A DNA stretch of 64,000 nucleotides, from contig NZ_JAPDHV010000002.1 of the NCBI RefSeq assembly GCF_025971925.1, positions 492,003-556,002 on the forward strand. Direction: 5' to 3'. The position numbers were made by a program, and so were the translations under genes. This DNA is from Chryseobacterium oryctis. GTDB taxonomy: Bacteria > Bacteroidota > Bacteroidia > Flavobacteriales > Weeksellaceae. Shown here in pieces: positions 1-64,000 of the stretch; position 1 is the first letter of the stretch, and every line of letters begins with the position of its first letter. Below the pieces are notes generated by a model. The model was not told the DNA's origin. It searched no databases and saw only the letters and a program-made list of their open reading frames with translations.

Positions 1-625
1 TAATGGCATTAAAAATTCCCGCTACAAATTCGGCCTTACCGCTTGCTACTGATGCCAGACCAAATGAGGCTGAATAATCACCAGAGGCTTCGACCTGAGC
101 ACCAAAGCCAACAGAGGATTCTCCTACGGAGCCTTCTGGACTGGAACCACCGCGTACAGCACCTTGTACATCTAACATAGTACCACCACTAGTAGCAGGA
201 CCTCCATGGTTGAAGGTTTTACCAATTGCTACACTACCTCCCATATAAACGTTTTGTACATTGCTGGTAGCTCCTGTATTTGTTAGCTGGTTATACCATG
301 GCTCTGTATCCGATCCGCTAGTTTTTACCCAAACGGTTCCATCAAAATAGTAATAACCGGGTGCATCCACATTGGCCACCTGACCGGTAAGAGAACCTGC
401 AGCAGCATTTACATATACTAATGCACCTGTTTGGGCAGACGTATATGTTTTAGCAGAAAGTTCATCTCCTGATAAACGAGGAGCAATGATTCCATCTAAT
501 TTGGAGGGGTCTGAGGGCTTACCTACTACATCCAATGTTGTTGCTGGTATTTCTGTGTTGATTCCTACCTGCGAGTAGGAAAACCCAGAAATACCTATGA
601 ATAGGATTAAAACTGAATTTCTCAT
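1..625 (-). CDS. Exported 'SQVGINT' family protein, C-terminus beyond window edge
   Basis: The gene reads leftward from ATG at 625 and is still open at base 1, so only about 208 residues are visible. It begins with a hydrophobic signal peptide ending FSYSQ, followed by VGINTEIPATTLDVVGKP, the head motif of a large family of small exported flavobacterial proteins. Further on it has DTEPWYNQ, a YMGGSVAIGKTF motif and Gly/Ser/Ala-rich repeats. It is a close paralog of the complete gene at 2381-3556; bases 1-312 match 2914-3225 with three differences. No enzymatic motif is seen. A surface or extracellular structural role is likely but unproven. Confidence 0.8.
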   Translation of the reverse strand, partial: MRNSVLILFIGISGFSYSQVGINTEIPATTLDVVGKPSDPSKLDGIIAPRLSGDELSAKTYTSAQTGALVYVNAAAGSLTGQVANVDAPGYYYFDGTVWVKTSGSDTEPWYNQLTNTGATSNVQNVYMGGSVAIGKTFNHGGPATSGGTMLDVQGAVRGGSSPEGSVGESSVGFGAQVEASGDYSASFGLASVASGKAEFVAGIFNAI

Positions 626-743
626 AATGTGTAAATTTTTAATTGTATGACGTTTTTTCATTAATTAGAGTTGGAGCTTCTATCTCGAAAAGGAGAAAGA
701 AGCACAACTTCTAACACACATCTTAGGTTAAGTAAGGTGTTTT

Positions 744-2345
744 TTATTGTTTAGTTAACAACTTTTCTAATTGCTCATTTTTTTGCTGTAATGCTTTTAT
801 TTGTTTATTGAGTTCAATAACGTGTAGATAAAGCTCTTCGATTTTTTCCATATTGGTTATTGAATTTTCCCCAACATCAATGGTCATATTGTTTTTCCTG
901 ACATCTTCAATAGAATCATAGCCAGGTAAATGTCCTTTTTCTTTTATATATTCTTCTACTTCATTCAATTGTTTGAAACTATAATTGGGGTTAATAGCAG
1001 AAGTTCCTTTATAATAGTTTTCAAACACATAATCTGGATAGTAATTCGTATTAGAAATAAATCTATCGGCTTTTGCATCACCTGCAACATGCAATTTGTA
1101 GGAAGGATTGATTAAACCTATTCCGAAATTTCCATTAGTTGCTAATATTGCCCTGTTTGTTCCCACTCCAAAAACTAATGGCCCTGAAGCTGTATTAGTC
1201 CCTACAAAAAGTTCTGTACTTCCTGTAGAGAATAATCTAGAGCTACCGTTACTTAAGAGTTCCATATCCAGCATACGGTTTGAGTTTACTAAAGCTCTTA
1301 CCATTGATGTGGAACTTCCCCTGGTAATAATCCTTGTATTTCCAGAAATTGTAGCATTAACATCAAATGCTATATGGTTATTATCATTAATAATTCCGTT
1401 TTGAAACCAAAGCATTTTTCTGTTAGTTGAAACCATTCTGTTATCAGTTAATGCTCCATCAGAATTGTAAATATTTACGCCCTGCGGAAGAGTAACGGAG
1501 CTTGAGGAAACTCCGTTTACCCTTGTTGTCAGTGTATTGCCTGAAACTGTATTGATAATACTGTTGATGATAGGCGCAGTATCTGTTACTCCGTTAACTG
1601 TGGAGGTCATAGTATTTCCTGAGCTGCTCAAAACATTTGTCGTATCAGAACCTCCTCCTCCAAGTGAGGAAATATTTACCGTGGAGGCAACTCCGTTAAC
1701 TGTACTGGTAAGATTATTTCCAGACAAGGTTAAGCTGTTGGTGGTTGCTGTTGAAATTGCAGGTGTTAAATCCAAAGAATTACTTAATACACCATTCACT
1801 ATACTAGTAATATTACTTCCAGATAAGGAAAGTGTATTGGTATTGACAACAGGTGCAGTTGCCGATACTCCATTCACTGTAGAAGTAAGTGTATTGGCTG
1901 TACTGCTTAACGCATTGGTAATGGATGTACCTTCTGATGACAGACCAAGAGGCTTCCAAGTACCTCCGTTAATGGTTCCGGATTTATTGTCATAATACCA
2001 AAACCCAGGAGCTAAGGTTCCTTGTGTAGTACCTACTCCTGCTATTCCTCCTTCTTTTATATTGTATACCACAAACCCATCATAGTAAGTAGGAAATGAG
2101 CCTGGAATACCTATCGGCACACCTCCAAAGGCTGTAAATACAGACAAATCCACTCTGGGATAAAGCAATCCTTTACCTACATTGGTGGTAGAATTATAGG
2201 TGAGATTGGAAGAAGCATCTATAAAAGCTGAACTTCCGGGAAGAGCAATGTTCAAGTTACTGTTAGCTATTCTTACCTGTGATTGGGCTATTCCGCTCCA
2301 TAGCATTCCCCCGATTAGTATAATTTGTTTTATTTCTTTTTTCAT
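744..2345 (-). CDS. Exported repeat protein with VNGV repeats and coiled-coil C-terminus
   Basis: This 533-residue protein has an N-terminal signal peptide (MKKEIKQIILIGGMLW ... AQSQ). Residues ~140-295 hold about six degenerate copies of a unit like SGNxLTSTVNGV. A SYKLHVAGDAKADRF-type segment follows, which resembles the trailer of phage tail-fibre-like exported proteins. The last ~100 residues contain PDYVFENYY, a YIKEKGHLPG motif and a heptad-rich coiled coil ending LEKLLTKQ. This tail is common on flavobacterial exported repeat proteins and may drive trimerisation. The gene lies between two near-identical paralogs (1-625 and 2381-3556) on the same strand, so it could be lost by recombination. 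It may be a surface fibre or adhesin; function is not known. Confidence 0.8.
   Translation of the reverse strand: MKKEIKQIILIGGMLWSGIAQSQVRIANSNLNIALPGSSAFIDASSNLTYNSTTNVGKGLLYPRVDLSVFTAFGGVPIGIPGSFPTYYDGFVVYNIKEGGIAGVGTTQGTLAPGFWYYDNKSGTINGGTWKPLGLSSEGTSITNALSSTANTLTSTVNGVSATAPVVNTNTLSLSGSNITSIVNGVLSNSLDLTPAISTATTNSLTLSGNNLTSTVNGVASTVNISSLGGGGSDTTNVLSSSGNTMTSTVNGVTDTAPIINSIINTVSGNTLTTRVNGVSSSSVTLPQGVNIYNSDGALTDNRMVSTNRKMLWFQNGIINDNNHIAFDVNATISGNTRIITRGSSTSMVRALVNSNRMLDMELLSNGSSRLFSTGSTELFVGTNTASGPLVFGVGTNRAILATNGNFGIGLINPSYKLHVAGDAKADRFISNTNYYPDYVFENYYKGTSAINPNYSFKQLNEVEEYIKEKGHLPGYDSIEDVRKNNMTIDVGENSITNMEKIEELYLHVIELNKQIKALQQKNEQLEKLLTKQ
1500..1925 (-). repeat. Tandem degenerate VNGV coding repeats
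   Basis: Within the exported protein at 744-2345, the DNA repeats a block coding for S-x-N-x-(L/I)-T-S-x-V-N-G-V, separated by Thr/Asn/Ser-rich linkers of variable length. About six copies can be read. They have diverged at DNA level, so this is an older internal amplification, unlike the fresh duplication of the flanking genes. Confidence 0.7.
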
Positions 2346-2380
2346 CCTTTTTAACTAAGTTATGTTAATTGTGTTTTTGG

Positions 2381-3556
2381 TTAATAGCCTGATATAATAG
2401 ACCATGGGGAGGTGGCATCACCTGTATAAATTAAAATATTACCCTGTCCCGGATAGCATAGTACATTAGATGTCTCCCTCGGTAACGGGTTAAGTTCTAC
2501 TGATGTGTCCCCTATAACAGAAATATATATTTTCTTACCTACCTGAACTCCGGTTGTCGGTAAGGTTAAAACAGGATTAAAACCGGCTACAGTAGTGTAT
2601 AAAATAATGTCATCAGTAGCCGATGCAGTATAGTTACCTGTCTGGTAAGTAACATTCATAGGAGCTGTTGTAGGAGAGGCTGTAACAGTTTTTAGTACAC
2701 CGTTGGCATCTGCCACAACATATTTGTCACCAGAAGTTCCTGTGTTGGCATTAATATCTCTGATACGTACATTACCAGAGCCTATATCTAATCGTTCAGT
2801 TGGAGCAATGGCTAGATCTGTACCAATGTTCCCATTTTTTAGGATAGTTAAAGCATTAGATCTTGCACCGTCGGCTCCATTCCCTACCTGAAGGATTGCT
2901 GTGCTTCCTGTGGTAATGGCATTAAAAGTTCCCGCTACAAATTCGGCCTTACCGCTTGCTACTGATGCCAGACCAAATGAGGCTGAATAATCACCAGAGG
3001 CTTCTACCTGAGCACCAAAGCCAACAGAGGATTCTCCTACGGAGCCTTCTGGACTGGAACCACCGCGTACAGCACCTTGTACATCTAACATAGTACCACC
3101 ACTAGTAGCAGGACCTCCATGGTTGAAGGTTTTACCAATTGCTACACTACCTCCCATATAAACGTTTTGTACATTGCTGGTAGCTCCTGTATTTGTTAGC
3201 TGGTTATACCATGGCTCGGTATCCGCTCCACCGGAACCACCGCCAGATTTTACCCAAACACTTCCATTAAAATAGTAATAACCGGGTGCATCTACATTGG
3301 CCACCTGACCGGTAAGAGAACCTGCAGCAGCATTTACATATACTAATGCTCCTGTTTGGGTAGGCGTATAGGTTTTTGCCGAAAGCTCATCTCCTGATAA
3401 ACGAGGAGCGATAATTCCATCTAATTTGGAAGTGTCTGAGGGCTTACCTACTACATCTAAGGTTGCTGCTGGTGTTAATGTGTTGATTCCAACTTGTGAG
3501 TAAGCAAGTGTGGAGAATAAAATAGTTCCTAAAATAATTACATTTTTTTTCATCAA
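2381..3556 (-). CDS. Exported 'SQVGINT' family protein (complete paralog)
   Basis: This 391-residue protein begins MMKKNVIILGTILFSTLAYS then QVGINTLTPAATLDVVGK; the second Met at 3553 is an equally good start. After the head domain come a Gly/Ser-rich linker (SGGGSGGADTEPWYN), a repeat region with alternating GSVGESSVGFGAQVEASGDY motifs as in head domains of trimeric surface fibres, then a C-terminal beta-rich domain ending SIISGY. The middle third is nearly base-identical to the partial gene at 1-625. The start is 35 bp from no other gene on its 5' side, and the next gene (744-2345) lies downstream on the same strand. No catalytic motif is visible. It is probably a cell-surface or secreted structural protein. 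Confidence 0.8.
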   Translation of the reverse strand: MMKKNVIILGTILFSTLAYSQVGINTLTPAATLDVVGKPSDTSKLDGIIAPRLSGDELSAKTYTPTQTGALVYVNAAAGSLTGQVANVDAPGYYYFNGSVWVKSGGGSGGADTEPWYNQLTNTGATSNVQNVYMGGSVAIGKTFNHGGPATSGGTMLDVQGAVRGGSSPEGSVGESSVGFGAQVEASGDYSASFGLASVASGKAEFVAGTFNAITTGSTAILQVGNGADGARSNALTILKNGNIGTDLAIAPTERLDIGSGNVRIRDINANTGTSGDKYVVADANGVLKTVTASPTTAPMNVTYQTGNYTASATDDIILYTTVAGFNPVLTLPTTGVQVGKKIYISVIGDTSVELNPLPRETSNVLCYPGQGNILIYTGDATSPWSIISGY

Positions 3557-4100
3557 AATTAATTTTTGTTATATTAAACATTATGTGTTGAGTAAATATT
3601 TTTTCCCAATGTCAACTTACTTAATATGCATGAGAAAATATGCACCATATGAAGAGTGGAAATGTGCATTATATAGTGAGTAGAAATACTGTATTTTTTC
3701 ATCAGTACATGAGGCTGTGTTTTCTGCATACAAATCACTAAAAATATTTCAGTTTAAGCAAAAAGCATCGGTACCAATAAGGTACTGTTAAGTATATTGC
3801 ATTGATTTTTAGTTGTTTGCAGTTGTGTGTTTTTTGAAATGGTTTTGGGTTTTTGGTCTCGATTGATTTCACATTAAAGCCTAGTATTAATTAATTTTGG
3901 TTGCGAAATTTGAGACATGGGATCTATCCGTGTGGTTTCTTATTCATACTATTATATCTTCTTGCGAAGGAATTTTTTCATTTGTGTTTAAATTTTTTTT
4001 GTGGTTCTAGGTATACAAAGCAAAACAAGTCATGCTTGAAATCAAAAAAACAAGGTACCAACAAAGTACCTTGTTTTGTAACTGATATAAAATTAAATAG
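3557..4100. other. Intergenic, 544 bp
   Basis: AT-rich DNA upstream of the gene at 2381-3556. The only clear element is the hairpin at 4044-4080. A 67-codon plus-strand frame starting with TTG at 3901 has Cys/Phe/Leu-rich, low-quality coding and runs through the terminator, so it is not called. Confidence 0.5.
4044..4080 (-). terminator. Intrinsic terminator of the TPR-HTH gene
   Basis: Perfect 9-bp stem ACAAGGTAC (4050-4058) / GTACCTTGT (4066-4074) with a 7-nt loop. On the minus strand a run of seven T follows (4050-4044). It sits just after the stop of the gene at 4101-5546. Confidence 0.85.
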
Positions 4101-5546
4101 TTAGGCGTTTGTACGATCTCTTATCCAAACAGTGAGATTATCTTGAGGAGAAATGCTTAGCCGTTTTCTGAGATTGTATTTGTTGTTTTTTATGGTTTGA
4201 ACTGCTTTAAATGTATATTGTGCAATGTCTTTTGTGTTAAATCCCAAATAAATATAGGCACACAGAATAAGTTCTGATGTCTTCAGGCTAGGATTAATCT
4301 CAAGGATTCTTTTCCGAAATTCAGGGTATATTTCCTGAAACCGCCCCCAAAATTCAGGGCTGTTGTTTTTGGCCAATTGTATGATCTCCTCGAAGGTTTC
4401 ATTGATTTTTTGTTCCAGCTCTTTTACATGATTATTTTTTTGTAAAATGGCATTATTACTTTCTTTCAGCAATAAATCTTTTTTTCTGATTTTCCTGTAA
4501 TGCAAGAAACTTAATATACTTATTATAATAATAGTTGCTAATAACAAACCTCCCCAAATATAAGACATTTTCCTTTTCGAAGCCTCACGCTGTTTTTTCT
4601 CATCCGAAACAATTTTTTTTTCGGAAGTTTGTAAAGCTATAAGGTTATTTTGGGCAAAGCTATCCTTAAGTTTTGTATACTTATGTAAATATTCGTTAGC
4701 TTTATAGACATTATTCTGTAGATTATACACATCGGCTAATCCTCTATAATTCTTCATTATATTTTTAGGTCTCTTCATTTTAACAGACAGTTCGAGAGAT
4801 TTCTCATAAAATGTCTGTGCTTTCTTATACTCCTTTTTATCTTGATAGTAACGTGCTGACATATAGTTGAATACTATATGGTCAAACATATCCGGTGATA
4901 TTTTTAAAAGATCTTCGGCTCTATCTAGGTAAAATTTTGCGGAATCCTGATTTTTCTGCAAAATAAAATAATCTATAAGATTGGTTACTTCTATTACCCT
5001 CGGCATATTCTTGTACGCTTTATGAATATAATAGTAGGATGAGTCTCTATTTTGAAGTATCCCAAAGTTGGTTACCATGTTTCCATAAATATAGTGTAGA
5101 CATTTTCGCTTTTGTGTGTTGTCTTTTATTTTTAAAGCCTCTCTTAGGGCTTTATTATAAGTTTCATTGGATTTTCCAATCAACCCCAGTTCATAATAAT
5201 TTCTTCCATAGGCAGTAAAAAACGATGATGATAATATCGGGTCATCTTTATACTCAGGATACAACACCTCTGCTTTGTCCAGATATTGTTGTTCTTCACG
5301 GTATTTCCCTAGATTATGAAGATATTGTGCAATCTGGATATATCCTCTTGCTTTGCCTTTGGCATAATTTATCTTTTCTGATAATTGTATCGTCTTTTTA
5401 CTATGCTCAATTCCTTCATATATTTTGCCTTTCTGGAGATATAAATCTTCATTTTGTAATCTATCTATTTCCACAGGAGACAACTTCTGAGAATAGGATA
5501 TACTGAATGATAACAAAAAGAAAAACAATCTCAGCTGATTTTTCAT
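4101..5546 (-). CDS. TPR / transmembrane / LuxR-like HTH regulator, copy 1
   Basis: This 481-residue protein has a signal sequence (residues 1-19, ending SYSQ). A long TPR array fills residues ~20-320. One membrane segment follows (ILSFLHYRKI region, ~328-350), then a coiled coil, then a C-terminal helix-turn-helix domain from about residue 395 (LKTSELILCAYIYLGFNTKD ... AVQTIKNNKYNLRKRLSI). The layout implies a periplasmic TPR sensor coupled through the membrane to a cytoplasmic DNA-binding domain, a one-component regulator plan common in flavobacteria. The paralog at 6070-7533 has almost the same output domain but a divergent sensor. The targets are unknown; the neighbouring exported-protein genes are the obvious candidates, by location only. 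Confidence 0.85.
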   Translation of the reverse strand: MKNQLRLFFFLLSFSISYSQKLSPVEIDRLQNEDLYLQKGKIYEGIEHSKKTIQLSEKINYAKGKARGYIQIAQYLHNLGKYREEQQYLDKAEVLYPEYKDDPILSSSFFTAYGRNYYELGLIGKSNETYNKALREALKIKDNTQKRKCLHYIYGNMVTNFGILQNRDSSYYYIHKAYKNMPRVIEVTNLIDYFILQKNQDSAKFYLDRAEDLLKISPDMFDHIVFNYMSARYYQDKKEYKKAQTFYEKSLELSVKMKRPKNIMKNYRGLADVYNLQNNVYKANEYLHKYTKLKDSFAQNNLIALQTSEKKIVSDEKKQREASKRKMSYIWGGLLLATIIIISILSFLHYRKIRKKDLLLKESNNAILQKNNHVKELEQKINETFEEIIQLAKNNSPEFWGRFQEIYPEFRKRILEINPSLKTSELILCAYIYLGFNTKDIAQYTFKAVQTIKNNKYNLRKRLSISPQDNLTVWIRDRTNA

Positions 5547-6069
5547 ATCGTTTTCTTTATTTATTAAAACTTTCTAAAAATTTATCATATTCGCCTCATA
5601 AGATTAGAAAAAGTTCTGTTAGGCGTAAAATTGTGTAGGCTTCTAATTTTTGTCAAGTTCAAAAGTACTCAATTTCATTAACTTATGTAAAATAAAAGGA
5701 ATTCTTTTGACACAATTTTTCTATCCCCTACAATTATGTGTCAATTTTATAAAGACTTTACACAAAAAGTAGAAATATTCTAAGTAACTCTATGATGACG
5801 ATGTCTGACAAAAGTTTACTCAGAAAATTTTCTGTCATCGAACTGCGAAGTATATCATGAACTTCATATAAAAACAAGTGAAAAAACCGTTAATGATGAA
5901 TTGGAAATCATTTGTCAAATTGATTATTATAGATAACATAATGTGTTGAGCTTTATGAACAATTGAGAAGCATGAATTTCTAAATAAAGTTCTTCTCTCA
6001 AAGAAACATCTCTTAAACAAGAACCAACCAAAACTAATCAGTTGGCAATTTTGTTAATATCATAAAACT
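5547..6069. other. Intergenic, 523 bp, between the two TPR-HTH paralogs
   Basis: AT-rich. An imperfect dyad TTGACAC (5708-5714) / GTGTCAA (5738-5744) lies about 160-195 bp upstream of the gene at 4101-5546 and could be an operator, but the support is weak. No credible coding frame or RNA gene is seen. Confidence 0.4.
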
Positions 6070-7533
6070 TTAGGACTCCGTTTGTTTTCTTATCCAAACT
6101 ACAATATCTTTCTGAGGCGGAATACTTAATCGTTTTCTAAGATTGTATTTGTTATTTTTTATGGTTTGTACTGCTTTGAAAGTATATTCTGCTATGTCTT
6201 TGGTATTAAACCCCAAATAAATATAGGCACACAGAATAAGTTCTGAAGTCTTGAGGTTAGGATTAATCTCAAGGATTCTTTCCCGAAATTCAGGGTATAT
6301 TTCCTGAAACCGCCCCCAAAATTCAGGGCTGTTGTTTTTGGCCAATTGTATGATCTCCTCAAAACTCTCGTTCACTTTCTGTTTAAGTGACTCTGTTTCT
6401 TCATCTTTTTCGTCAATTAAAATACTTTTTCTTTTATTTTTTTTATAATAAGTTAGCCCTAGCAACGCGACAATAATACTGACTATACTAATTCCTACAA
6501 TAATATAATACAAACGATAACGAGAGGAAAGATTCTCTTTTTCCTGCTCTTCCAAAAAATAGATTACAGATGTATCCAGTGCAGGTTGTTTAATATTACT
6601 CAAGCTGTCTTTTAAGGAAGTATGTTTATAAAAATACACTTCTGACTGCTTCTTCATTCCCATGCTATCATATGTATTAGCCATTAATTTGTATAAGATC
6701 ATTAAATCATTAGGCTGATTGAGTTGCTGAAAAATATTTTGGGCCTTGTTATAAGAATCAATAGCCTTGCTGTATTGTTTATCGGCATCGTATAAAGTTC
6801 CATACGCCCAATAAAGGCTTCCTTTCTGATAAATAAAATCGGGCCTATCTTTAATAATTTCTTCAGCCTTATGAAAATAATGTTTTGCTGAATCCGCTTG
6901 ATTTCTTATTGCATACCAATCACCAACATTTATGGTGGAACTAGGTTCTTCGGGAAGGATAATTGCAGATTTTTTTAAATAATAAAGTGAAGAATCTGGA
7001 ATCTCAGCAATATATTTACAAACAGCTTTCCGGTTATATGCATACGAAAGCATTCTTTTCTTATTCAAATCATTATCAATTTTTGATGCATACTGTATGG
7101 CTTTACTAAAGTCTTTACTTGCTCTTTCTTTAAACCCCAATACATCAAAGTTGTTTCCAAATTCAATAGCCAACCAACTTGACAAATAATAATCCTGTCT
7201 GTTATTCTCTTTATCTGCCAACTGTAAAAAACGAAGACTTTCATCGTATTTCCCAACAAGAAAAAGGACATTTGCAATGTGAATATAACCACTGACAACT
7301 CCTCTAGAATATTTAAGCTCTTTTGATCTTTCTATTAATTTTTTATTTAAGGATATAACTTCTTGGAACTTGCCTTGGCTCCTAAGGAAAGGAGTAATAG
7401 CATTTTGCAGACTGTCTATTTCACGTTCTGCATATTTTGTTTTAGTATTGGTAAATCTCGTTTGTGATGAACAGAGATTTATACCAAATAAAAAGGAAAC
7501 TACAAATAGTAATATCGGTAACTGTCTTTTCAT
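6070..7533 (-). CDS. TPR / transmembrane / LuxR-like HTH regulator, copy 2
   Basis: This 487-residue paralog of 4101-5546 has a signal sequence (MKRQLPILLFVVSFLFG...), periplasmic-type TPR units (~30-310), a membrane segment around 340-360 (YYIIVGISIVSIIVALLGLT), a short charged linker and the same C-terminal HTH domain (LKTSELILCAYIYLGFNTKD...). The last ~100 residues are nearly identical to copy 1; 78 consecutive bases (6283-6360) match 4314-4391 exactly. The TPR part is far more diverged. This suggests two regulators with different inputs and similar DNA targets. The upstream intergenic space contains no obvious promoter of the TAnnTTTG type. Confidence 0.85.
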   Translation of the reverse strand: MKRQLPILLFVVSFLFGINLCSSQTRFTNTKTKYAEREIDSLQNAITPFLRSQGKFQEVISLNKKLIERSKELKYSRGVVSGYIHIANVLFLVGKYDESLRFLQLADKENNRQDYYLSSWLAIEFGNNFDVLGFKERASKDFSKAIQYASKIDNDLNKKRMLSYAYNRKAVCKYIAEIPDSSLYYLKKSAIILPEEPSSTINVGDWYAIRNQADSAKHYFHKAEEIIKDRPDFIYQKGSLYWAYGTLYDADKQYSKAIDSYNKAQNIFQQLNQPNDLMILYKLMANTYDSMGMKKQSEVYFYKHTSLKDSLSNIKQPALDTSVIYFLEEQEKENLSSRYRLYYIIVGISIVSIIVALLGLTYYKKNKRKSILIDEKDEETESLKQKVNESFEEIIQLAKNNSPEFWGRFQEIYPEFRERILEINPNLKTSELILCAYIYLGFNTKDIAEYTFKAVQTIKNNKYNLRKRLSIPPQKDIVVWIRKQTES

Positions 7534-7972
7534 TTTGTAAACTTACTATTAAATTCCTGAAAATGTATGGGGTATACTTTTCTATGTTCAGAATAATATC
7601 TTTTTATGAGGATAAGTAATTCCATTTAATCCTAAATGGGTCACAAAACTAAAAACCATTTCTGAGAATAAAATCATTACTATTAAACTAAAACCAGTTG
7701 GGTAATCAGGAGAGTATATGGTTATCCAAAGCGTTTTATGACCTATAAATCCCTTGCTTAAATCTTATGATCTTGAACTAGGAAAGATCATCACTCTACT
7801 CATCATCAAATAGTTTCTTCATAAGTTGTGTTTTAGCAATTGATATTTTGTTTAATGTTTCTAAATCAAAGCTAACTTTTATATATTCCGTTGTACATTA
7901 TGAATAAAAAAAGTAAAAAGTTTTTCATTTGATTGAAAATCAATAAATTGAATTAAAGTCAAAACATTTGCA
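7534..7972. other. Intergenic, no feature seen
   Basis: AT-rich sequence upstream of the second TPR-HTH gene, extending to the transposase remnant at 7973. No coding frame, repeat or hairpin stands out. Confidence 0.4.
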
Positions 7973-8204
7973 ATGGACAACTTATATGCAAATTACAAAA
8001 GAATCTTAGATGTTTTGTTCTTCTCAACAAATGCACTTTTACGGTTACAAAATTCATGCAGTCTGTTCTCTTAGCGGTATTTTTCAAAGTGTAGATTTAA
8101 GTCCCGCTTCTGTATATATCATCCATTATTTAAAAGACATAAGAGAGCAATTATCCGGTTAAACGTTGCTTGGAGACAAAGGGTATTTTTCTGTAATTAT
8201 TTTA
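7973..8204 (+). pseudogene. IS982-family transposase remnant (internally deleted)
   Basis: From ATG at 7973 the sequence reads MDNLYANYKRILDV, which resembles the N-terminus of Bacteroidota IS982-type transposases. The frame then shifts, and from about 8016 reads CSSQQMHFYGYKIHAVCSL... then VDLSPASVYIIHYLKDIREQ, a TAA stop at 8160, TLLGDKGYFS, and a TAG stop at 8202. The YGYKxHAV, DIHYLKD-like and GDKGY blocks are conserved DDE-transposase core segments of this family. The N-terminus is joined directly to the middle of the protein, so most of the first half is deleted and the C-terminus is lost. No terminal inverted repeats were identified. The family call rests on motif memory and not on a search. 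Confidence 0.75.
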
Positions 8205-8245
8205 TAGAAGTTAGCTATCGCTTTGTGAAATCCAAAAATAGAGAT

Positions 8246-8277
8246 CAAAAAACACTCACAAGTTGATGTAAGTGTTT
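8246..8277 (-). terminator. Hairpin with T-run beside the tRNA-like remnant
   Basis: Stem AACACTCAC (8251-8259) / GTAAGTGTT (8268-8276), one mismatch, followed on the minus strand by a run of T. It lies just 3' of a tRNA-like string at 8303-8321, as the terminator of an old tRNA gene would. Confidence 0.55.
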
Positions 8278-8289
8278 GATTTTTAATGG

Positions 8290-8321
8290 CTACTTCTTTT
8301 GTGCTCGAACCATCGATCCTC
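8290..8321 (-). other. tRNA-like 3' remnant (possible attachment site)
   Basis: On the minus strand 8321-8303 reads GAGGATCGATGGTTCGAGC, matching the anticodon-arm to T-loop part of tRNA-Asn (17931-17913) at 17 of 19 bases. The T-stem 3' half is not complementary, but a CCA occurs at the spacing expected for a tRNA 3' end. No 5' half of a tRNA precedes it. It could be a leftover attachment site of the adjacent recombinase element, or chance similarity to a conserved tRNA motif. Confidence 0.35.
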
Positions 8322-8480
8322 CACATATTTGTGTTTCTCATATTACTTATATTCAAACCAAAGAAAGATTTTTGTATTTGACAACAGTTATGGATTTGTG
8401 TGATAGGAAAATAAGTGGATAGATTTTTAGCAACAGAATGCCATAAAGTTTTTTAAATTTGATGAAAGATCCCTGCTTTT

Positions 8481-9713
8481 TTACCGCGTTTTGGGGTTGT
8501 AAGTTTGTTCAAAATATCTACCTAAACCCAGAATCTGATCTTTATCAATAGGATTAATATAATTTAGGAACATTTTTTCAGTTCCATGTCCTGTGGCATT
8601 AATCAGAAGTGAGGTAGGAATTTTACCATAAAAATTGGTAGCAAAACTTCTCCTTCCAATATGGCTGGTTAATGCTTCCCATTTTTCTATATTAAGATTC
8701 TTTACCCTGTGCCCGATTCTTTTTCTCGCTTTAATTTTTGTATCAATGTGAGCTATTTTTCCTATCTTTTTTATATTCCTGTTATAAACGTGAGGGCTTA
8801 GAGGTTTAGGAAAGTTGTTATTGTTTTTATTAATAATTTCCAGAACTATCGGATGTAGAGGAAGGAAAATATTTTTACCTGTTTTTTGTTGCGTAAAATT
8901 AATGCAAAGTTTCCCTTCGATTTCCAAAAGCTTGTCTTTAGAAAAATTCATAAAATCCGAAATTCGCTGACCTGTATAGCAACTAATGAGAAGCCAGTCT
9001 TTAGAGCTTTGTAGAGTTTCTGGGACTTTTGTATTTTTAATTCGTAGTAGCTCTTCTTCATTTAAAGTAATAAGTTCTTTTTCTTGTTTTTCTTTTTTAA
9101 ATTCAAAATTACGTATACTTGTAGCCTTACCCTGTTTTTCTATAAAATTCAAAATAGTACGGATAAATTTTAAGGTACGGAAGATGGTGGCTTCACTATA
9201 AGACTCATTTCTTCCAAAAAGCAGAAACTCTTTGGCAAAATTGTTATCAATCTTGTCTATTTTTATTTTCGACTGCAAAAAACCTTCAAAACGTTCAATG
9301 AGATTATAAAATACTTTATATCTTTTATAAGTAGAACTGCAAATTATTCCATAGCGTGTACTGATGTACTGGTCTATATAGAAAAGTAAAGAATCTTCTG
9401 AGTTCTCAAAATTATTTTGGAAGCAGATTATATTTATAATGTCTTCTATTTTTTTAGAAGTGACTTTTTTCTTTTGCAAAATAGTGCTTTCGATGTATTC
9501 CGAAAGAATTACCTTAATAGTATCTAGTTTTTTGTTTAGTAATTTATTTTTCTTTCGGTATATATTATAAGGACGTTGTTTTTCATAGTCCCATTCAGCC
9601 TTAGGGATGCCCAACTGAGTTGAAATAGTTAATCTTTCGAATCGATTGTCAATAATACATAAATCAATATTCTTATTTATTCCATTTCCAGACAACGAAA
9701 AATCAAAATTCAT
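8481..9713 (-). CDS. Tyrosine-type site-specific recombinase / integrase
   Basis: This 410-residue protein has a short N-terminal arm-type region (STQLGIPKAEWDYEKQRPYN), a SAM-like core-binding domain (~105-210) and a C-terminal catalytic domain. The active-site residues can be read: Arg in CYTGQRISD, Lys in QQKTGKN, HxxR in TSHIGRRSFATN, His in ATGHGTEKMF and the nucleophile Tyr in LNYINP. It is intact and divergent from the surface-protein operon that starts at 9999. An 18-bp inverted repeat lies in the shared upstream region, and its own likely -7 box is inside that repeat pair. It may act as an integrase of a small island, as an invertase of the adjacent promoter segment, or as both. Confidence 0.92.
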   Translation of the reverse strand: MNFDFSLSGNGINKNIDLCIIDNRFERLTISTQLGIPKAEWDYEKQRPYNIYRKKNKLLNKKLDTIKVILSEYIESTILQKKKVTSKKIEDIINIICFQNNFENSEDSLLFYIDQYISTRYGIICSSTYKRYKVFYNLIERFEGFLQSKIKIDKIDNNFAKEFLLFGRNESYSEATIFRTLKFIRTILNFIEKQGKATSIRNFEFKKEKQEKELITLNEEELLRIKNTKVPETLQSSKDWLLISCYTGQRISDFMNFSKDKLLEIEGKLCINFTQQKTGKNIFLPLHPIVLEIINKNNNNFPKPLSPHVYNRNIKKIGKIAHIDTKIKARKRIGHRVKNLNIEKWEALTSHIGRRSFATNFYGKIPTSLLINATGHGTEKMFLNYINPIDKDQILGLGRYFEQTYNPKTR

Positions 9714-9750
9714 AAAATGTAAATATTTTCTGCAAATATAAACAAATTAA

Positions 9751-9768
9751 TAGTCCTAATTAGACTAC
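9751..9768 (+). repeat. Left arm of an 18-bp perfect inverted repeat
   Basis: TAGTCCTAATTAGACTAC. Its exact reverse complement is at 9959-9976. It lies 38 bp upstream of the recombinase start codon. The core CTAATTAG is itself palindromic. Confidence 0.95.
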
Positions 9769-9958
9769 TTTTATGAGGCAAATATAGTAAAAAAAATTCT
9801 ATATATGTGATTAGTGTTTAAGTTGTTACCTCTGATTTTTTGTTTTTGCATAGTCTCTAGTTTTATTGATAATTATGTTATAAATGTTTATTGTTTGAAA
9901 TTATTAAATCCGCAATCATCTGCCAAATAAGTACTACAAAGTGTTGAGTTGTGAAATT
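9769..9958. promoter_or_regulatory. Candidate invertible promoter segment, 190 bp
   Basis: AT-rich, non-coding DNA bounded by the perfect 18-bp inverted repeats. It holds a consensus -7 box on the minus strand (9786-9779) pointing at the recombinase. No equally good -7 box points toward the operon at 9999. Inversion between the repeats would move the -7 box to about 9941-9948 on the plus strand, about 50 bp before the operon's first ATG. This is the layout of phase-variable promoters in Bacteroidota. Inversion itself is not visible in a single sequence. Confidence 0.5.
9779..9786 (-). promoter_or_regulatory. -7 box TATATTTG driving the recombinase
   Basis: Perfect match to TAnnTTTG followed by C on the minus strand, about 66 bp upstream of the recombinase start. 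A clear TTG at -33 is not seen, so strength is uncertain. Confidence 0.6.
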
Positions 9959-9976
9959 GTAGTCTAATTAGGACTA
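9959..9976 (-). repeat. Right arm of the 18-bp perfect inverted repeat
   Basis: GTAGTCTAATTAGGACTA, the exact reverse complement of 9751-9768, 22 bp upstream of the ATG at 9999. Its minus-strand context (TTAGACTACAATTT) recurs at 15795-15808. Confidence 0.95.
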
Positions 9977-9998
9977 CACTTACACAATTGAGCGAAAA

Positions 9999-10595
9999 AT
10001 GATAAAAAAAATACATCCTTCAATTATCATTCAGAAATGGATTTTTTTATTTCTGGTTCACGTGTGTGCCTTTGTTAAAGCTGGTAATGGCTCTGGTTTT
10101 ACAGTCTCGGGAGGTGCTGTACTGTATTTCTCCGATTCGGTTGTTTCGAAGGTTTCTCAGGAAAAGACGGCAATTTATGTGGTGGAAAATACTATAATAA
10201 CAGGTTTAGATAAATCAGTTGTTAAAATCATTCGTAAAAAAACGACTCCTTCGAAACTAAAATTGACTTCTCCACATAAGCTTCAGGAAAAATTTGTTGT
10301 TAAAGAAAAAAAGCAACCTGATATAAATAGAAAGAGTTCTGTTTCTATTTTTCCATCCGACATTTTTTTTGGTTCAGGAGCCTGGAAGTTTTTTCCCCAA
10401 TTCGTAGTTAGTAGCATTCAATTTTCCTTTAAGAAAAATATTGCCGTAAAAGCATATAATATTTTGGTAATTAATAAATACCTATCACATCCGATAGATT
10501 TTCCGTCTAAGGATGTTTTATTGTTTATAATCTTCATTTTCCTGACTGTATTTAGGTTGCGGCCTCCTCCTTATTCTAAAGGTACTATCACCTGA
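9999..10595 (+). CDS. Predicted exported / membrane protein, first gene of surface operon
   Basis: This 198-residue protein has an N-terminal hydrophobic signal (WIFLFLVHVCAFVKAGN), then a GSGFTVSGGAVLYFSDS segment, a basic middle region and a hydrophobic C-terminal segment (VLLFIIFIFLTVF) ending in a short basic, Pro-rich tail. No known domain was recognised. The GAVLYFSDS stretch suggests an extracytoplasmic domain, and the C-terminal helix could anchor it. It begins 22 bp after the right arm of the inverted repeat and is followed after about 105 bp by the large GEVED-domain protein, so it is probably the first gene of an operon whose transcription depends on the orientation of 9769-9958. 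Confidence 0.65.
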   Translation: MIKKIHPSIIIQKWIFLFLVHVCAFVKAGNGSGFTVSGGAVLYFSDSVVSKVSQEKTAIYVVENTIITGLDKSVVKIIRKKTTPSKLKLTSPHKLQEKFVVKEKKQPDINRKSSVSIFPSDIFFGSGAWKFFPQFVVSSIQFSFKKNIAVKAYNILVINKYLSHPIDFPSKDVLLFIIFIFLTVFRLRPPPYSKGTIT

Positions 10596-10700
10596 TTTTT
10601 TAGGTGATGTTTATAACAAATATTACAAAACAGGTAATCTAAGGTTTCAATTAATAAAAAAATGTAATGATGAAAAGATATTGATTAATTGAAACACAAG

Positions 10701-13700
10701 ATGATAAAAATTTATATTGACTTAAAAATGAAATTAATAAATTATACATTAATAAAACGTAGTGCTCAGCTCGTCTGTATGTGTGTCATGCTGATGATCT
10801 TTTCCTTTGTTAGGGCGCAGACGGTTCTTTCTGAGAATTTCAACTATGCACCAGGTACCCTGCTTACTTCTGCCAATTGGGTAGCTATTGCAGGTACGGG
10901 TACCAATAATGTTGCGGTTTCCAGTGGAAACCTGGCGTATGTCGGCTCTTTGGGTAACGGAATGGGAAACAAGGTTTCCATTACCAACAACGGGCAGGAT
11001 GTATACAGGTCCTTTACTGCTACCAATGCACCAATTTATTCCTCTTTAATTGTTAACGTATCAGCAGCAAATGCCACAGGGGATTTCTTTTATTCCATTG
11101 GTACTACGACAGCTCCTGCTACGACCGTGGGAGCCAAGCTGTTTATAAGAGCTAATGGTACGGGCTTTAGTTTTGGAGTACTGAGAGGAACAGGAGGAAC
11201 ACCTGTGTACGAAACAACGGTAAGGCCATTTAATACCAATATTTTGGTTGTATTAAAATATGAGGTGGTTACCGGCACAACGAATGATGGTGTAAAACTA
11301 TATGTTAATCCAGGGCCGGCAGCAGAGCCAGCGGTTGCAACAGTTGAATATACAGCAGCGGTAGGAACTGACGCTTCAAGTTTTTCTGCAGTGGCCTTAA
11401 TGCAGGGTACAGCTGTAAATGCGCCGACTCTTGAGGTGGATGGCATCCATGTAGGAAGTACCTGGAATAGTGTAATGGCTGCAGGATATGATTATGGTGA
11501 TACACCTGTTTCTTATGATAATACTAAAGATGGAGTATATGTTCCAGCAAGACACAGTCTTCTTGCTGGGCTTAGCTTGGGAAGTATAGTTCCAGATCTT
11601 GAGCTGTCTCCGCTTAGTGTAGCGGCAGGTGCGGATAATAATGGTACAAATGGTGATGGTAGTGATGAAGATGCAATTGATGTATCTGCTAATCAGATTA
11701 GGGCTGGTGTTCCTTATGTTTTAACGGTTCCAGTTACCAATCCTACTACAGCAACCAAATATTTATATGGTTGGATCGATTTTAATAACGATGGTAAGTT
11801 CCAGGCAGAAGAAGTTGCAACTACAACGTTTACAGTAACGGGAGCTACCAATAGAACCCTTACCTGGACAGCAGCACAAACAGCGACAATTGTTTCTGGG
11901 GTAACCAAACTTTATATGAGATTAAGGCTTTCAGATCGTGCTTTGGTAGATTTTACCACAGTAGCGAGCGGAGGAGCGTTAATCGATGAAAGAAGTGTAG
12001 GTAATGGAGCAGCTAGTGCAACGAATGCCTCGGATTTCAGTACGGCTTCCAATGGAGAAGTAGAAGATTATCAAATCGAAGTAGTGAATACTTTTGATTA
12101 TGGAGATGTACCTACCAGTTTTGAGAATGATAAGGACGGTAATCCTTTACCTGCATTACATGCACCACTAACAGGCTTTAGTTTAGGAAGTCTTCTGGAT
12201 GTGGAAAGTGCTCCTGCATCAGTTGTATCTCCTAATGAAAATAATACCGCAGGAGATAATGCCGACGGAACGGCAGATGAGGATGGGCTTACTGCTTTTG
12301 CAAGCGTAGATAGAGAGACGTCTTATAGTATCACAGTACCTGTGAGTATCCCTTCAACATTAGCTGGAACTAAATACTTATACGGTTGGCTTGATCTGAA
12401 TGGAGATGGACGTTTTCAAGTAGGAGAAGTGGCAACAGCAACAACAACGGCGACTTCTAATACAAATATTACCTTAACATGGACGGCGGCACAAACTGCT
12501 ACAATTGTGAATGGAACTTTGAAGATTTATTTAAGACTTAGACTTTCTAATTTAAGTTTAGTTGATTTCACAACGTCAGCAAGTGGAGGTGCTTTAATTG
12601 ATGAAAGGAGTGTGGGAAATAGCGCAACGACAGCGACTAATTCTGCAAACTCTCCTGTTGTGGCATTTGGAGAAATAGAGGATTATCAAATTCCTGTAAT
12701 CTCTACAATTAGATATAACGATGTTATACAAGGGGGAGTAACTATGATAGGGAATTCTTGGTACAGAGCTAATGCGGGAAGTACTACAGCAATAGTACCA
12801 GATGTGGATGATGATCCTACTACAACCTGGTCTACATCGGCAGATCTTATTTTACCGCCAGGATCCACCATTGAAAAAGTATTGCTGTCAGCAGAAAAAA
12901 GTGGAGCTGCTAATTTCACTTCAGTGATGCTGAAAGTTCCAGGAAGCACATCATACACTACTTTGACAGCTGCAACGAGCATAGCTAACAGAACCAACGG
13001 GTACGCACAGATGATATGGGATATTACCTCCATGATTCCTGCAAACGGATATGTAAGTACTGCGGGAGGAGGAGCTGGAGGTAGATATTTTGTGGCACAG
13101 CCTACTCCGGCGCCAGCTTATATTTATATGGGAGGATGGTCGATGATTGTTGTTTATAAAAATGCCAACTCTAAATATAGACACGTTTTGGTAACAGACT
13201 CCTGGCAGATTTCTCCCCCTACAACTATTACAAAGGTTGTTTCTGGGGTGAAAATTCCAGCTTCAGGTACCGTAAAGGGAGTAATAGGAATAACGGGAAC
13301 TTATGGTGACAGACCCGGGGCAGATTATCTGAGGTTTGGTAAAGTAGGCACTACATTAACAAATCTGAAAGACCCTATGACAGGATCGACTACTGATGTA
13401 ATGAATAGCTCTATTGCATGGGCTGTCAATAATAATGTATCGGCAGACGGAGGCCCAGCAATTTCTGGAAACTATACGGCACGTAATCCGATAAGCCAGT
13501 GGAATTGGGGGGATGGTCCAGCAGAAAGTTATGACTTTGATGCAGATATTTTTGATATCACAGGAATTCTTGCCCCTTCCTCAACCCCTGTTGATGTAGT
13601 TTTTGAACAATATGGATCGGGAGATGTTGTGGTAAGTGGGTCTTACTTTATATCAATAGATGTGGCAACCCCTCCAGTATTAACAAAAAACTTATCTGTA

Positions 13701-14432
13701 AATTCCATACCAGATGGAGGTATTACCTCTTATATATGGACGGTTACCAACAATGCGGCAGATGCTGTTTTTCAATCAATTGATTTTACGGATAATCTTC
13801 CAAGCAGTATAAAAGTTGCGGCTGTGCCTAATGCTTCTATTACTGGTGGCACAGGTGGAGTTGTAACTGCTGATCCTAACACTGGGCATGTTACGGTTTC
13901 AGGATTGCTGCTTAACCCAGGAGAAAGTGCAACTATTACTGTGGATATAACAAACGTATCTGGTGAGCTTAATGTGTCGTGTACAACCAATCCTTCTGCT
14001 TTTACAAACGGCTCTTCAAATATTACCATTCCGCAAGGTGGTATTCTTAATACCACCACCATTGTTCCACAATGTCTTATTGTGACTGATGGTACAGCAT
14101 ATTGTTACAAACCAGGGCTTACAGGGGGTACCTTACTGGATAGTAAAGTAGGTATTACCTCACTAAGCAGAGCGGGTATAGCCGACCCGGATAATTGGCC
14201 GATGGTTCGTAAAGGAGCATGGATGGTGCTTGAATCTAAAACTAAAGGATTTGTAGTAAACCGTGTTGCCTTTAATGCATCCAATGAACCAGTAGGAATT
14301 CCCCCATCTAATTTTGTTGAAGGTATGCTGGTGTACGATATAACCAACAACTGTCTGAAGATGTATACATCCACAGATGGAGGAGCTACCTTTAGTTGGC
14401 AGTGTTTGAATACTCAGGCATGTCCTGATTAA
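10701..14432 (+). CDS. Large exported GEVED-domain surface protein
   Basis: About 1243 residues from ATG at 10701; ATG at 10728 gives an even tidier signal peptide (core VCMCVMLMIFSFVRA, then QT). Order: a lectin/jellyroll-like N-terminal region (~45-250); two GEVED repeats, each starting (Y/F)DYGD(T/V)P and ending GE(V/I)EDYQI(E/P)V, with a YLYGWxDxNxDGxFQ motif between; a large beta-rich region containing NSWYRAN and NWGDGPAESYDFDADIFD; a DUF11-like segment (LTKNLSVNSIPDGG); and a C-terminal domain (GMLVYDITNNCLKMYTST) found on related exported proteins. No type IX sorting signal is evident at the end (NTQACPD). The gene is visibly less AT-rich than its neighbours. It is probably an adhesin or other surface structure. 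Confidence 0.85.
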   Translation: MIKIYIDLKMKLINYTLIKRSAQLVCMCVMLMIFSFVRAQTVLSENFNYAPGTLLTSANWVAIAGTGTNNVAVSSGNLAYVGSLGNGMGNKVSITNNGQDVYRSFTATNAPIYSSLIVNVSAANATGDFFYSIGTTTAPATTVGAKLFIRANGTGFSFGVLRGTGGTPVYETTVRPFNTNILVVLKYEVVTGTTNDGVKLYVNPGPAAEPAVATVEYTAAVGTDASSFSAVALMQGTAVNAPTLEVDGIHVGSTWNSVMAAGYDYGDTPVSYDNTKDGVYVPARHSLLAGLSLGSIVPDLELSPLSVAAGADNNGTNGDGSDEDAIDVSANQIRAGVPYVLTVPVTNPTTATKYLYGWIDFNNDGKFQAEEVATTTFTVTGATNRTLTWTAAQTATIVSGVTKLYMRLRLSDRALVDFTTVASGGALIDERSVGNGAASATNASDFSTASNGEVEDYQIEVVNTFDYGDVPTSFENDKDGNPLPALHAPLTGFSLGSLLDVESAPASVVSPNENNTAGDNADGTADEDGLTAFASVDRETSYSITVPVSIPSTLAGTKYLYGWLDLNGDGRFQVGEVATATTTATSNTNITLTWTAAQTATIVNGTLKIYLRLRLSNLSLVDFTTSASGGALIDERSVGNSATTATNSANSPVVAFGEIEDYQIPVISTIRYNDVIQGGVTMIGNSWYRANAGSTTAIVPDVDDDPTTTWSTSADLILPPGSTIEKVLLSAEKSGAANFTSVMLKVPGSTSYTTLTAATSIANRTNGYAQMIWDITSMIPANGYVSTAGGGAGGRYFVAQPTPAPAYIYMGGWSMIVVYKNANSKYRHVLVTDSWQISPPTTITKVVSGVKIPASGTVKGVIGITGTYGDRPGADYLRFGKVGTTLTNLKDPMTGSTTDVMNSSIAWAVNNNVSADGGPAISGNYTARNPISQWNWGDGPAESYDFDADIFDITGILAPSSTPVDVVFEQYGSGDVVVSGSYFISIDVATPPVLTKNLSVNSIPDGGITSYIWTVTNNAADAVFQSIDFTDNLPSSIKVAAVPNASITGGTGGVVTADPNTGHVTVSGLLLNPGESATITVDITNVSGELNVSCTTNPSAFTNGSSNITIPQGGILNTTTIVPQCLIVTDGTAYCYKPGLTGGTLLDSKVGITSLSRAGIADPDNWPMVRKGAWMVLESKTKGFVVNRVAFNASNEPVGIPPSNFVEGMLVYDITNNCLKMYTSTDGGATFSWQCLNTQACPD

Positions 14433-14513
14433 TAAATAATGTAAACCTTAAGCAAAAGTGAAAAGTTTATTGAGTAGCTTTTGCTTACAGGTTTAAATAT
14501 AAAAATCAAGAAA

Positions 14514-15020
14514 ATGAAAAAAATAATAGCGCTTATCACATTATTCGGTATGGCTTTCTTGCATGGGCAGGTGGCTATTGGTAAAACAGCGGTAAGTAAC
14601 CCTTCTGTGTCTTTGGAGTTTTCCGACAGCGAGGGCAGGGGTCTTGTGCTCCCTTACATAGAAGACAGTAGCGGAATTACGGAAAACGGAACGGTAATCT
14701 TCGATGTAGCAGATAAGAAAGTGAAATACCTGAAAGGAGGAAGTTGGTTTGATCTGAGTGTAGATGGAACAGGCGTTGTAGACTTGTCTATACAGAGCTC
14801 CAAAACAGAAAAGTCTGAGGCGAAAGTGAGCATAGGCATACCAACATCTGTAGATGGGATTTTGGTTCTGGAGGAAAGCAACAAGGCGATGATTCTTCCT
14901 AAGGTAGCCAGCCCCCATTTAAATATTGTGAATCCTGCGCCAGGAATGATGGTGTATGATACTATAGCAAGGCAGCTTGCGGTATACAATGGTACAGTAT
15001 GGTCTTATTGGAAGCCGTAA
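14514..15020 (+). CDS. Small exported protein, operon partner of GEVED protein
   Basis: 168 residues from ATG at 14514; an in-frame ATG at 14481 would put 11 extra residues before the signal peptide MKKIIALITLFGMAFLHGQ and is less likely. The mature part starts VAIGKTAVSNPSVSLEFSD, a shortened version of the SQVGINT head. It ends with GMMVYDTIARQLAVYNGTVWSYWKP, which parallels the C-terminal GMLVYDITNNCLKMYTSTDG of the large protein just upstream. It therefore looks like a stand-alone version of the same C-terminal module. It lies 81 bp downstream of the GEVED gene on the same strand. Function unknown; co-assembly with the large protein is plausible. Confidence 0.75.
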   Translation: MKKIIALITLFGMAFLHGQVAIGKTAVSNPSVSLEFSDSEGRGLVLPYIEDSSGITENGTVIFDVADKKVKYLKGGSWFDLSVDGTGVVDLSIQSSKTEKSEAKVSIGIPTSVDGILVLEESNKAMILPKVASPHLNIVNPAPGMMVYDTIARQLAVYNGTVWSYWKP

Positions 15021-15158
15021 TGTGATAGATCAACTTATATATCTTCAGCCTGGTAGTGAGGTGTTAGTTTTTCATAAGTTCTGATACCGAATTACCATGG
15101 TTGAAGGTTTTTAAGGATATTCTTTGGTTTAAAATTATGATAAATAAAATAATTAAAC

Positions 15159-15584
15159 ATGCTCAACAATTTTAAGGATATTCATATAGGCTCGTTGATT
15201 AAGCAACGGGTAAAGGAGCTTAATGTAGAAACGCTGCGTATATGTAATTTCATGAAATGTAATGAACATGTACTGCAAGAAATGTTTTTACAAAAAGATA
15301 TGAACACAGATGTTTTGCTGAAATGGAGTAAGCTGCTGGAATATGATTTTTTCAGGTTTTATACTCAGCATCTGATTTTATTTGCTCCGCCTTTATCCAG
15401 AAACCTAAAAAAAAATAAAACGATGCTACCGAAATTCAGAAAAAATATTTATACAAGAGAAATAATAGATTTTGTTTTGGAACTTATCAATACGGGGGAA
15501 AAGACTAAGCAGCAAATTATTGAAGAATATAGGATTCCCAAAACAACGCTTTATAAATGGGTGTCAAAATATGACGATAAATAG
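15159..15584 (+). CDS. Small helix-turn-helix protein
   Basis: This 141-residue protein has a C-terminal HTH, TGEKTKQQIIEEYRIPKTTL then YKWVSKY, resembling the N-terminal DNA-binding part of IS3-type transposase OrfA and of small HTH regulators. The N-terminal ~80 residues (IGSLIKQRVKELNVETLRIC...) also look helical and may be a second HTH of the XRE type. There is no signal peptide and no catalytic domain, so it is more likely a regulator than a transposase. It closes the surface-protein cluster. The gene at 17211-17531 has a similar C-terminal HTH (LSRNTISKWKKNF). Confidence 0.7.
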   Translation: MLNNFKDIHIGSLIKQRVKELNVETLRICNFMKCNEHVLQEMFLQKDMNTDVLLKWSKLLEYDFFRFYTQHLILFAPPLSRNLKKNKTMLPKFRKNIYTREIIDFVLELINTGEKTKQQIIEEYRIPKTTLYKWVSKYDDK

Positions 15585-15786
15585 AAATGGATTAATTAAT
15601 CTGTTGCATATTATGAATGGAAAAAAGAAAAAAAATATTGTTTATTTGATTGAAATCAGTGGATTGGGATGGGTGTAACTTGCTTTAAATTAATAACTTA
15701 ATAATAGATTGTAGAATCGATTTGGAAGTTTTCAATATTTCAAATAATAAATAAATCTATAAGCTAATAAAAAAATAACATAAAAA

Positions 15787-15808
15787 GAGTCTGTTAGACT
15801 ACAATTTT
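15787..15808 (+). repeat. Third, diverged copy of the inverted-repeat motif
   Basis: GAGTCTGTTAGACTACAATT. The half TTAGACTACAATTT is identical to the minus-strand context of the right arm at 9959-9976, while the other half is two bases shorter (AGTC-N5-GACT in place of AGTC-N7-GACT). It sits about 50 bp upstream of the next exported-protein gene. Confidence 0.55.
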
Positions 15809-15856
15809 TAAAATCACTATAACTACATAATTTAGTTTAATTTAATATAATTTAAG

Positions 15857-16558
15857 ATGAAAAAACAAATTTTATTACTAGCAGGGATAACTATTTTCCC
15901 TATAGCAACTTTCTCTCAGGTTGGGGTTAATACTGTCACTCCTCAGAAGACACTACATGTTAATGGTTCTATACAGCTAACCAATGAATTGAATGTTGGA
16001 GGAAATTCTAATACAGCTGGGAATGCTGGTGCCTTGGGACAAATACTCACTTCTAATGGTCCAAATGTTGCTCCTAGCTGGGCTAATATTGGCTCAATTA
16101 TAAGTGGGCTTGTTTCTAACGTATATTATTTTCAGGGCACATCAACTGTAAATGTTAATGCTGGGCAAACGGCTGATGTGCCAGGATTGGTATTTACCCA
16201 TACTGTTCCTGCTGGAAGAACTCAAACACTTTTGTTTTCAATTCTAGGATATGTGGGATCCACGGCTGTGACAGGTACGGCAACACAAGGAGTGTTTATA
16301 TTACTACAAGATAATGTAAAAATATCTTCGGCGTATGTATCGAAAGTGGGAAATGGTGGAGGGTTACTTGATTTACCTGTCCCTGTAACATTTTTAAAAG
16401 CTGTCACTTTGTCAGAAGGGACGTACACTTTTAAAGTGCAATTTAAAGCATGGTCTGGTTCCCAAGCAGTAAATGTTATTCCAACTACTTATGTCGGATA
16501 TGATGGGGATACTGAAAGTATGCTTTCAAAGATGCAGGTATTGATTTATAATAACTAA
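15857..16558 (+). CDS. Exported 'SQVGVNT' family protein
   Basis: This 233-residue protein has signal peptide MKKQILLLAGITIFPIATFS, then QVGVNTVTPQKTLHVNGSIQ, the family head motif, and a GALGQILTSNGPNVAPSWA linker typical of flavobacterial exported proteins. The C-terminal ~150 residues form a predicted beta-sandwich (VFTHTVPAGRTQTLLFSILG, then FILLQDNVKISSAYV...). No catalytic residues are seen. It stands alone, preceded by the third copy of the 18-bp repeat motif. It may be another surface component of this accessory region. Confidence 0.8.
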   Translation: MKKQILLLAGITIFPIATFSQVGVNTVTPQKTLHVNGSIQLTNELNVGGNSNTAGNAGALGQILTSNGPNVAPSWANIGSIISGLVSNVYYFQGTSTVNVNAGQTADVPGLVFTHTVPAGRTQTLLFSILGYVGSTAVTGTATQGVFILLQDNVKISSAYVSKVGNGGGLLDLPVPVTFLKAVTLSEGTYTFKVQFKAWSGSQAVNVIPTTYVGYDGDTESMLSKMQVLIYNN

Positions 16559-17070
16559 TAATCTAGGGAAATTTAAAAAAATATTCTACTCTTTTAAGTT
16601 GAAATTAAAGATGAAATTCCAAAGATCAAATAGACTCTAATGTAAAAGTTTTTAAAGATAGGTCTCCCATTTTAACTAGGTCACATAAATTGGTTATTAC
16701 ATATATGTGATAAAGCAATATTTGGGAGATCCTATTGTTTTGCAATCAAAAAATTGAGAATAAGCGAAAACATAGATCAAACATTCAGATTAATAAATTA
16801 TACTTAATATATCGTATGATTTTCTCACAAAGGGAGACTTAATTACGGTTCCAAATCCCGCGAACGGTTTTGGATCAGATCATTGGATTGATAAGATACA
16901 TCAAACCATCTATAGTAATCAAATCAATATCTGCTTTAATAATACATTCATTTTTAATCAAAAAAAGTGAGGCTGTTCAGTTTAACAATATTTAGTATGT
17001 TCATTAAGTTTGTTTGAAGCTTCTGTTGTTCCTTCAATATAAACAATAATAGAAGTGGATTAGTTAATAA
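16559..17070. other. Intergenic, 512 bp
   Basis: Mostly AT-rich. Around 16799-16969 the plus strand has a stop-to-stop frame of about 56 codons that reads like protein (GDLITVPNPANGFGSDHWID) but has no start codon. It may be a decayed gene fragment. Nothing else is seen before the inverted repeat at 17071. Confidence 0.3.
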
Positions 17071-17195
17071 TTTACAATTCTCATCCTCCAGTCTCCATAT
17101 TCCTAAGAACCAACTAATGGACAATATAATGATAATGAACAATTGCTCTCCAACACAATTGATAGTCAGAATGGCTAGAGGATGAGAATTGTAAA
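17071..17195. mobile_element. MITE-like element with 18-bp perfect terminal inverted repeats
   Basis: TTTACAATTCTCATCCTC (17071-17088) is the exact reverse complement of 17178-17195, enclosing 89 bp without coding capacity. ATAA occurs on both outer sides (17067-17070 and 17196-17199) and could be a target-site duplication, although this is weak in AT-rich DNA. It ends seven bases before an in-frame ATG of the HTH gene, so it must lie in that gene's promoter or 5' UTR. It could alternatively be an invertible switch or a long regulatory hairpin. Confidence 0.6.
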
Positions 17196-17210
17196 ATAAA
17201 TATGATAGTT

Positions 17211-17531
17211 ATGAAGAATTTATCACCCAACTATAAACTTATATATGAAGATATGATTTCAAGGAAATATCCGCATAAGAAAAGTGATTGTGAAAGTATT
17301 CTCAAGAAAAAAAAGTTGACAATTTTAGATATAATAAAATTGAATAATATTATAGTCAACGGTGCGGACGAAGATGGACGTGTTCTTAATCAAAGACTTC
17401 GCTCCTACGATAAAAAGACAATCCTTAAAATCTTACACTATCAAAAAGAAAATAAACTCAATAATACTGAGCTGGCTAATGAATTTAAGCTGAGTAGAAA
17501 TACAATTTCCAAGTGGAAAAAAAATTTTTAG
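17211..17531 (+). CDS. Small helix-turn-helix protein next to inverted-repeat element
   Basis: This 106-residue protein starts at ATG 17211 (MKNLSPNYKLIYEDMI); an in-frame ATG at 17202 would add three residues. It has a C-terminal HTH, NNTELANEFKLSRNTISKWK, preceded by an alpha-helical region. There is no transposase catalytic domain. Proteins of this size and style are common in Chryseobacterium genomes and are usually annotated only as HTH-domain proteins; that comes from memory. It begins immediately after the MITE-like element, which probably supplies or disrupts its promoter, and a terminator follows at 17683. Confidence 0.7.
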   Translation: MKNLSPNYKLIYEDMISRKYPHKKSDCESILKKKKLTILDIIKLNNIIVNGADEDGRVLNQRLRSYDKKTILKILHYQKENKLNNTELANEFKLSRNTISKWKKNF

Positions 17532-17864
17532 TATGAAATCTGTTTAGGCTTTAATATATGTCTGTTTTGTATCATACTTCTGTATAATCTTTAATAGTCA
17601 CAACTTTATCTGACAGCTAGAGGGTGAAAATAATTGTTATTTAACCTGAGTTCGGTTTAAGCGAAGTTTAAAAATAATTGACCGTCATTTACTTTTTTCG
17701 AGTTAAGTGACGTTTTTTTTGGAAAGAAACAATCTGCTGTTAGACTTTCCAATATATTTATTATAAAATTATTGACACTTTGTGTCTGTATTAAAACGAG
17801 TTGGTGTTTATAGCTTGGAAGTTTTGAATTGAAATTTTAGAGTTTGTACCAGGATTATGAAAAT
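17532..17864. other. Intergenic with terminator
   Basis: Non-coding stretch between the HTH gene and tRNA-Asn. Apart from the hairpin at 17683-17720 nothing is recognised. It marks the edge between accessory and core DNA. Confidence 0.5.
17683..17720 (+). terminator. Intrinsic terminator
   Basis: CGTCATTT (17683-17690) pairs with AAGTGACG (17705-17712), with one G-U pair, followed by eight T. It can serve the HTH gene at 17211-17531. Confidence 0.7.
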
Positions 17865-17898
17865 AAAAAAAAGACTTACAAAAATGTAAGTCTTTTTA
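17865..17898 (-). terminator. Terminator of tRNA-Asn
   Basis: Perfect 9-bp stem AGACTTACA / TGTAAGTCT (17872-17880, 17885-17893) with an AAAA loop and a minus-strand T-run, directly 3' of the tRNA. Confidence 0.9.
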
Positions 17899-17899
17899 G

Positions 17900-17973
17900 C
17901 TCCTCCTGCTGGGCTCGAACCAGCGACCCTCTGATTAACAGTCAGATGCTCTAACCAACTGAGCTAAGGAGGA
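17900..17973 (-). tRNA. tRNA-Asn (GTT)
   Basis: 74-nt cloverleaf on the minus strand. The acceptor stem TCCTCCT pairs with AGGAGGA. The D-arm reads AGCTCAGTTGGTTAGAGC, the anticodon loop is CTGTTAA (anticodon GTT) and the T-arm is GCTGG-TTCGAGC-CCAGC. The discriminator base is G and CCA is not encoded. A terminator follows at once. Accessory DNA lies on its 3' side, a frequent integration position. Confidence 0.97.
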
Positions 17974-18055
17974 ATGTCCTTTGTTTTTTAAGTGGTGCAA
18001 ATATAGGACGAATATTTATACCCTACAAATATTTTTAATAAAAATTTCAAAAATA

Positions 18056-19405
18056 TTATAATTTTCCGGTGAAGATTTTAAAAATATCACTTCCGAAAAT
18101 TAGTAACATCAAGCCTAACAGGAAGATAACTCCAATCATTTGTGCATTTTCCAATACTTTTTGAGGAACAGGTTTTCCTACGATAATTTCATATAAAGTA
18201 AAAAGAACATGTCCGCCATCTAATCCAGGAATAGGAATTAAGTTTAAAAATGCTAACCAAACTGAAAACATTGCTGTAAAACTCCAGAATGCAGGCCAGT
18301 TGATCGCAAAACCTCCGTCTGCATCCCTGTCTACAGGCATAGATTTTACGATGGCAATAGGTCCTCCGACATTTTTATATCCTTGAATTTTTGAATTGAA
18401 CATGATTTTAAATTGTTTAACCTGCATTGTCAACGCTTCAATAGTTCTTGCGAAACCTCTCGGGATTGATTCTCCAAAAGAATATTGTTTATTAGTAACA
18501 AAGTTTAACATGCTTTTTTGGTCAACACCAACACCTAATTTTCCGTCTTTATCTACAGATGCAGAAACAACTTCTGGTTTTCCGTTTCTTAAAACTTCAA
18601 TTTCGATGGTTTTTCCTTTGTTTTCATTTAGTGTTGTAGCAACTTCATCAAAGTATGGAGTTTGCTTCCCATTAATAGAAATTACTTTGTCTCCTTTTTT
18701 TAAGCCTGAAGCTTGAGAAGCGGGTGTTGCCAAAGAATCGATAATCATTGGGATTCTTGGTGTAATATACAATTTTGCTTCTCTTTGTTTGATAACATCT
18801 GCTACACCTTCATCATTTACCTTGAATGTAACTTCTTTTCCGTCTCTAAGTACAGTAACACTATTACTAAAAAGTATATTAATAGAAGCGTTTTCTAATC
18901 TTTCTGCTGGTTTTCCGTCTATGCTTACAATTTTATCACCAGTTTGGAAGCCCATTTTCTTTCCTGCTTCACTTACACCAATTCCGTTGTTGAATTTGGT
19001 AAGGTCAGTATACATTTCTCCATTAAATAAAGAAAGGCAGCTATAAATTAACCAGGCTAAGAAAAAGTTTACAGTAACACCTCCAAGCATAATAATTAAT
19101 CTTTGCCAAGCCGGTTTTGCTCTAAATTCCCAAGGTTGTGCAGGTTGTTTCAATTGCTCAGTATCCATACTTTCGTCTACCATTCCGGCAATTTTCACAT
19201 ATCCACCAAAAGGAAGCCATCCGATACCGTATTCAGTTTCGCCAACTTTCTTTTTTACAAGAGAAAACCAAGGGTCAAAGAATAAATAGAATTTTTCTAC
19301 TTTGGTTTTAAACCATTTTGCGGGTAAGAAGTGCCCAAGCTCATGAAGAATTACTAAAATAGAAATACTTAATATGAATTGAAAGAGTTTAATTGCTATT
19401 TCCAT
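18056..19405 (-). CDS. rseP: RIP metalloprotease RseP (site-2 protease)
   Basis: This 449-residue inner-membrane zinc protease performs intramembrane cleavage of anti-sigma factors or signal-peptide remnants. HELGH at residues 21-25 lies in the first membrane helix and gives two zinc ligands and the catalytic Glu. The third ligand Asp is in NLIPIPGLDGGH near residue 400. Two PDZ regions lie between (GVSEAGKKMGFQTGDKIVSI and ASQASGLKKGDKVISINGKQ). Further hydrophobic helices are at ~105 and at the C-terminus. Length matches the family. The promoter is at 19430-19459. Convergent tRNA-Asn lies downstream. Confidence 0.95.
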   Translation of the reverse strand: MEIAIKLFQFILSISILVILHELGHFLPAKWFKTKVEKFYLFFDPWFSLVKKKVGETEYGIGWLPFGGYVKIAGMVDESMDTEQLKQPAQPWEFRAKPAWQRLIIMLGGVTVNFFLAWLIYSCLSLFNGEMYTDLTKFNNGIGVSEAGKKMGFQTGDKIVSIDGKPAERLENASINILFSNSVTVLRDGKEVTFKVNDEGVADVIKQREAKLYITPRIPMIIDSLATPASQASGLKKGDKVISINGKQTPYFDEVATTLNENKGKTIEIEVLRNGKPEVVSASVDKDGKLGVGVDQKSMLNFVTNKQYSFGESIPRGFARTIEALTMQVKQFKIMFNSKIQGYKNVGGPIAIVKSMPVDRDADGGFAINWPAFWSFTAMFSVWLAFLNLIPIPGLDGGHVLFTLYEIIVGKPVPQKVLENAQMIGVIFLLGLMLLIFGSDIFKIFTGKL

Positions 19406-19429
19406 TAATATGTTTTAGATTTTAATTTG

Positions 19430-19459
19430 CAAAGGTAACAATTATCAAAACTATGCCAA
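19430..19459 (-). promoter_or_regulatory. Promoter of rseP
   Basis: Minus strand TTG (19459-19457), 19-nt spacer, TACCTTTG (19437-19430): a full match to the Bacteroidota sigma-factor consensus, about 25 bp upstream of the start codon. Confidence 0.8.
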
Positions 19460-19509
19460 ATAAAAAGCCTCCCGAAATGAGAAGCTTTGTCATATAATAT
19501 GATGATTTT

Positions 19510-19950
19510 TTATAAATTAAAAGAAACCCCTATGCTTCCATTGTTTCCAACCTCTGCAAAAACTCCAACTTTATCATTGAAGTAGTATCGTGCGCCAATG
19601 TGTGCTCCGATTCCGAACTCTTTACCAAGGACCCCTAAATCAACACCAGGATAAATATCCCATTTTGAAGGTAAATTTAAGGCATCCTGAAGGTGGAAAT
19701 TCAATCTACCAAAAATAAAAACTTTGTTGTCTTTGTCATTGTTTTTATATCCGTCGAAATAAGCATTCAGTCCTCCTCCTATGGAAAGAAGCTTGTTTAA
19801 ACCATAATCATATGTTCCTGTTACACCGGTTCCGTATCCCCAGGCATTGAGTCCTAACTGAATTTTTTGGTCTCCTTTTCCCGTCCAAGCTTGAGCATTT
19901 GCTGTAGCTCCGAAAAAGAGCATTGTGAACATAAAAATCAATTTCTTCAT
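19510..19950 (-). CDS. Small outer-membrane beta-barrel-like protein (DUF6646-like)
   Basis: 146 residues from ATG at 19950 (MKKLIFMFTMLFFGATANAQ, a clean signal peptide). An in-frame ATG at 19995 would add 15 residues in front of the signal and is unlikely. The mature protein has alternating hydrophobic/aromatic strands (IQLGLNAWGYGTGVTGTYDY, GGGLNAYFDGY, IGAHIGARYYF) and ends with a strand GSIGVSFNL, as outer-membrane barrels do. It is small enough for an 8-strand barrel. The DUF6646 assignment is from memory. Function unknown. Confidence 0.75.
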   Translation of the reverse strand: MKKLIFMFTMLFFGATANAQAWTGKGDQKIQLGLNAWGYGTGVTGTYDYGLNKLLSIGGGLNAYFDGYKNNDKDNKVFIFGRLNFHLQDALNLPSKWDIYPGVDLGVLGKEFGIGAHIGARYYFNDKVGVFAEVGNNGSIGVSFNL

Positions 19951-20112
19951 AGATTTTTCATTTTTAATGTTATTACTAAGATTGTTTTGCAGCAAAAATA
20001 GAACCGAAATAGTTTTTTATCTGCAAAAATAGAATACTTTATAATTTATTAAGAAATCAATTTTTTTATGTTTAGAAATATTAAGGATTGTTTGTAATTC
20101 AGAAAAACGGCT

Positions 20113-20949
20113 TTACTCTAATGTTTTATATTGATTGTAGTATCTAAGGCCTAATTCTCGTTGTCCATTAGCATCAAAATGAATGGCATCAATAGAATTG
20201 ATTGGTTTTTTTATAACAAATGGAACGGTAGGATCTGCATAAGCCGTTTTGGGGACTCTATTCGGGGTGTCTTTAATTTTTTCTTGTTGAGTAACTCTTA
20301 TAGAAAGTAGATTTGTCCAGAAAGGTACCATTCCTCCTAATACAACCGGAAGGTCAGGATTTCCAAGATCTGTGCGAAAATCGAGAATTAATTTGTCTAA
20401 TTTTTGAGTATAGTTAGGAATTCCTACATTGAACTCTCCTTGATGCCATAAAATACCTTTTATAGTGCTTCCGGGGTTGTCATTCAATGCTTTTAATGTT
20501 CTTTCTACAGCGTCATTATATAAAGGGGTTCCTTTTTCCCAAAGCTCAATCGGGGTAGCTCCGAAACCACAAGGTACAAGTAAAACTTTTCTGTTTTCTT
20601 TTAGTGAATTTTTTTTATAGTTTTTTGCAAAGGTAAGTCCAAATCCTATATTAGTTGGGAGAGCTGTCCAATGTTGAAGTGGCTCAGATGCAGCGATAAT
20701 TTGTTTATTATACGGAAAAATTCTTCCTACTTGAAAAATATCAGGGTCTGTAGTATCTATTCGTGGATCGTAACCTACACCAAAATGAGTGTTAGACTGT
20801 CCGGCGATTAAAAAAATATCATATTGTGTAACAGTATTTGCCATTTTACCGTGAGCTACGGTATGGTTTTCATTTTGGATTTCATCCAAATTATTACTGG
20901 CACAACTCCCTAAAACAAATACAAGAAGGGCAAAAATAAACTTTTTCAT
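20113..20949 (-). CDS. Sialate O-acetylesterase-like SGNH hydrolase, lipoprotein
   Basis: This 278-residue protein has a lipobox (VLGSC, lipidated Cys 16), so it should be a lipoprotein. The SGNH-type signature is visible: IAGQSN at 49-53 carries the nucleophile Ser, LWHQGE is the block with the conserved His/Glu, and DAIHFDANGQ near the end gives the catalytic Asp and His. This is the carbohydrate-esterase plan of the SASA / DUF303 family, which removes acetyl groups from sialic acid or plant polysaccharide. No sugar-utilisation genes are next to it, so the substrate is open. Confidence 0.85.
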   Translation of the reverse strand: MKKFIFALLVFVLGSCASNNLDEIQNENHTVAHGKMANTVTQYDIFLIAGQSNTHFGVGYDPRIDTTDPDIFQVGRIFPYNKQIIAASEPLQHWTALPTNIGFGLTFAKNYKKNSLKENRKVLLVPCGFGATPIELWEKGTPLYNDAVERTLKALNDNPGSTIKGILWHQGEFNVGIPNYTQKLDKLILDFRTDLGNPDLPVVLGGMVPFWTNLLSIRVTQQEKIKDTPNRVPKTAYADPTVPFVIKKPINSIDAIHFDANGQRELGLRYYNQYKTLE

Positions 20950-21099
20950 AATTTTTTAGATTTAGTTCAAAACAAAAATAGATAAAATAGAAACTTAAAT
21001 CACTTTCTAGTGATAAAAATCATACTTATTAAAATGATGTTTCTTCTTTTGTAGCAAATTTTAAAAACAGTATTTTTATGAAATATTTAAAATAAAAAA

Positions 21100-21855
21100 A
21101 TGAAAATTGTAGGGCTGAACCAGGATATTGTTTGGAAAAATAAATTAGAGAATTTTCAATTGATTGAAAAAGAGCTTCAAAATGAAAAGGCTGATTTATT
21201 TTTACTTCCGGAAATGTTTTCAACGGGTTTTTGTATGGATGCTGCCGAAGTTTCAGACAAAAATCAGGAGTCATTAGAATTTTTAAAGAAAATTTCGATA
21301 GAAAAAAATGCGGCATTTTGTGGAAGTGTTTCTGTTGAAGATAACGGTTGTTTTTATAATAGAATGTATTTCGTTCAGCCAGATTCTAAAGTAGATTTTT
21401 ACGATAAAAGGCATTTGTTTTCTTTTTCGGGAGAAGATAAAGTCTATACTCCGGGTAAGGAAAGAGTGGTAGTAAATTATAAAGGATTCAGGATTTTATT
21501 GCAGGTTTGTTATGATCTTCGTTTTCCTGTTTTTGCAAGAAATAATGAAGATTATGATATTGTTTTATATGTTGCGAATTGGCCTGAAAAAAGAGTTGGA
21601 GCTTGGGAACATTTGCTGAAAGCAAGAGCGATTGAGAATTTGTCGTTTGTTTTTGGTTTAAATAGAATTGGGATAGACGGAAATAGTCTTTTTTATCCTG
21701 AAAGTTCTCACTGTTTTTTTGCAGATGGAACGGAAATTTCACAAAAAAAAGGAAATATTGTTTCAGCAGAATTGAATTTAGATGAACTAAAAGATTTTAG
21801 AAAACATTTTCAGTTTTTGAATGACAGAGATGATTTTTCGATTGTAATGAAATAA
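21100..21855 (+). CDS. Nitrilase-superfamily amidohydrolase (omega-amidase-like)
   Basis: This 251-residue cytoplasmic enzyme has the Glu-Lys-Cys triad: Glu in LLPEMFSTGF (residue 38), Lys in YDKRHLFSF (~107) and Cys in LLQVCYDLRFPVFARN (~139). The short single-domain form and the SFSGEDKVYTPG segment resemble omega-amidase / YafV proteins, which clean up alpha-keto acid amides. The start at 21100 is preceded by TATTTTTATG, a plausible -7 region. It is convergent with trxA across a shared hairpin. Exact substrate is inferred. Confidence 0.88.
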   Translation: MKIVGLNQDIVWKNKLENFQLIEKELQNEKADLFLLPEMFSTGFCMDAAEVSDKNQESLEFLKKISIEKNAAFCGSVSVEDNGCFYNRMYFVQPDSKVDFYDKRHLFSFSGEDKVYTPGKERVVVNYKGFRILLQVCYDLRFPVFARNNEDYDIVLYVANWPEKRVGAWEHLLKARAIENLSFVFGLNRIGIDGNSLFYPESSHCFFADGTEISQKKGNIVSAELNLDELKDFRKHFQFLNDRDDFSIVMK

Positions 21856-21880
21856 AAAAACTGTGATAAAATCACAGTTT
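21854..21880 (-). terminator. Terminator of trxA (overlaps its stop)
   Basis: Stem AAACTGTGA (21858-21866) / TCACAGTTT (21872-21880) with loop TAAAA and a minus-strand T-run. It separates the convergent nitrilase and thioredoxin genes. Confidence 0.85.
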
Positions 21881-22178
21881 AGATATATTCTTGTAAAAGT
21901 TGCGTGAGGGTATTCACATCATGTACTCCACTTTCTTTCCAAAGTAATTCACCCTTTTTAAAGATGGCCAGAGTCGGAACACCTCGAACTCCGTATTGAG
22001 CGGCAATAGCGGGGTATTGGTCAACATCTACTTTTATAATTCTTGCCCCTTCGCCAACGTTTTCCTTTACTGTATTTAATACAGATGACTGTACTTTGCA
22101 TGGTTGACACCAAGTTGCAAAAAAATCAATTAATACAGGTCTTTCGGAGTCAATTATTTCTTGAAATTTTTGAGACAT
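21879..22178 (-). CDS. trxA: Thioredoxin
   Basis: This 99-residue single-domain thioredoxin has the redox motif WCQPC at residues 23-27 (usual form WCGPC, here Gly to Gln) and the cis-Pro loop GVRGVPTLAIF. There is no signal peptide, so it is cytoplasmic. It is 31 bp downstream of the MBL-rhodanese gene on the same strand and probably co-transcribed; thioredoxin can reduce persulfide intermediates of rhodanese proteins, which fits the pairing. Confidence 0.93.
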   Translation of the reverse strand: MSQKFQEIIDSERPVLIDFFATWCQPCKVQSSVLNTVKENVGEGARIIKVDVDQYPAIAAQYGVRGVPTLAIFKKGELLWKESGVHDVNTLTQLLQEYI

Positions 22179-22209
22179 ATTTAGTTATAATATTAGTCTT
22201 AATTATTTA

Positions 22210-23619
22210 TTACATTGTTTTTGACTGGCAAACAAAATCAGAAAGTGGAAATTTTTCTGTTTTCTTAATTCCATTGAATCCTCCTTCTATTTCGCTGAAG
22301 TTTCTGATTCCGTGAGAATTAAGAATGCTTGCGGCAATCATGCTTCTGTATCCTCCTGCACAGTGAATAAAGAAATGTTCAGAATCATCAATAGATTTTA
22401 CCCAATCACTAATGGTATCTAAAGGTTTATTAAATGCATTATCAATATGCTCTGCAGAATATTCTGCTAATTTTCTTACATCGATAACTTTTGAATTTTC
22501 ATCAAATTGTTCTGCGAACTCTTCCGGAGAAATTCTTTTGATTTCATCGGTTTCTTTTCCTGAATTTTTCCAGGCTTCAAAACCTCCGTTTAAATATCCT
22601 ATGACATTATCAAATCCTACTCTGCTCAATCTTGTGATGGCTTCTTCTTCATTTCCATCGTCAGTAATTAATAGTAAAGGGTGCTTTACATCAACGATTA
22701 ATGCACCTACCCAAGGAGCAAAATCTCCTTTCAATCCGATATTTATTGAGTTAGGAATGTATCCTTTATGGAATTCTAGCGGACTTCTTGTATCTAAAAT
22801 AAGAGCACCTGTTTCTTCTGCATAATCTTCAAAATCTTCAACAGAAATAGGAGTTAATCCTTTGTTTATTACATTGTCAATACTTTCGTAGCCTCCTTTG
22901 TTCATTGCTACATTCATTCCAAAATATTTTGGAGGAGCAGTTAATCCGTCAAGAACTTCTCTTATAAATGATTCTCTATTAGGTTGATTTAGCGCATAAT
23001 TGGTTCTTTTTTGATTTCCTAAAAGATCAACTGTTTCCTTTTGCATATTTTTTCCACAGGCAGAACCTGCTCCATGAGCCGGATAAACAGTAATGTTGTC
23101 AGCTAAAGGCATAATTTTATTTTGCAGACTGTCATATAAAATACCGGCAAGATCTTCTTGTGAAAGATTGGTCGCTTTTTGGGCGAGATCAGGTCTTCCT
23201 ACATCTCCTAAAAATAGAGTGTCACCAGTAAAAATAGCAGTTTCAGCACCGTTTTCATCAATCAACATAAAAGTGGAACTTTCCATAGTATGACCAGGAG
23301 TGTGCAGAACTTTTATTTTAATCTTCCCTATTTCAAAAATTTGATTGTCTTCAGCAGTGATGGCATCAAATGCAGGCTGAGCTGTAGGACCATAAACAAT
23401 GGAAGCTCCTGTTTTTTTGCTTAAATCTAAATGTCCTGAAACAAAATCAGCATGAAAATGCGTTTCGAAGATATATTTTAAAGTTACATTGTCTTTTTCT
23501 AATCTATCCAGATAAGGTTTTATTTCTCTAAGAGGATCTATAATTGCAGCTTCATTTTCTGACACAATATAATAGGCGCCTTGAGCCAGACAGCCCGTGT
23601 ATATTTGTTCAACTTTCAT
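22210..23619 (-). CDS. MBL-fold / tandem rhodanese protein (persulfide dioxygenase-like)
   Basis: This 469-residue protein has an N-terminal metallo-beta-lactamase domain with THFHADFVSGH (54-63), HTPGHTMESS, TGDTLFLGDVGRPD and YPAHGAGSACG. This is the pattern of ETHE1-like persulfide dioxygenases, which use a mononuclear iron to oxidise glutathione persulfide. Two rhodanese domains follow. The first (LILDTRSPLEFHKGYIPNSI) lacks a catalytic Cys where LLLITDDG is found. The second (VIDVRKLAEYSAEHI) has the active Cys in FFIHCAGGYRS. The role is sulfide detoxification or sulfur transfer, probably with the thioredoxin gene downstream. Confidence 0.9.
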   Translation of the reverse strand: MKVEQIYTGCLAQGAYYIVSENEAAIIDPLREIKPYLDRLEKDNVTLKYIFETHFHADFVSGHLDLSKKTGASIVYGPTAQPAFDAITAEDNQIFEIGKIKIKVLHTPGHTMESSTFMLIDENGAETAIFTGDTLFLGDVGRPDLAQKATNLSQEDLAGILYDSLQNKIMPLADNITVYPAHGAGSACGKNMQKETVDLLGNQKRTNYALNQPNRESFIREVLDGLTAPPKYFGMNVAMNKGGYESIDNVINKGLTPISVEDFEDYAEETGALILDTRSPLEFHKGYIPNSINIGLKGDFAPWVGALIVDVKHPLLLITDDGNEEEAITRLSRVGFDNVIGYLNGGFEAWKNSGKETDEIKRISPEEFAEQFDENSKVIDVRKLAEYSAEHIDNAFNKPLDTISDWVKSIDDSEHFFIHCAGGYRSMIAASILNSHGIRNFSEIEGGFNGIKKTEKFPLSDFVCQSKTM

Positions 23620-23930
23620 TGCTTTTATTTTAAAAATTTAGATAAAGATACAAAGTATTGTCAGATATGTAAATTAAATGTTTAAATCTGCATAATAGGA
23701 ACTGTCAATTTATGGTTTTTTGAGGGGATGAATTTATTCAAAAAACCTTTATTTTCAGGTTGAAATAGGTGATGTGATTGCAAGAATGTTTTTTATCATG
23801 TTTTTTTAGAATTATAATTTGTCTGAAGGAGTTGAAGTTTATTTTTTGATTAAAAATTAAATGAAGCATACTATTTTATTAATTGTTTTTTTTCAAAAAC
23901 TTATATCTTTAGTGTGTTAAAAAAAATCAA
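23620..23930. other. Intergenic, 311 bp
   Basis: Divergent promoter region. A -7-like TATCTTTA at 23904-23911 lies 20 bp before the HerA-like gene. Nothing else is seen. Confidence 0.45.
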
Positions 23931-25457
23931 ATGGCAGATAAAGCGAAATTTATTGAAGAACTAAACTCAAAATACACTCCAAAAGGGGAACATATAATAT
24001 TGGGGAAGGCAATGTTGGACGGAGAAGTCGTTCCTGAGGTAAATGTAACGATTCCTTTAAAAACGATTAACCGACATGGGCTTATTGCCGGTGCAACGGG
24101 AACAGGGAAAACAAAAACTTTACAAGCGTTTGCTGAACAACTTTCTCATGCCGGAGTTCCGTCTTTAGTTTTAGATATTAAAGGTGATTTTTCTGGAATT
24201 GCAGAGGCTGGAAAGATGAATTCTGTAATAGAAGAAAGATATGCAAAAACTCAACTTCCGTATGAGCCACAGGCTTTCCCTGTTGAACTGATGACAATTT
24301 CCGGAGAAAAAGGAGTGAAATTGAGAGCTACGGTTACAGAGTTTGGTCCTGTTTTATTAAGTAAAATTTTAGAACTGAATGATACTCAGCAAAGTATCAT
24401 GTCAATTGTTTTTAAATATTGTGATGATAAAGGTTTGCCTTTAATTGATTTGAACGACTTAAAAAAAGTTCTTCAATATGTAACAGAAAATCCTCAGGGA
24501 AAAGCAGAATTGTCTGCGAATTATGGTTCTATTGCAACTGCATCTTTAGGTGCTATTTTAAGATCAATTGTGGCTTTGGAACAACAAGGAGCAGCAAGTT
24601 TTTTTGGAGAATTGAGTTTTGATGTTCAGGATTTACTTCAAACAAGAGATGGGAAAGGTGTTGTAAATATTTTGAGAGTTGCAGATATTCAGAATAAACC
24701 GCAATTGTTTTCAACATTTATGCTTTCGCTTTTTGCCGAAATTTATATGACTTTTCCGGAAGAAGGAGATAGTGGAAAACCTAAATTAGTTCTTTTCATT
24801 GATGAGGCTCATTTGATTTTTGATGAATCTTCAAAAGCACTTCTTTCTCAAATTGAAACGATGGTGAAACTGATTCGTTCAAAAGGAGTGGGTATTTATT
24901 TTATTACACAAATTCCGGGCGATGTTCCTGAAAATGTGCTGTCACAATTAGGGTTGAAAATTCAGCACGCTTTGAGAGGTTTTACAGCTAAGGATAAAAA
25001 AGAAATAACAAAAGCAGTCGAAAATTATCCGATAACTGAATATTATAATGCGTCAAGCTTGATTCAGAATTTGGGAATTGGCGAGGCGTTTATTACGGCT
25101 TTAGATGAAAAAGGAATTCCGACGCCATTAGTTCATACTTATTTAATCTCTCCAGAATCAAGAATGGATATATTAAATGATGCTGAAATTTCTGACTTGA
25201 CAAGTAAATCGGCTTTAGTTGCTAAATATGATGAAGTTGTGGATTCGGAGTCAGCATATGAAATATTGGTGAAGAGAATGGAACAGGCAACACAAAACGC
25301 TGTTCCAAATCAAAAAACGAAACCTGTAAAAGAAGAACCTGGAATGTTTGAGCAAGTGTTACAAAGTAAAGCAGGGCGTACCTTTACAAGTACTTTGATG
25401 AGAGAAGGAGCAAAAGCGATTTTGGGAATGCTTGGTTTAGGAGGAAGAAGGAGGTAA
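23931..25457 (+). CDS. HerA-like ATPase / DUF853 helicase
   Basis: This 508-residue P-loop ATPase has Walker A GATGTGKTKT (54-63), Walker B LVLFIDEAHLIF (~280-295) and a sensor-like IYFITQIPGDVPENVLSQLG. This is the DUF853 (YjgR) family of the HerA/FtsK superfamily, a widely conserved cytoplasmic protein whose role is not settled, possibly DNA translocation. The C-terminus is basic, ending GLGGRRR. Length matches the family. It stands alone. Confidence 0.9.
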   Translation: MADKAKFIEELNSKYTPKGEHIILGKAMLDGEVVPEVNVTIPLKTINRHGLIAGATGTGKTKTLQAFAEQLSHAGVPSLVLDIKGDFSGIAEAGKMNSVIEERYAKTQLPYEPQAFPVELMTISGEKGVKLRATVTEFGPVLLSKILELNDTQQSIMSIVFKYCDDKGLPLIDLNDLKKVLQYVTENPQGKAELSANYGSIATASLGAILRSIVALEQQGAASFFGELSFDVQDLLQTRDGKGVVNILRVADIQNKPQLFSTFMLSLFAEIYMTFPEEGDSGKPKLVLFIDEAHLIFDESSKALLSQIETMVKLIRSKGVGIYFITQIPGDVPENVLSQLGLKIQHALRGFTAKDKKEITKAVENYPITEYYNASSLIQNLGIGEAFITALDEKGIPTPLVHTYLISPESRMDILNDAEISDLTSKSALVAKYDEVVDSESAYEILVKRMEQATQNAVPNQKTKPVKEEPGMFEQVLQSKAGRTFTSTLMREGAKAILGMLGLGGRRR

Positions 25458-25720
25458 TGCTATAGAAACAGATTTATGTTTTTAATTTTCAAAAAAGATG
25501 TAAAATTTAATAGCAAATTCTAAATAAAGGAATGGCATATAATATTTTGAGAATGAAATAACTTCCCACAAGTATATATGATATTTTCTTGTTTGTTGGG
25601 AATTAGATTTTCGGCTCACATTGGTATGAGAACTATCGTTTGCGAGTGAAAAATTATGAAGGGATGAAGAAAATCTATTAAATAATTCCTAATTTTAGGG
25701 CTTGATTTTAATAAAATAAG

Positions 25721-26944
25721 TTGTACTCCATAATTGATATAGAAAGTAACGGTGCGGGTTACAGAAAGGAAAGTATTATAGATATTGCTATTTACAGATA
25801 TGATGGGCAGAAAATTGTTGATCAATTTATTTCTCTTGTCAATCCGGATAGTGATATTACTCCGTTTGTACAAAAATTGACCAATATTACTCCAAAAATG
25901 GTCAAAACTGCCCCGAAATTCCATGAAATTGCCAAAAGAATAGTGGAAATAACGGAAAATACAACTTTGGTTGGTCATAATATAGATTTTGATTACAGAA
26001 TGCTTCGTCAATCGTTCAGTCGACTTGGTTATGATTTTAAAATCAATACATTGGATACAATTCCTTTGGCTAAAAAGCTGATTCCGGATGAGGTAAGCTA
26101 CTCTCTTGGGAAGTTGGTGAAATCACTTGGGATTCCCTTAACCAATCATCATAGAGCGGAAGGTGATGCGAGGGCAACGTTGGAATTATTCAAGCTTTTG
26201 GTTTCCAAAGATGTAGAGAATGAAATTATTCAAAAACATCATGATGAAACAAATGCTAAAACCTATATTAATAAAATCAAAGAGTTGACCCAGGATTTGC
26301 CCAACGAAAGAGGGTTTGTTTACTTTCAGGATGAAGAAGGTAAAATTATCTTTTCGGATTATGTGCAGGACATTAATAAATTTTCAAAGAAAGTTTTTAA
26401 TTCCAAGTCTAAAAAATGGGAGCAGACTCAAAAAAATGTTGAACAGATTAATTTTGAGCTTACAGGAACGGATATTATTGCTAAACTGATATTGAGTTCT
26501 AAAAATATAAGGAAAAAAGAAAGCCTTCCGTTTGGGTTATATCATCGAAATAATAAATATGTTGTTGAAAAAAATAAGTTAAATAAACTTGAAAAGCCTA
26601 TTCTTAAGTTTAGGTCTTTTACACAAGGCTCAAAGGCGATTCAATTTATTGGTTCTCGGGAAGAGTTTAATGATATTGAAGCTTTTAAAAAGAAGATAGA
26701 TTTCAAAAAAAGAAACGAGCTTTGGCTTGGACAAGGAAGAAAGTTGGGAGAAAAGTTATTCATAATCATTGAAAATGGTAAAGTTGTTTCTTATGGTTTT
26801 TATGAATTGTTTACTCAAATACAAACATTAAGTAAGATTTCTAAATTGAAAATCGATTTGGTTTTTTCATCTTCAGATTTGATTAATGAATTACAATTGG
26901 CTTTACTCCGTGGAGATTTTGAGACGTTGCCATTGCCAAAATAA
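25721..26944 (+). CDS. DEDDh 3'-5' exonuclease-domain protein
   Basis: 407 residues. Residues 1-165 form a DnaQ-like exonuclease domain: Exo I IIDIESNG (normally D-x-E, here D6 and E8), Exo II VGHNIDFDYRML, and Exo III HHRAEGDARATLELF. The C-terminal ~230 residues (PNERGFVYFQDEEGKIIFSD...) resemble the part that follows the exonuclease in DnaQ / UvrC-like fusions, but no GIY-YIG catalytic motif is clear. The frame opens with TTG at 25721; no ATG lies before the conserved Exo I motif, so TTG is the likely start. Confidence 0.85.
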   Translation: MYSIIDIESNGAGYRKESIIDIAIYRYDGQKIVDQFISLVNPDSDITPFVQKLTNITPKMVKTAPKFHEIAKRIVEITENTTLVGHNIDFDYRMLRQSFSRLGYDFKINTLDTIPLAKKLIPDEVSYSLGKLVKSLGIPLTNHHRAEGDARATLELFKLLVSKDVENEIIQKHHDETNAKTYINKIKELTQDLPNERGFVYFQDEEGKIIFSDYVQDINKFSKKVFNSKSKKWEQTQKNVEQINFELTGTDIIAKLILSSKNIRKKESLPFGLYHRNNKYVVEKNKLNKLEKPILKFRSFTQGSKAIQFIGSREEFNDIEAFKKKIDFKKRNELWLGQGRKLGEKLFIIIENGKVVSYGFYELFTQIQTLSKISKLKIDLVFSSSDLINELQLALLRGDFETLPLPK

Positions 26945-27023
26945 GAGCGGTCTTTTCCTATATGAGTTTTTATTAAGAAAAATCTGACTTTCAATTCGAT
27001 TTTTTCAAAATAAAAATAAATAG

Positions 27024-27031
27024 TACTTTTG
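27024..27031 (+). promoter_or_regulatory. -7 box of the lysA leader transcript
   Basis: TACTTTTG followed by C matches TAnnTTTG. It places transcription start near 27037, about 15 nt before the leader-peptide ATG. No clear TTG at -33 is seen. Confidence 0.6.
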
Positions 27032-27051
27032 CAAAAAAATAAGAATAAGCA

Positions 27052-27123
27052 ATGCATAATTTTAAACTAAATAAAACTGGTAAAAAGGGGGCTGTAAAGT
27101 TCTCTAAGGTTTGGAATGTATAA
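27052..27123 (+). CDS. Lysine-rich leader peptide of lysA (23 codons)
   Basis: ATG 27052 to TAA 27123 codes for 23 residues, six of them Lys (positions 5, 8, 11, 12, 16, 19), including an adjacent Lys-Lys. It lies between a -7 box and a strong terminator hairpin directly before lysA, and its stop codon touches the 5' arm of an alternative hairpin. That is the architecture of ribosome-mediated transcription attenuation. Lys is common in AT-rich coding, so composition alone is not proof. Confidence 0.6.
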   Translation: MHNFKLNKTGKKGAVKFSKVWNV

Positions 27124-27167
27124 AAGAGTTGTCTTGCATAAAAATAATTATTGTGGCAGACTCTTTT
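27122..27167 (+). promoter_or_regulatory. Candidate antiterminator pairing of the lysA attenuator
   Basis: AAAAGAGT (27122-27129) is fully complementary to ACTCTTTT (27160-27167). This pairing uses the 5' half of the terminator stem, so the two structures exclude each other. The leader stop codon (27121-27123) overlaps the 5' arm, so a ribosome finishing the peptide would block the antiterminator. Confidence 0.55.
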
Positions 27168-27186
27168 CGAAGAATCTGCCCTTTTT
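27155..27186 (+). terminator. Attenuator terminator before lysA
   Basis: GGCAGACTCT / AGAATCTGCC style stem (27155-27165 with 27170-27180, one mismatch) closed by a TTCG tetraloop, then CTTTTT. It ends 16 bp before the lysA start codon, so it would stop transcription before the gene. Confidence 0.85.
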
Positions 27187-27202
27187 ATGTTAAAATGATA
27201 TT

Positions 27203-28402
27203 ATGAATTCAAAAGAATTATTAAAAATTGCCAATGAGTTTGGCACACCGGTGTACGTTTACGATGCTGAATCTATTAAAACTCAATACGAGAAGCTTAC
27301 ATCCTCTTTTTTAAAACACACAAAGTTCTTCTATGCTGCGAAAGCATTGACAAACATTAATATCCTTAAGTATGTCAAGAATTTGGGTGCTTCTTTGGAT
27401 TGTGTATCAATTAACGAGGTGAAACTTGGGCTAAAAGCAGGTTTCCCCAAAGAAAAAATATTATTTACTCCAAACTGTGTTGATTTGGTTGAGATTGAAG
27501 AAGCGATGACTTTTGGAGTACATATTAATATAGATAATATCTCGATTCTCGAACAATTCGGGAATAAATATGGAAATACGTATCCGATTTTAGTAAGAAT
27601 TAATCCACATATTTTTGCGGGAGGAAATTATAAAATTTCTACAGGTCATATCGATAGTAAATTTGGTATTTCTATTCATCAGGTTCGTCACATTGAAAGG
27701 GTGATGAAAAGTACAAATCTGAATGTTGAAGGGCTTCATATGCATACAGGAAGTGAAATAAAAGATCCGGACGTTTTCTTACAGGCTCTGGAAATTATGT
27801 TAGAACTTTCTGAGCATTTTCCGAATTTGAAATATCTTGATATGGGAAGTGGCTTCAAAATTCCTTATCAGGATACGGAAGAAGAAACAGATGTGAAAAC
27901 TTTAGGAAAAAAAGTAGAAAAAGTAATTTCCGAATTCACGAAATCTACAGGAAAAAAATTCGAATTGTGGTTTGAGCCTGGAAAATTCTTAGTAGGAAAA
28001 TGCGGTTATCTTTTAGTGAAAGCTAATGTTATCAAGCAAACTACAGCTACTGTTTTTGTTGGGGTAAATTCAGGATTTAATCATTTGATTCGTCCAATGT
28101 TTTATGATTCTTACCATGTGATTGAAAACCTATCGAATCCTAAAGGAGCGGAAAGAATTTACACCGTAGTTGGAAATATTTGTGAAACAGATACTTTCGC
28201 TTGGGATAGAAAACTGAATGAAGTAAGAGAAGGTGATATTTTGGCTTTCCATAATGCAGGAGCTTATGGTTTTGAGATGAGCTCAAACTTTAATTCAAGA
28301 TTAAAACCAGCTGAAGTATTATATTTAGACGGAAAAGCCCATTTGATTAGAAAAAGAGATGAGTTTGAAGATTTGTTGAGAAATCAGATAGAAATATTAT
28401 AA
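27203..28402 (+). CDS. lysA: Diaminopimelate decarboxylase
   Basis: This 399-residue PLP enzyme performs the last step of lysine synthesis (meso-diaminopimelate to L-lysine). The PLP Lys is in FYAAKALTN (residue 47). The glycine-rich phosphate loop is in YLDMGSGF, with HMHTGSEI before it. EPGKFLVG carries the substrate-binding Arg/Glu region, CETDTFA the active-site Cys from the partner subunit, and NAGAYGFEMSSNFNSR the C-terminal motif. Length is normal. It is preceded by a leader peptide and attenuator, which suggests control by lysyl-tRNA charging, and followed by its own terminator. Confidence 0.96.
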   Translation: MNSKELLKIANEFGTPVYVYDAESIKTQYEKLTSSFLKHTKFFYAAKALTNINILKYVKNLGASLDCVSINEVKLGLKAGFPKEKILFTPNCVDLVEIEEAMTFGVHINIDNISILEQFGNKYGNTYPILVRINPHIFAGGNYKISTGHIDSKFGISIHQVRHIERVMKSTNLNVEGLHMHTGSEIKDPDVFLQALEIMLELSEHFPNLKYLDMGSGFKIPYQDTEEETDVKTLGKKVEKVISEFTKSTGKKFELWFEPGKFLVGKCGYLLVKANVIKQTTATVFVGVNSGFNHLIRPMFYDSYHVIENLSNPKGAERIYTVVGNICETDTFAWDRKLNEVREGDILAFHNAGAYGFEMSSNFNSRLKPAEVLYLDGKAHLIRKRDEFEDLLRNQIEIL

Positions 28403-28431
28403 TTTTAAAACAATCGAATCGAAAATATTTA

Positions 28432-28471
28432 CAAGAAACTTCGCTATTTAGTGGAGTTTCTTTGTTTTTTT
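28432..28471 (+). terminator. Terminator of lysA
   Basis: AAGAAACT (28433-28440) pairs with AGTTTCTT (28455-28462), the stem extending inward, followed by a T-rich run. Confidence 0.8.
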
Positions 28472-28517
28472 GGTGTAATTTTGGTTTTTAATAGTACTAA
28501 ATAGAAAAGAATATTAT

Positions 28518-29003
28518 ATGAAAGCAATAGCATTATTTATAGGACTTTTTGTTGCAAACTTTGCATTTGCACAGTCTGATTTAGAAGATAGAGACGATTC
28601 TTTTATTATGGAAAATAATAAGAACCTTTTAAAGATTGATATTAAAGAACCTTTTCTTCAGGTCGCTGTGAAAGGTTGCAAAGATTTTAAACCTGCAGCT
28701 TTTGAAGGAGGTGCGGCAACTTATAAAGAAATTTTAAGGAAATATATGTACACATACCTTAATTCTGATTTTTATACGATAGCAGGTGATTTTACATTTA
28801 CTTTAACTATTGATGAAACGGGTAAAGTTGTTGATGTTTCAGGCGATCCGAAGGTCGTAAACAGTGAAGTTTTTTTTGATGATATGCAGTATGTTGTGAG
28901 AAGAATAAAGAAAAACTGGGTTCCGGCAACGTGTAATAATCAACCAGTGAAATCAGAGATGAAACTTAAAATGAATTTCTCTTCAGTTTCTGTCGATATG
29001 TAA
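28518..29003 (+). CDS. Periplasmic TonB-C-terminal-like protein, copy 1
   Basis: This 161-residue protein has signal peptide MKAIALFIGLFVANFAFAQ. The mature domain (FEGGAATYKEILRKYM ... FTFTLTIDETGKVVDVSGDP ... IKKNWVPATCNNQPVKSEMK) matches the fold of the TonB C-terminal domain: a P(A/G)G-like segment, a strand with DxxGKV, then W-x-PA and a conserved polar end. It lacks the TonB membrane helix and Pro-rich spacer, so it is not a true TonB. The next gene, 4 bp downstream, is its tandem paralog. Function unknown. Confidence 0.75.
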   Translation: MKAIALFIGLFVANFAFAQSDLEDRDDSFIMENNKNLLKIDIKEPFLQVAVKGCKDFKPAAFEGGAATYKEILRKYMYTYLNSDFYTIAGDFTFTLTIDETGKVVDVSGDPKVVNSEVFFDDMQYVVRRIKKNWVPATCNNQPVKSEMKLKMNFSSVSVDM

Positions 29004-29007
29004 TTGT

Positions 29008-29430
29008 ATGAATATGAGGAAATATATTTTAATTTTATTCTTACTTTTTATTGGATTTAAAGGATATTCACAAGAAGAAAAAATGAAAATAGAAAACACA
29101 GAGATTTCCAGAAACGCTGAGTTCCCAGGAGGTGATGATGCTTTTACTAAAGAGTTTTTAAGGATGGTTCATGCATATATTGACTTGAGAAAGTATGCTG
29201 TGAATGGGCAATTTGTGTTTGTATTTGATGTGAATACGGATGGGAAAATAGGAAATCTAGACGTTTTGCCAAAAGTAAAAAATAGTGAAATGTTTATTGA
29301 GGATATGGATTTTGCCATTAGAAAAGTAAAAAAGAAATGGAAACCCGCTATCAAAGATGGTAATCCTGTTATTTCCAAAAAAGTCATAAAAATTAACTTT
29401 ACATCAGATCATTTTGACCATGGAGATTAG
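29008..29430 (+). CDS. Periplasmic TonB-C-terminal-like protein, copy 2
   Basis: This 140-residue protein has signal peptide MNMRKYILILFLLFIGFKGY-S (a start at ATG 29014 is also possible). The domain reads AEFPGGDDAFTKEFLRMV, then FVFVFDVNTDGKIGNLDVLP, then KKWKPAIKDGNPVISKKV, a clear TonB_C-type pattern and better conserved than copy 1. It is translationally close to copy 1 (4-bp gap), indicating a bicistronic unit from a tandem duplication. The role is unknown; such proteins often act as stand-alone envelope accessory domains. Confidence 0.75.
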   Translation: MNMRKYILILFLLFIGFKGYSQEEKMKIENTEISRNAEFPGGDDAFTKEFLRMVHAYIDLRKYAVNGQFVFVFDVNTDGKIGNLDVLPKVKNSEMFIEDMDFAIRKVKKKWKPAIKDGNPVISKKVIKINFTSDHFDHGD

Positions 29431-29479
29431 ATGAATAATTCTCTTTAAAATGTAGCTGACATTCTGTCACAATATTTTG

Positions 29480-29487
29480 TATCTTTG
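29480..29487 (+). promoter_or_regulatory. -7 box upstream of miaB
   Basis: TATCTTTG followed by C, a full TAnnTTTG match, 70 bp before the GTG start of miaB. No good TTG at -33. Confidence 0.5.
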
Positions 29488-29556
29488 CAAACTAATCTTT
29501 TTTAAAGTTTAAAATCTTTTTTTTGAACTTTAAATTTTGAATTTAAAAAGACTATC

Positions 29557-30993
29557 GTGCAAGAAAAATATATAGACGAAACAAAACAAGGTGAGGCTTT
29601 TGCAATTGCAGAGAGACCTGAAAACTCTAAAAAATTATTTTTAGAAAGTTACGGATGTCAGATGAATTTTTCTGACTCTGAGATTGTTGCATCGATCCTT
29701 AATGAACAAGGATATAATACAACGATGAAGGTAGAAGAAGCTGATCTTATACTTCTTAATACCTGTTCGATTCGTGAAAAGGCAGAGCAAACAGTAAGAA
29801 TGCGTCTTTCTCAGTTCAAAAATCTTAAAAAGGAGAAACCGAATATGACGGTTGGAGTTCTTGGATGTATGGCTGAGAGATTGAAAACTAAATTTTTAGA
29901 GGAAGAACAACTTGTTGATTTAGTTGTTGGCCCGGATGCATATAGAGATCTTCCCAATCTTTTGAAAGAAACCGAGGATGGTAGAGATGCTATCAATGTT
30001 ATTCTTTCAAAAGAAGAAACCTACGCAGATATCAATCCTGTTCGTTTGGGAGGAAATGGTGTCACTGCTTTTGTTACGATTACAAGGGGATGTGATAATA
30101 TGTGTACCTTCTGTGTAGTTCCGTTTACAAGAGGCCGAGAGAGAAGCCGTGATCCACATTCTATACTTCAGGAATGTAAAGATCTTTGGAATAACGGATA
30201 TAAAGAAATTACACTCTTAGGACAAAATGTAGATTCTTATCTTTGGTATGGAGGAGGCCCTAAGAAAGATTTTGCTAAAGCATCAGAAATGCAGAAAGCA
30301 ACGGCGGTTGATTTTGCACAGTTATTAGATTTGGTAGCGAAAGCAGTGCCTGAAATGAGAATCAGGTTCTCAACATCTAATCCTCAGGATATGAGTTTAG
30401 ACGTATTCCGAATGATGGCAAAACATGATAACATCTGTAAATACGTTCACCTCCCTGTTCAAAGCGGAAGTAATAATATGCTTGAAGCGATGAACAGACA
30501 ACACACTCGTGAAGAGTATTTAGATTTGATTAAAAAAGCTAAAGAAATTGTTCCTGAAGTAGCATTTTCTCAGGATATGATCGTTGGTTTCTGTAATGAA
30601 ACAGAAGAAGATCATCAAGATACCTTAAGCCTTATGAAAGAGGTGGAATACGACTACGGCTATATGTTCGCTTATTCTGAAAGACCAGGAACTCCTGCTC
30701 ACAAAAAAATGGAGGATAATATTCCTGCAGATGTAAAACAAAGACGTTTGGCTGAAGTAATTGCTTTGCAAGGGGAATTATCAAGAAAAAGAATGGCTGG
30801 TTATGTTGGGAAAGTTCATCAAATTTTAATTGAAGGAGTTTCTAAAAAGAACAAAAATCAGTGGAAAGGGAGAAATTCTCAAAATGCCGTTTGTGTTTTT
30901 GATATGTCTGAAGGACAGAAAATTGGTGACATTGTGGATGTTTTTGTATATGATAACACACAAGGCACACTTTTAGGAAGAGTTGCAGAGTAA
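29557..30993 (+). CDS. miaB: tRNA-2-methylthio-N6-dimethylallyladenosine synthase
   Basis: This 478-residue radical SAM methylthiotransferase modifies A37 of tRNAs that read UNN codons. The N-terminal UPF0004 domain has its three Cys ([32 protein letters not shown]). The radical SAM motif is CDNMCTFC near residue 180. The C-terminal TRAM domain ends [19 protein letters not shown]. The start is GTG at 29557 ([11 protein letters not shown]); the usual family N-terminus supports it. Length is normal. Confidence 0.95.
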
Positions 30994-31049
30994 CAATTGT
31001 TTCGAATAAAAAAAATAAAAATTATTATCAATAGCTTAATATAAAGACA

Positions 31050-31472
31050 ATGGAAAAATTACAAAAATATTGCCTTGGTGTTTTGTTGGTAATAATCTAT
31101 GGTAATATCTCGGCTCAGATAAGTAATGATGCTATTGAGAATAACGGTTGTAAAAAGATTTGTGAGGTACATCACCAAATTTTCAATAATGATTTTCAGG
31201 TATTTTGCTCAACCGAAGAACTCGCTTTTCAGAAGTTAAATCAGAAAAGTAGAGCCGTTGATATTATTAAGAAATACTTTCCAAGGTTCCAGAGGAATAT
31301 AGGTTCTGATGTTCAGAGCTTGGGGTTCATGTATTCTCAAACTAGGACGGTTGACTTATTTTTGTTAAATTTTGAAAGACAAAACAAAACAAATAACTTT
31401 AGTGTTAGCACATATTTAAAAAATAAAGTTTCAAAAGTTAGAAACAAAGATTATTTAGATTTGATAATTTAA
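31050..31472 (+). CDS. Uncharacterised exported protein
   Basis: This 140-residue protein has a signal peptide (YCLGVLLVIIYGNISAQ). The mature part has three Cys (NNGCKKICE, FQVFCST), so it probably has a disulfide, and is otherwise a mixed helix/strand sequence (QKLNQKSRAVDIIKKYFP). No family was recognised. It is not obviously in an operon with miaB (56-bp gap) or the sigma-54 gene, although all are on the same strand. Confidence 0.6.
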   Translation: MEKLQKYCLGVLLVIIYGNISAQISNDAIENNGCKKICEVHHQIFNNDFQVFCSTEELAFQKLNQKSRAVDIIKKYFPRFQRNIGSDVQSLGFMYSQTRTVDLFLLNFERQNKTNNFSVSTYLKNKVSKVRNKDYLDLII

Positions 31473-31575
31473 TTCATGCTAAATATGATGTTTTTTTCAT
31501 CATATATTCAAGATGTGTTTACAGTAAGAATAATTAATGTAGACAAAAATTAAATCAATAATCTAAAATTTACTT

Positions 31576-32868
31576 ATGAGCAACGAGCTGCAAAATATAA
31601 AAAACCGTTTCGGAATCATCGGAAATTTTCCGGCTTTAAATAGAGCTTTGGAAAAATCAATTCAGGTGGCACCAACCGACATTTCCGTTTTGGTAATCGG
31701 AGAAAGTGGTGTGGGAAAAGAATTTATTCCTAAAATTATTCACTCAGAATCAAAAAGAAAACATCAGCCCTACATTGTTGTAAACTGTGGTGCAATTCCG
31801 GAAGGAACGATTGATTCAGAATTATTCGGGCACGAAAAAGGAGCGTTTACAGGAGCTACAGCAACCAGAAAAGGATATTTTGAAGTTGCAGATGGCGGAA
31901 CAATTTTCCTTGATGAGGTTGGGGAATTACCTTTGCAAACACAGGTTCGTTTGTTGAGAGTTTTGGAGAGTGGGGAGTTTATGAAAGTGGGTTCTTCTCA
32001 AATCCAAAAAACCAATGTGAGAATTGTGGCAGCTACAAACGTGAATATGATGAAGGCAATTCAGGATGGAAGATTTCGTGAAGACTTGTATTATCGTTTG
32101 AATACCGTTCAGATTGATATGCCTCCTTTGAGAGAAAGAAAAGGGGATATTCATTTGTTATTCAGAAAGTTTGCAATCGATTTTGCTGAAAAATACAGAA
32201 TGCCTGAGCTTGAACTGGAACCAAGTGCAGTTCATTATATTGAAAATTATGCCTTTCCGGGAAATGTGCGCCAACTAAGAAATTTGGTTGAGCAAATGAC
32301 TGTAGTTGAAAGAGAAAGACATATCTCGGTTGAAAAACTGGCAGAATATATTCCAATGGATGCACATCTTCCAATGGTGGTAAACACGCCTAATACTCAG
32401 AAACAAAATGACTTCGGCAGTGAGAGAGAAATTATGTATAAAATTCTCTTTGATATGCGAAACGACTTAAATGATTTAAAATCCTTAACTTCGGAATTAA
32501 TTAAAAACAGAGGAAGTAATGATTTGAGTAATCAGGAGAAAACTTTGATTAACAGGATTTATACTCAGGAGAGTCAACAACCTGTAAGTTCTAATTCTTT
32601 GTTGTTTTTTGAAAATAATATGAATACCAATTCTAATGTTCAAAATCCGACAATAATTTCAAATCCTGAAGAAAGTTATGAAGATGTGGAAGATATAGAA
32701 ATTGAGGACGAAAGACCTGAATCTTTGTCTCTCCAAAATAATGAAAAAGATTTAATAATCAAAGCGTTGGAGAAACATAAAGGAAGGAGGAATAAAGCTG
32801 CTGATGAATTAGGTATTTCTCAAAGAACTCTATATAGAAAAATAAAACAATACAATTTGGAAGAATAA
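31576..32868 (+). CDS. Sigma-54-dependent transcriptional activator
   Basis: This 430-residue bEBP has no receiver or other sensor domain in front. The AAA+ domain starts at ~15: Walker A GESGVGKE (~50), the GAFTGA sigma-54 contact loop in EKGAFTGATATRKG, and Walker B GGTIFLDEVGEL. The R-finger region is in ATNVNMMKAI. A long low-complexity linker (~270-385) leads to a C-terminal Fis-type HTH (HKGRRNKAADELGISQRTLY). Without a regulatory domain, activity may be controlled by expression or a partner protein. It heads a same-strand group with the next three genes. Confidence 0.9.
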   Translation: MSNELQNIKNRFGIIGNFPALNRALEKSIQVAPTDISVLVIGESGVGKEFIPKIIHSESKRKHQPYIVVNCGAIPEGTIDSELFGHEKGAFTGATATRKGYFEVADGGTIFLDEVGELPLQTQVRLLRVLESGEFMKVGSSQIQKTNVRIVAATNVNMMKAIQDGRFREDLYYRLNTVQIDMPPLRERKGDIHLLFRKFAIDFAEKYRMPELELEPSAVHYIENYAFPGNVRQLRNLVEQMTVVERERHISVEKLAEYIPMDAHLPMVVNTPNTQKQNDFGSEREIMYKILFDMRNDLNDLKSLTSELIKNRGSNDLSNQEKTLINRIYTQESQQPVSSNSLLFFENNMNTNSNVQNPTIISNPEESYEDVEDIEIEDERPESLSLQNNEKDLIIKALEKHKGRRNKAADELGISQRTLYRKIKQYNLEE

Positions 32869-32898
32869 ATCACTAAATATTAATTAAAGAAATAAATC

Positions 32899-33588
32899 AT
32901 GAGAATTAGTGTAAAGCCAATCAATTTTAAATTTAATGATTATCTCAGTAAAGGATATGAGTTTTTGAAAGCTAACTTTGGAAACATTTTTTTAGCAGTA
33001 ATATTTTGCATTATTATGGCTATTATTCCTTTTTGCGCGATGTTGGGAATGGGTAACTTATATACTTATCTAAGAAAATTAAGAAAAGGAGAAAACGTTG
33101 GAGCTGGAGAAATTTTTAATTTTGATAATTTTACACCGTATTTTATTTTACAATTAATAATTATTGGAGGAATATTGGTTTTATATATTCCTTTGGCTAT
33201 CATAATGTTTGCTACGCAACAAAATGGAGAGCCTTCTGCTTTAGGTTCTGTTCTTTTGTTTCCTTATTTGGCAATTATGTATATTATAATTTTTGCTGTA
33301 GTTTTAAAAGGGTTTTATATGCCGGCGCTTATCTCTCTTGGTGGAGTAAAAGATGTCAAAACCGCATGGAATATGTCTAAAGTGATGACAAAAGGAAATA
33401 TTTGGAATATCTTGCTTTTTTCAATTGTTGTCGGGTTTCTTTCTCAATTAGGTATTATCGCATGTGGGATAGGTATTTTATTAACGATGCCATATTCTTA
33501 TACAGCTAATTATTTCGCTTTTGAAGATGCAATGCAGCAGATTGAGCATGACGAAATACAAGAAATAGGACTAAAAAATGAATATTAA
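32899..33588 (+). CDS. Multi-pass membrane protein of unknown function
   Basis: This 229-residue protein has about five membrane helices (IFLAVIFCIIMAIIPFCAML, LQLIIIGGILVLYIPLAI, PYLAIMYIIIFAVVL and others) and a C-terminal charged tail. The pattern resembles DUF975/DUF4013-like integral membrane proteins. No catalytic motif. Its last 11 bases overlap the start of lptE, which indicates translational coupling, so a role in envelope assembly is possible, by context only. Confidence 0.65.
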   Translation: MRISVKPINFKFNDYLSKGYEFLKANFGNIFLAVIFCIIMAIIPFCAMLGMGNLYTYLRKLRKGENVGAGEIFNFDNFTPYFILQLIIIGGILVLYIPLAIIMFATQQNGEPSALGSVLLFPYLAIMYIIIFAVVLKGFYMPALISLGGVKDVKTAWNMSKVMTKGNIWNILLFSIVVGFLSQLGIIACGIGILLTMPYSYTANYFAFEDAMQQIEHDEIQEIGLKNEY

Positions 33589-34129
33589 ATTAAAGAAGGT
33601 TAAAATATTTCAACTAAAATTCTCATGGATTTTGGTTATCAGTTTAGGATTTTTACAATCTTGTTACTCTTTTACGGGTTCATCTCTTACAGATGAAAAA
33701 ACTGTTCAAATCAATGAATTTCCTAATAATGCTGCGTTGGTGAATCCGACTTTAGCGCAACAGTTTTCTACAGATATTCAGAATAGATTTTTACAAAGAA
33801 CTACTTTAAAAGGGACAAAAGAAAATCCGGATATTTTGATTGAAGGTGAAATTACCGATTACTCAATTTCTCCCACAACAATTAGTTCAAATACAATGAG
33901 TAATAATGTAGGAGGGGTGGTTCAGGAGTCTCAGAATAAACTTACAATTACGGTAAAAGTACATTACGAAAATAAATTACATCCGGATTCTAGCTTTGAC
34001 AGAACATATTCTGACGAGGCAGTATTCAATAGTAGTCTGTCTCAGGCCGACATAGAAGCTTCACAAGTAAAAATTGTAACAGACAGAATTATAAACAAAA
34101 TATTTAACGATATCGTAGCGAATTGGTAA
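33578..34129 (+). CDS. lptE: LPS-assembly lipoprotein LptE
   Basis: 183 residues with a lipobox (GFLQSC, lipidated Cys ~28), then YSFTGSSLTDEKTVQINEFP and a two-layer domain with ILIEGEITDYSISPTT, the characteristic Bacteroidota LptE pattern. It forms the outer-membrane plug of the LptD translocon that inserts lipopolysaccharide. lptD is not in the window. It overlaps the upstream membrane-protein gene by 11 bp and lies 1 bp before the following TPR gene. Confidence 0.85.
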   Translation: MNIKLKKVKIFQLKFSWILVISLGFLQSCYSFTGSSLTDEKTVQINEFPNNAALVNPTLAQQFSTDIQNRFLQRTTLKGTKENPDILIEGEITDYSISPTTISSNTMSNNVGGVVQESQNKLTITVKVHYENKLHPDSSFDRTYSDEAVFNSSLSQADIEASQVKIVTDRIINKIFNDIVANW

Positions 34130-34130
34130 G

Positions 34131-36077
34131 ATGAATCCTAGAGTTTTAGAATTATTAAAGAACCCAAAACATATTCAGTCGGAAGATTTAGATCTTTTGA
34201 AGGGCGAGATTGATTCTTTTCCGTATATTCAGAATATCAGAGCTTTGCATTTATATGGAGTGCATCTCTTTGATAAAGAAAATTACCAGAAAGAGCTATC
34301 AACAACGGCTGCTTATACTACGGATAAAAAAATTCTGTATCAACTGATTAATGGCAAGATTCAACAAAAACCAAATCTGGAAATTGTTGAAAAAACGATA
34401 AAACCAATACCTGAAAAAACTGAAGAATCTAAGAATACATTAGAACCTAAGAGTACATTTAAATATGTTTATCAGGCAAATAGTTTTCCGTTAAGAAGAG
34501 AGGAACCCAAAAACGAAGTGATTGACAGCATCACAATTCCTGTTAGTGAAGTTGAAAAACCTGTTGAAACTAAGGAAGAGGTTGTTGATAATAAAGAAAC
34601 TTTAGAAGAAAAAGATAAATATGAAGAGGCTTCATGCCTTTTACAGAATACGTCACAGTCGGAACCTATTTATATAAATGGTGAGAGAAATCGTATTTTA
34701 TTTGAGGGAGAAGAAAACTTCCTAGATGATACAAATGTCGAAACTATTGATTTGGAATCTACTTTAGAATCTGGAACTCTAGTCACACAGACACAAGAAA
34801 AACCAGCAACAGAGGAAACCCAATCTTCAAACGAAGAAGAAATTGATGTAAAGGTAATTGATAATGAGGTTGAGAAAGTTGCAGAATTTACTCCTGAAAC
34901 GGTTATTGATGAAGATAAAATAGAATCTGAAACAGAGAAAGAAGTTGTTGATAATGCTTCAGAACTTAGTTTTCACGGTACAGAGTCCTTTTTACCGGAT
35001 GTGAAAATTCAATCGACTACCGTTGAAGAGATAAAAGCAGAAATTCCTCAATCTAATATAAATAAGCATGAAGAGGAAATGCGTCGTCTGATTGAAGAGG
35101 TTGAAAGAAAAATGAAGGAAAGCAAAAGTGCTGTTGTTGAAAAGCAAAAAGAAAAAGAAGAGGAAGAAGAGATTCTTAGCCACGATATAAGTTTTGCAGA
35201 AACCCAAAGTTTTGATGTAAAACCGGAGGAAATTTCTCAAGTTTCAGAAGCCGAGCAAGAACCTGAACTAATTGATGTGGTTCAAGAAAAAACTGAAGAA
35301 CCGGTTGTTGAAAGTGAACCAGAGGTAAAATCTACTTGGAAACCGATGAGTTTTGAAGCTCATACTCCGGATTCGTTACTTAATAAATCAGTGGAAACTC
35401 AACCTGCAAAAATTGAAGAGCCTATAATTCAGGAATCTCCTGTTGAAATTCAAATTGAAGAATCTCCGAAAGCCGAAGAAAAAGAAACTTCTAATGAAGT
35501 AGAGGTTTTACCTGACGTTAAAGAAGATAATTCAGCAAATAGAGCTATTCAGATTGATGAAGAAATAAAAAATGAAGTTCCAAGTCAAGAAGAAGCTCCG
35601 GTTATGAACGTTTCTTTCTTTGGTTCTGATATTTCAAGTCTTAAAATCAGTGAACCAGTAAAAGGAGAGAAGAAAGAAGAAGCCGAGATTCAAAAAATTG
35701 TTGAAGAAGTTAAACCTCAGTCAATTGATAGTAATGTTCCAGGATTTATTAATACCTGGCAAAGTTGGTTGAAAATTGATAGAAGTGAGGAAATCAAGAA
35801 AGAAAAAGTTGAAATTAAAAATAAAGCAATTGAAACTTTTATAGAGAACAATCCTAAAATAAGTCAGCTTAAAGATGAGGTTTCTTTTGTTGTAAAAGAG
35901 AAAACGGATGATATTTCACATTTAATGACCGAAACATTAGCCAACCTTTATGTTGAACAAAAATTGTATACAAAAGCAATAAAAGCTTTCGAAGTATTAA
36001 TTAATAAATACCCTGAAAAGAAAGAGTATTTTGAATCTAAAATTCAGGAAATAAAAGATATTCGAAATAGAAATTAA
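34131..36077 (+). CDS. Large acidic, low-complexity protein with C-terminal TPR
   Basis: This 648-residue protein has no signal peptide or membrane segment. The N-terminal ~85 residues are a conserved-looking helical domain (RVLELLKNPKHIQSEDLDLL). About 400 residues of Glu/Lys/Val-rich disordered sequence follow, with recurring short peptides (SFHGTESFLPD, SFAETQSFDV, SFFGSDISSL). A short C-terminal helical/TPR domain ends it (ETLANLYVEQKLYTKAIKAF). It starts 1 bp after lptE and a bidirectional terminator follows. It may be a cytoplasmic scaffold. Function is unknown. Confidence 0.65.
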   Translation: MNPRVLELLKNPKHIQSEDLDLLKGEIDSFPYIQNIRALHLYGVHLFDKENYQKELSTTAAYTTDKKILYQLINGKIQQKPNLEIVEKTIKPIPEKTEESKNTLEPKSTFKYVYQANSFPLRREEPKNEVIDSITIPVSEVEKPVETKEEVVDNKETLEEKDKYEEASCLLQNTSQSEPIYINGERNRILFEGEENFLDDTNVETIDLESTLESGTLVTQTQEKPATEETQSSNEEEIDVKVIDNEVEKVAEFTPETVIDEDKIESETEKEVVDNASELSFHGTESFLPDVKIQSTTVEEIKAEIPQSNINKHEEEMRRLIEEVERKMKESKSAVVEKQKEKEEEEEILSHDISFAETQSFDVKPEEISQVSEAEQEPELIDVVQEKTEEPVVESEPEVKSTWKPMSFEAHTPDSLLNKSVETQPAKIEEPIIQESPVEIQIEESPKAEEKETSNEVEVLPDVKEDNSANRAIQIDEEIKNEVPSQEEAPVMNVSFFGSDISSLKISEPVKGEKKEEAEIQKIVEEVKPQSIDSNVPGFINTWQSWLKIDRSEEIKKEKVEIKNKAIETFIENNPKISQLKDEVSFVVKEKTDDISHLMTETLANLYVEQKLYTKAIKAFEVLINKYPEKKEYFESKIQEIKDIRNRN

Positions 36078-36080
36078 AGA

Positions 36081-36117
36081 AAAAAAAATCCCAGCTTTTA
36101 AACTGGGATTTTTTTAT
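36081..36117. terminator. Bidirectional terminator
   Basis: AATCCCAG (36087-36094) / CTGGGATT (36103-36110), flanked by A-runs on the left and T-runs on the right, between the convergent genes ending at 36077 and 36114. Confidence 0.9.
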
Positions 36118-36725
36118 AAATTATTGTTTACTATTTCCTTTTTTGATTTCAGTTTTCGCCAGGCTTTTCGCCCAAAAATAACAACTACAATTACTAAAAT
36201 AATAGCACAGATTGCAGCTAAAACAGGTAAAGCCATTGCTAAAACAGACATGATTCCCGCTCCCGCTGTTTCTGTCGTTCCAACCACCGAATTTCCCAAA
36301 CCTCCTGTTGTCGCTGTAGATGCCGCCCGAATTCCTGCAAATCCGGAGCTTATGGTTGCCGCTGTTCCTCCTCCTGCAATAAGAGCCAAAGCCCATTGAG
36401 GAAAAGTTCCCAAGTCAGCAAACTGACTCGCAAATAGTACAGAACCCGCAACCGTTGCCAAAGGAACGGAAAGCGTATCTAATAAATGGTCAACAAAAGG
36501 GATATAATAAGCTAAAATTTCAGCGATAGTTGCAATTCCTGTTGTGATAAGAGTGGGAAGACCTGCAAGCCATTCAAACTGTTCATTCATAGGAATCCAG
36601 CCAGCGTATGAAGCTAAACTTACGGCAAACATCGGAAGAAAAACTCTAAAGCCCGTTGCTGCAGCCAAGCCAATGCCAATGAATGTACTTAACACATAAG
36701 GTAGATAAGGAATATTGTCTAACAT
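36114..36725 (-). CDS. DUF4126-family membrane protein
   Basis: 203 residues, highly hydrophobic: segments at LSTFIGIGLAAATGFRVFLP, ITTGIATIAEILAYYIPF, LALIAGGGTAATISSGF and ALPVLAAICAIILVIVVVIF, with a basic C-terminal tail. The GFRVFLPMF and ASYAGWIPM pieces resemble DUF4126 proteins. Function unknown. It is convergent with the TPR gene across a shared terminator. The Ala/Gly-rich sequence creates long shadow frames on the other strand. Confidence 0.8.
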   Translation of the reverse strand: MLDNIPYLPYVLSTFIGIGLAAATGFRVFLPMFAVSLASYAGWIPMNEQFEWLAGLPTLITTGIATIAEILAYYIPFVDHLLDTLSVPLATVAGSVLFASQFADLGTFPQWALALIAGGGTAATISSGFAGIRAASTATTGGLGNSVVGTTETAGAGIMSVLAMALPVLAAICAIILVIVVVIFGRKAWRKLKSKKEIVNNNL

Positions 36726-36812
36726 TTTAATTTTCAGATTTGTTTCCCTTAAAGTTACAAAAAGTATGCAAAGATGTGTAAAATAAAATTTTGGTGTATT
36801 AAAAAAGTATTA

Positions 36813-37184
36813 TCACTTTTTTTGTGCCTCACAAAGTTTAATAAACTGTTTTTCTACATCTTGATATTTTTGAGGTAATTCTGGTGATACCCAAAACAGC
36901 ATCGCAATTGTTTTTTCTCCGAATGCTTCTTTAAACATATCTTTATTTAAACGATAACATTCTCTTAAAAGTCTTTTTATGCGATTTCTGTGAACAGCTT
37001 TTTTAAAATATTTTTTAGAAACAGAAACAGCGAACTTTGTAGTTTCAATAGGGAAGGTTGGCTTGTTTTTAAGGATAATAATTCTCAAATTCCCATTCGT
37101 TTTCCATTTGCCTTTTTCAAAAAGCAAAGTGATTTCATTGTTTTTTTTCAGCTTTTCAGCTTTGGGATATTTGAAATTTGTCAT
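36813..37184 (-). CDS. rnpA: Ribonuclease P protein component
   Basis: 123 residues. The family signature RNRIKRLLRE is present, with the conserved N-terminal F-x-x-(L/F)-F-x-x-G-K segment (ITLLFEKGKWKTNGNL) and FAVSVSKKYFKKAVHRNR. It binds RNase P RNA and pre-tRNA for 5' maturation. rpmH, its partner in many bacteria, is not next to it here. It lies 67 bp downstream of tcdA on the same strand. Confidence 0.93.
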   Translation of the reverse strand: MTNFKYPKAEKLKKNNEITLLFEKGKWKTNGNLRIIILKNKPTFPIETTKFAVSVSKKYFKKAVHRNRIKRLLRECYRLNKDMFKEAFGEKTIAMLFWVSPELPQKYQDVEKQFIKLCEAQKK

Positions 37185-37251
37185 TTACGAACTGTAAATA
37201 TAAGGTGTATTTTTAAAAGAATATGTTTGGAGATTAGACTTAGGGTATTTT

Positions 37252-37977
37252 TTAATCTTTTTTCACTAAATAATTAATAACTTCAGCTGCAGCATAAAGA
37301 CCAAACATTGCAGGAATATAGCTTATGGTTCCGTAAAATGATTTTTTGAAATTACTTCCGTCAGTCATCTTTAAGCTTTCTTCTTTCTGTATTTCATTAG
37401 AAAAAACACAACGAATTCCTTTGTTTATTTTTTCTTTTTTTAGTCTTTTTCTTACTTGTTTTGCCAGAAAGCAATTGTGAGTTTTGCTGATATCTCTCAC
37501 CATTACCATACTTGGGTCTGTTTTTCCACCTGCTCCCATAGAACTGACAACTTTTATTTTTCTCCTTCTTGCAGCAATAAGTAAAGTAAGTTTTGGGGTT
37601 ACACTGTCAATACAGTCAAGAATATAATCAAATTTTCCGTTATCTAGAATCTCATCCATTCTTTCAGGATTTAGAAATTCATTGATTTTTATAAGATTGA
37701 GTTTTGGATTGATATCCAGAAGTCTTTCCGCGACTACTTCAACTTTATGCTTTCCAACAGTGGAATGCAGTGCAGGAAGCTGTCTGTTAATATTTGTAAT
37801 GTCAACAGTATCACCATCTACAATAGTCATATTTCCGACTCCGGCTCTTGCCAAAAATTCGGCTGCAAAAGAACCAACTCCACCCAATCCCACAACTAGA
37901 ACAGATGCTTTATTTAGATTTTCCAATCCTTTTTCTTTGATAAGAAGTTCGGTTCTCTCCAACCAGTATTTATCCAT
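37252..37977 (-). CDS. tcdA: tRNA threonylcarbamoyladenosine dehydratase
   Basis: This 241-residue E1-like enzyme converts t6A37 to its cyclic form in tRNA. The nucleotide-binding loop is GLGGVGSFAAEFLARAG (~30-46), followed by IVDGDTVDITNINRQ. The catalytic region is FDYILDCIDSVTPKL, then SSMGAGGKTDPS. This matches the TcdA/YgdL branch of the ThiF family. No Zn-binding Cys pairs typical of MoeB are seen. Its first 8 bp overlap the end of the TatD-like gene, implying co-translation. Confidence 0.92.
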   Translation of the reverse strand: MDKYWLERTELLIKEKGLENLNKASVLVVGLGGVGSFAAEFLARAGVGNMTIVDGDTVDITNINRQLPALHSTVGKHKVEVVAERLLDINPKLNLIKINEFLNPERMDEILDNGKFDYILDCIDSVTPKLTLLIAARRRKIKVVSSMGAGGKTDPSMVMVRDISKTHNCFLAKQVRKRLKKEKINKGIRCVFSNEIQKEESLKMTDGSNFKKSFYGTISYIPAMFGLYAAAEVINYLVKKD

Positions 37978-38593
37978 TTTTTATCGTTTCTAAATTTTCT
38001 AAAATTTGTTCATTAAGTTTTTCCAGAGAAACTTCCTTTATTTCTGAAACTTTTTGATATAATTCTTCAATGTTAAAATCTTCATTATCAGTTTCTAAAA
38101 ATATTTTGTTTAAAGGAGTAATTTTCAAAGTATTTTGCAAAGATAAATTATACAAAACAGCTTTTCCAAAACTCAAATAAAAATTATTTTTAAGTAAGTC
38201 TTCTGCAATACTTTGTTTTTTATTAAAACCATGAATAATCATTGGCTGTTTCGCATATTTTTTAAATGAAATTACCTCATAAAATTTTTTCACACAATGA
38301 ATAATGATGGGCTTTTTTACTTCGTTTGCTATCAAGATTTGTCTTAAAAATACTTCTTCCTGAATCTTATTTTCAATCGGAACAAGGGAGTCTAAACCAC
38401 ATTCTCCAATGGCAAAGCAATTTTGAAACATCATTGATTGCATCCAGCTAAATTGAGTTTCAATATTTTGAATCTCAATATCTTGTGGGTGAATACCAAT
38501 AGAATATGGGAAATCTGGAGGGATTCCTTTACCGAGATTATAAATACCGTATTTTATATGTTTCTTATGATGATGAAAATCAAAAAAATCCAT
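37970..38593 (-). CDS. TatD-family metal-dependent hydrolase
   Basis: 207 residues, shorter than typical TatD (~260). Metal-ligand positions are present: FDFHHH (residues 4-8, H-x-H), IGECGLDSL (Glu), PIIIHCVK (His), PMIIHGFN (His) and IFLETDNED (Asp). The family comprises DNA/RNA deoxyribonucleases and D-aminoacyl-tRNA deacylase-like enzymes. The short length comes from compact loops, with all motifs retained, so it is probably active. It overlaps tcdA by 8 bp. Substrate not known. Confidence 0.87.
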   Translation of the reverse strand: MDFFDFHHHKKHIKYGIYNLGKGIPPDFPYSIGIHPQDIEIQNIETQFSWMQSMMFQNCFAIGECGLDSLVPIENKIQEEVFLRQILIANEVKKPIIIHCVKKFYEVISFKKYAKQPMIIHGFNKKQSIAEDLLKNNFYLSFGKAVLYNLSLQNTLKITPLNKIFLETDNEDFNIEELYQKVSEIKEVSLEKLNEQILENLETIKNG

Positions 38594-38689
38594 AGCCCAA
38601 AAGTAGTATATTTAAGTTTAACTTAAAATCATTAAACGAACGTTTACTTTTATGTTAAAAATTTCTTAACTTTACTCAAAGTACACTTC

Positions 38690-39319
38690 ATGAAGAAAAA
38701 ATTTACGGAGAAACAAATACATATACTGAATATAGCTGAAGAACTCATTGCTAAAAAGGGATATGAGGGAACGTCTGTAAGAGATATTTGTTCAAAAGCA
38801 AATATTAATGTGGCGATGATTTCCTATTATTTTGGGTCAAAAGAAAAAATGATGTCTTATCTCTATCAATATAGAGTGTTGAAAACCAGAGAGAACTTTT
38901 CTGAATTTGCAGATACCATAAAAGAAGGTAAGCCAGAAATGCAGATGAAAGAGATTATCAAATACATTGTTGGCCAGTTATTTAAGTATAATTACTTCCA
39001 TGGTTTTGTTACGCAGGAACTTCGCCATACCGAAAATCTTAAAGATGAACTCTTGGATTTTTACCAGTTGTTTGTAAAAAAATTGGACGATGTTATCAAA
39101 AAAGGGGTAGCATCAGGAGTTTTTACTTTTACTCCAAAACCAGAGGATGTTCTTACTACCATTATTGGCTCTACACTTTTTGTCATTCGAAATAAAAATT
39201 TTTATGAATTGTATGTTCCTAGTAAAAATGAAGAAGCATATAATAAAGAGGCAGAAAAAAAGGTAAGAATGAATCTTTTACTGAGTGTTTTCGCTATTTT
39301 GGGATACGTTGCAGACTAA
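38690..39319 (+). CDS. TetR-family transcriptional regulator
   Basis: This 209-residue protein has an N-terminal TetR HTH (NIAEELIAKKGYEGTSVRDI ... NVAMISYYFGSKEKM) at residues 10-55, and a helical ligand-binding domain behind. It is divergent from the TatD gene (96-bp gap). TetR proteins in flavobacteria often control RND efflux or fatty-acid genes; no such target is next to it, and the following genes are bamD-rpoZ. The ligand is unknown. Confidence 0.9.
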   Translation: MKKKFTEKQIHILNIAEELIAKKGYEGTSVRDICSKANINVAMISYYFGSKEKMMSYLYQYRVLKTRENFSEFADTIKEGKPEMQMKEIIKYIVGQLFKYNYFHGFVTQELRHTENLKDELLDFYQLFVKKLDDVIKKGVASGVFTFTPKPEDVLTTIIGSTLFVIRNKNFYELYVPSKNEEAYNKEAEKKVRMNLLLSVFAILGYVAD

Positions 39320-39422
39320 AATTACGTTAAATATTCATAAAAAAAAATCTATTGACAAAAAAGTTATATTTTTGCAAATTAATAGATCGGTTATATAATC
39401 CGAAAACTGTTGAATTTTTTAT

Positions 39423-40418
39423 ATGAAAAAATATATTTTAGGTCTTTTTGCTGTAGCTGTGGTTTCATCATGTGTTAGTCAGCAAGAAAAAGCAATGAAA
39501 AGTGCTGATAAAGCATACATCTTGAAAGCTGCAAATGAAAATTTTGCCAAAAAGAAATGGAAAAATGCTTTAGCTCTTTACGATAGGCTTGCGAATCTTG
39601 TTGCAGGAACAGATGATTTTCCGAATGTAGCTTTTAATACTGCTTATGCTAATTATTATGACAAAAATTATAAATTGGCAGGGCATCAGTTTAAAAACTT
39701 TGCAGTAAACTTTCCAAAAGATCCAAGAGCAGAAGAAGCAGCTTATTTGTCTGCTTTGTGTTATTATGAAGGATCTATGGATTACAATTTGGATCAATCT
39801 AGTACAGAGTTGGCGATTAATGAATTGCAGAACTTTTTAAATGAATATCCAAATTCTGAAAGATCTAAAAATATCAATACAATGATTGATGAATTGTCTT
39901 ACAAACTTGAGTTCAAAGCTTATGAAAATGCAAGACAATACTTCAATATGGGGGATTATAAAGCGGCCAATACAGCGTTAGAAAATGTTTTGGAAGACTT
40001 TCCAAGTACAAAACTTCGTCCGAAAATTTATGATTATATCATGAAGTCTCGTTACGAACTTGCTACAAAATCTGTTTATGATCTTAAAGATGAGCGTATT
40101 GAAAGTGCTTTGGCATTTACAAAACAGGTAGAAAAAGAGCTTCCAAATACTGAATATTCTAAAACAGCTTTAGACTTAAGAGCTAAATTAGAAAAAGAGA
40201 AAAAGAATTTTGTTGTTGTAAAAAAACAAACAGAGGAAAGAATTGCGACGCTTACAGCTAAGCAAAAGAAAGAAATGGATAAGCTGTCTGAAAAACAAAA
40301 AGCTGAAGAACAAATGAAAAATCAGATGGATGCAGAGAAAAAAGCAATGCAGATTCAGAGAGATAGTGCTGCGCTTCAAACTCCACCTCCTGCAGCTACT
40401 TTCAAAATTCAAAGATAA
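39423..40418 (+). CDS. bamD: Outer membrane assembly lipoprotein BamD
   Basis: 331 residues with a lipobox (VVSSCV, lipidated Cys 17) and TPR units along ~25-270 (ALYDRLANLVAGTDDFPNVA, FAVNFPKDPRAEEAAYLSAL, FLNEYPNSERSKNI). The C-terminal ~60 residues form a charged coiled coil (EEQMKNQMDAEKKAMQIQRD). BamD is the essential TPR lipoprotein of the Bam complex that folds outer-membrane beta-barrels. It starts the conserved bamD-rpoZ-coaBC-DUF4835-recN block. The coiled-coil tail is longer than in E. coli, as usual for Bacteroidota. Confidence 0.92.
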   Translation: MKKYILGLFAVAVVSSCVSQQEKAMKSADKAYILKAANENFAKKKWKNALALYDRLANLVAGTDDFPNVAFNTAYANYYDKNYKLAGHQFKNFAVNFPKDPRAEEAAYLSALCYYEGSMDYNLDQSSTELAINELQNFLNEYPNSERSKNINTMIDELSYKLEFKAYENARQYFNMGDYKAANTALENVLEDFPSTKLRPKIYDYIMKSRYELATKSVYDLKDERIESALAFTKQVEKELPNTEYSKTALDLRAKLEKEKKNFVVVKKQTEERIATLTAKQKKEMDKLSEKQKAEEQMKNQMDAEKKAMQIQRDSAALQTPPPAATFKIQR

Positions 40419-40422
40419 TTCG

Positions 40423-40430
40423 TAAATTTG
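40423..40430 (+). promoter_or_regulatory. -7 box before rpoZ
   Basis: TAAATTTG followed by C, a TAnnTTTG match, 30 bp upstream of the rpoZ ATG. It suggests rpoZ has its own promoter in the gene block. Confidence 0.5.
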
Positions 40431-40459
40431 CCATCTTAAAATAAAATAAATTTCTCAAA

Positions 40460-40783
40460 ATGAGTGTAAAAGATACAAAAGCAGAAGTAAATACTATTAC
40501 TTATGATAAAGATAAGATTGAAGGTAAAGTGGGTTCAATCTATGAAGCTATTGTAATCATGGGAAAGAGAGCAGAGCAGATTAATGCTGAAATTCGTACA
40601 GAATTACACAATAAGCTTGACGAATTTGCTGTTCACAATTCTACATTAGAAGAAGTTTTTGAAAACAGAGAGCAAATAGAAATCTCTAAACATTATGAAA
40701 AACTTCCAAAGCCAACTTCTATTGCAATTGAAGAATGGCTGAATGATGATGTATATTTCAGAAAAACTGAAGACAGAAAATAA
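40460..40783 (+). CDS. rpoZ: DNA-directed RNA polymerase omega subunit, Bacteroidota type
   Basis: 107 residues. The core reads VGSIYEAIVIMGKRAEQINA, the Bacteroidota form of the omega motif (a helix that clamps the beta' C-terminus), followed by an acidic tail (SIAIEEWLNDDVYF). Length and position between bamD and coaBC match the flavobacterial gene order. The E. coli signature is poorly conserved, which is usual in this phylum. Confidence 0.88.
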   Translation: MSVKDTKAEVNTITYDKDKIEGKVGSIYEAIVIMGKRAEQINAEIRTELHNKLDEFAVHNSTLEEVFENREQIEISKHYEKLPKPTSIAIEEWLNDDVYFRKTEDRK

Positions 40784-40807
40784 CAATTAATTTGTTTTTT
40801 ATATATG

Positions 40808-40850
40808 AAGGTCATAAAGGAAAATGTTTCTTTTATGACCTTTGTTGTTT
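40808..40850 (+). terminator. Hairpin after rpoZ
   Basis: AAGGTCATAAA (40808-40818) / TTTATGACCTT (40832-40842), an 11-bp perfect stem. The downstream T-run is interrupted (TGTTGTTT), so termination strength is uncertain. Confidence 0.6.
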
Positions 40851-40906
40851 ATCAAACATGATTCTGAGAAAAAATAAGTAATTTAGTATTCTAAAATTAA
40901 AACTAC

Positions 40907-42109
40907 ATGAGCGTTTACGGGAAAAAAATTCTCATCGCTGTTTCGGGAGGAATAGCCGCCTATAAAATTCATTTCTTAATCAGAGATTTTGTTAAAAAAG
41001 GAGCTAATGTTCAGATAATCATGACTCCGGATGCAGAGAATTTTGTCACGAAGTTAAGTTTGTCTACTTTATCTAAAAAACCTGTTTATTCAGATTTTTA
41101 TAGTGCAAACGGAACGTGGAACAGTCATGTAGAATTGGCTCTTTGGGCAGATGTTATTGTTATAGCTCCTTGTACGGCAAATACTTTGGCTAAAATGACT
41201 CACGGAATGTGTGATAATTTGGTGATTGCAACTTATATGTCAGCAAAATGTCCTGTTTTTATTGCTCCTGCGATGGATTTGGATATGTATCAACATCCTT
41301 CTACAAAGCAAAATCTGGAAATGGCAGAAGATTTTGGTCATTTCATAATTCCAGCTGAAAATGGAGAATTGGCGAGTGGACTTATCGGGCAAGGAAGAAT
41401 GGCAGAACCGGAAACAATTGCTAAAGCTGTTGAAGATTTTTTTACTAAAGATGATAAAAAAACACTTGAAGGAAAAATAGTTTTAATCACAGCCGGACCA
41501 ACTTATGAAGCAATTGATCCTGTGAGATTTATAGGAAATCATTCTTCTGGTAAAATGGGCTTTTCTTTGGCAGAAGAAGCTGCGAAAAGAGGAGCGAAAA
41601 TAATTTTAGTTTCTGGGCCAAGTTCTCAGGTTGTAAAACATAAAAATATTGATTTATATAGAGTTACTTCGGCAAAAGAAATGCTTAATAAAGTTTTTGA
41701 ATTTTATGAAAATGTTGATGTCGCGATAGCAAGTGCTGCCGTTGCAGATTATGCTCCAAAAGAAGTAGCGAAAGAAAAAATCAAAAAGAATGATGAAAAT
41801 TTAACGATTGAATTGGTTAAAAATCCGGATATTCTTAAAACAATGGGAGAAAAGAAAAACCATCAGTTCTTAGTTGGTTTTGCTTTAGAAACCCAAAATG
41901 AAGAAGAAAATGCCAAAGGAAAACTCGAAAAGAAAAATCTTGATATGATTGTCCTGAATTCTCTTCGTGACGAAGGCGCAGGATTTAAAAATGATACCAA
42001 CAAGATAAAGATATTTACCAAAACAGAGAAAACCGAGTTTGATTTGAAATCCAAAGATGATGTGGCAAAGGATATTCTCAATTTTGTGGAAGCTCAGATT
42101 TTAAAATAA
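40907..42109 (+). CDS. coaBC: Bifunctional phosphopantothenoylcysteine decarboxylase / synthase
   Basis: 400 residues. The N-terminal CoaC flavoprotein half has ILIAVSGGIAAYK, the catalytic-His-like NSHVELALWAD, and PAMDLDMYQHPST. The C-terminal CoaB half (from ~185) has VLITAGPTYEAIDPVRFIGN, NHSSGKMG, and AAVADYAPKE with the synthase KKNDENLTIELVKNPDIL. It makes 4'-phosphopantetheine from phosphopantothenate, cysteine and a nucleotide in the CoA pathway. Length is normal. Confidence 0.95.
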   Translation: MSVYGKKILIAVSGGIAAYKIHFLIRDFVKKGANVQIIMTPDAENFVTKLSLSTLSKKPVYSDFYSANGTWNSHVELALWADVIVIAPCTANTLAKMTHGMCDNLVIATYMSAKCPVFIAPAMDLDMYQHPSTKQNLEMAEDFGHFIIPAENGELASGLIGQGRMAEPETIAKAVEDFFTKDDKKTLEGKIVLITAGPTYEAIDPVRFIGNHSSGKMGFSLAEEAAKRGAKIILVSGPSSQVVKHKNIDLYRVTSAKEMLNKVFEFYENVDVAIASAAVADYAPKEVAKEKIKKNDENLTIELVKNPDILKTMGEKKNHQFLVGFALETQNEEENAKGKLEKKNLDMIVLNSLRDEGAGFKNDTNKIKIFTKTEKTEFDLKSKDDVAKDILNFVEAQILK

Positions 42110-42145
42110 TTTTAATAAATTTCCGTTCTCAATTTTTAATAGATA

Positions 42146-43051
42146 ATGAAAAAAATTATAAGCTTATTTTTACTGCTTTTTATATATTCTACTAGTTTCT
42201 CTCAAGAGTTATTGGCTACCGTTCAGGTAAACTCTCAGCAATTGGGAGGAAGTAACCAATCTGCTTACAAAGCATTGGAAAAAAGCCTTCGTGATTTTAT
42301 CAATAATACAAGTTGGACAGGGAGAAAATTGCAAAATTTTGAAAAGATTAAATCCAATTTTGCCATTGTAATTTCTGAGAAAGACGGAAATAGATATAAA
42401 GGAAGTATTGTTATTCAGGCTGTGCGTCCTGTTTATAATACAAATTATGAATCTCCACTTATCAATCTTCAGGATACCAGATTTAGTTTTGAATATATTG
42501 AAAATGAGAATCTTATTTTTAATGAAAGACAGTTTTCCGGTAAAAATTTAATTGATGTTGTAAGTTTTTATGTTTATCTTATTTTAGGGTATGATGCAGA
42601 CAGTTTCCAGACAATGGGAGGAACACAATGGTTTCAAAAAGCCCAGCAAATTGCACAAAATGGTGAGTCACAGAATAATTATGATGGTTGGAAGCAAATC
42701 AATGAACCAAGAAACCGTTCTCAGCTTATCAGAGAAATAATGAGCCCGAATATGGCTCAATTGCGTTCAACTTTCTATACATATCACAGAGCGGGATTAG
42801 ATAATATGTTTAATCAGGATCAAACTTCTTCTAAGAAAATCATTTTTGATGCCTTGATGCAATTAAAAATGTATGAAAACTCTTTTCAACAGAATTATTT
42901 CTTTGATCTTTTTACGACAAATAAAGCTGACGAAATTTTCAATATTTTCAATTCCGGAAACAATGGAGGAATTATTATTGGTGATTTGAAACAGCTTATG
43001 ATGATGTTTTCTCCTAAGAATACAGATTCTAAGTGGAGTAAGTGGAAATAA
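42146..43051 (+). CDS. DUF4835-family exported protein (PorD-type)
   Basis: 301 residues with signal peptide MKKIISLFLLLFIYSTSFSQ. The mature protein reads ELLATVQVNSQQLGGSNQSA and FEYIENENLIFNERQFSGKN and YVYLILGYDADSFQTMGG, the recognisable DUF4835 pattern. The family has been annotated as type IX secretion protein PorD in some genomes; I recall this and cannot check it. The secreted protease at 52770-55754 has a type IX C-terminal signal, which fits. The position between coaBC and recN is conserved in flavobacteria. Confidence 0.8.
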   Translation: MKKIISLFLLLFIYSTSFSQELLATVQVNSQQLGGSNQSAYKALEKSLRDFINNTSWTGRKLQNFEKIKSNFAIVISEKDGNRYKGSIVIQAVRPVYNTNYESPLINLQDTRFSFEYIENENLIFNERQFSGKNLIDVVSFYVYLILGYDADSFQTMGGTQWFQKAQQIAQNGESQNNYDGWKQINEPRNRSQLIREIMSPNMAQLRSTFYTYHRAGLDNMFNQDQTSSKKIIFDALMQLKMYENSFQQNYFFDLFTTNKADEIFNIFNSGNNGGIIIGDLKQLMMMFSPKNTDSKWSKWK

Positions 43052-43053
43052 TC

Positions 43054-43087
43054 TTGTTGAATACTGACTTCTAAAGTTCTATATTTG
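43054..43087 (+). promoter_or_regulatory. Promoter of recN
   Basis: TTG (43057-43059), 20-nt spacer, TATATTTG (43080-43087), followed by C. The start codon is 28 bp downstream. Confidence 0.75.
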
Positions 43088-43114
43088 CAATATCTAAAGT
43101 AATTGCTATTATTA

Positions 43115-44764
43115 ATGCTGTCGAGAATCTATATCAAAAATTTTGCTTTAATTGATACACTTGAAGTATCGCTACAAAATGGTTTGCAGGTAATTACTGG
43201 TGAAACAGGAGCCGGAAAATCTATCATTTTGGGTGCGTTGAGGCTTATTTTGGGAGAAAGAGCAGATATTAAGTCTATTTCTAACGCAGAAGAGAAAAGT
43301 ATTGTAGAAACAGAGTTTTCTCTGGATAATCAGTTCAAGAAATTTTTCATTGAGAATGATTTAGATTACGAGCATCAAACAATCATAAGACGAGAAATTT
43401 TACCATCCGGAAAGTCCAGAGCTTTTATTAATGATGTTCCTGTAACGTTAGATATTTTAAAAGAACTTTCATCTCAGCTTATTGATATACATTCGCAATT
43501 TGAAACGTCAAATCTTTTTACATCAGAATATCAGTTTAAAATTATTGATGGATTTTCTGAAAATAAGAAGCTGATTGAAGATTATCAGTTTGAATTTTCT
43601 GAGTTTCAAAGTCTTAAAAATCAGTTAAAGAAATATCAAAATCAGCTTTCTGAAAACAATAAAGAAACAGATTATAAAAAATTCCTCTTGAATGAGTTAG
43701 AGGAGCTTAATCTCGATGATATAGATTATGAAGATTTACAAAATCAGCTTTCTATTCAGGAAAATGCAGAAATGATTTCCGAAAACCTGAGTTTGGTTTT
43801 ATCGAGGTTTCATCAGGAAGAAGTTGGGATTTTTTCTTTCTTCAATGAAGCGAAAAGTAAACTTTCAAAAATTTCTGAAGTTTCCGCTAGTTTCTCCGAG
43901 CTTGATGAGAGATTAGAACAATCTTTTGTTGAATTAAAGGATATTGTTTCTGAGCTTGAAAATGAAGCAGATAAAATTGAAGTTAATCCGGAAAACTTAG
44001 CTCTTCTTTCTGAACTTAATAATAAAATTAATGCTTTATTGCTTAAACATAATGTTTCTGAAGTCAATGAATTAAAAGAAATTAGAAACCAATTGTCGGC
44101 AGAACAAAGAGGTGCTTCTGAGCTTGAAGGTTTAATTGAAGAAATTGAGGTAAAAATTAATGAAAAGGAAACCAAACTTGGTACTTTATCGGAGAAACTT
44201 TCAAAAAACAGAAAGAAAAGTATTCCTGTTTTTATAGAAAAAGCAGAAAGTTTATTAAAAAAATTAGGGCTGGAAAAAGCGAAAGTTGATATTGAGCTTC
44301 AAAATTCCCAAGATTTTAATCAATTTGGGAAGGAAAGTATTCAGCTTTTATTTCAAGCTAATTCAGGGTTTCCTTTAAAGCCAATTCAAACGGCAATTTC
44401 CGGAGGTGAGAGGTCAAGAGTAATGTTGGCTGTGAAGAAGATTATCGCTGAAAGTGATGAGTTACCGACATTGATTTTAGATGAAATTGATACGGGAGTT
44501 TCAGGAAAAGTGGCTGAAGAAATAGGAAATCTTATGAGAGATATGTCAAAAGATATGCAGCTTATTGTTATTTCTCATTTAGCACAAGTGGCAGCAAAAG
44601 GGAATAATAATTATAAGGTTGTGAAGCATGACATTGCTGGAAAAACTCAATCAACGATTATTCCACTGAATGAAGATGAAAAATTGCAAGAAATTGCACA
44701 ATTGCTTTCAGGTAGTAAGATTACAGAGGCTGCTTTGGAACAGGCAAAAGAATTGATAAGATAA
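43115..44764 (+). CDS. recN: DNA repair protein RecN
   Basis: This 550-residue SMC-like ATPase acts in double-strand-break repair. The N-terminal Walker A is TGETGAGKSI (~30). The middle is a long coiled coil (EFQSLKNQLKKYQNQLSENN ...). The C-terminal ABC signature is AISGGERSRVMLA, with Walker B LPTLILDEIDTGVSG and the H-loop LIVISHLAQVAAKG. ATG at 43115 (MLSRIYIKNFALI) matches the RecN consensus start; an upstream in-frame TTG at 43103 is unlikely. Length is normal. A strong terminator follows. Confidence 0.95.
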   Translation: MLSRIYIKNFALIDTLEVSLQNGLQVITGETGAGKSIILGALRLILGERADIKSISNAEEKSIVETEFSLDNQFKKFFIENDLDYEHQTIIRREILPSGKSRAFINDVPVTLDILKELSSQLIDIHSQFETSNLFTSEYQFKIIDGFSENKKLIEDYQFEFSEFQSLKNQLKKYQNQLSENNKETDYKKFLLNELEELNLDDIDYEDLQNQLSIQENAEMISENLSLVLSRFHQEEVGIFSFFNEAKSKLSKISEVSASFSELDERLEQSFVELKDIVSELENEADKIEVNPENLALLSELNNKINALLLKHNVSEVNELKEIRNQLSAEQRGASELEGLIEEIEVKINEKETKLGTLSEKLSKNRKKSIPVFIEKAESLLKKLGLEKAKVDIELQNSQDFNQFGKESIQLLFQANSGFPLKPIQTAISGGERSRVMLAVKKIIAESDELPTLILDEIDTGVSGKVAEEIGNLMRDMSKDMQLIVISHLAQVAAKGNNNYKVVKHDIAGKTQSTIIPLNEDEKLQEIAQLLSGSKITEAALEQAKELIR

Positions 44765-44785
44765 ATTATGAAGTGTACATATTGA

Positions 44786-44815
44786 AAAAAGGACAGAATT
44801 TCTGTCCTTTTTTGT
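44786..44815. terminator. Bidirectional terminator
   Basis: AAAAAGGACAG (44786-44796), loop AATTT, CTGTCCTTTTT (44802-44812). It lies between recN and the convergent bacteriocin-like gene. Confidence 0.9.
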
Positions 44816-44830
44816 TTTATTCAATTGTTT

Positions 44831-45022
44831 TTAAGATAAATCTGGGTCGCACATTTCTATAGGAACCAAGCATTTTGTAGAATTGCAAGGGTTTCCACTC
44901 GGGATTTCTAAGCAACAGGCGTGATATCCATTGTAAGTAACATGATAAGTGTTTGTCGGGCATGTGTGACCACCTAATACTTGTTTTAAATTCTCTCTTT
45001 GGATTTTTTTTAGATTTTTCAT
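44831..45022 (-). CDS. Double-glycine bacteriocin-like peptide, Cys-rich
   Basis: 63 residues. The N-terminus MKNLKKIQRENLKQVLGG is a double-glycine leader, as in class II bacteriocins and the Bacteroidota 'natural product precursor' peptides cut by C39-peptidase transporters. The core (19-63) has six Cys (21, 36, 37, 46, 51, 58). No C39 transporter, maturase or immunity gene is in the window, so export and processing must come from elsewhere. A second, different peptide of this type is at 50298-50450. Whether it has antimicrobial activity is unknown. Confidence 0.8.
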   Translation of the reverse strand: MKNLKKIQRENLKQVLGGHTCPTNTYHVTYNGYHACCLEIPSGNPCNSTKCLVPIEMCDPDLS

Positions 45023-45130
45023 AATATTTTGTTTTATAGATGTTTGTAATTTATCACTAATTTATGAAAAATTTTAACTTCTGAAAATTATTTTGTAAGA
45101 AATTGTAATTCAGCATCTTGTATAAATAAT

Positions 45131-45155
45131 AAAAACCTTGAAAACTTCAAGGCTT
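45131..45155 (-). terminator. Terminator of fumC
   Basis: CCTTGAA (45136-45142) / TTCAAGG (45146-45152), with a T-run on the minus strand, about 30 bp after the fumC stop. Confidence 0.75.
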
Positions 45156-45183
45156 TACATTGAATTTATATTTAAAAATGATG

Positions 45184-46578
45184 TTATTTCAGGCTTCCTA
45201 CCATATCTTCAGGTTTTACCCATTCATCAAATTGTTCGGCAGTTAGCAATCCAAGGTTAATGGCTTCTTCTTTTAATGTTGTACCATTTTTGTGGGCTGT
45301 TTTTGCAATTTTTGCAGCATTTTCATATCCGATATGTGTGTTTAAAGCTGTTACCAACATCAAAGATTTGTCAACCAATTCTTTGATTCTTTCATGATTA
45401 GGTTCTATTCCAACGGCGCAATGGTCATTAAATGAAATACATGCATCAGCAATTAATTGAGCTGATTGTAAGAAATTATAAGCCATTACAGGTTTAAAAA
45501 CATTCAGCTCATAATTTCCCTGAGTTCCTGCGAATGAAATAGTGGTGTCATTTCCTAGTACTTGTGCACAAACCATTGTTAAGGCTTCATTTTGAGTAGG
45601 GTTTACTTTCCCGGGCATGATGGAAGAACCGGGTTCATTTTCAGGAATGTAGATTTCTCCAATTCCGGAACGAGGTCCTGAAGCTAATAATCTGATATCT
45701 TGAGCAATTTTAAATAAAGAAACAGCTAGTTGTTTTAAAGCTCCATGAGATTCTACAATAGCATCATGTGCAGCAAGAGCTTCAAATTTGTTTTCTGCAG
45801 TAATAAAAGGGTGGTTGGTGAATTTTGCAATATATTCTGCAACTTTTACATCGTAACCTTTGGGTGTATTTAAGCCTGTTCCTACTGCTGTTCCTCCTAA
45901 AGCGAGTTCGGAAAGATGCGGAAGGGTGTTTTTTAAAGCTCTTAATCCAAATTCTAATTGTGCTACATATCCGGAAAACTCTTGTCCTAAAGTTAATGGA
46001 GTCGCATCCATTAAATGTGTTCTTCCTATTTTAACAATATCTTTAAAGGCAATTGATTTTTCAGCTAAGGTACTCTTTAACCTTTCCACAGCAGGAATGG
46101 TTGTTTCTACCACTTTTTTATAGGCTGCAATATGCATTGCCGTTGGATATGTATCATTGGAAGATTGAGACTTATTCACATCGTCATTTGGATGAATTTC
46201 GGATTTCTCTCCCAATTTTCCTCCATTATTAACATGGGCTCTATTTGAAATTACTTCATTTACATTCATATTAGACTGAGTTCCAGAACCGGTTTGCCAA
46301 ATTACTAAAGGAAACTGGTTATTGAGTTTTCCTTCAAGAATTTCATCACAAACTTTTGAGATCATATCTCTTTTTTCAACAGGAAGAACTCCTAAATCGG
46401 CATTTGCATAAGCGGCAGCTTTTTTCAAATATGCAAACGCTTCGATAATTTCGTGTGGCATAGAACCTTCAGGGCCTATTTTGAAATTATTTCTTGAACG
46501 TTCTGTTTGTGCTCCCCAAAATTTGTCAGCAGGAACCTGAACTTCACCCATGGTGTCTTTTTCTATTCTGTAATTCAT
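45184..46578 (-). CDS. fumC: Class II fumarate hydratase
   Basis: 464 residues from ATG at 46578 ([20 protein letters not shown]). An in-frame ATG at 46650 would add 24 residues encoded by a repeat element and is rejected. Motifs: [19 protein letters not shown], the [11 protein letters not shown] block, [19 protein letters not shown], and [15 protein letters not shown] with the catalytic loop Ser. This is the iron-free TCA-cycle enzyme (fumarate to L-malate). A second, unrelated fumarase (class I) is divergently encoded at 46915. Confidence 0.95.
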
Positions 46579-46601
46579 TGTGATTAAGATTTTATTTTTA
46601 T

Positions 46602-46781
46602 TTAACCACAAAAGGAACAAAAGATTTAGATTAAATTTTAAGGGAAACACTAAAAACCCTTAAAGTTCATAAAGATGAAAATCATAGGTTTTCAAAAATT
46701 AATGTGTTCTTATAAAACAGTATTTAATTAAACTTAAAATAACTAATATGTTTAAAAAACTTTTGTTCCTTTTATGGTTAA
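46602..46781. mobile_element. MITE-like inverted-repeat element between the fumarase genes
   Basis: TTAACCACAAAAGGAACAAA... (46602-46623) and its reverse complement (46760-46781) match at 21 of 22 positions and enclose about 136 bp of AT-rich non-coding DNA. The fumC start is 24 bp from one end. I recall similar ACCACAAAAGG(C/A)AC palindromes in other flavobacterial genomes, but this is not checked. The interior has further weak dyads, as a decayed element would. Confidence 0.65.
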
Positions 46782-46890
46782 AAATAGAATAGTATAAATT
46801 TAGTCATTACTCAAAAATCTTGCAATTTATAATGATTATAAATATCAATTTAAACTGTTGATTTTACTTATGTTTTTTTAAGGGAAGCTG

Positions 46891-46898
46891 TATTTTTG
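46891..46898 (+). promoter_or_regulatory. -7 box of the class I fumarase
   Basis: TATTTTTG, a TAnnTTTG match, 17 bp upstream of the ATG at 46915, giving a very short 5' UTR. No TTG at a proper -33 spacing. Confidence 0.55.
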
Positions 46899-46914
46899 TA
46901 CAAACGAAAATTCA

Positions 46915-48522
46915 ATGGATTTTAGATATCAGGATCCGTATCCGATTCAAAAAGATGATACGGTATATAAAAAGCTTACATCAGATTACGTAAAAGTTGA
47001 AAAACTTGGAGATAGAGAAATTTTAAATATAGATCCAAAAGGACTTGAGCTATTGGCAGAAGAAGCAATGGCGGATGTTTCTTTTATGCTTCGTTCTTCA
47101 CATTTAGAAAGTCTTAGAAGAATTATTGATGATCCTGAAGCGACTGATAATGATAGATTTGTTGCTTATAATTTATTGCAAAATGCCGCCGTAGCTGTAG
47201 AAGGAGCTTTACCTTCTTGTCAGGATACCGGTACAGCAATTGTGATGGCTAAAAAAGGAGAAAATGTTTATACGGGAGTTGATGATGGGGAATATTTGAG
47301 TAAGGGTATTTTCAATACTTATCAAAAAAGAAACTTAAGATATTCTCAGGTTGTTCCTTTAACAATGTTTGATGAAAAAAATTCCGGTTCAAATCTTCCT
47401 GCACAAATTGATATTTATGCTAAAAAAGGAGACTATTATGAATTTTTATTCTTGACTAAAGGAGGTGGTTCTGCTAACAAGACATTCTTGTACCAAAAAA
47501 CAAAGTCATTATTGAACGAAAAGTCTCTTGAAGAATTTATCAAAGAGAAAATTTCAGATTTAGGTACGGCTGCTTGTCCTCCATATCACTTGGCTTTAGT
47601 AATTGGCGGAACTTCTGCTGAAGCGAATTTAGCTGCTGTGAAAAAGGCATCTGCGAAATATTATGATAATCTTCCGACTGAAGGAAATGAGGCAGGACAG
47701 GCTTTCAGAGATTTGGAGTGGGAAGCAAGAGTTCAGAAGATTTGTCAGGAAAGTGCAATTGGAGCTCAGTTTGGGGGTAAATATTTAACGCATGATGTTA
47801 GAGTTATCAGACTTCCTCGTCACGCAGCTTCTTGTCCTGTAGGAATGGGTGTATCATGTTCAGCAGATAGAAATATTAAAGGTAAAATTACCAAAGAAGG
47901 TATTTTCTTAGAGCAATTGGAACAAGATCCTAAAAGATTTTTACCGGCAACTCCTCCGCATTTGGAAGAAGCTGTAGAAATTGATTTGAATAAACCAATG
48001 CCTGAAATTTTAGCGGAACTTTCAAAATATCCGATTAAAACAAGGTTGAAACTAAACGGTACTTTAATTGTAGCAAGAGATATTGCTCACGCAAAGATTA
48101 AAGAAATTCTTGACAGCGGAAAACCAATGCCAGAATATTTCAAAAACCATCCTATTTATTATGCAGGACCAGCAAAAACTCCGGAAGGAATGGCTTCAGG
48201 AAGTTTCGGACCTACAACAGCAGGAAGAATGGATGTTTATGTAGATGAATTCCAGAGCCATGGAGGAAGTATGATTATGTTGGCAAAAGGTAATAGAAGC
48301 AAAGATGTTACAAATGCGTGCAAAAAATATGGAGGGTTCTATTTAGGTTCAATTGGTGGGCCAGCTGCAATTTTAGCGAAAGATAATATTGTGTCTGTTG
48401 ATGTCGTAGACTTTCCAGAATTGGGGATGGAAGCTGTAAGAAAAATTGAAGTAAAAGATTTCCCTGCATTTATTATCACTGATGATAAAGGAAATGATTT
48501 CTTCGCAGATCTTGCACATTAA
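46915..48522 (+). CDS. Class I fumarate hydratase (iron-sulfur)
   Basis: 535 residues. This is the 4Fe-4S, oxygen-sensitive fumarase, of the single-chain FumA/B type. Cluster Cys candidates are in [14 protein letters not shown], the [20 protein letters not shown] block and [10 protein letters not shown]. The [16 protein letters not shown] and [14 protein letters not shown] motifs belong to the two fused domains. Length matches. Having both classes lets the cell keep malate flux when one is inactivated, for example by oxygen or iron shortage. Divergent from fumC, with a MITE-like element between. Confidence 0.93.
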
Positions 48523-48566
48523 TTAGTTTAAAATCAAAATAAATAATAAAATAGGGCTTATATCTT

Positions 48567-48597
48567 TTGTGTAAAACAATAAAAAGTCCTATTTTTG
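48567..48597 (+). promoter_or_regulatory. Promoter of the small membrane-protein gene
   Basis: TTG (48567-48569), 20-nt spacer, TATTTTTG (48590-48597), followed by C. The start codon is 18 bp downstream. Confidence 0.7.
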
Positions 48598-48614
48598 CCT
48601 AAAATCTTTAAAGA

Positions 48615-48899
48615 ATGATAACGATTTTATCAGCATTTTGGCCGTTTTACCAGTTCCTTTGGACAGTATTTTTCATAATCATGTTCTTGGTAGGGTTCTG
48701 GTGTATTTTTATGTTCTTCGGGTTGGTTATTCCAATGTGGTTGACGGAAGGTTTGAAAGAATATTTTGGAAAAGTAAAGCCTTTTGATCCTGAAGATATC
48801 AGAAGAAAAAATATTTATGAGCAGGAAGGTGTAGAGGTTATCTACAACGAACCAAAAGGAAACGGGCCTTTCTTGCACGATAGTCACGGACATCATTAA
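48615..48899 (+). CDS. Small membrane protein of unknown function
   Basis: 94 residues, with one long or two adjacent membrane helices (residues ~5-45, WTVFFIIMFLVGFWCIFMFF), then a cytoplasmic-looking tail with LKEYFGKVKPFDPEDIRRKN and a His-rich end (HDSHGHH). No family recognised. It has its own promoter and a terminator at 48964, so it is a separate transcription unit. The C-terminal His cluster could bind metal; this is inference. Confidence 0.65.
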   Translation: MITILSAFWPFYQFLWTVFFIIMFLVGFWCIFMFFGLVIPMWLTEGLKEYFGKVKPFDPEDIRRKNIYEQEGVEVIYNEPKGNGPFLHDSHGHH

Positions 48900-48963
48900 T
48901 TGATTGTCATTGCTTTTTCACCTGAATTCTGAAAAAGTAATATCAAAGCAAAACATCATATAT

Positions 48964-48993
48964 AAACCACTTAATTTTTTAAGTGGTTTTTTG
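48964..48993 (+). terminator. Intrinsic terminator
   Basis: AAACCACTT (48964-48972) / AAGTGGTTT (48981-48989) followed by a T-run, after the small membrane protein gene. Confidence 0.88.
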
Positions 48994-49107
48994 TTTTTAA
49001 TGATACTTTTTATTTGTGAACTACTAAATCATAATGGATTTTAATAAGAATTTATAAAGGAAAAGCTATAGGATTTAAAAACAAAAGAATACACAATCAA
49101 ATGTTTA

Positions 49108-49138
49108 TTGAGTTTTGAATTAATAATTCTTATCTTTG
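49108..49138 (+). promoter_or_regulatory. Promoter of prfA
   Basis: TTG (49108-49110), 20-nt spacer, TATCTTTG (49131-49138), followed by C. The ATG is 19 bp further on. Confidence 0.8.
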
Positions 49139-49157
49139 CACCCACAAAATTTTCATA

Positions 49158-50243
49158 ATGTCTAAATCATTAATTCCAAAATTAGAAGCTATAAAACAAA
49201 GATATAATGAGGTTGCAGATCTTATTATTCAACCTGATGTTATTTCAGACCAAAAAAGATATTCTACTTTGAATAAAGAATATAGTGATTTGGGAAAAAT
49301 TGTAAAAGTTTATGACCAATATAAAGGAGCTTTAGATACTATTGAAGAATCTGATGAAATCATTGCTGATGGTTCAGACAGAGATTTGGTGGATTTGGCT
49401 AAAGAGGAAAAGCTTGAGGCTCAATCTAGAATTCCTGGATTAGAAGAAGAGTTGAAAGTTTTATTAATACCAAAAGATCCTGCAGATGATAAAAACGTAA
49501 TTGTAGAATTACGTGCGGGAACAGGTGGCGATGAAGCGGCTATTTTTGTGGAAGATATTTACAGAATGTATACCATGTATTTTAAAGCAAAAGGCTGGAG
49601 GCATGAAGTAACTGATTCTAATGAAGCAGCAAAAGGATACAAAGAGCTAATAATGAAAGTAGAAGGTGAAGGAGTTTACGGAATTATGAAGTTCGAATCT
49701 GGGGTTCACCGTGTACAGCGTGTTCCGGAAACAGAATCTCAGGGAAGAGTTCATACTTCTGCAATTACTGTTGCTGTTCTTCCGGAAGCTGAAGAAGTAG
49801 ATGTAGAAATTAATCCTGCTGATATAGAAATGCAAACTTCGCGTTCGGGTGGAGCTGGAGGTCAGAACGTAAACAAAGTTGAAACGAAAGTACAATTAAC
49901 ACACAAGCCTTCAGGATTAGTTGTTGTTTGTCAACAGGCTCGTTCTCAGTTAGCAAACCGTGAATTGGCAATGGAAATGCTTCGTGCTAAATTGTATGAT
50001 ATTAAATTACAGGAAGTTCAAGGTGATATTGCTGCACAAAGAAAAACAATGGTTTCTACAGGAGATCGTTCCGCAAAAATTAAAACATATAATTATCCTC
50101 AAGGAAGAGTAACAGATCATAGAATTAATAAATCTATGTACAATCTTGATGCGTATATGAATGGAGATATTTCAGAAATGATTGATGCTGTAATCATGGC
50201 AGAAAATGCGGAGAAAATGAAAGGAGAGGAAGAGAATTACTAA
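49158..50243 (+). CDS. prfA: Peptide chain release factor 1
   Basis: 361 residues. The catalytic GGQ motif is in [14 protein letters not shown] (~233-235) and the stop-codon recognition region includes [20 protein letters not shown], with the PxT anticodon-like tripeptide expected nearby. The C-terminal domain has [20 protein letters not shown], typical of RF1. It releases peptide at UAA and UAG. The same GGQ fold recurs in prfH at 60514, which is a different, shorter protein. Confidence 0.94.
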
Positions 50244-50297
50244 AAAAATGTTTTTTTTGTAAAAATTTGATATCTTTATGATAGCAAATTATTAAAT

Positions 50298-50450
50298 ATG
50301 AAAAAACTAACTAAAAAAGATTTAAAATCTATTGTTGCTGGAAATGGTGATCCAAGACCAGGCAAATGTATTGTTAACGGAGAACTTATAGATTGGATTT
50401 GTGGAGTTCCCTGCCCTGATGGAATGACTGCATTTTGCTTCGCAGATTAA
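50298..50450 (+). CDS. Small bacteriocin-like peptide with glycine leader
   Basis: 50 residues from ATG at 50298. The start MKKLTKKDLKSIVAG resembles the double-glycine leader seen at 44831-45022 (here Ala-Gly), and the core has four Cys (24, 35, 39, 47) with DWICGVPCPDGMTAFCF. A terminator follows at once, so it is a complete transcription unit. A -7-like TATCTTTA at 50270 lies upstream. No transport or immunity gene is nearby. It belongs to the same small-peptide class as the 63-residue peptide. Confidence 0.75.
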   Translation: MKKLTKKDLKSIVAGNGDPRPGKCIVNGELIDWICGVPCPDGMTAFCFAD

Positions 50451-50468
50451 AAAACTTAAAAATTTATT

Positions 50469-50499
50469 AAAGCTTCTATTTTTATAGGAGCTTTTTTAT
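50469..50499 (+). terminator. Terminator of the small peptide gene
   Basis: AAAGCTTCT (50469-50477) / AGGAGCTTT (50486-50494), one G-U pair, followed by a T-run. Confidence 0.85.
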
Positions 50500-50537
50500 T
50501 TGGGATTCTTTCAGTATTTTTGATAAAATCGTTAAAA

Positions 50538-52640
50538 ATGAATTTTACACCAATCTTATTAACCGCTGGAGTTTTATTTTCAGCATCTATTTATTCTCAA
50601 AAAATGATTTATCCAAAAGCATTAAAAGGAAATCAAACAGATACTTACTTCGAAACTTCTGTCGCAGATCCTTTTCGAGATTTAGAAAATGATTCGGAAG
50701 CTACAAAAAAGTGGGTGGATGAAGAAGTTGATTTTAGCCAGAATTATCTTTCGAAAATACCTTTTAGAGAGAAAATAAAAGATCAATTAAGAGATATTTG
50801 GAATTATGAAAAAATAGGAGCTCCTTTTAAAGAAGGAGATTATACGTACTTTTATAAAAATAACGGGCTACAGGCTCAATCGGTTTTATACAGAACGAAT
50901 CTTAAAACTAAAAATATTGAAGTATTTTTAGACCCTAACCAGTTTTCTGAAAAAGGAACAACCTCTCTTTCTCAATTATCATTCAATAAAAAAGGAAATT
51001 TAGCAGCCTATTCAATCTCAGAAGGAGGAAGTGATTGGAACAAAATCATCATTATCGACGCAATTACCAAAAAACAAATTGATGAGACGTTGGTTGATGT
51101 GAAATTTAGTGGAATTTCATGGCAAGGAGACGAAGGTTTTTATTATTCTAGCTATGATAAACCAAAGGAAGGAACAGTACTTTCCGGAATGACCGATAAG
51201 CATAAGGTTTACTTTCACAAATTAGGAACGAAACAATCTGAAGATAAACTAATTTTCGGAGGAGAAAAAACTCCAAGAAGATATTTAGGTGCTGATGTTT
51301 CTGAAGACCAGAGATATTTAATTATTTCCGCAGCCAATGCAACCAACGGAAATGAATTATATATAAAAGACTTACAGAAAGGAGGTGATTTTATCCAAAT
51401 AAATAAAGGATTTGATATCAATGCAAGTATCGTTGATACAGAAGGGGACGAACTTTATATTTTTACAGATAAGGATGCACCAAATATGCGTCTTGTGAAA
51501 GCAAACATCAAAAATCCTAGTCCTGAAAATTGGAAGGATGTGATTCCTCAAACGGATAATGTATTAGGAATTTCTTCAGGAGGAGGCTATTTCTTTGCTA
51601 CATATATGGTAGACGCTATTGATCAAGTAAAACAATATGATAAAGCCGGAAAATTAATCAGAGAAATTACCCTTCCGGGTAAAGGGAATGTAGGAGGATT
51701 TGGAGGGAAAGAGAAGGAAAAAGAATTGTATTTTTCTTTCACAAATTATATAACTCCCGGAACAATTTATAAGTTTAATGTAGAAACAGGAAAATCGGAA
51801 GTTTACCAAAAGCCAAAAGTAAAATTCAATCCCGATGATTATGTTTCCGAGCAAGTTTTCTATACTTCTAAAGACGGAACAAAAGTTCCTATGATGATTA
51901 ATTATAAAAAAGGAACTAAGCTGAATGGTAAAAACCCAACGATTTTATATTCTTATGGAGGATTCAATATAAGCCTACAACCAGCGTTTTCTGTAGTAAA
52001 TGCAGTATGGATGAATAACGGAGGAATTTATGCAGTTCCCAACATCCGTGGAGGAGGTGAATATGGTAAAAAGTGGCATGATGCAGGAACGAAAATGCAA
52101 AAAAAGAATGTGTTTGATGATTTCATTGCTGCAGGGGAATACTTACAAAGTAAAGGATATACTTCGAAAGAATATATGGCTCTTTCAGGAAGATCAAACG
52201 GAGGCTTATTGGTTGGTGCAACCATGACTATGCGCCCTGATTTGGCTAAAGTTGCATTTCCTGGAGTTGGAGTTCTGGATATGTTGAGATATAACAAATT
52301 CACAGCAGGAGCAGGTTGGTCTTATGATTACGGAACAGCGGAAGATAGTAAAGAAATGTTTGAATACTTAAAGTCATATTCTCCGGTACATAATGTAAAA
52401 AGCGGAACATGTTATCCTTCAACGATGATTATTACAAGTGATCATGATGACAGAGTGGTTCCGGCACATTCTTTCAAATTTGGAGCTGAGTTACAAGAAA
52501 AGCAAGGATGTAAAAATCCTATTTTACTAAGAATAGAGAAAAATGCAGGTCATGGGGCAGGAAGGTCAACCGAACAGGTAATTGGTGAGAATGCAGATCT
52601 TATTTCTTTTGCACTGCATGAAATGGGGGTGAAATTATAA
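50538..52640 (+). CDS. Prolyl oligopeptidase family serine peptidase (S9A)
   Basis: 700 residues from ATG at 50538 (an in-frame TTG at 50520 would add six). It has a signal peptide (MNFTPILLTAGVLFSASIYS). An N-terminal beta-propeller (~80-420) with repeated blade motifs covers a C-terminal alpha/beta hydrolase. The triad: Ser in ALSGRSNGGLLVGA, Asp in TSDHDDRVVPAHS, His in KNAGHGAGRS. It cleaves short Pro-containing peptides and is likely periplasmic. The family is well characterised in flavobacteria. Confidence 0.92.
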   Translation: MNFTPILLTAGVLFSASIYSQKMIYPKALKGNQTDTYFETSVADPFRDLENDSEATKKWVDEEVDFSQNYLSKIPFREKIKDQLRDIWNYEKIGAPFKEGDYTYFYKNNGLQAQSVLYRTNLKTKNIEVFLDPNQFSEKGTTSLSQLSFNKKGNLAAYSISEGGSDWNKIIIIDAITKKQIDETLVDVKFSGISWQGDEGFYYSSYDKPKEGTVLSGMTDKHKVYFHKLGTKQSEDKLIFGGEKTPRRYLGADVSEDQRYLIISAANATNGNELYIKDLQKGGDFIQINKGFDINASIVDTEGDELYIFTDKDAPNMRLVKANIKNPSPENWKDVIPQTDNVLGISSGGGYFFATYMVDAIDQVKQYDKAGKLIREITLPGKGNVGGFGGKEKEKELYFSFTNYITPGTIYKFNVETGKSEVYQKPKVKFNPDDYVSEQVFYTSKDGTKVPMMINYKKGTKLNGKNPTILYSYGGFNISLQPAFSVVNAVWMNNGGIYAVPNIRGGGEYGKKWHDAGTKMQKKNVFDDFIAAGEYLQSKGYTSKEYMALSGRSNGGLLVGATMTMRPDLAKVAFPGVGVLDMLRYNKFTAGAGWSYDYGTAEDSKEMFEYLKSYSPVHNVKSGTCYPSTMIITSDHDDRVVPAHSFKFGAELQEKQGCKNPILLRIEKNAGHGAGRSTEQVIGENADLISFALHEMGVKL

Positions 52641-52667
52641 CTTTAAGAAAAATTAAAAATATATTAA

Positions 52668-52703
52668 AAAAAAGATGGTTTTTGTTTAAACTGTCTTTTT
52701 TTG
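52668..52703 (+). terminator. Terminator after the prolyl oligopeptidase
   Basis: A-rich stem near 52668-52680 pairs with AAACTGTCTTTT (~52689-52700), with two G-U pairs, followed by T. Confidence 0.65.
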
Positions 52704-52769
52704 TGGTTTTTTTTAGTATGATTCACTACATTTGGTTTTAGATATTTAAAATTTTATTAATAGGCTATT

Positions 52770-55754
52770 ATGAAAAAAAGAATTTTACTGATTTGTGCTT
52801 TGGCTGGTTTTGTAACCAGCGCTTATGCACAGAGATGGGAACCTGTTTCGCAAAAGGTTTCTCAGATTAGAAAGGAAGTTGAAGTTCAATATGCTTATAG
52901 AGTAGATTTGGCTTCAATTAGAAATCTTTTAAAAGATGCGGTTGAGACGGGAAATGGTGCAAAACCTGTTATTATTTCTTTACCAACAGTAGAAGGAAAA
53001 ATCGAGAAATTTGCAGTTTATAGCAATCCTGTCATGGAAAAGTCTTTGGCAGATAGATATCAGCTAGGCTCTTATGTTGGTGTAGGAGTTGATGATCCTT
53101 CAAAATACGTTAGATTTAGCACTTCACCTACGGAATTACAGTCAATGATTATTAAAGATGGTGTATTTCAGTTCATAGAACCTATTTCTACAGATAAACA
53201 AACTTATGGAGTCTTTTATAAGACAAAAAGAAATAAGTCAGAGCATGGTTTTGAATGTACTACAGAGGAAAGAACGATTGAGGATATAAAAAAATTAGAA
53301 TTAAACGGAAAAAAAAAGCTTTCTAATGTTGGGATCACCAATAGACCATCAAGTACAAAATATAGAACATATAGATTGGCATTATCAGCAACGGGAGAAT
53401 ATACTCAAGCTGCTGGAGGAACAGTAGCTGCTGCTGTAACTAGAATGAACAATACCATGACCCGTGTAAATGGGGTTTTTGAAAAAGACTTTGGAATTAA
53501 ATTATTAGTTCAGGATATCCCTGCAATTATTTATACGGATGCAGCAACAGATCCTTATACTAATAATCTAAATTTACAATTACAACAAACATTAACTTCT
53601 GTTGTGGGAAATGATAATTATGATATCGGGCATGTATTTAATGCAGCAGGTGGAAACGGAAATGCAGGAGGAATAGGTGTTATTTGTACTAATCCTGCAA
53701 CTAATAATAGTCTTGCAAAAGGTTCAGCTTTTACCCAAAATACTAATCCCACAGGAGATTTATTTGATATTGATTATGTAGCTCACGAAATGGGGCACCA
53801 ACTAGGGGCAAATCATACTTTCTCTAATAGAACTGAGGGTTCAGGTGTTAATGTAGAACCGGGAGGTGGAACAACAATCATGGGATATGCAGGTATTACT
53901 TATGATAATGTACAGATGAATTCCGATGCATATTTCCATTATTCTTCGATCGATCAGGTATTAACAACTCTTGATGGAAAGACAGGATGCGGAACCTCGG
54001 CTGATATCACTACTAATACACCACCTACAATTGCAACATTAGGAGCTTACTCTATTCCTAAAGGAACAGCATATTATTTAGAAACAACGGCAACAGATGC
54101 TCAAAATGATCCTTTAAAATATACATGGGAGCAGTATGATAGTGTAGATGGTTATGCTTCTATCTCTGGAGATTCTGGCTGGGGATATAATACACAAGGG
54201 ACATTGACAAGATCTCGCTTCGGAACAAGTAGTGGAAGAAGGTATTTCCCAAGCCTTGCTTTAGTAATGAATGGAATTCTTACTAACAAAACTAATCCCG
54301 CTAACTCTGTAAATACAGATTGGGAAACTGTATCTTATGTTCCTAGAACATTGAAATATGCGGTAACTGTAAGGGATGAAAACCCAACAAGGCCGATGCT
54401 TTCTTCTTCTGAAACCACAGTAACTGTTGGGGAGGATGGACCATTCAAATTTAATGGTCTTACAAATTCATCAATATTGTATAAAGATGCGACAAATATA
54501 ATCCAATGGGAAGTAGCAAACACGACTGCTGCTCCTTATAATGTAGCAAATGTTAAAATAGACTATACAACAGATAATGGAGCTACATGGACTGATTTGG
54601 TCGCTTCAACTCCAAACAATGGAAGTTATAGCGCACAAATGCCATCTAGTTTAAGTGGTACAATTAAATTAAGAATATCTGCAATAGGGAATGTATTTTA
54701 TGCAGTGTCTCCTGCTGTAACAATAGGAAGTGCTCCAACATCTACTTCAGCAGCTCCTACAGGTGTTTCTACTATTGCTTCTGAAATATTAAAAACATCG
54801 GCAAGAGTTTCTTGGAACAGTGTTCCCGGAGCTACTTACTCTATTAATTATAGAAAAGCAGGGACTACTAACTGGACTAATACCACAAGTGCTGTAAATT
54901 CTGTACTTATAAACGGATTAGAAGATGAGTCTAGTTATGAAGTGCAAGTTGCAGCAGTGGTTAATAATGTTCCTGGAGCTTTTTCTTCTAATTATACATT
55001 TAAAACAAACAGTCTAAAAACAGGGGTTGATTATTGTATTCTAAATTCTGGAGTTCCTGATATTGGAGCAATCAGCTCAGTAAAAGTATCCAATATAGAT
55101 TATACAGATAATACAATAAAAGCGTATAAAGATCTATCGGAGGATGCAAGTAAAATTATAAATTTAGTTCAAGGGAATTCTTATACTTTAACACCTAAAG
55201 TCATTCAAGGATATCTTAGCGGTGGAGCTCCTTTAAACGTTTCAGTTTGGATTGATTATAATAGAAATGGTGTATTTGAAACCTCGGAGAGAGTAATTTC
55301 TGTTTCTGGCACTGCACCATATGGTATTGTTAGTTTTGGAGCACAAAACTTTACAGTACCTACAACAACTTATGCAGGAGATAAGCTTTTAAGAATGAGA
55401 GTAGTAGCTAAATATAATACAGCTGCATTAGCAAGTACATGTGGATTCATTTCAAGTGGAGGAGGTTCTGTTATGGATTTACCAGTAAAGATAACAAGCA
55501 ACTCTTTGTCTACAAATGAGACTACACCTTCTAAATCCGAAATTTCATTATATCCAAACCCAGCAGATACTTTTGTTGAAATTAAAAATCTTAAAGGTTC
55601 AGCAGATTATAAAATCTACTCTGCAGATGGAAGATTGGTGCTAAATGGTAAAACAGAAGGTAGAATCGATGTTCAAAGTTTAGTAAAAGGAGTTTATGTT
55701 ATAACCATTGTAAATGGTGAGAAAACATTAAGCACTAAATTAATCAAAAAATAA
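52770..55754 (+). CDS. Secreted reprolysin-like metalloprotease with type IX signal
   Basis: 994 residues with signal peptide MKKRILLICALAGFVTSAYA. A propeptide-like part (~20-195) is followed by a zinc metalloprotease domain with HEMGHQLGANH (~338-348), the HExxHxxGxxH of M12-type proteases. After it come beta-sandwich/cadherin-like segments, a fibronectin type III domain (SARVSWNSVPGATYSINY, ~690-770), a GEVED-like domain (VWIDYNRNGVFETSERV, ~830) and a C-terminal type A sorting domain (ISLYPNPADTFVEIKNLKG) that sends it through type IX secretion. It probably degrades extracellular protein. Confidence 0.92.
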   Translation: MKKRILLICALAGFVTSAYAQRWEPVSQKVSQIRKEVEVQYAYRVDLASIRNLLKDAVETGNGAKPVIISLPTVEGKIEKFAVYSNPVMEKSLADRYQLGSYVGVGVDDPSKYVRFSTSPTELQSMIIKDGVFQFIEPISTDKQTYGVFYKTKRNKSEHGFECTTEERTIEDIKKLELNGKKKLSNVGITNRPSSTKYRTYRLALSATGEYTQAAGGTVAAAVTRMNNTMTRVNGVFEKDFGIKLLVQDIPAIIYTDAATDPYTNNLNLQLQQTLTSVVGNDNYDIGHVFNAAGGNGNAGGIGVICTNPATNNSLAKGSAFTQNTNPTGDLFDIDYVAHEMGHQLGANHTFSNRTEGSGVNVEPGGGTTIMGYAGITYDNVQMNSDAYFHYSSIDQVLTTLDGKTGCGTSADITTNTPPTIATLGAYSIPKGTAYYLETTATDAQNDPLKYTWEQYDSVDGYASISGDSGWGYNTQGTLTRSRFGTSSGRRYFPSLALVMNGILTNKTNPANSVNTDWETVSYVPRTLKYAVTVRDENPTRPMLSSSETTVTVGEDGPFKFNGLTNSSILYKDATNIIQWEVANTTAAPYNVANVKIDYTTDNGATWTDLVASTPNNGSYSAQMPSSLSGTIKLRISAIGNVFYAVSPAVTIGSAPTSTSAAPTGVSTIASEILKTSARVSWNSVPGATYSINYRKAGTTNWTNTTSAVNSVLINGLEDESSYEVQVAAVVNNVPGAFSSNYTFKTNSLKTGVDYCILNSGVPDIGAISSVKVSNIDYTDNTIKAYKDLSEDASKIINLVQGNSYTLTPKVIQGYLSGGAPLNVSVWIDYNRNGVFETSERVISVSGTAPYGIVSFGAQNFTVPTTTYAGDKLLRMRVVAKYNTAALASTCGFISSGGGSVMDLPVKITSNSLSTNETTPSKSEISLYPNPADTFVEIKNLKGSADYKIYSADGRLVLNGKTEGRIDVQSLVKGVYVITIVNGEKTLSTKLIKK

Positions 55755-55779
55755 GCCCTAAAAAGGGTTTTTAATAAAG

Positions 55780-55805
55780 CCGACTAATTTTAGTCGGTTT
55801 TTTTA
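55780..55805 (+). terminator. Terminator of the metalloprotease gene
   Basis: CCGACTA (55780-55786), loop ATTT, TAGTCGG (55791-55797), then seven T. Confidence 0.9.
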
Positions 55806-55849
55806 TTTCAAAAATCCGTAATTTTAGCATCTAAATAAAACTAGAAAGT

Positions 55850-57970
55850 ATGAGACGGGAAGTTCAGAATAAAACTCCTCAATTTAATATAACAGAAAAG
55901 AGCACAGAGGTGTATCCATTTGAAAAAGATGGAATTCAATTAAAGTCTTCTTACAAGTTAGAAGATGTTAAAAATGAGTCTTTAACAAGAACTTCGCCAG
56001 GAATTGAACCTTATTTAAGAGGTCCTTACTCTACAATGTATGTGCAAAAACCTTGGACAATCCGTCAATATGCAGGTTTTTCCACAGCAGAAGAATCCAA
56101 TGCATTTTATAGAAGAAATTTGGCTGCGGGACAAAAAGGTCTTTCTGTGGCCTTCGATTTGGCTACTCACAGAGGCTATGATTCAGACCACGCAAGGGTT
56201 GTTGGTGATGTAGGAAAAGCAGGTGTTGCTATTGATTCTGTTGAGGATATGAAAATTTTGTTTAATGAGATTCCATTAGACCAAATTTCTGTTTCCATGA
56301 CAATGAATGGGGCGGTTCTTCCTATTTTATCATTTTATATCGTTGCTGCAGAAGAGCAGGGTGTGAAGCAAGAATTACTTTCAGGAACTATCCAGAATGA
56401 TATCTTGAAAGAATTTATGGTGAGAAATACTTATATTTATCCACCTGGACCTTCCATGAAAATCATCGCAGATATTTTTGAATATACTTCTCAAAATATT
56501 CCGAAATTCAATTCCATTTCAATTTCTGGTTATCACATGCAGGAAGCTGGTGCAACGCCAGTTTTGGAAATGGCTTATACATTAGCTGATGGATTAGAAT
56601 ATGTAAGAACAGGAATTAAAGCTGGGATGAATATCGATGATTTTGCTCCTCGTTTGTCATTTTTTTGGGCAATTGGGATGAATCATTTCATGGAAATTGC
56701 AAAAATGCGTGCTGCAAGATATATTTGGGCAACTTTGTTAAAGCAATTCAATCCTCAAAATCCGAAATCTTTAGCCTTAAGAACACATTCCCAGACTTCC
56801 GGTTGGTCTTTAACGGAGCAAGAACCATTCAACAATATTACAAGAACTGCAATTGAAGCATTGTCTTCAGCTTTAGGAGGTACTCAGTCTTTACATACCA
56901 ATGCATTAGACGAGGCAATTGCCCTTCCAACAGATTATTCTGCAAAAATTGCTAGAAATACACAGATTATTCTTCAACAGGAAAGCGGAATTTGTGATGT
57001 TGTAGACCCGATGGGAGGAAGTAATTTAATTGAAAGTCTTACTCAGCAAATGATTGAGGAAGCAAGGAAATATATTGATGAGGTTGAGCAGGAAGGTGGA
57101 ATGACAAAAGCTATTGAAGCAGGAATTCCGAAAATGAGAATTGAAGAAGCTGCTGCAAGAAAACAAGCTAAAATTGACAGCGGAGAAGAGTTTATAATTG
57201 GAGTCAATTCATTTAAATCTTCTCTAAAACAGAATGAAATTGAAATTTTAGATATCGATAATTCGGAAGTTCGCAGAAAACAAATCGAAAGATTAAATAC
57301 AATAAAGTCTGAAAGAAATTCTGAAGCTGTTGAGCAAATTTTGAATGAAATCAGAAAATCTGCAAAAACAGGAAAAGGAAATCTATTGGCATTATGTATT
57401 GAAGCGGCAAGAAGAAGAGTTACTCTTGGTGAAATGAGCGATGCTATGGAAGAATCTTTCGGAAGATATAAAGCTAATATCAAAACAATTTCAGGAGTTT
57501 ACGCTATGAATGCAGGTAAAAACGAATATTTTGAAAAAGCCCTAAATCTTACTCAAAAATTTGAAGAAGAAGAAGGTCGTAGACCAAGAATTATGGTTGC
57601 TAAAATGGGACAGGATGGTCATGACAGAGGAGCGAAAGTAGTGGCTACAGCTTTCGCAGATATGGGATTTGATGTTGACGTTGCGCCATTATTTCAAACT
57701 CCGGAAGAAGTTGCAAAACAAGCTGTAGAAAATGACATACATATTTTAGGAGTTTCTTCTTTGGCTGCAGGTCACAAAACTCTGGTTCCACAAGTTGTTG
57801 AAGAACTGAAAAAACTGGGAGCAGATGATATCACTATCGTTGTTGGGGGAGTAATTCCGCAACAGGATTACGAATTTTTGTATGCAAATGGTGCCGATTT
57901 CATCTTTGGGCCAGGTACAAACCTTCCAAAATGTGCTGTAGATATATTAGAAAAATTTCTAAATAATTAA
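55850..57970 (+). CDS. Methylmalonyl-CoA mutase, large (B12-binding) subunit
   Basis: 706 residues. The N-terminal TIM barrel binds substrate ([37 protein letters not shown]). The C-terminal cobalamin domain has the base-off motif DGHDRG (~588-593), the Gly-rich [10 protein letters not shown] and [14 protein letters not shown]. It interconverts methylmalonyl-CoA and succinyl-CoA. The small subunit that normally precedes it is not in the window, so it must be elsewhere or this form works alone. The GTPase chaperone meaB lies at 63586, 5.6 kb away and on the same strand. Confidence 0.95.
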
Positions 57971-57979
57971 AAAAATATA

Positions 57980-58007
57980 TTGATTTTCAGAAAAATTAAT
58001 ATATTTG
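57980..58007 (+). promoter_or_regulatory. Strong promoter of the mini-ORF
   Basis: TTG (57980-57982), 17-nt spacer, TATATTTG (58000-58007), followed by C: a clean consensus promoter directly downstream of the mutase stop. Confidence 0.8.
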
Positions 58008-58048
58008 CATCTGAAAATCAAGTTTAACCAATTAAAAATAACGAAGCA

Positions 58049-58126
58049 ATGTTCAAATTTAGCTTACATTCAACAGTAGGATTGCCTTTTGCAAAGGCGA
58101 GGCTTCGTGGTTTGGTACATTCTTAG
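58049..58126 (+). CDS. 25-codon mini-ORF between strong promoter and terminator
   Basis: ATG at 58049 to TAG at 58126 codes for MFKFSLHSTVGLPFAKARLR then five more residues. It has its own promoter and a strong terminator 25 bp after the stop, so a transcript of about 165 nt is expected. It may be a leader peptide or an sRNA with a short frame. The next gene (rtcB) is 270 bp beyond the terminator; attenuation of rtcB is conceivable, but no competing antiterminator before the terminator was found. Confidence 0.45.
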   Translation: MFKFSLHSTVGLPFAKARLRGLVHS

Positions 58127-58151
58127 AATAACAGTACAATGAAATATCAAA

Positions 58152-58181
58152 ACCCGAAGTCGTAAAGATTTCGGGTTTTTT
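58152..58181 (+). terminator. Strong terminator after the mini-ORF
   Basis: ACCCGAAGTC (58152-58161), loop GTAAA, GATTTCGGGT (58167-58176), one G-U pair, then a T-run. Confidence 0.9.
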
Positions 58182-58231
58182 ATTGTGCAATATTTCAAAC
58201 TTAAAGTTTCCCCGAAATCATTTTTAAAATT

Positions 58232-58317
58232 AGGAGCTGTTTCCCGCTTTCCACTATATCTTTTTTGCCAATGCTTTTTAAGCCAACGCAAAAAAGGATG
58301 TCGTTGCAATCGGGGCT
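58232..58317. repeat. Intergenic palindromic repeat candidate
   Basis: AGGAGCTGTTTCCCGCTTTCC ... CAATCGGGGCT, with an inner inverted repeat CTTTTTTGC (58260-58268) / GCAAAAAAG (58288-58296). I recall very similar strings dispersed in other flavobacterial genomes, but this is from memory. No other copy was seen in this window. It sits in the 325-bp gap before rtcB. Confidence 0.4.
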
Positions 58318-58451
58318 AAAAAACTCGTCTCCAAATCAACATTTGTCATAAAAAATTGTGACAAAAACAACTCAACTAAAAACTTAGTTGGTTTAAATAT
58401 TTGATGCGAGAAAGTCTATCATCTCACATCTATTATCTAAAATCTAAAAAG

Positions 58452-59843
58452 ATGGGAAATTTAAAACTTAAAGGAAAAGATATATTAAAAATAGGTTATC
58501 CGAATAATCAAAGTGTAAACATTGCTTTGGAGGTTATGAAAAGAAATTTTGCAACCAAAAATATTCATCATGTGAAATCTCTTTTGAAAGAAATTTTGCT
58601 AAATCCGGAAAATTTTGAAAAGGATTTGACTTTCGGGCAGATTGCGGAAGCATTATTATTATCTAAAAAAACAGAAAAAAGAATGTTGAATACACAACGT
58701 GCTAACTTTCAGATTTTCGGAAATAATATTTCTGAGGAAGCCAAAAATCAGTTGTACACCGCATTGAAGTTACCAATTTCAACGCAGGGTGCTTTAATGC
58801 CCGATGCACACAGCGGTTACGGACTTCCGATTGGAGGTGTTTTGGCTGTAGAAAATGCTGTAATTCCTTATGGAGTCGGGATGGATATTGGCTGTAGAAT
58901 GAGTCTTAGTATTTTGGATACACCTGTTTCATATCTGGATGGTGCAAGAGATAAATATGAAAAAGCTCTTGCCGAACATACCAAATTCGGAATGTACGAA
59001 ACTCATAAATCTCATGTGGAACACGAAATTTTCGATAGAGATACATTTGACATGATTCCGATTTTGAGAAGATTGAAAGGAAAAGCCATCAAACAAATGG
59101 GAACTTCTGGCGGAGGTAATCATTTCGTAGAATTCGGCGAAGTTGAAATAACGGAAGAAGACGAACAAATAGGATTACCGAAAGGAAAATACCTTGGAAT
59201 TCTTTCTCACAGCGGTTCTCGTGGACTGGGAGCTGAAATTGCTCAATATTATTCAAGAGTAGCGACTGAGCAATGTCCGTTGCCAAAAGAAGCACAAAAC
59301 TTTGCTTGGCTGGATTTGAGTACACACCTCGGTTTAGAATATTGGACAGCGATGAATTTAGCAGGAGATTACGCTTCGGCTTGTCATGACGATATTCACA
59401 GAAGATTAGTGAAAGCTGTGGGAGGAAGAGTAAAAGCCAGAATTGAAAACCATCACAACTTCGCATGGAAAGAAATCCATAAGGGAAAAGAGGTGATTGT
59501 TCACAGAAAAGGGGCAACTCCCGCAAGTGAAGGGGAATTGGGAATGATTCCAGGTTCAATGACAGCAAAAGGATTTATCGTTCGCGGAAAAGGAAATCCG
59601 GATTCATTGAACTCAGCTTCTCATGGAGCAGGGAGAGCGTATTCGAGAGGAGAATGTAGAAGTCTTTTCACCCAAAACGATATCAAAAAAGAATTAAAAT
59701 TAAAAAATGTCACGTTGATGGGTGGAAATGCAGAAGAAGCGCCAATGGCATATAAAGATATCAATGAAGTAATGAATTCGCAAAGTGAATTGGTGGATAT
59801 TTTGGGAACCTTTCAGCCAAGAATTGTAAGAATGGATAAGTAG
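58452..59843 (+). CDS. rtcB: RtcB-family RNA ligase
   Basis: 463 residues from ATG at 58452 (MGNLKLKGKDILKIGYP); the in-frame ATG at 58401 adds 17 residues and is less likely. It joins RNA 2',3'-cyclic phosphate or 3'-phosphate ends to 5'-OH ends using GTP and Mn2+. All key residues are visible: GMDIGCRM (metal Asp and Cys, ~143-149), GTSGGGNHFVEFGE (His), LSHSGSRGLG (His), ENHHNFAWKE (His) and SASHGAGRAYSR, whose His forms the covalent guanylate (~391). It heads an operon with an NTase-like gene and prfH, so it is of the RtcB type linked to rRNA repair. Confidence 0.93.
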   Translation: MGNLKLKGKDILKIGYPNNQSVNIALEVMKRNFATKNIHHVKSLLKEILLNPENFEKDLTFGQIAEALLLSKKTEKRMLNTQRANFQIFGNNISEEAKNQLYTALKLPISTQGALMPDAHSGYGLPIGGVLAVENAVIPYGVGMDIGCRMSLSILDTPVSYLDGARDKYEKALAEHTKFGMYETHKSHVEHEIFDRDTFDMIPILRRLKGKAIKQMGTSGGGNHFVEFGEVEITEEDEQIGLPKGKYLGILSHSGSRGLGAEIAQYYSRVATEQCPLPKEAQNFAWLDLSTHLGLEYWTAMNLAGDYASACHDDIHRRLVKAVGGRVKARIENHHNFAWKEIHKGKEVIVHRKGATPASEGELGMIPGSMTAKGFIVRGKGNPDSLNSASHGAGRAYSRGECRSLFTQNDIKKELKLKNVTLMGGNAEEAPMAYKDINEVMNSQSELVDILGTFQPRIVRMDK

Positions 59844-59856
59844 AAAACATCTGTTA

Positions 59857-59936
59857 TGTCATTCTGAATGAAGCAAAGCGTAATGAAGAATCTCAATGAT
59901 GTAAAAGAAAGAGATTCTTTCTTTGTCAGAATGACA
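59857..59936. repeat. 80-bp double-stem palindromic repeat
   Basis: TGTCATTCTGA (59857-59867) pairs with TCAGAATGACA (59926-59936), and AAGAATCTC (59886-59894) pairs with GAGATTCTT (59911-59919), all perfect. This looks like a dispersed REP/BIME-style element in the rtcB / NTase gap and would form a stable mRNA structure there. It also accounts for a false N-terminal extension of the next frame. Confidence 0.8.
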
Positions 59937-59963
59937 AAATTCAAATTAAAAAAAATTAAAAAA

Positions 59964-60512
59964 ATGGGAGCACCACATAATATAAAAAGATACGGAGAAG
60001 TCTGGCCGGAATTTAGAATTCAACACGGACTGGAAATTTTAGAAAAGTTAAAAAATAAAGTCATTATATCAGGAGGTTGGGCATGGCATTTTATGTCTGA
60101 AATCGGGCATACAGAATATAAACACGCTCACGACCATAAGGAGGATATCGATGTTTTTGTAAAGAAAGAAAATGTAGCTGAAGTTGTCATGATACTTCAA
60201 CAAGAAGGTTTTCAAAAAGTATGGACGAGATATGACCATCTTTCGAGTGAAGAAAATTTTCGGAGATATGAGAAAACAATAGAATTAGAAAATGGAAAGC
60301 ATCACAGAATTACCATAGATTTTTTTGAAAGAAATGACTTGGAAACCATTGAAGCAAACGGATTTACAGTCGTGAAGCCTAATGTTTTGCTTTCGTTTTA
60401 CAGAAATATACATTCTAGTGACAAATGTTGGGCAGTAATGACAGCTCAATATTTATTAGAAAAAGGGATTAATCCTATTGGTCATCCTAAATTAAGTGAA
60501 ATGCCAAAATAA
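59964..60512 (+). CDS. Nucleotidyltransferase-fold protein in the rtcB-prfH operon
   Basis: 182 residues from ATG at 59964 (MGAPHNIKRYGEVWPEFRI). An upstream in-frame ATG at 59868 lies in the palindromic repeat and is rejected. IISGGWAWHFM followed ~20 residues later by HKEDIDVFV matches the G-G-x(n)-D-x-D signature of MNT-type nucleotidyltransferases. A third acidic residue is in HRITIDFFE. The rest is a small helical domain (SFYRNIHSSDKCWAVMTAQY). It sits between rtcB and prfH with a 1-bp gap to prfH. An RNA-end-modifying role in repair is plausible; an antitoxin-like or aminoglycoside-type activity is the alternative. Confidence 0.75.
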   Translation: MGAPHNIKRYGEVWPEFRIQHGLEILEKLKNKVIISGGWAWHFMSEIGHTEYKHAHDHKEDIDVFVKKENVAEVVMILQQEGFQKVWTRYDHLSSEENFRRYEKTIELENGKHHRITIDFFERNDLETIEANGFTVVKPNVLLSFYRNIHSSDKCWAVMTAQYLLEKGINPIGHPKLSEMPK

Positions 60513-60513
60513 A

Positions 60514-61212
60514 ATGGAAAAATTAATACAAATCACCTCTGGAAGAGGGCCTTTGGAATGTCAATGGGTAGTAGCCAAAGTTCTGAAGGTCTTTCTTGAG
60601 GAGGTAAAAGATAATAATATAGAATACGAAATTATTCATCGTGAAAATGGTGATGAGAATCTTACGTTGAAATCCGTAACTCTGCTTTTAAAAGGGGAAA
60701 ATTTAACAGACTTTTTAAAAAGCTGGCTCGGAAGTATTTGTTGGATTGGTAAAAGCACTTTCCGCAAATTGCATAAAAGAAGCAATTGGTTCATAGGAAT
60801 TTTTGAATTAGAAGGTTTGGAGAAAATTAATTTTAATGAAAGAGATATTCAATTTCAGACAACTAGAAGTCAGGGAAGTGGTGGACAAAACGTGAATAAA
60901 GTCAATACTGCTGTTCGTGCAACTTATTTACCAACCGGGCAAAGTGTTTTCGTTCAGGATTCGCGTTCGCAATTGGAGAATAAAAAACTTTCGATTCAGC
61001 GACTGAAAGAGAAAGTACTGGAGCAGAATATTATTCAACTTCAAAAGCAAATGCAGGAAACGTGGAATAACAATTTGAATGTTCAGCGTGGAAATCCTAT
61101 TCGGACATTTTCGGGAACAGATTTTAAGAAGAATTATCAGGATAAATCTTTCAAAAAACAAAGAAATATTCTAAAAAATGAATTAAAAAATTATAAAAAT
61201 GACCTTAACTAA
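60514..61212 (+). CDS. prfH: Peptide chain release factor homolog PrfH
   Basis: 232 residues from ATG at 60514 (MEKLIQITSGRGPLECQWVV); an in-frame ATG at 60496 inside the previous gene is less likely. The GGQ motif is in [18 protein letters not shown] (~118-135). The stop-codon recognition domain of RF1/RF2 is replaced by a short N-terminal domain, the mark of PrfH. It is known to release peptides from ribosomes damaged in 16S rRNA and to work with RtcB2. It is followed, with a 14-bp overlap, by a TPR gene. Confidence 0.92.
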   Translation: MEKLIQITSGRGPLECQWVVAKVLKVFLEEVKDNNIEYEIIHRENGDENLTLKSVTLLLKGENLTDFLKSWLGSICWIGKSTFRKLHKRSNWFIGIFELEGLEKINFNERDIQFQTTRSQGSGGQNVNKVNTAVRATYLPTGQSVFVQDSRSQLENKKLSIQRLKEKVLEQNIIQLQKQMQETWNNNLNVQRGNPIRTFSGTDFKKNYQDKSFKKQRNILKNELKNYKNDLN

Positions 61213-61714
61213 AAATAAATATTATTTTGAGGCTTTAGATAATTACCCTTACAGTTTACCAGATTGTTTGGAAGCATTGAATTACGCATTGTCTTATGAT
61301 CCGGAAGATGCAGATTCTCTTTGCTTGATGGGACGGATCTATAGTGAAATGCTTATTGATTATGAAAAAGCTAAGCTTTATTTTGAAGAAGCAATGATGT
61401 ATGACGTAAATAATCTTAATACGCCACAATATTATATAAAATGTCTTTTAGACAACGAAGATTTTCAGGAAGCAGAAAAACTGATTTGCTACTCTTTGAA
61501 AATTAAAGGAATTGATAAATCAACTTTATGGTTTTACAGATCTTTACTTTCCGAAAAAAGAGGAAGTTTGGTGAATGCATTAAAATTCCTGGATGAATCT
61601 GCCAAATATTGTTTTACAGAATACAGTTTGAATGTAGTAAAGGATCGAAAGAAATTTATTAAATCCAAAATGCCAAAGAAAAAGCAAAATAAAAAGAAGA
61701 AGGAGATAAAATAA
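61199..61714 (+). CDS. TPR protein at the end of the rtcB-prfH operon
   Basis: 171 residues, no signal peptide. TPR-like repeats at ~20-110 (DCLEALNYALSYDPEDADSL, GRIYSEMLIDYEKAKLYFEE). The C-terminus is strongly basic (KKKQNKKKKEIK), compatible with RNA or ribosome binding. Its start overlaps prfH by 14 bp, so translation is coupled. A terminator closes the operon. It may be an adaptor of the repair module, inferred from position only. Confidence 0.7.
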   Translation: MTLTKNKYYFEALDNYPYSLPDCLEALNYALSYDPEDADSLCLMGRIYSEMLIDYEKAKLYFEEAMMYDVNNLNTPQYYIKCLLDNEDFQEAEKLICYSLKIKGIDKSTLWFYRSLLSEKRGSLVNALKFLDESAKYCFTEYSLNVVKDRKKFIKSKMPKKKQNKKKKEIK

Positions 61715-61727
61715 GTCTCCTTTTTTG
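61700..61727 (+). terminator. Terminator of the rtcB-prfH operon
   Basis: AAGGAGA (61700-61706) / TCTCCTT (61716-61722), then T-run. It overlaps the stop codon of the TPR gene. Confidence 0.85.
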
Positions 61728-61738
61728 TAGATTTAATC

Positions 61739-62731
61739 ATGGAATTACGTTTTGAACTTAAACAGCTTCAATTAAAAGAAACATTCTCTATCGCTTATGG
61801 TAATTATGATACGAGAGAAGCATTAATTATAGAGCTTTCCCATCAAGGTTGTAAAGGATATGGAGAATGTGTTGCAATAGATTATTACAAAATTAATCTT
61901 CAGGATTTTGTCTTGAAATTAAAAAAAATACAATCAATTATTGAAGTTCAAAAAATTATTCATCCCAAAGAGTTTTTTCAATTTTTATTTGATTTACAGC
62001 TTCATCCCTTTTTACTTTCCGCGTTAGATTGTGCGTATTGGGATTTGTTTGGGAAACTGGAAAACAAAAGTTTTATAGACTTAAATAATTTGCCTTCCGA
62101 CAATTTGGCTGAAAGTTCAATCACGATTTCCGTGGACGAAATAGATAACCAGATTAAGAAAATTGAAAAAAGTAATTGGAAGAAATTTAAGGTAAAATGT
62201 AAAGGATTAAATCAAAACAACATCGAAAAACTTTTGCAACTGAACCAAAATATAGCTTTGGATTCCAATGCAAGTTTTACTGAAGAAGATTGTCTTTGGC
62301 TTCAGGAAAAAGATGAGGTTCAAAAATTTTCTTACCTCGAACAGCCAAGACCTATAGATAACTATAAAATTCTAAAAAAGAATGGTTTTGCCAATTGGAT
62401 GGCTGATGAAGATTGTCAAAGTATTGAATCTTTAGATGAATTGATTCCGTATTATAAAAGCATCAATATAAAATTGATGAAATGTGGAGGTTTGACACCT
62501 GCTTTAGAAATGATTAAAAGAGCCAGAGAATTAAATTACAAAATAATGATTGGTTGTATGACGGAATCAAGCATTGGTATTTCTGCAGGTTGTGCTTTAA
62601 CGGGATTGGTTGATTATGCAGATTTGGATGGTGCTAATCTTATTTCAAATGATTATGCAGTCGGAAGTTTTGTAGAAAACGGGAAAATAATGCTTTCTCA
62701 AAAATCAGGACTGGGAATTGAATTAAAATAA
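61739..62731 (+). CDS. Dipeptide epimerase (enolase superfamily)
   Basis: 330 residues, muconate-lactonizing-type subgroup. The catalytic Lys motif is KFKVKCKG (K-x-K, ~149). The metal ligands are the Asp in ALDSNASF, Glu in YLEQPRP and Asp in WMADEDCQS. The opposite-face Lys is in NIKLMKCGGLT. This matches L-Ala-D/L-Glu epimerases, which recycle muropeptide-derived dipeptides. No mpl or other muropeptide gene is adjacent, so the substrate is a family-level inference. It shares a terminator with the convergent cytochrome pair. Confidence 0.88.
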   Translation: MELRFELKQLQLKETFSIAYGNYDTREALIIELSHQGCKGYGECVAIDYYKINLQDFVLKLKKIQSIIEVQKIIHPKEFFQFLFDLQLHPFLLSALDCAYWDLFGKLENKSFIDLNNLPSDNLAESSITISVDEIDNQIKKIEKSNWKKFKVKCKGLNQNNIEKLLQLNQNIALDSNASFTEEDCLWLQEKDEVQKFSYLEQPRPIDNYKILKKNGFANWMADEDCQSIESLDELIPYYKSINIKLMKCGGLTPALEMIKRARELNYKIMIGCMTESSIGISAGCALTGLVDYADLDGANLISNDYAVGSFVENGKIMLSQKSGLGIELK

Positions 62732-62762
62732 AAAATAGACTTTCTAAGAAAGCCTATTTTTT
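62730..62762. terminator. Bidirectional terminator
   Basis: AAAAATAG-ACTTTC (from 62731) pairs with GAAAG-CTATTTTT (to ~62762), with one bulge, flanked by A- and T-runs, between the epimerase and the cytochrome genes. Confidence 0.8.
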
Positions 62763-63041
62763 ATTTACAGAAATTAGATAATCATAAACCATTTGATGCT
62801 GGTCGTCACTTAGCTTAGCTTTCGGAGCCATTCTACTCAAAGTTTTTATCCAGCCATTATTATCATGCTTTGCTGGGTCTGGTAATTTGTGACATTTGTT
62901 GCATGAGTTTTCAAAAACGGTTTTTCCTTGAGCCAACTGTTCAGAAGAACTGTACTTTGGTCCTGTTACCGCTACACTTTTTGGTCCGCATGATACCATA
63001 AATGCAGAGCAAACAATCATTCCTAAAATCAGTTTTTTCAT
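62754..63041 (-). CDS. Cytochrome c-like lipoprotein, copy 1
   Basis: 95 residues with a lipobox (FMVSC, lipidated Cys ~18). The heme c motif is CNKCH (standard CxxCH) near residue 50, followed by KLPDP and the distal Met candidate in SRMAPKAK. It is a small monoheme cytochrome anchored to a membrane. It lies directly downstream of its paralog at 63060-63353 on the same strand. Confidence 0.88.
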   Translation of the reverse strand: MKKLILGMIVCSAFMVSCGPKSVAVTGPKYSSSEQLAQGKTVFENSCNKCHKLPDPAKHDNNGWIKTLSRMAPKAKLSDDQHQMVYDYLISVNKK

Positions 63042-63059
63042 AATAATATTTTTTGGTGA

Positions 63060-63353
63060 TTATTTTTTCACAGAAACTACATAATCATAAACCCATTGAT
63101 GTTGTTCATCTGTAAGTTTTGCCTTTGGAGCCATAGAATTCATAATTCCTACCCATTGTACAGAGCTAAAAGCAGTTGGTTCAGGCAATTTATGGCATTT
63201 TCCGCATGAATTTTCAAAAATTGTTTTTCCTTGGGCAATTTGTTCTGCTGTTGAAGTTGCAGGTCCCACAGGAGCAGTTGATGTTTGAGTTTTAGGTGTA
63301 CAAGACGCTAATAAAATAGCAGTAAATGAAGCTACAGCAATTATTTTTTTCAT
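63060..63353 (-). CDS. Cytochrome c-like lipoprotein, copy 2
   Basis: 97 residues from ATG at 63353; an in-frame ATG at 63401 would put 16 residues before the signal and is rejected. Lipobox LLASC (~16-17), heme motif CGKCH near residue 53, distal Met candidate in NSMAPKAK. It is about half identical to copy 1, so the pair arose by tandem duplication. They may shuttle electrons in the periplasm or to an outer-membrane partner; no oxidase or dehydrogenase gene is in the window. Confidence 0.88.
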   Translation of the reverse strand: MKKIIAVASFTAILLASCTPKTQTSTAPVGPATSTAEQIAQGKTIFENSCGKCHKLPEPTAFSSVQWVGIMNSMAPKAKLTDEQHQWVYDYVVSVKK

Positions 63354-63572
63354 GTTTTTACTTTTGACTAAAAAACAAATGTAACAAATTACTTTAGGCA
63401 TTGATGAAAATAAATGTATTTTTAATTTAGAAGAAATAAAAATAAAAAAGAAGCAAAGTACTGAAGTGCTAATACTTAAAAAATGGTTTTCTAATCTTTA
63501 CAATTAAAATCAAGAAAGAATATAAGAACTACGAATTCTTTATCTACAATTGATAATTAAACTTTTAATTAT

Positions 63573-63580
63573 TATTTTTG
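63573..63580 (+). promoter_or_regulatory. -7 box of meaB, near-leaderless
   Basis: TATTTTTG, a TAnnTTTG match, ends 5 bp before the ATG at 63586. Transcription would start at or beside the start codon. Confidence 0.55.
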
Positions 63581-63585
63581 AGTCA

Positions 63586-64000
63586 ATGAAAATTTCTACA
63601 GAAGAATTAATTAAAGGTATACAATCAGGAAACAAACGCTTGATTGCAAAGGCTATTACGTTGGTTGAAAGTAAAAAGGCTGAACACAGAATTCAGGCAG
63701 AGGAGCTTTTAAAGAAAATAATGCCATTTACAGGAAATTCTATCAGAGTAGGGATTACAGGTGTTCCGGGAGCTGGAAAATCCACTTTTATTGAAAGTTT
63801 TGGAAGATTAGCCATTTCTAACGGAAAAAAAGTGGCTGTTTTGGCAATCGACCCGAGTTCAGCGATTAATAAAGGAAGTATTTTAGGGGATAAAACCAGA
63901 ATGGAAGAATTGGCGAAAGAAGAAAATGCATTTATTCGCCCTTCTCCAAGTTCAGGTTTTTTGGGTGGTGTTGCCAATACAACTTTTGAAACGATGCTGA
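63586..64000 (+). CDS. meaB: Methylmalonyl-CoA mutase-associated GTPase MeaB, 3' end beyond window
   Basis: About 138 residues are visible from ATG at 63586; the gene runs off the end. The P-loop is VGITGVPGAGKST (~56-68), with LAIDPSSAINKGSILGDKTR, the G2/G3 region of this family, and SPSSGFLGGVAN. This is the G3E GTPase chaperone that loads and protects cobalamin in methylmalonyl-CoA mutase, whose large subunit is at 55850-57970 on the same strand. ArgK is an old name. Confidence 0.92.
   Translation, partial: MKISTEELIKGIQSGNKRLIAKAITLVESKKAEHRIQAEELLKKIMPFTGNSIRVGITGVPGAGKSTFIESFGRLAISNGKKVAVLAIDPSSAINKGSILGDKTRMEELAKEENAFIRPSPSSGFLGGVANTTFETML

Follow-up and report, generated by a model that had tools for sequence, protein, structure and literature searches.

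Comparative evidence for a probable recombinase-flipped promoter of secreted-protein genes in Chryseobacterium oryctis, with a predicted arrest leader as the first gene behind it

Introduction

Phase-variation switches in which a tyrosine recombinase inverts a regulatory segment are known from several bacterial lineages. In Bacteroides fragilis the tyrosine recombinase Tsr19 (BF2766) lies next to the local invertible promoter IVp-I, which carries a TAnnTTTG -7 box and controls extracellular polysaccharide and outer-membrane protein genes; Tsr19 additionally inverts a distant promoter, and locked mutants show the function (PMC4747536). IVp-I is mostly OFF in culture and in a majority of tested human faeces, and this bias vanished when the recombinase was supplied from a plasmid. 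Collections of gut Bacteroidota invertons likewise contain segments between short inverted repeats near surface genes and recombinases, with invertase genes reported as generally not regulatable by inverton promoters, save for one possible exception group (PMC11892184). RecV-type switches (PMC5903667) also have a tyrosine recombinase that inverts a regulatory segment, in other phyla and at other sites. Another layer of control is provided by the RAPP-like arrest peptides (SecM, ApdA, ApdP and the RQH family), which are small secretory proteins with a dissimilar N-terminal part and a short C-terminal Arg-x-Pro-Pro-like motif that is avoided elsewhere in proteomes, encoded upstream of a regulated gene (PMC10987492; PMC12992588).

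Here we analyze a 64,000-nucleotide stretch of the C. oryctis genome (GCF_025971925.1, contig NZ_JAPDHV010000002.1, positions 492,003 to 556,002 of the forward strand; hereafter the window), in which a first-pass annotation had proposed an invertible promoter between a tyrosine recombinase and an operon for exported proteins, with paired operators or recombinase-binding sites as the competing idea. Our comparative analysis confirms the observation and supports the proposal of an invertible promoter, although the first gene of the operon is probably a regulatory arrest leader rather than a surface protein.

Anatomy of the locus

An exact 18-bp inverted repeat (9751-9768 and 9959-9976) encloses a non-coding interior of 190 bp (9769-9958; 24% G+C). 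Within the window the only perfect inverted repeats of 16 bp or more with a 20-500 bp loop are this one and a second of 18 bp with an 89-bp loop (17071-17088 and 17178-17195), which ends 6 bp before a gene for a 109-aa protein and whose arms lack the form described below. In contrast, 0 of 200 dinucleotide-preserving shuffles of the window gave a repeat of 18 bp or more, and 3 of 200 gave one of 16 bp or more; thus, chance is a poor explanation. Each repeat is itself a near-palindrome of the form AGTC-N7-GACT, i.e. two short inverted arms around a 7-bp spacer, as in a recombinase core site (AGTC-CTAATTA-GACT at 9752-9766, with the inverted copy carrying the identical spacer). These two are the only exact copies with this spacer in the 3.5-Mb assembly.

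On one side lies a divergent tyrosine recombinase of 410 aa (8481-9713, minus strand) with the Phage_int_SAM_5 and Phage_integrase domains, recovered above the Pfam cut-offs. Its residues R250, K277, H351, R354, H376 and Y385, which likely include the catalytic positions of the family, are invariant in 11 aligned relatives. Farther out on the minus strand are two TPR proteins with similar C-termini (4101-5546 and 6070-7533), with exported proteins beyond them (744-3556), one of which is of the QVGINT type. A Bacteroidota -7 box, TATATTTG, lies inside the segment at 9786-9779 (minus strand) and faces the recombinase. No exact TAnnTTTG points from the segment toward the operon, where the best match near the right end has 4 of 6 letters, and the inner box has no TTG at the -33 distance tested. 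In-silico inversion places this box at 9941-9948, 50 bp before the ATG at 9999. A second TATATTTG at 9740-9733 (minus strand) lies outside the segment, also faces the recombinase, and would not move on inversion.

The operon on the other side (all plus strand) begins with a 198-aa gene (9999-10595), discussed below. It is followed by a large exported protein with two stretches of GEVED domains and a DUF7933 domain (10728-14432; the frame runs from 10689, with the ATG at 10701 or 10728), a small exported protein of the AIGK...WSYWKP type (14481-15020), a 141-aa protein with an HTH_7-like C-terminus (15159-15584; 22.5 bits, below the cut-off of 23.8), a 233-aa exported protein of the SQVGVNT type (15857-16558), and the above-mentioned 109-aa protein, which by eye has an HTH-like C-terminus (17202-17531). 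The 141-aa and 109-aa proteins belong to sets of 8 copies each in the genome, and their homologs occur downstream of 44 and 39, respectively, of the 89 rows with a switch described in the next section, those of the former all in this direction. In Sphingobacterium loci the first genes are instead mostly small peptides and receiver- or HTH-like proteins, as judged by eye.

Matched spacers and concerted change of the sites

We collected relatives of the recombinase and examined the DNA upstream of each, choosing sites by their arms only; a preliminary scan that had used spacer agreement in choosing pairs was not relied upon for this count. Loci more than 97% identical over 240 bp were merged, and 11 loci with less than 420 bp upstream were dropped, including one (L111) with a perfect pair. 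Of the 93 remaining rows, 89 carry an inverted pair with at most 2 arm mismatches of 16, and 76 of the 89 have none. Two loci, L014 and L160, enter these 89 rows twice because their recombinases are in pieces and the pair of L033 is spurious (5 spacer mismatches, although a true single site is present), so there are 87 distinct loci. The spacers come in 48 kinds, yet the two spacers of a locus are identical in 86 of 89 rows, against a mean of 3.7 and a maximum of 11 in 2000 trials in which the partners were re-dealt. The exceptions are L033, L040 (one mismatch) and L177 (two mismatches and a short segment). L062, L116, L125 and L033 have no credible pair, with L062 and L125 each having a single exact site.

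Between recombinases that are 99% (L069, L081), 96% (L042, L159) or 82% identical the spacer can differ, but then it does so in both sites alike, although 38 of 41 recombinase pairs at 90% identity or more keep the same spacer. The nearest orthologous locus (L160; G177:C1:987300-995500), whose surface protein is 72% identical to that of the window over 849 residues, has CTAACTA in both sites where the window has CTAATTA. Strand exchange requires matched spacers and explains this pattern, whereas operators need conserved contacts rather than a spacer that varies among loci, matches exactly within a locus and changes in both sites together. The alternative of paired operators, at which the recombinase or another protein loops DNA to autorepress without inversion, can draw on the position of the sites, which are inferred to overlap the transcription start expected for the inner promoter and the -33 region of the outer box, on the distance between sites, often 203-220 bp, and on the mostly uniform orientation of the segment. 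Given the spacers and the reversed segments described below, we consider it very unlikely, although autorepression may still come on top of inversion.

In a tree of 131 sequences (86 rows of the pair-bearing list and 45 others) all 86 pair-bearing rows fall in one clade with only three others, L062, L116 and L125 (support 0.774; 1.0 with the viral neighbor L252 added). Nineteen more distant homologs (L015-L030 and L043-L045; at most 41% identical) have no pair. The alternative of a mobile element was rejected: the 10 matching plasmid records are at most 34% identical, and the 23 viral-contig relatives are at most 41% identical and lie outside the site-bearing clade, L252 being its nearest neighbor. 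The clade is patchy, with a phylum-wide sample recovering it at E 1e-110 in 3 of 395 genomes, all of this genus and one of them that of the window. Among the best 80 of 354 relatives, however, it is found in Chryseobacterium, Empedobacter, Elizabethkingia, Epilithonimonas, Sphingobacterium, Mucilaginibacter, Mesonia and others.

Several genomes hold more than one copy of the system, with a record of seven recombinases in the Chryseobacterium potabilaquae contigs: five with complete site pairs and five different spacers, one with a single site (L033) and one cut off by the contig end (L041). This multiplicity might point to integron- or shufflon-like integration or exchange of DNA cassettes between loci, as might the shared spacer of the two copies in one genome (G200). 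However, the spacers differ between loci in 11 of 12 genomes examined with two or more pairs, only two matching exact sites exist in the genome of the window, and the interior is a ~200-bp promoter region without genes, making this alternative very unlikely. Different spacers could instead explain how several such systems coexist without cross-talk.

Orientation of the segment

The -7 box sits just inside the recombinase-side site and faces the recombinase in 56 of 62 loci, after near-duplicates had been removed and seven loci without it (L071, L072, L074, L082, L084, L113, L124) had been set aside. In the larger set it faces only the recombinase in 74 of 89 rows and only the operon in 4 (L071, L072, L177, L178), while 11 are ambiguous, among them L113 with a 5-of-6 match toward the operon. 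Two further lines of evidence do not rest on the box. First, the L071 segment, from C. luteum, aligns on the opposite strand with L006 (75% over 88 bp, E about 1e-11), L058 and L064, and that of L178 does so with L002 and L156. Short reverse alignments also occur between loci not read as reversed, in 5 of 8 cases in the first comparison, mostly over a self-complementary palindrome, and in 1 of 5 in the second (L059/L076). Second, this palindrome, near ATTGATTTGTAAATCAAT, begins 33-34 bp from the far site with at least 16 of 24 consensus letters in 18 of 80 loci (e.g. L002, L011, L040 and L082), at the end opposite the promoter, and is a possible accessory or regulator binding site. In L072, L177 and L178 it lies at the recombinase end. 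Its consensus was written from some of the same loci that it then scored, and in the window the palindrome is degenerate. Taken together, we conclude that the segment has inverted as a whole in nature; orientation is not fixed across species.

The skew toward the state seen in the window is strong (72 loci to 4 after removing the two counted twice), but is not corrected for relatedness and may reflect growth in culture; many loci could be locked or very slow. A related possibility is that the switch of this strain, though formerly active, is now essentially frozen OFF, with inversion maintaining the sites only on an evolutionary time scale. In addition to the skew, this would be consistent with the decay of L160, where the recombinase frame is interrupted, the leader frameshifted and the surface gene in two pieces while the sites and the RPPP motif persist. 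We regard it as unlikely, since in the window the recombinase frame is intact with the conserved residues, the sites are perfect and the operon frames are intact.

A second TAnnTTTG outside the segment, 26-28 bases from the inner edge of the site, occurs in 20 of 62 loci, against a mean of 2.8 and a maximum of 8 in shuffles of that stretch. In the reversed loci the exact box is absent, though a 5-of-6 form, TAAATTCG, can be read near that place in L071, L177 and L178.

We therefore propose, with high confidence but from comparative sequence evidence without read data for this strain, that the locus is a phase-variation switch, wherein the recombinase is inferred to bind the two sites, exchange strands within their matched spacers and invert the intervening DNA. 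In the assembled orientation the predicted promoter of the segment faces the recombinase and the operon lacks a recognizable promoter (OFF); after inversion the same predicted promoter would lie before the first ATG of the operon (ON), while the fixed promoter-like box may keep the recombinase expressed in both states.

A predicted arrest leader as the first gene

Unexpectedly, the 198-aa product of the first gene, which has no Pfam or NCBIfam match at E 0.001, combines a hydrophobic N-terminus and a variable middle with a C-terminal RPPP (codons at 10560-10571). Taking first genes by position and length alone (130-260 aa, starting less than 60 bp after site 2), 14 of 23 rows end in RPPP plus a short tail; the other nine are an SQVGIN-like exported protein (L057), receiver- or HTH-like proteins (L110, L112, L119, L122, L127) and frameshifted genes (L156, and L160 twice). 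A scan for ATG-started frames found RPPP near the end in 18 of 89 rows, i.e. 17 of 87 distinct loci: 14 intact first genes of 180-252 aa, L059 farther downstream, and L156 and L160, where a frameshifted gene keeps the motif. L042 has it with a non-ATG start and was missed by that scan. Some of these proteins form small related groups (L177/L178 at 79%; L007, L008 and L035 at about 30%), but the leader of the window matches no other at E below 0.05.

Nineteen non-redundant proteins, picked for RPPP, align by eye at the hydrophobic N-terminus, weakly around IYIxxGT, and at RPPP, which is followed by 2-28 residues; their secretory nature was likewise judged by eye. All six Arg codons occur among them and the Pro codons vary, so the peptide is what is kept. 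In the genome of the window, all 26 matches to a pattern covering every RPPP codon were decoded, of which 17 read RPPP and 9 SPPP. Only 3 of the 17 lie in frames of 190 aa or more, all three of this type, with the rest in frames of at most 108 aa, some beside masked bases. In two relatives 23 matches, with CGN arginine codons only, fell in no frame longer than 112 aa. The other two leaders of this genome also head operons: one (L234; G000:C18:353180) precedes proteins of 554, 664, 186, 989 and 180 aa, and the other (L235; G000:C22:124355) proteins of 472 and 217 aa, the 554-aa and 472-aa ones being exported. Proteins similar-looking, by eye, to the small exported protein at 14481-15020 follow the large proteins in both. 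Neither 14-kb stretch has an exact switch site, but a palindrome, TCTCCTATTTAGGAGA, lies just before the L235 leader.

RPPP gave the strongest stalling of the XPPP series in one E. coli reporter and clustered with strong stallers overall, but such stalling was measured against or without EF-P, which relieves it (PMC4176338), whereas RAPP and RGPP are refractory to EF-P (PMC10987492; PMC12992588). RPPP is included in a list of RAPP-like motifs, but most of the tested E. coli and B. subtilis proteins with such motifs did not stall efficiently; the same study describes Bacteroidota-only arrest peptides with other C-terminal motifs (PMC10987492). The first gene is probably, by inference from sequence alone, a secretion-sensing arrest leader. 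Predicted RNA structure between leader and second gene gave no uniform signal (mean folding z -1.17 over 19 loci, from -4.0 to +1.0): in the window a hairpin is weakly predicted over the stop codon of the leader (10586-10609; region z -1.48), and an inverted repeat or hairpin lies just before the second gene (10637-10702; arms 10637-10658 and 10681-10702). A more tentative reading is that of a two-tier gate on surface display, in which DNA inversion decides whether the operon is transcribed, and the leader, by stalling ribosomes at RPPP, then decides according to the state of protein export whether the large surface protein behind it is made. If so, RPPP leaders would be a new Bacteroidota class of arrest peptide controlling surface-protein operons, not export machinery.

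Comparison with known systems

Recombinase-driven promoter inversion is itself known. The clade, its spacer rule, the recombinase-facing promoter on the segment and the RPPP leader appear in none of the literature we consulted, which excluded most subscription papers; this includes work on RPPP in translational arrest. The findings extend such inversion from gut Bacteroides to the above clade, with a simple sequence rule, AGTC-N7-GACT pairs with matched spacers, by which switches can be sought in any genome. As with Tsr19 and IVp-I, a tyrosine recombinase lies next to a probable invertible promoter with a TAnnTTTG -7 box, for surface genes and mostly in the OFF state. Only one exact site pair is found in the genome of the window, and the genes behind it encode secreted proteins following an RPPP leader. 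In relation to the gut inverton collections, the box of the segment faces the recombinase gene in most rows of this clade, contrasting with the invertase genes reported there as generally not regulatable by the inverton. Finally, the leader resembles the RAPP-like arrest peptides in size, predicted secretory nature, general lack of sequence similarity and position upstream of a potentially regulated gene, but differs in having RPPP instead of RAPP, RGPP or RAGP, in preceding exported proteins rather than sec or yidC genes, and, in the window, in lying behind a probable DNA inversion switch.
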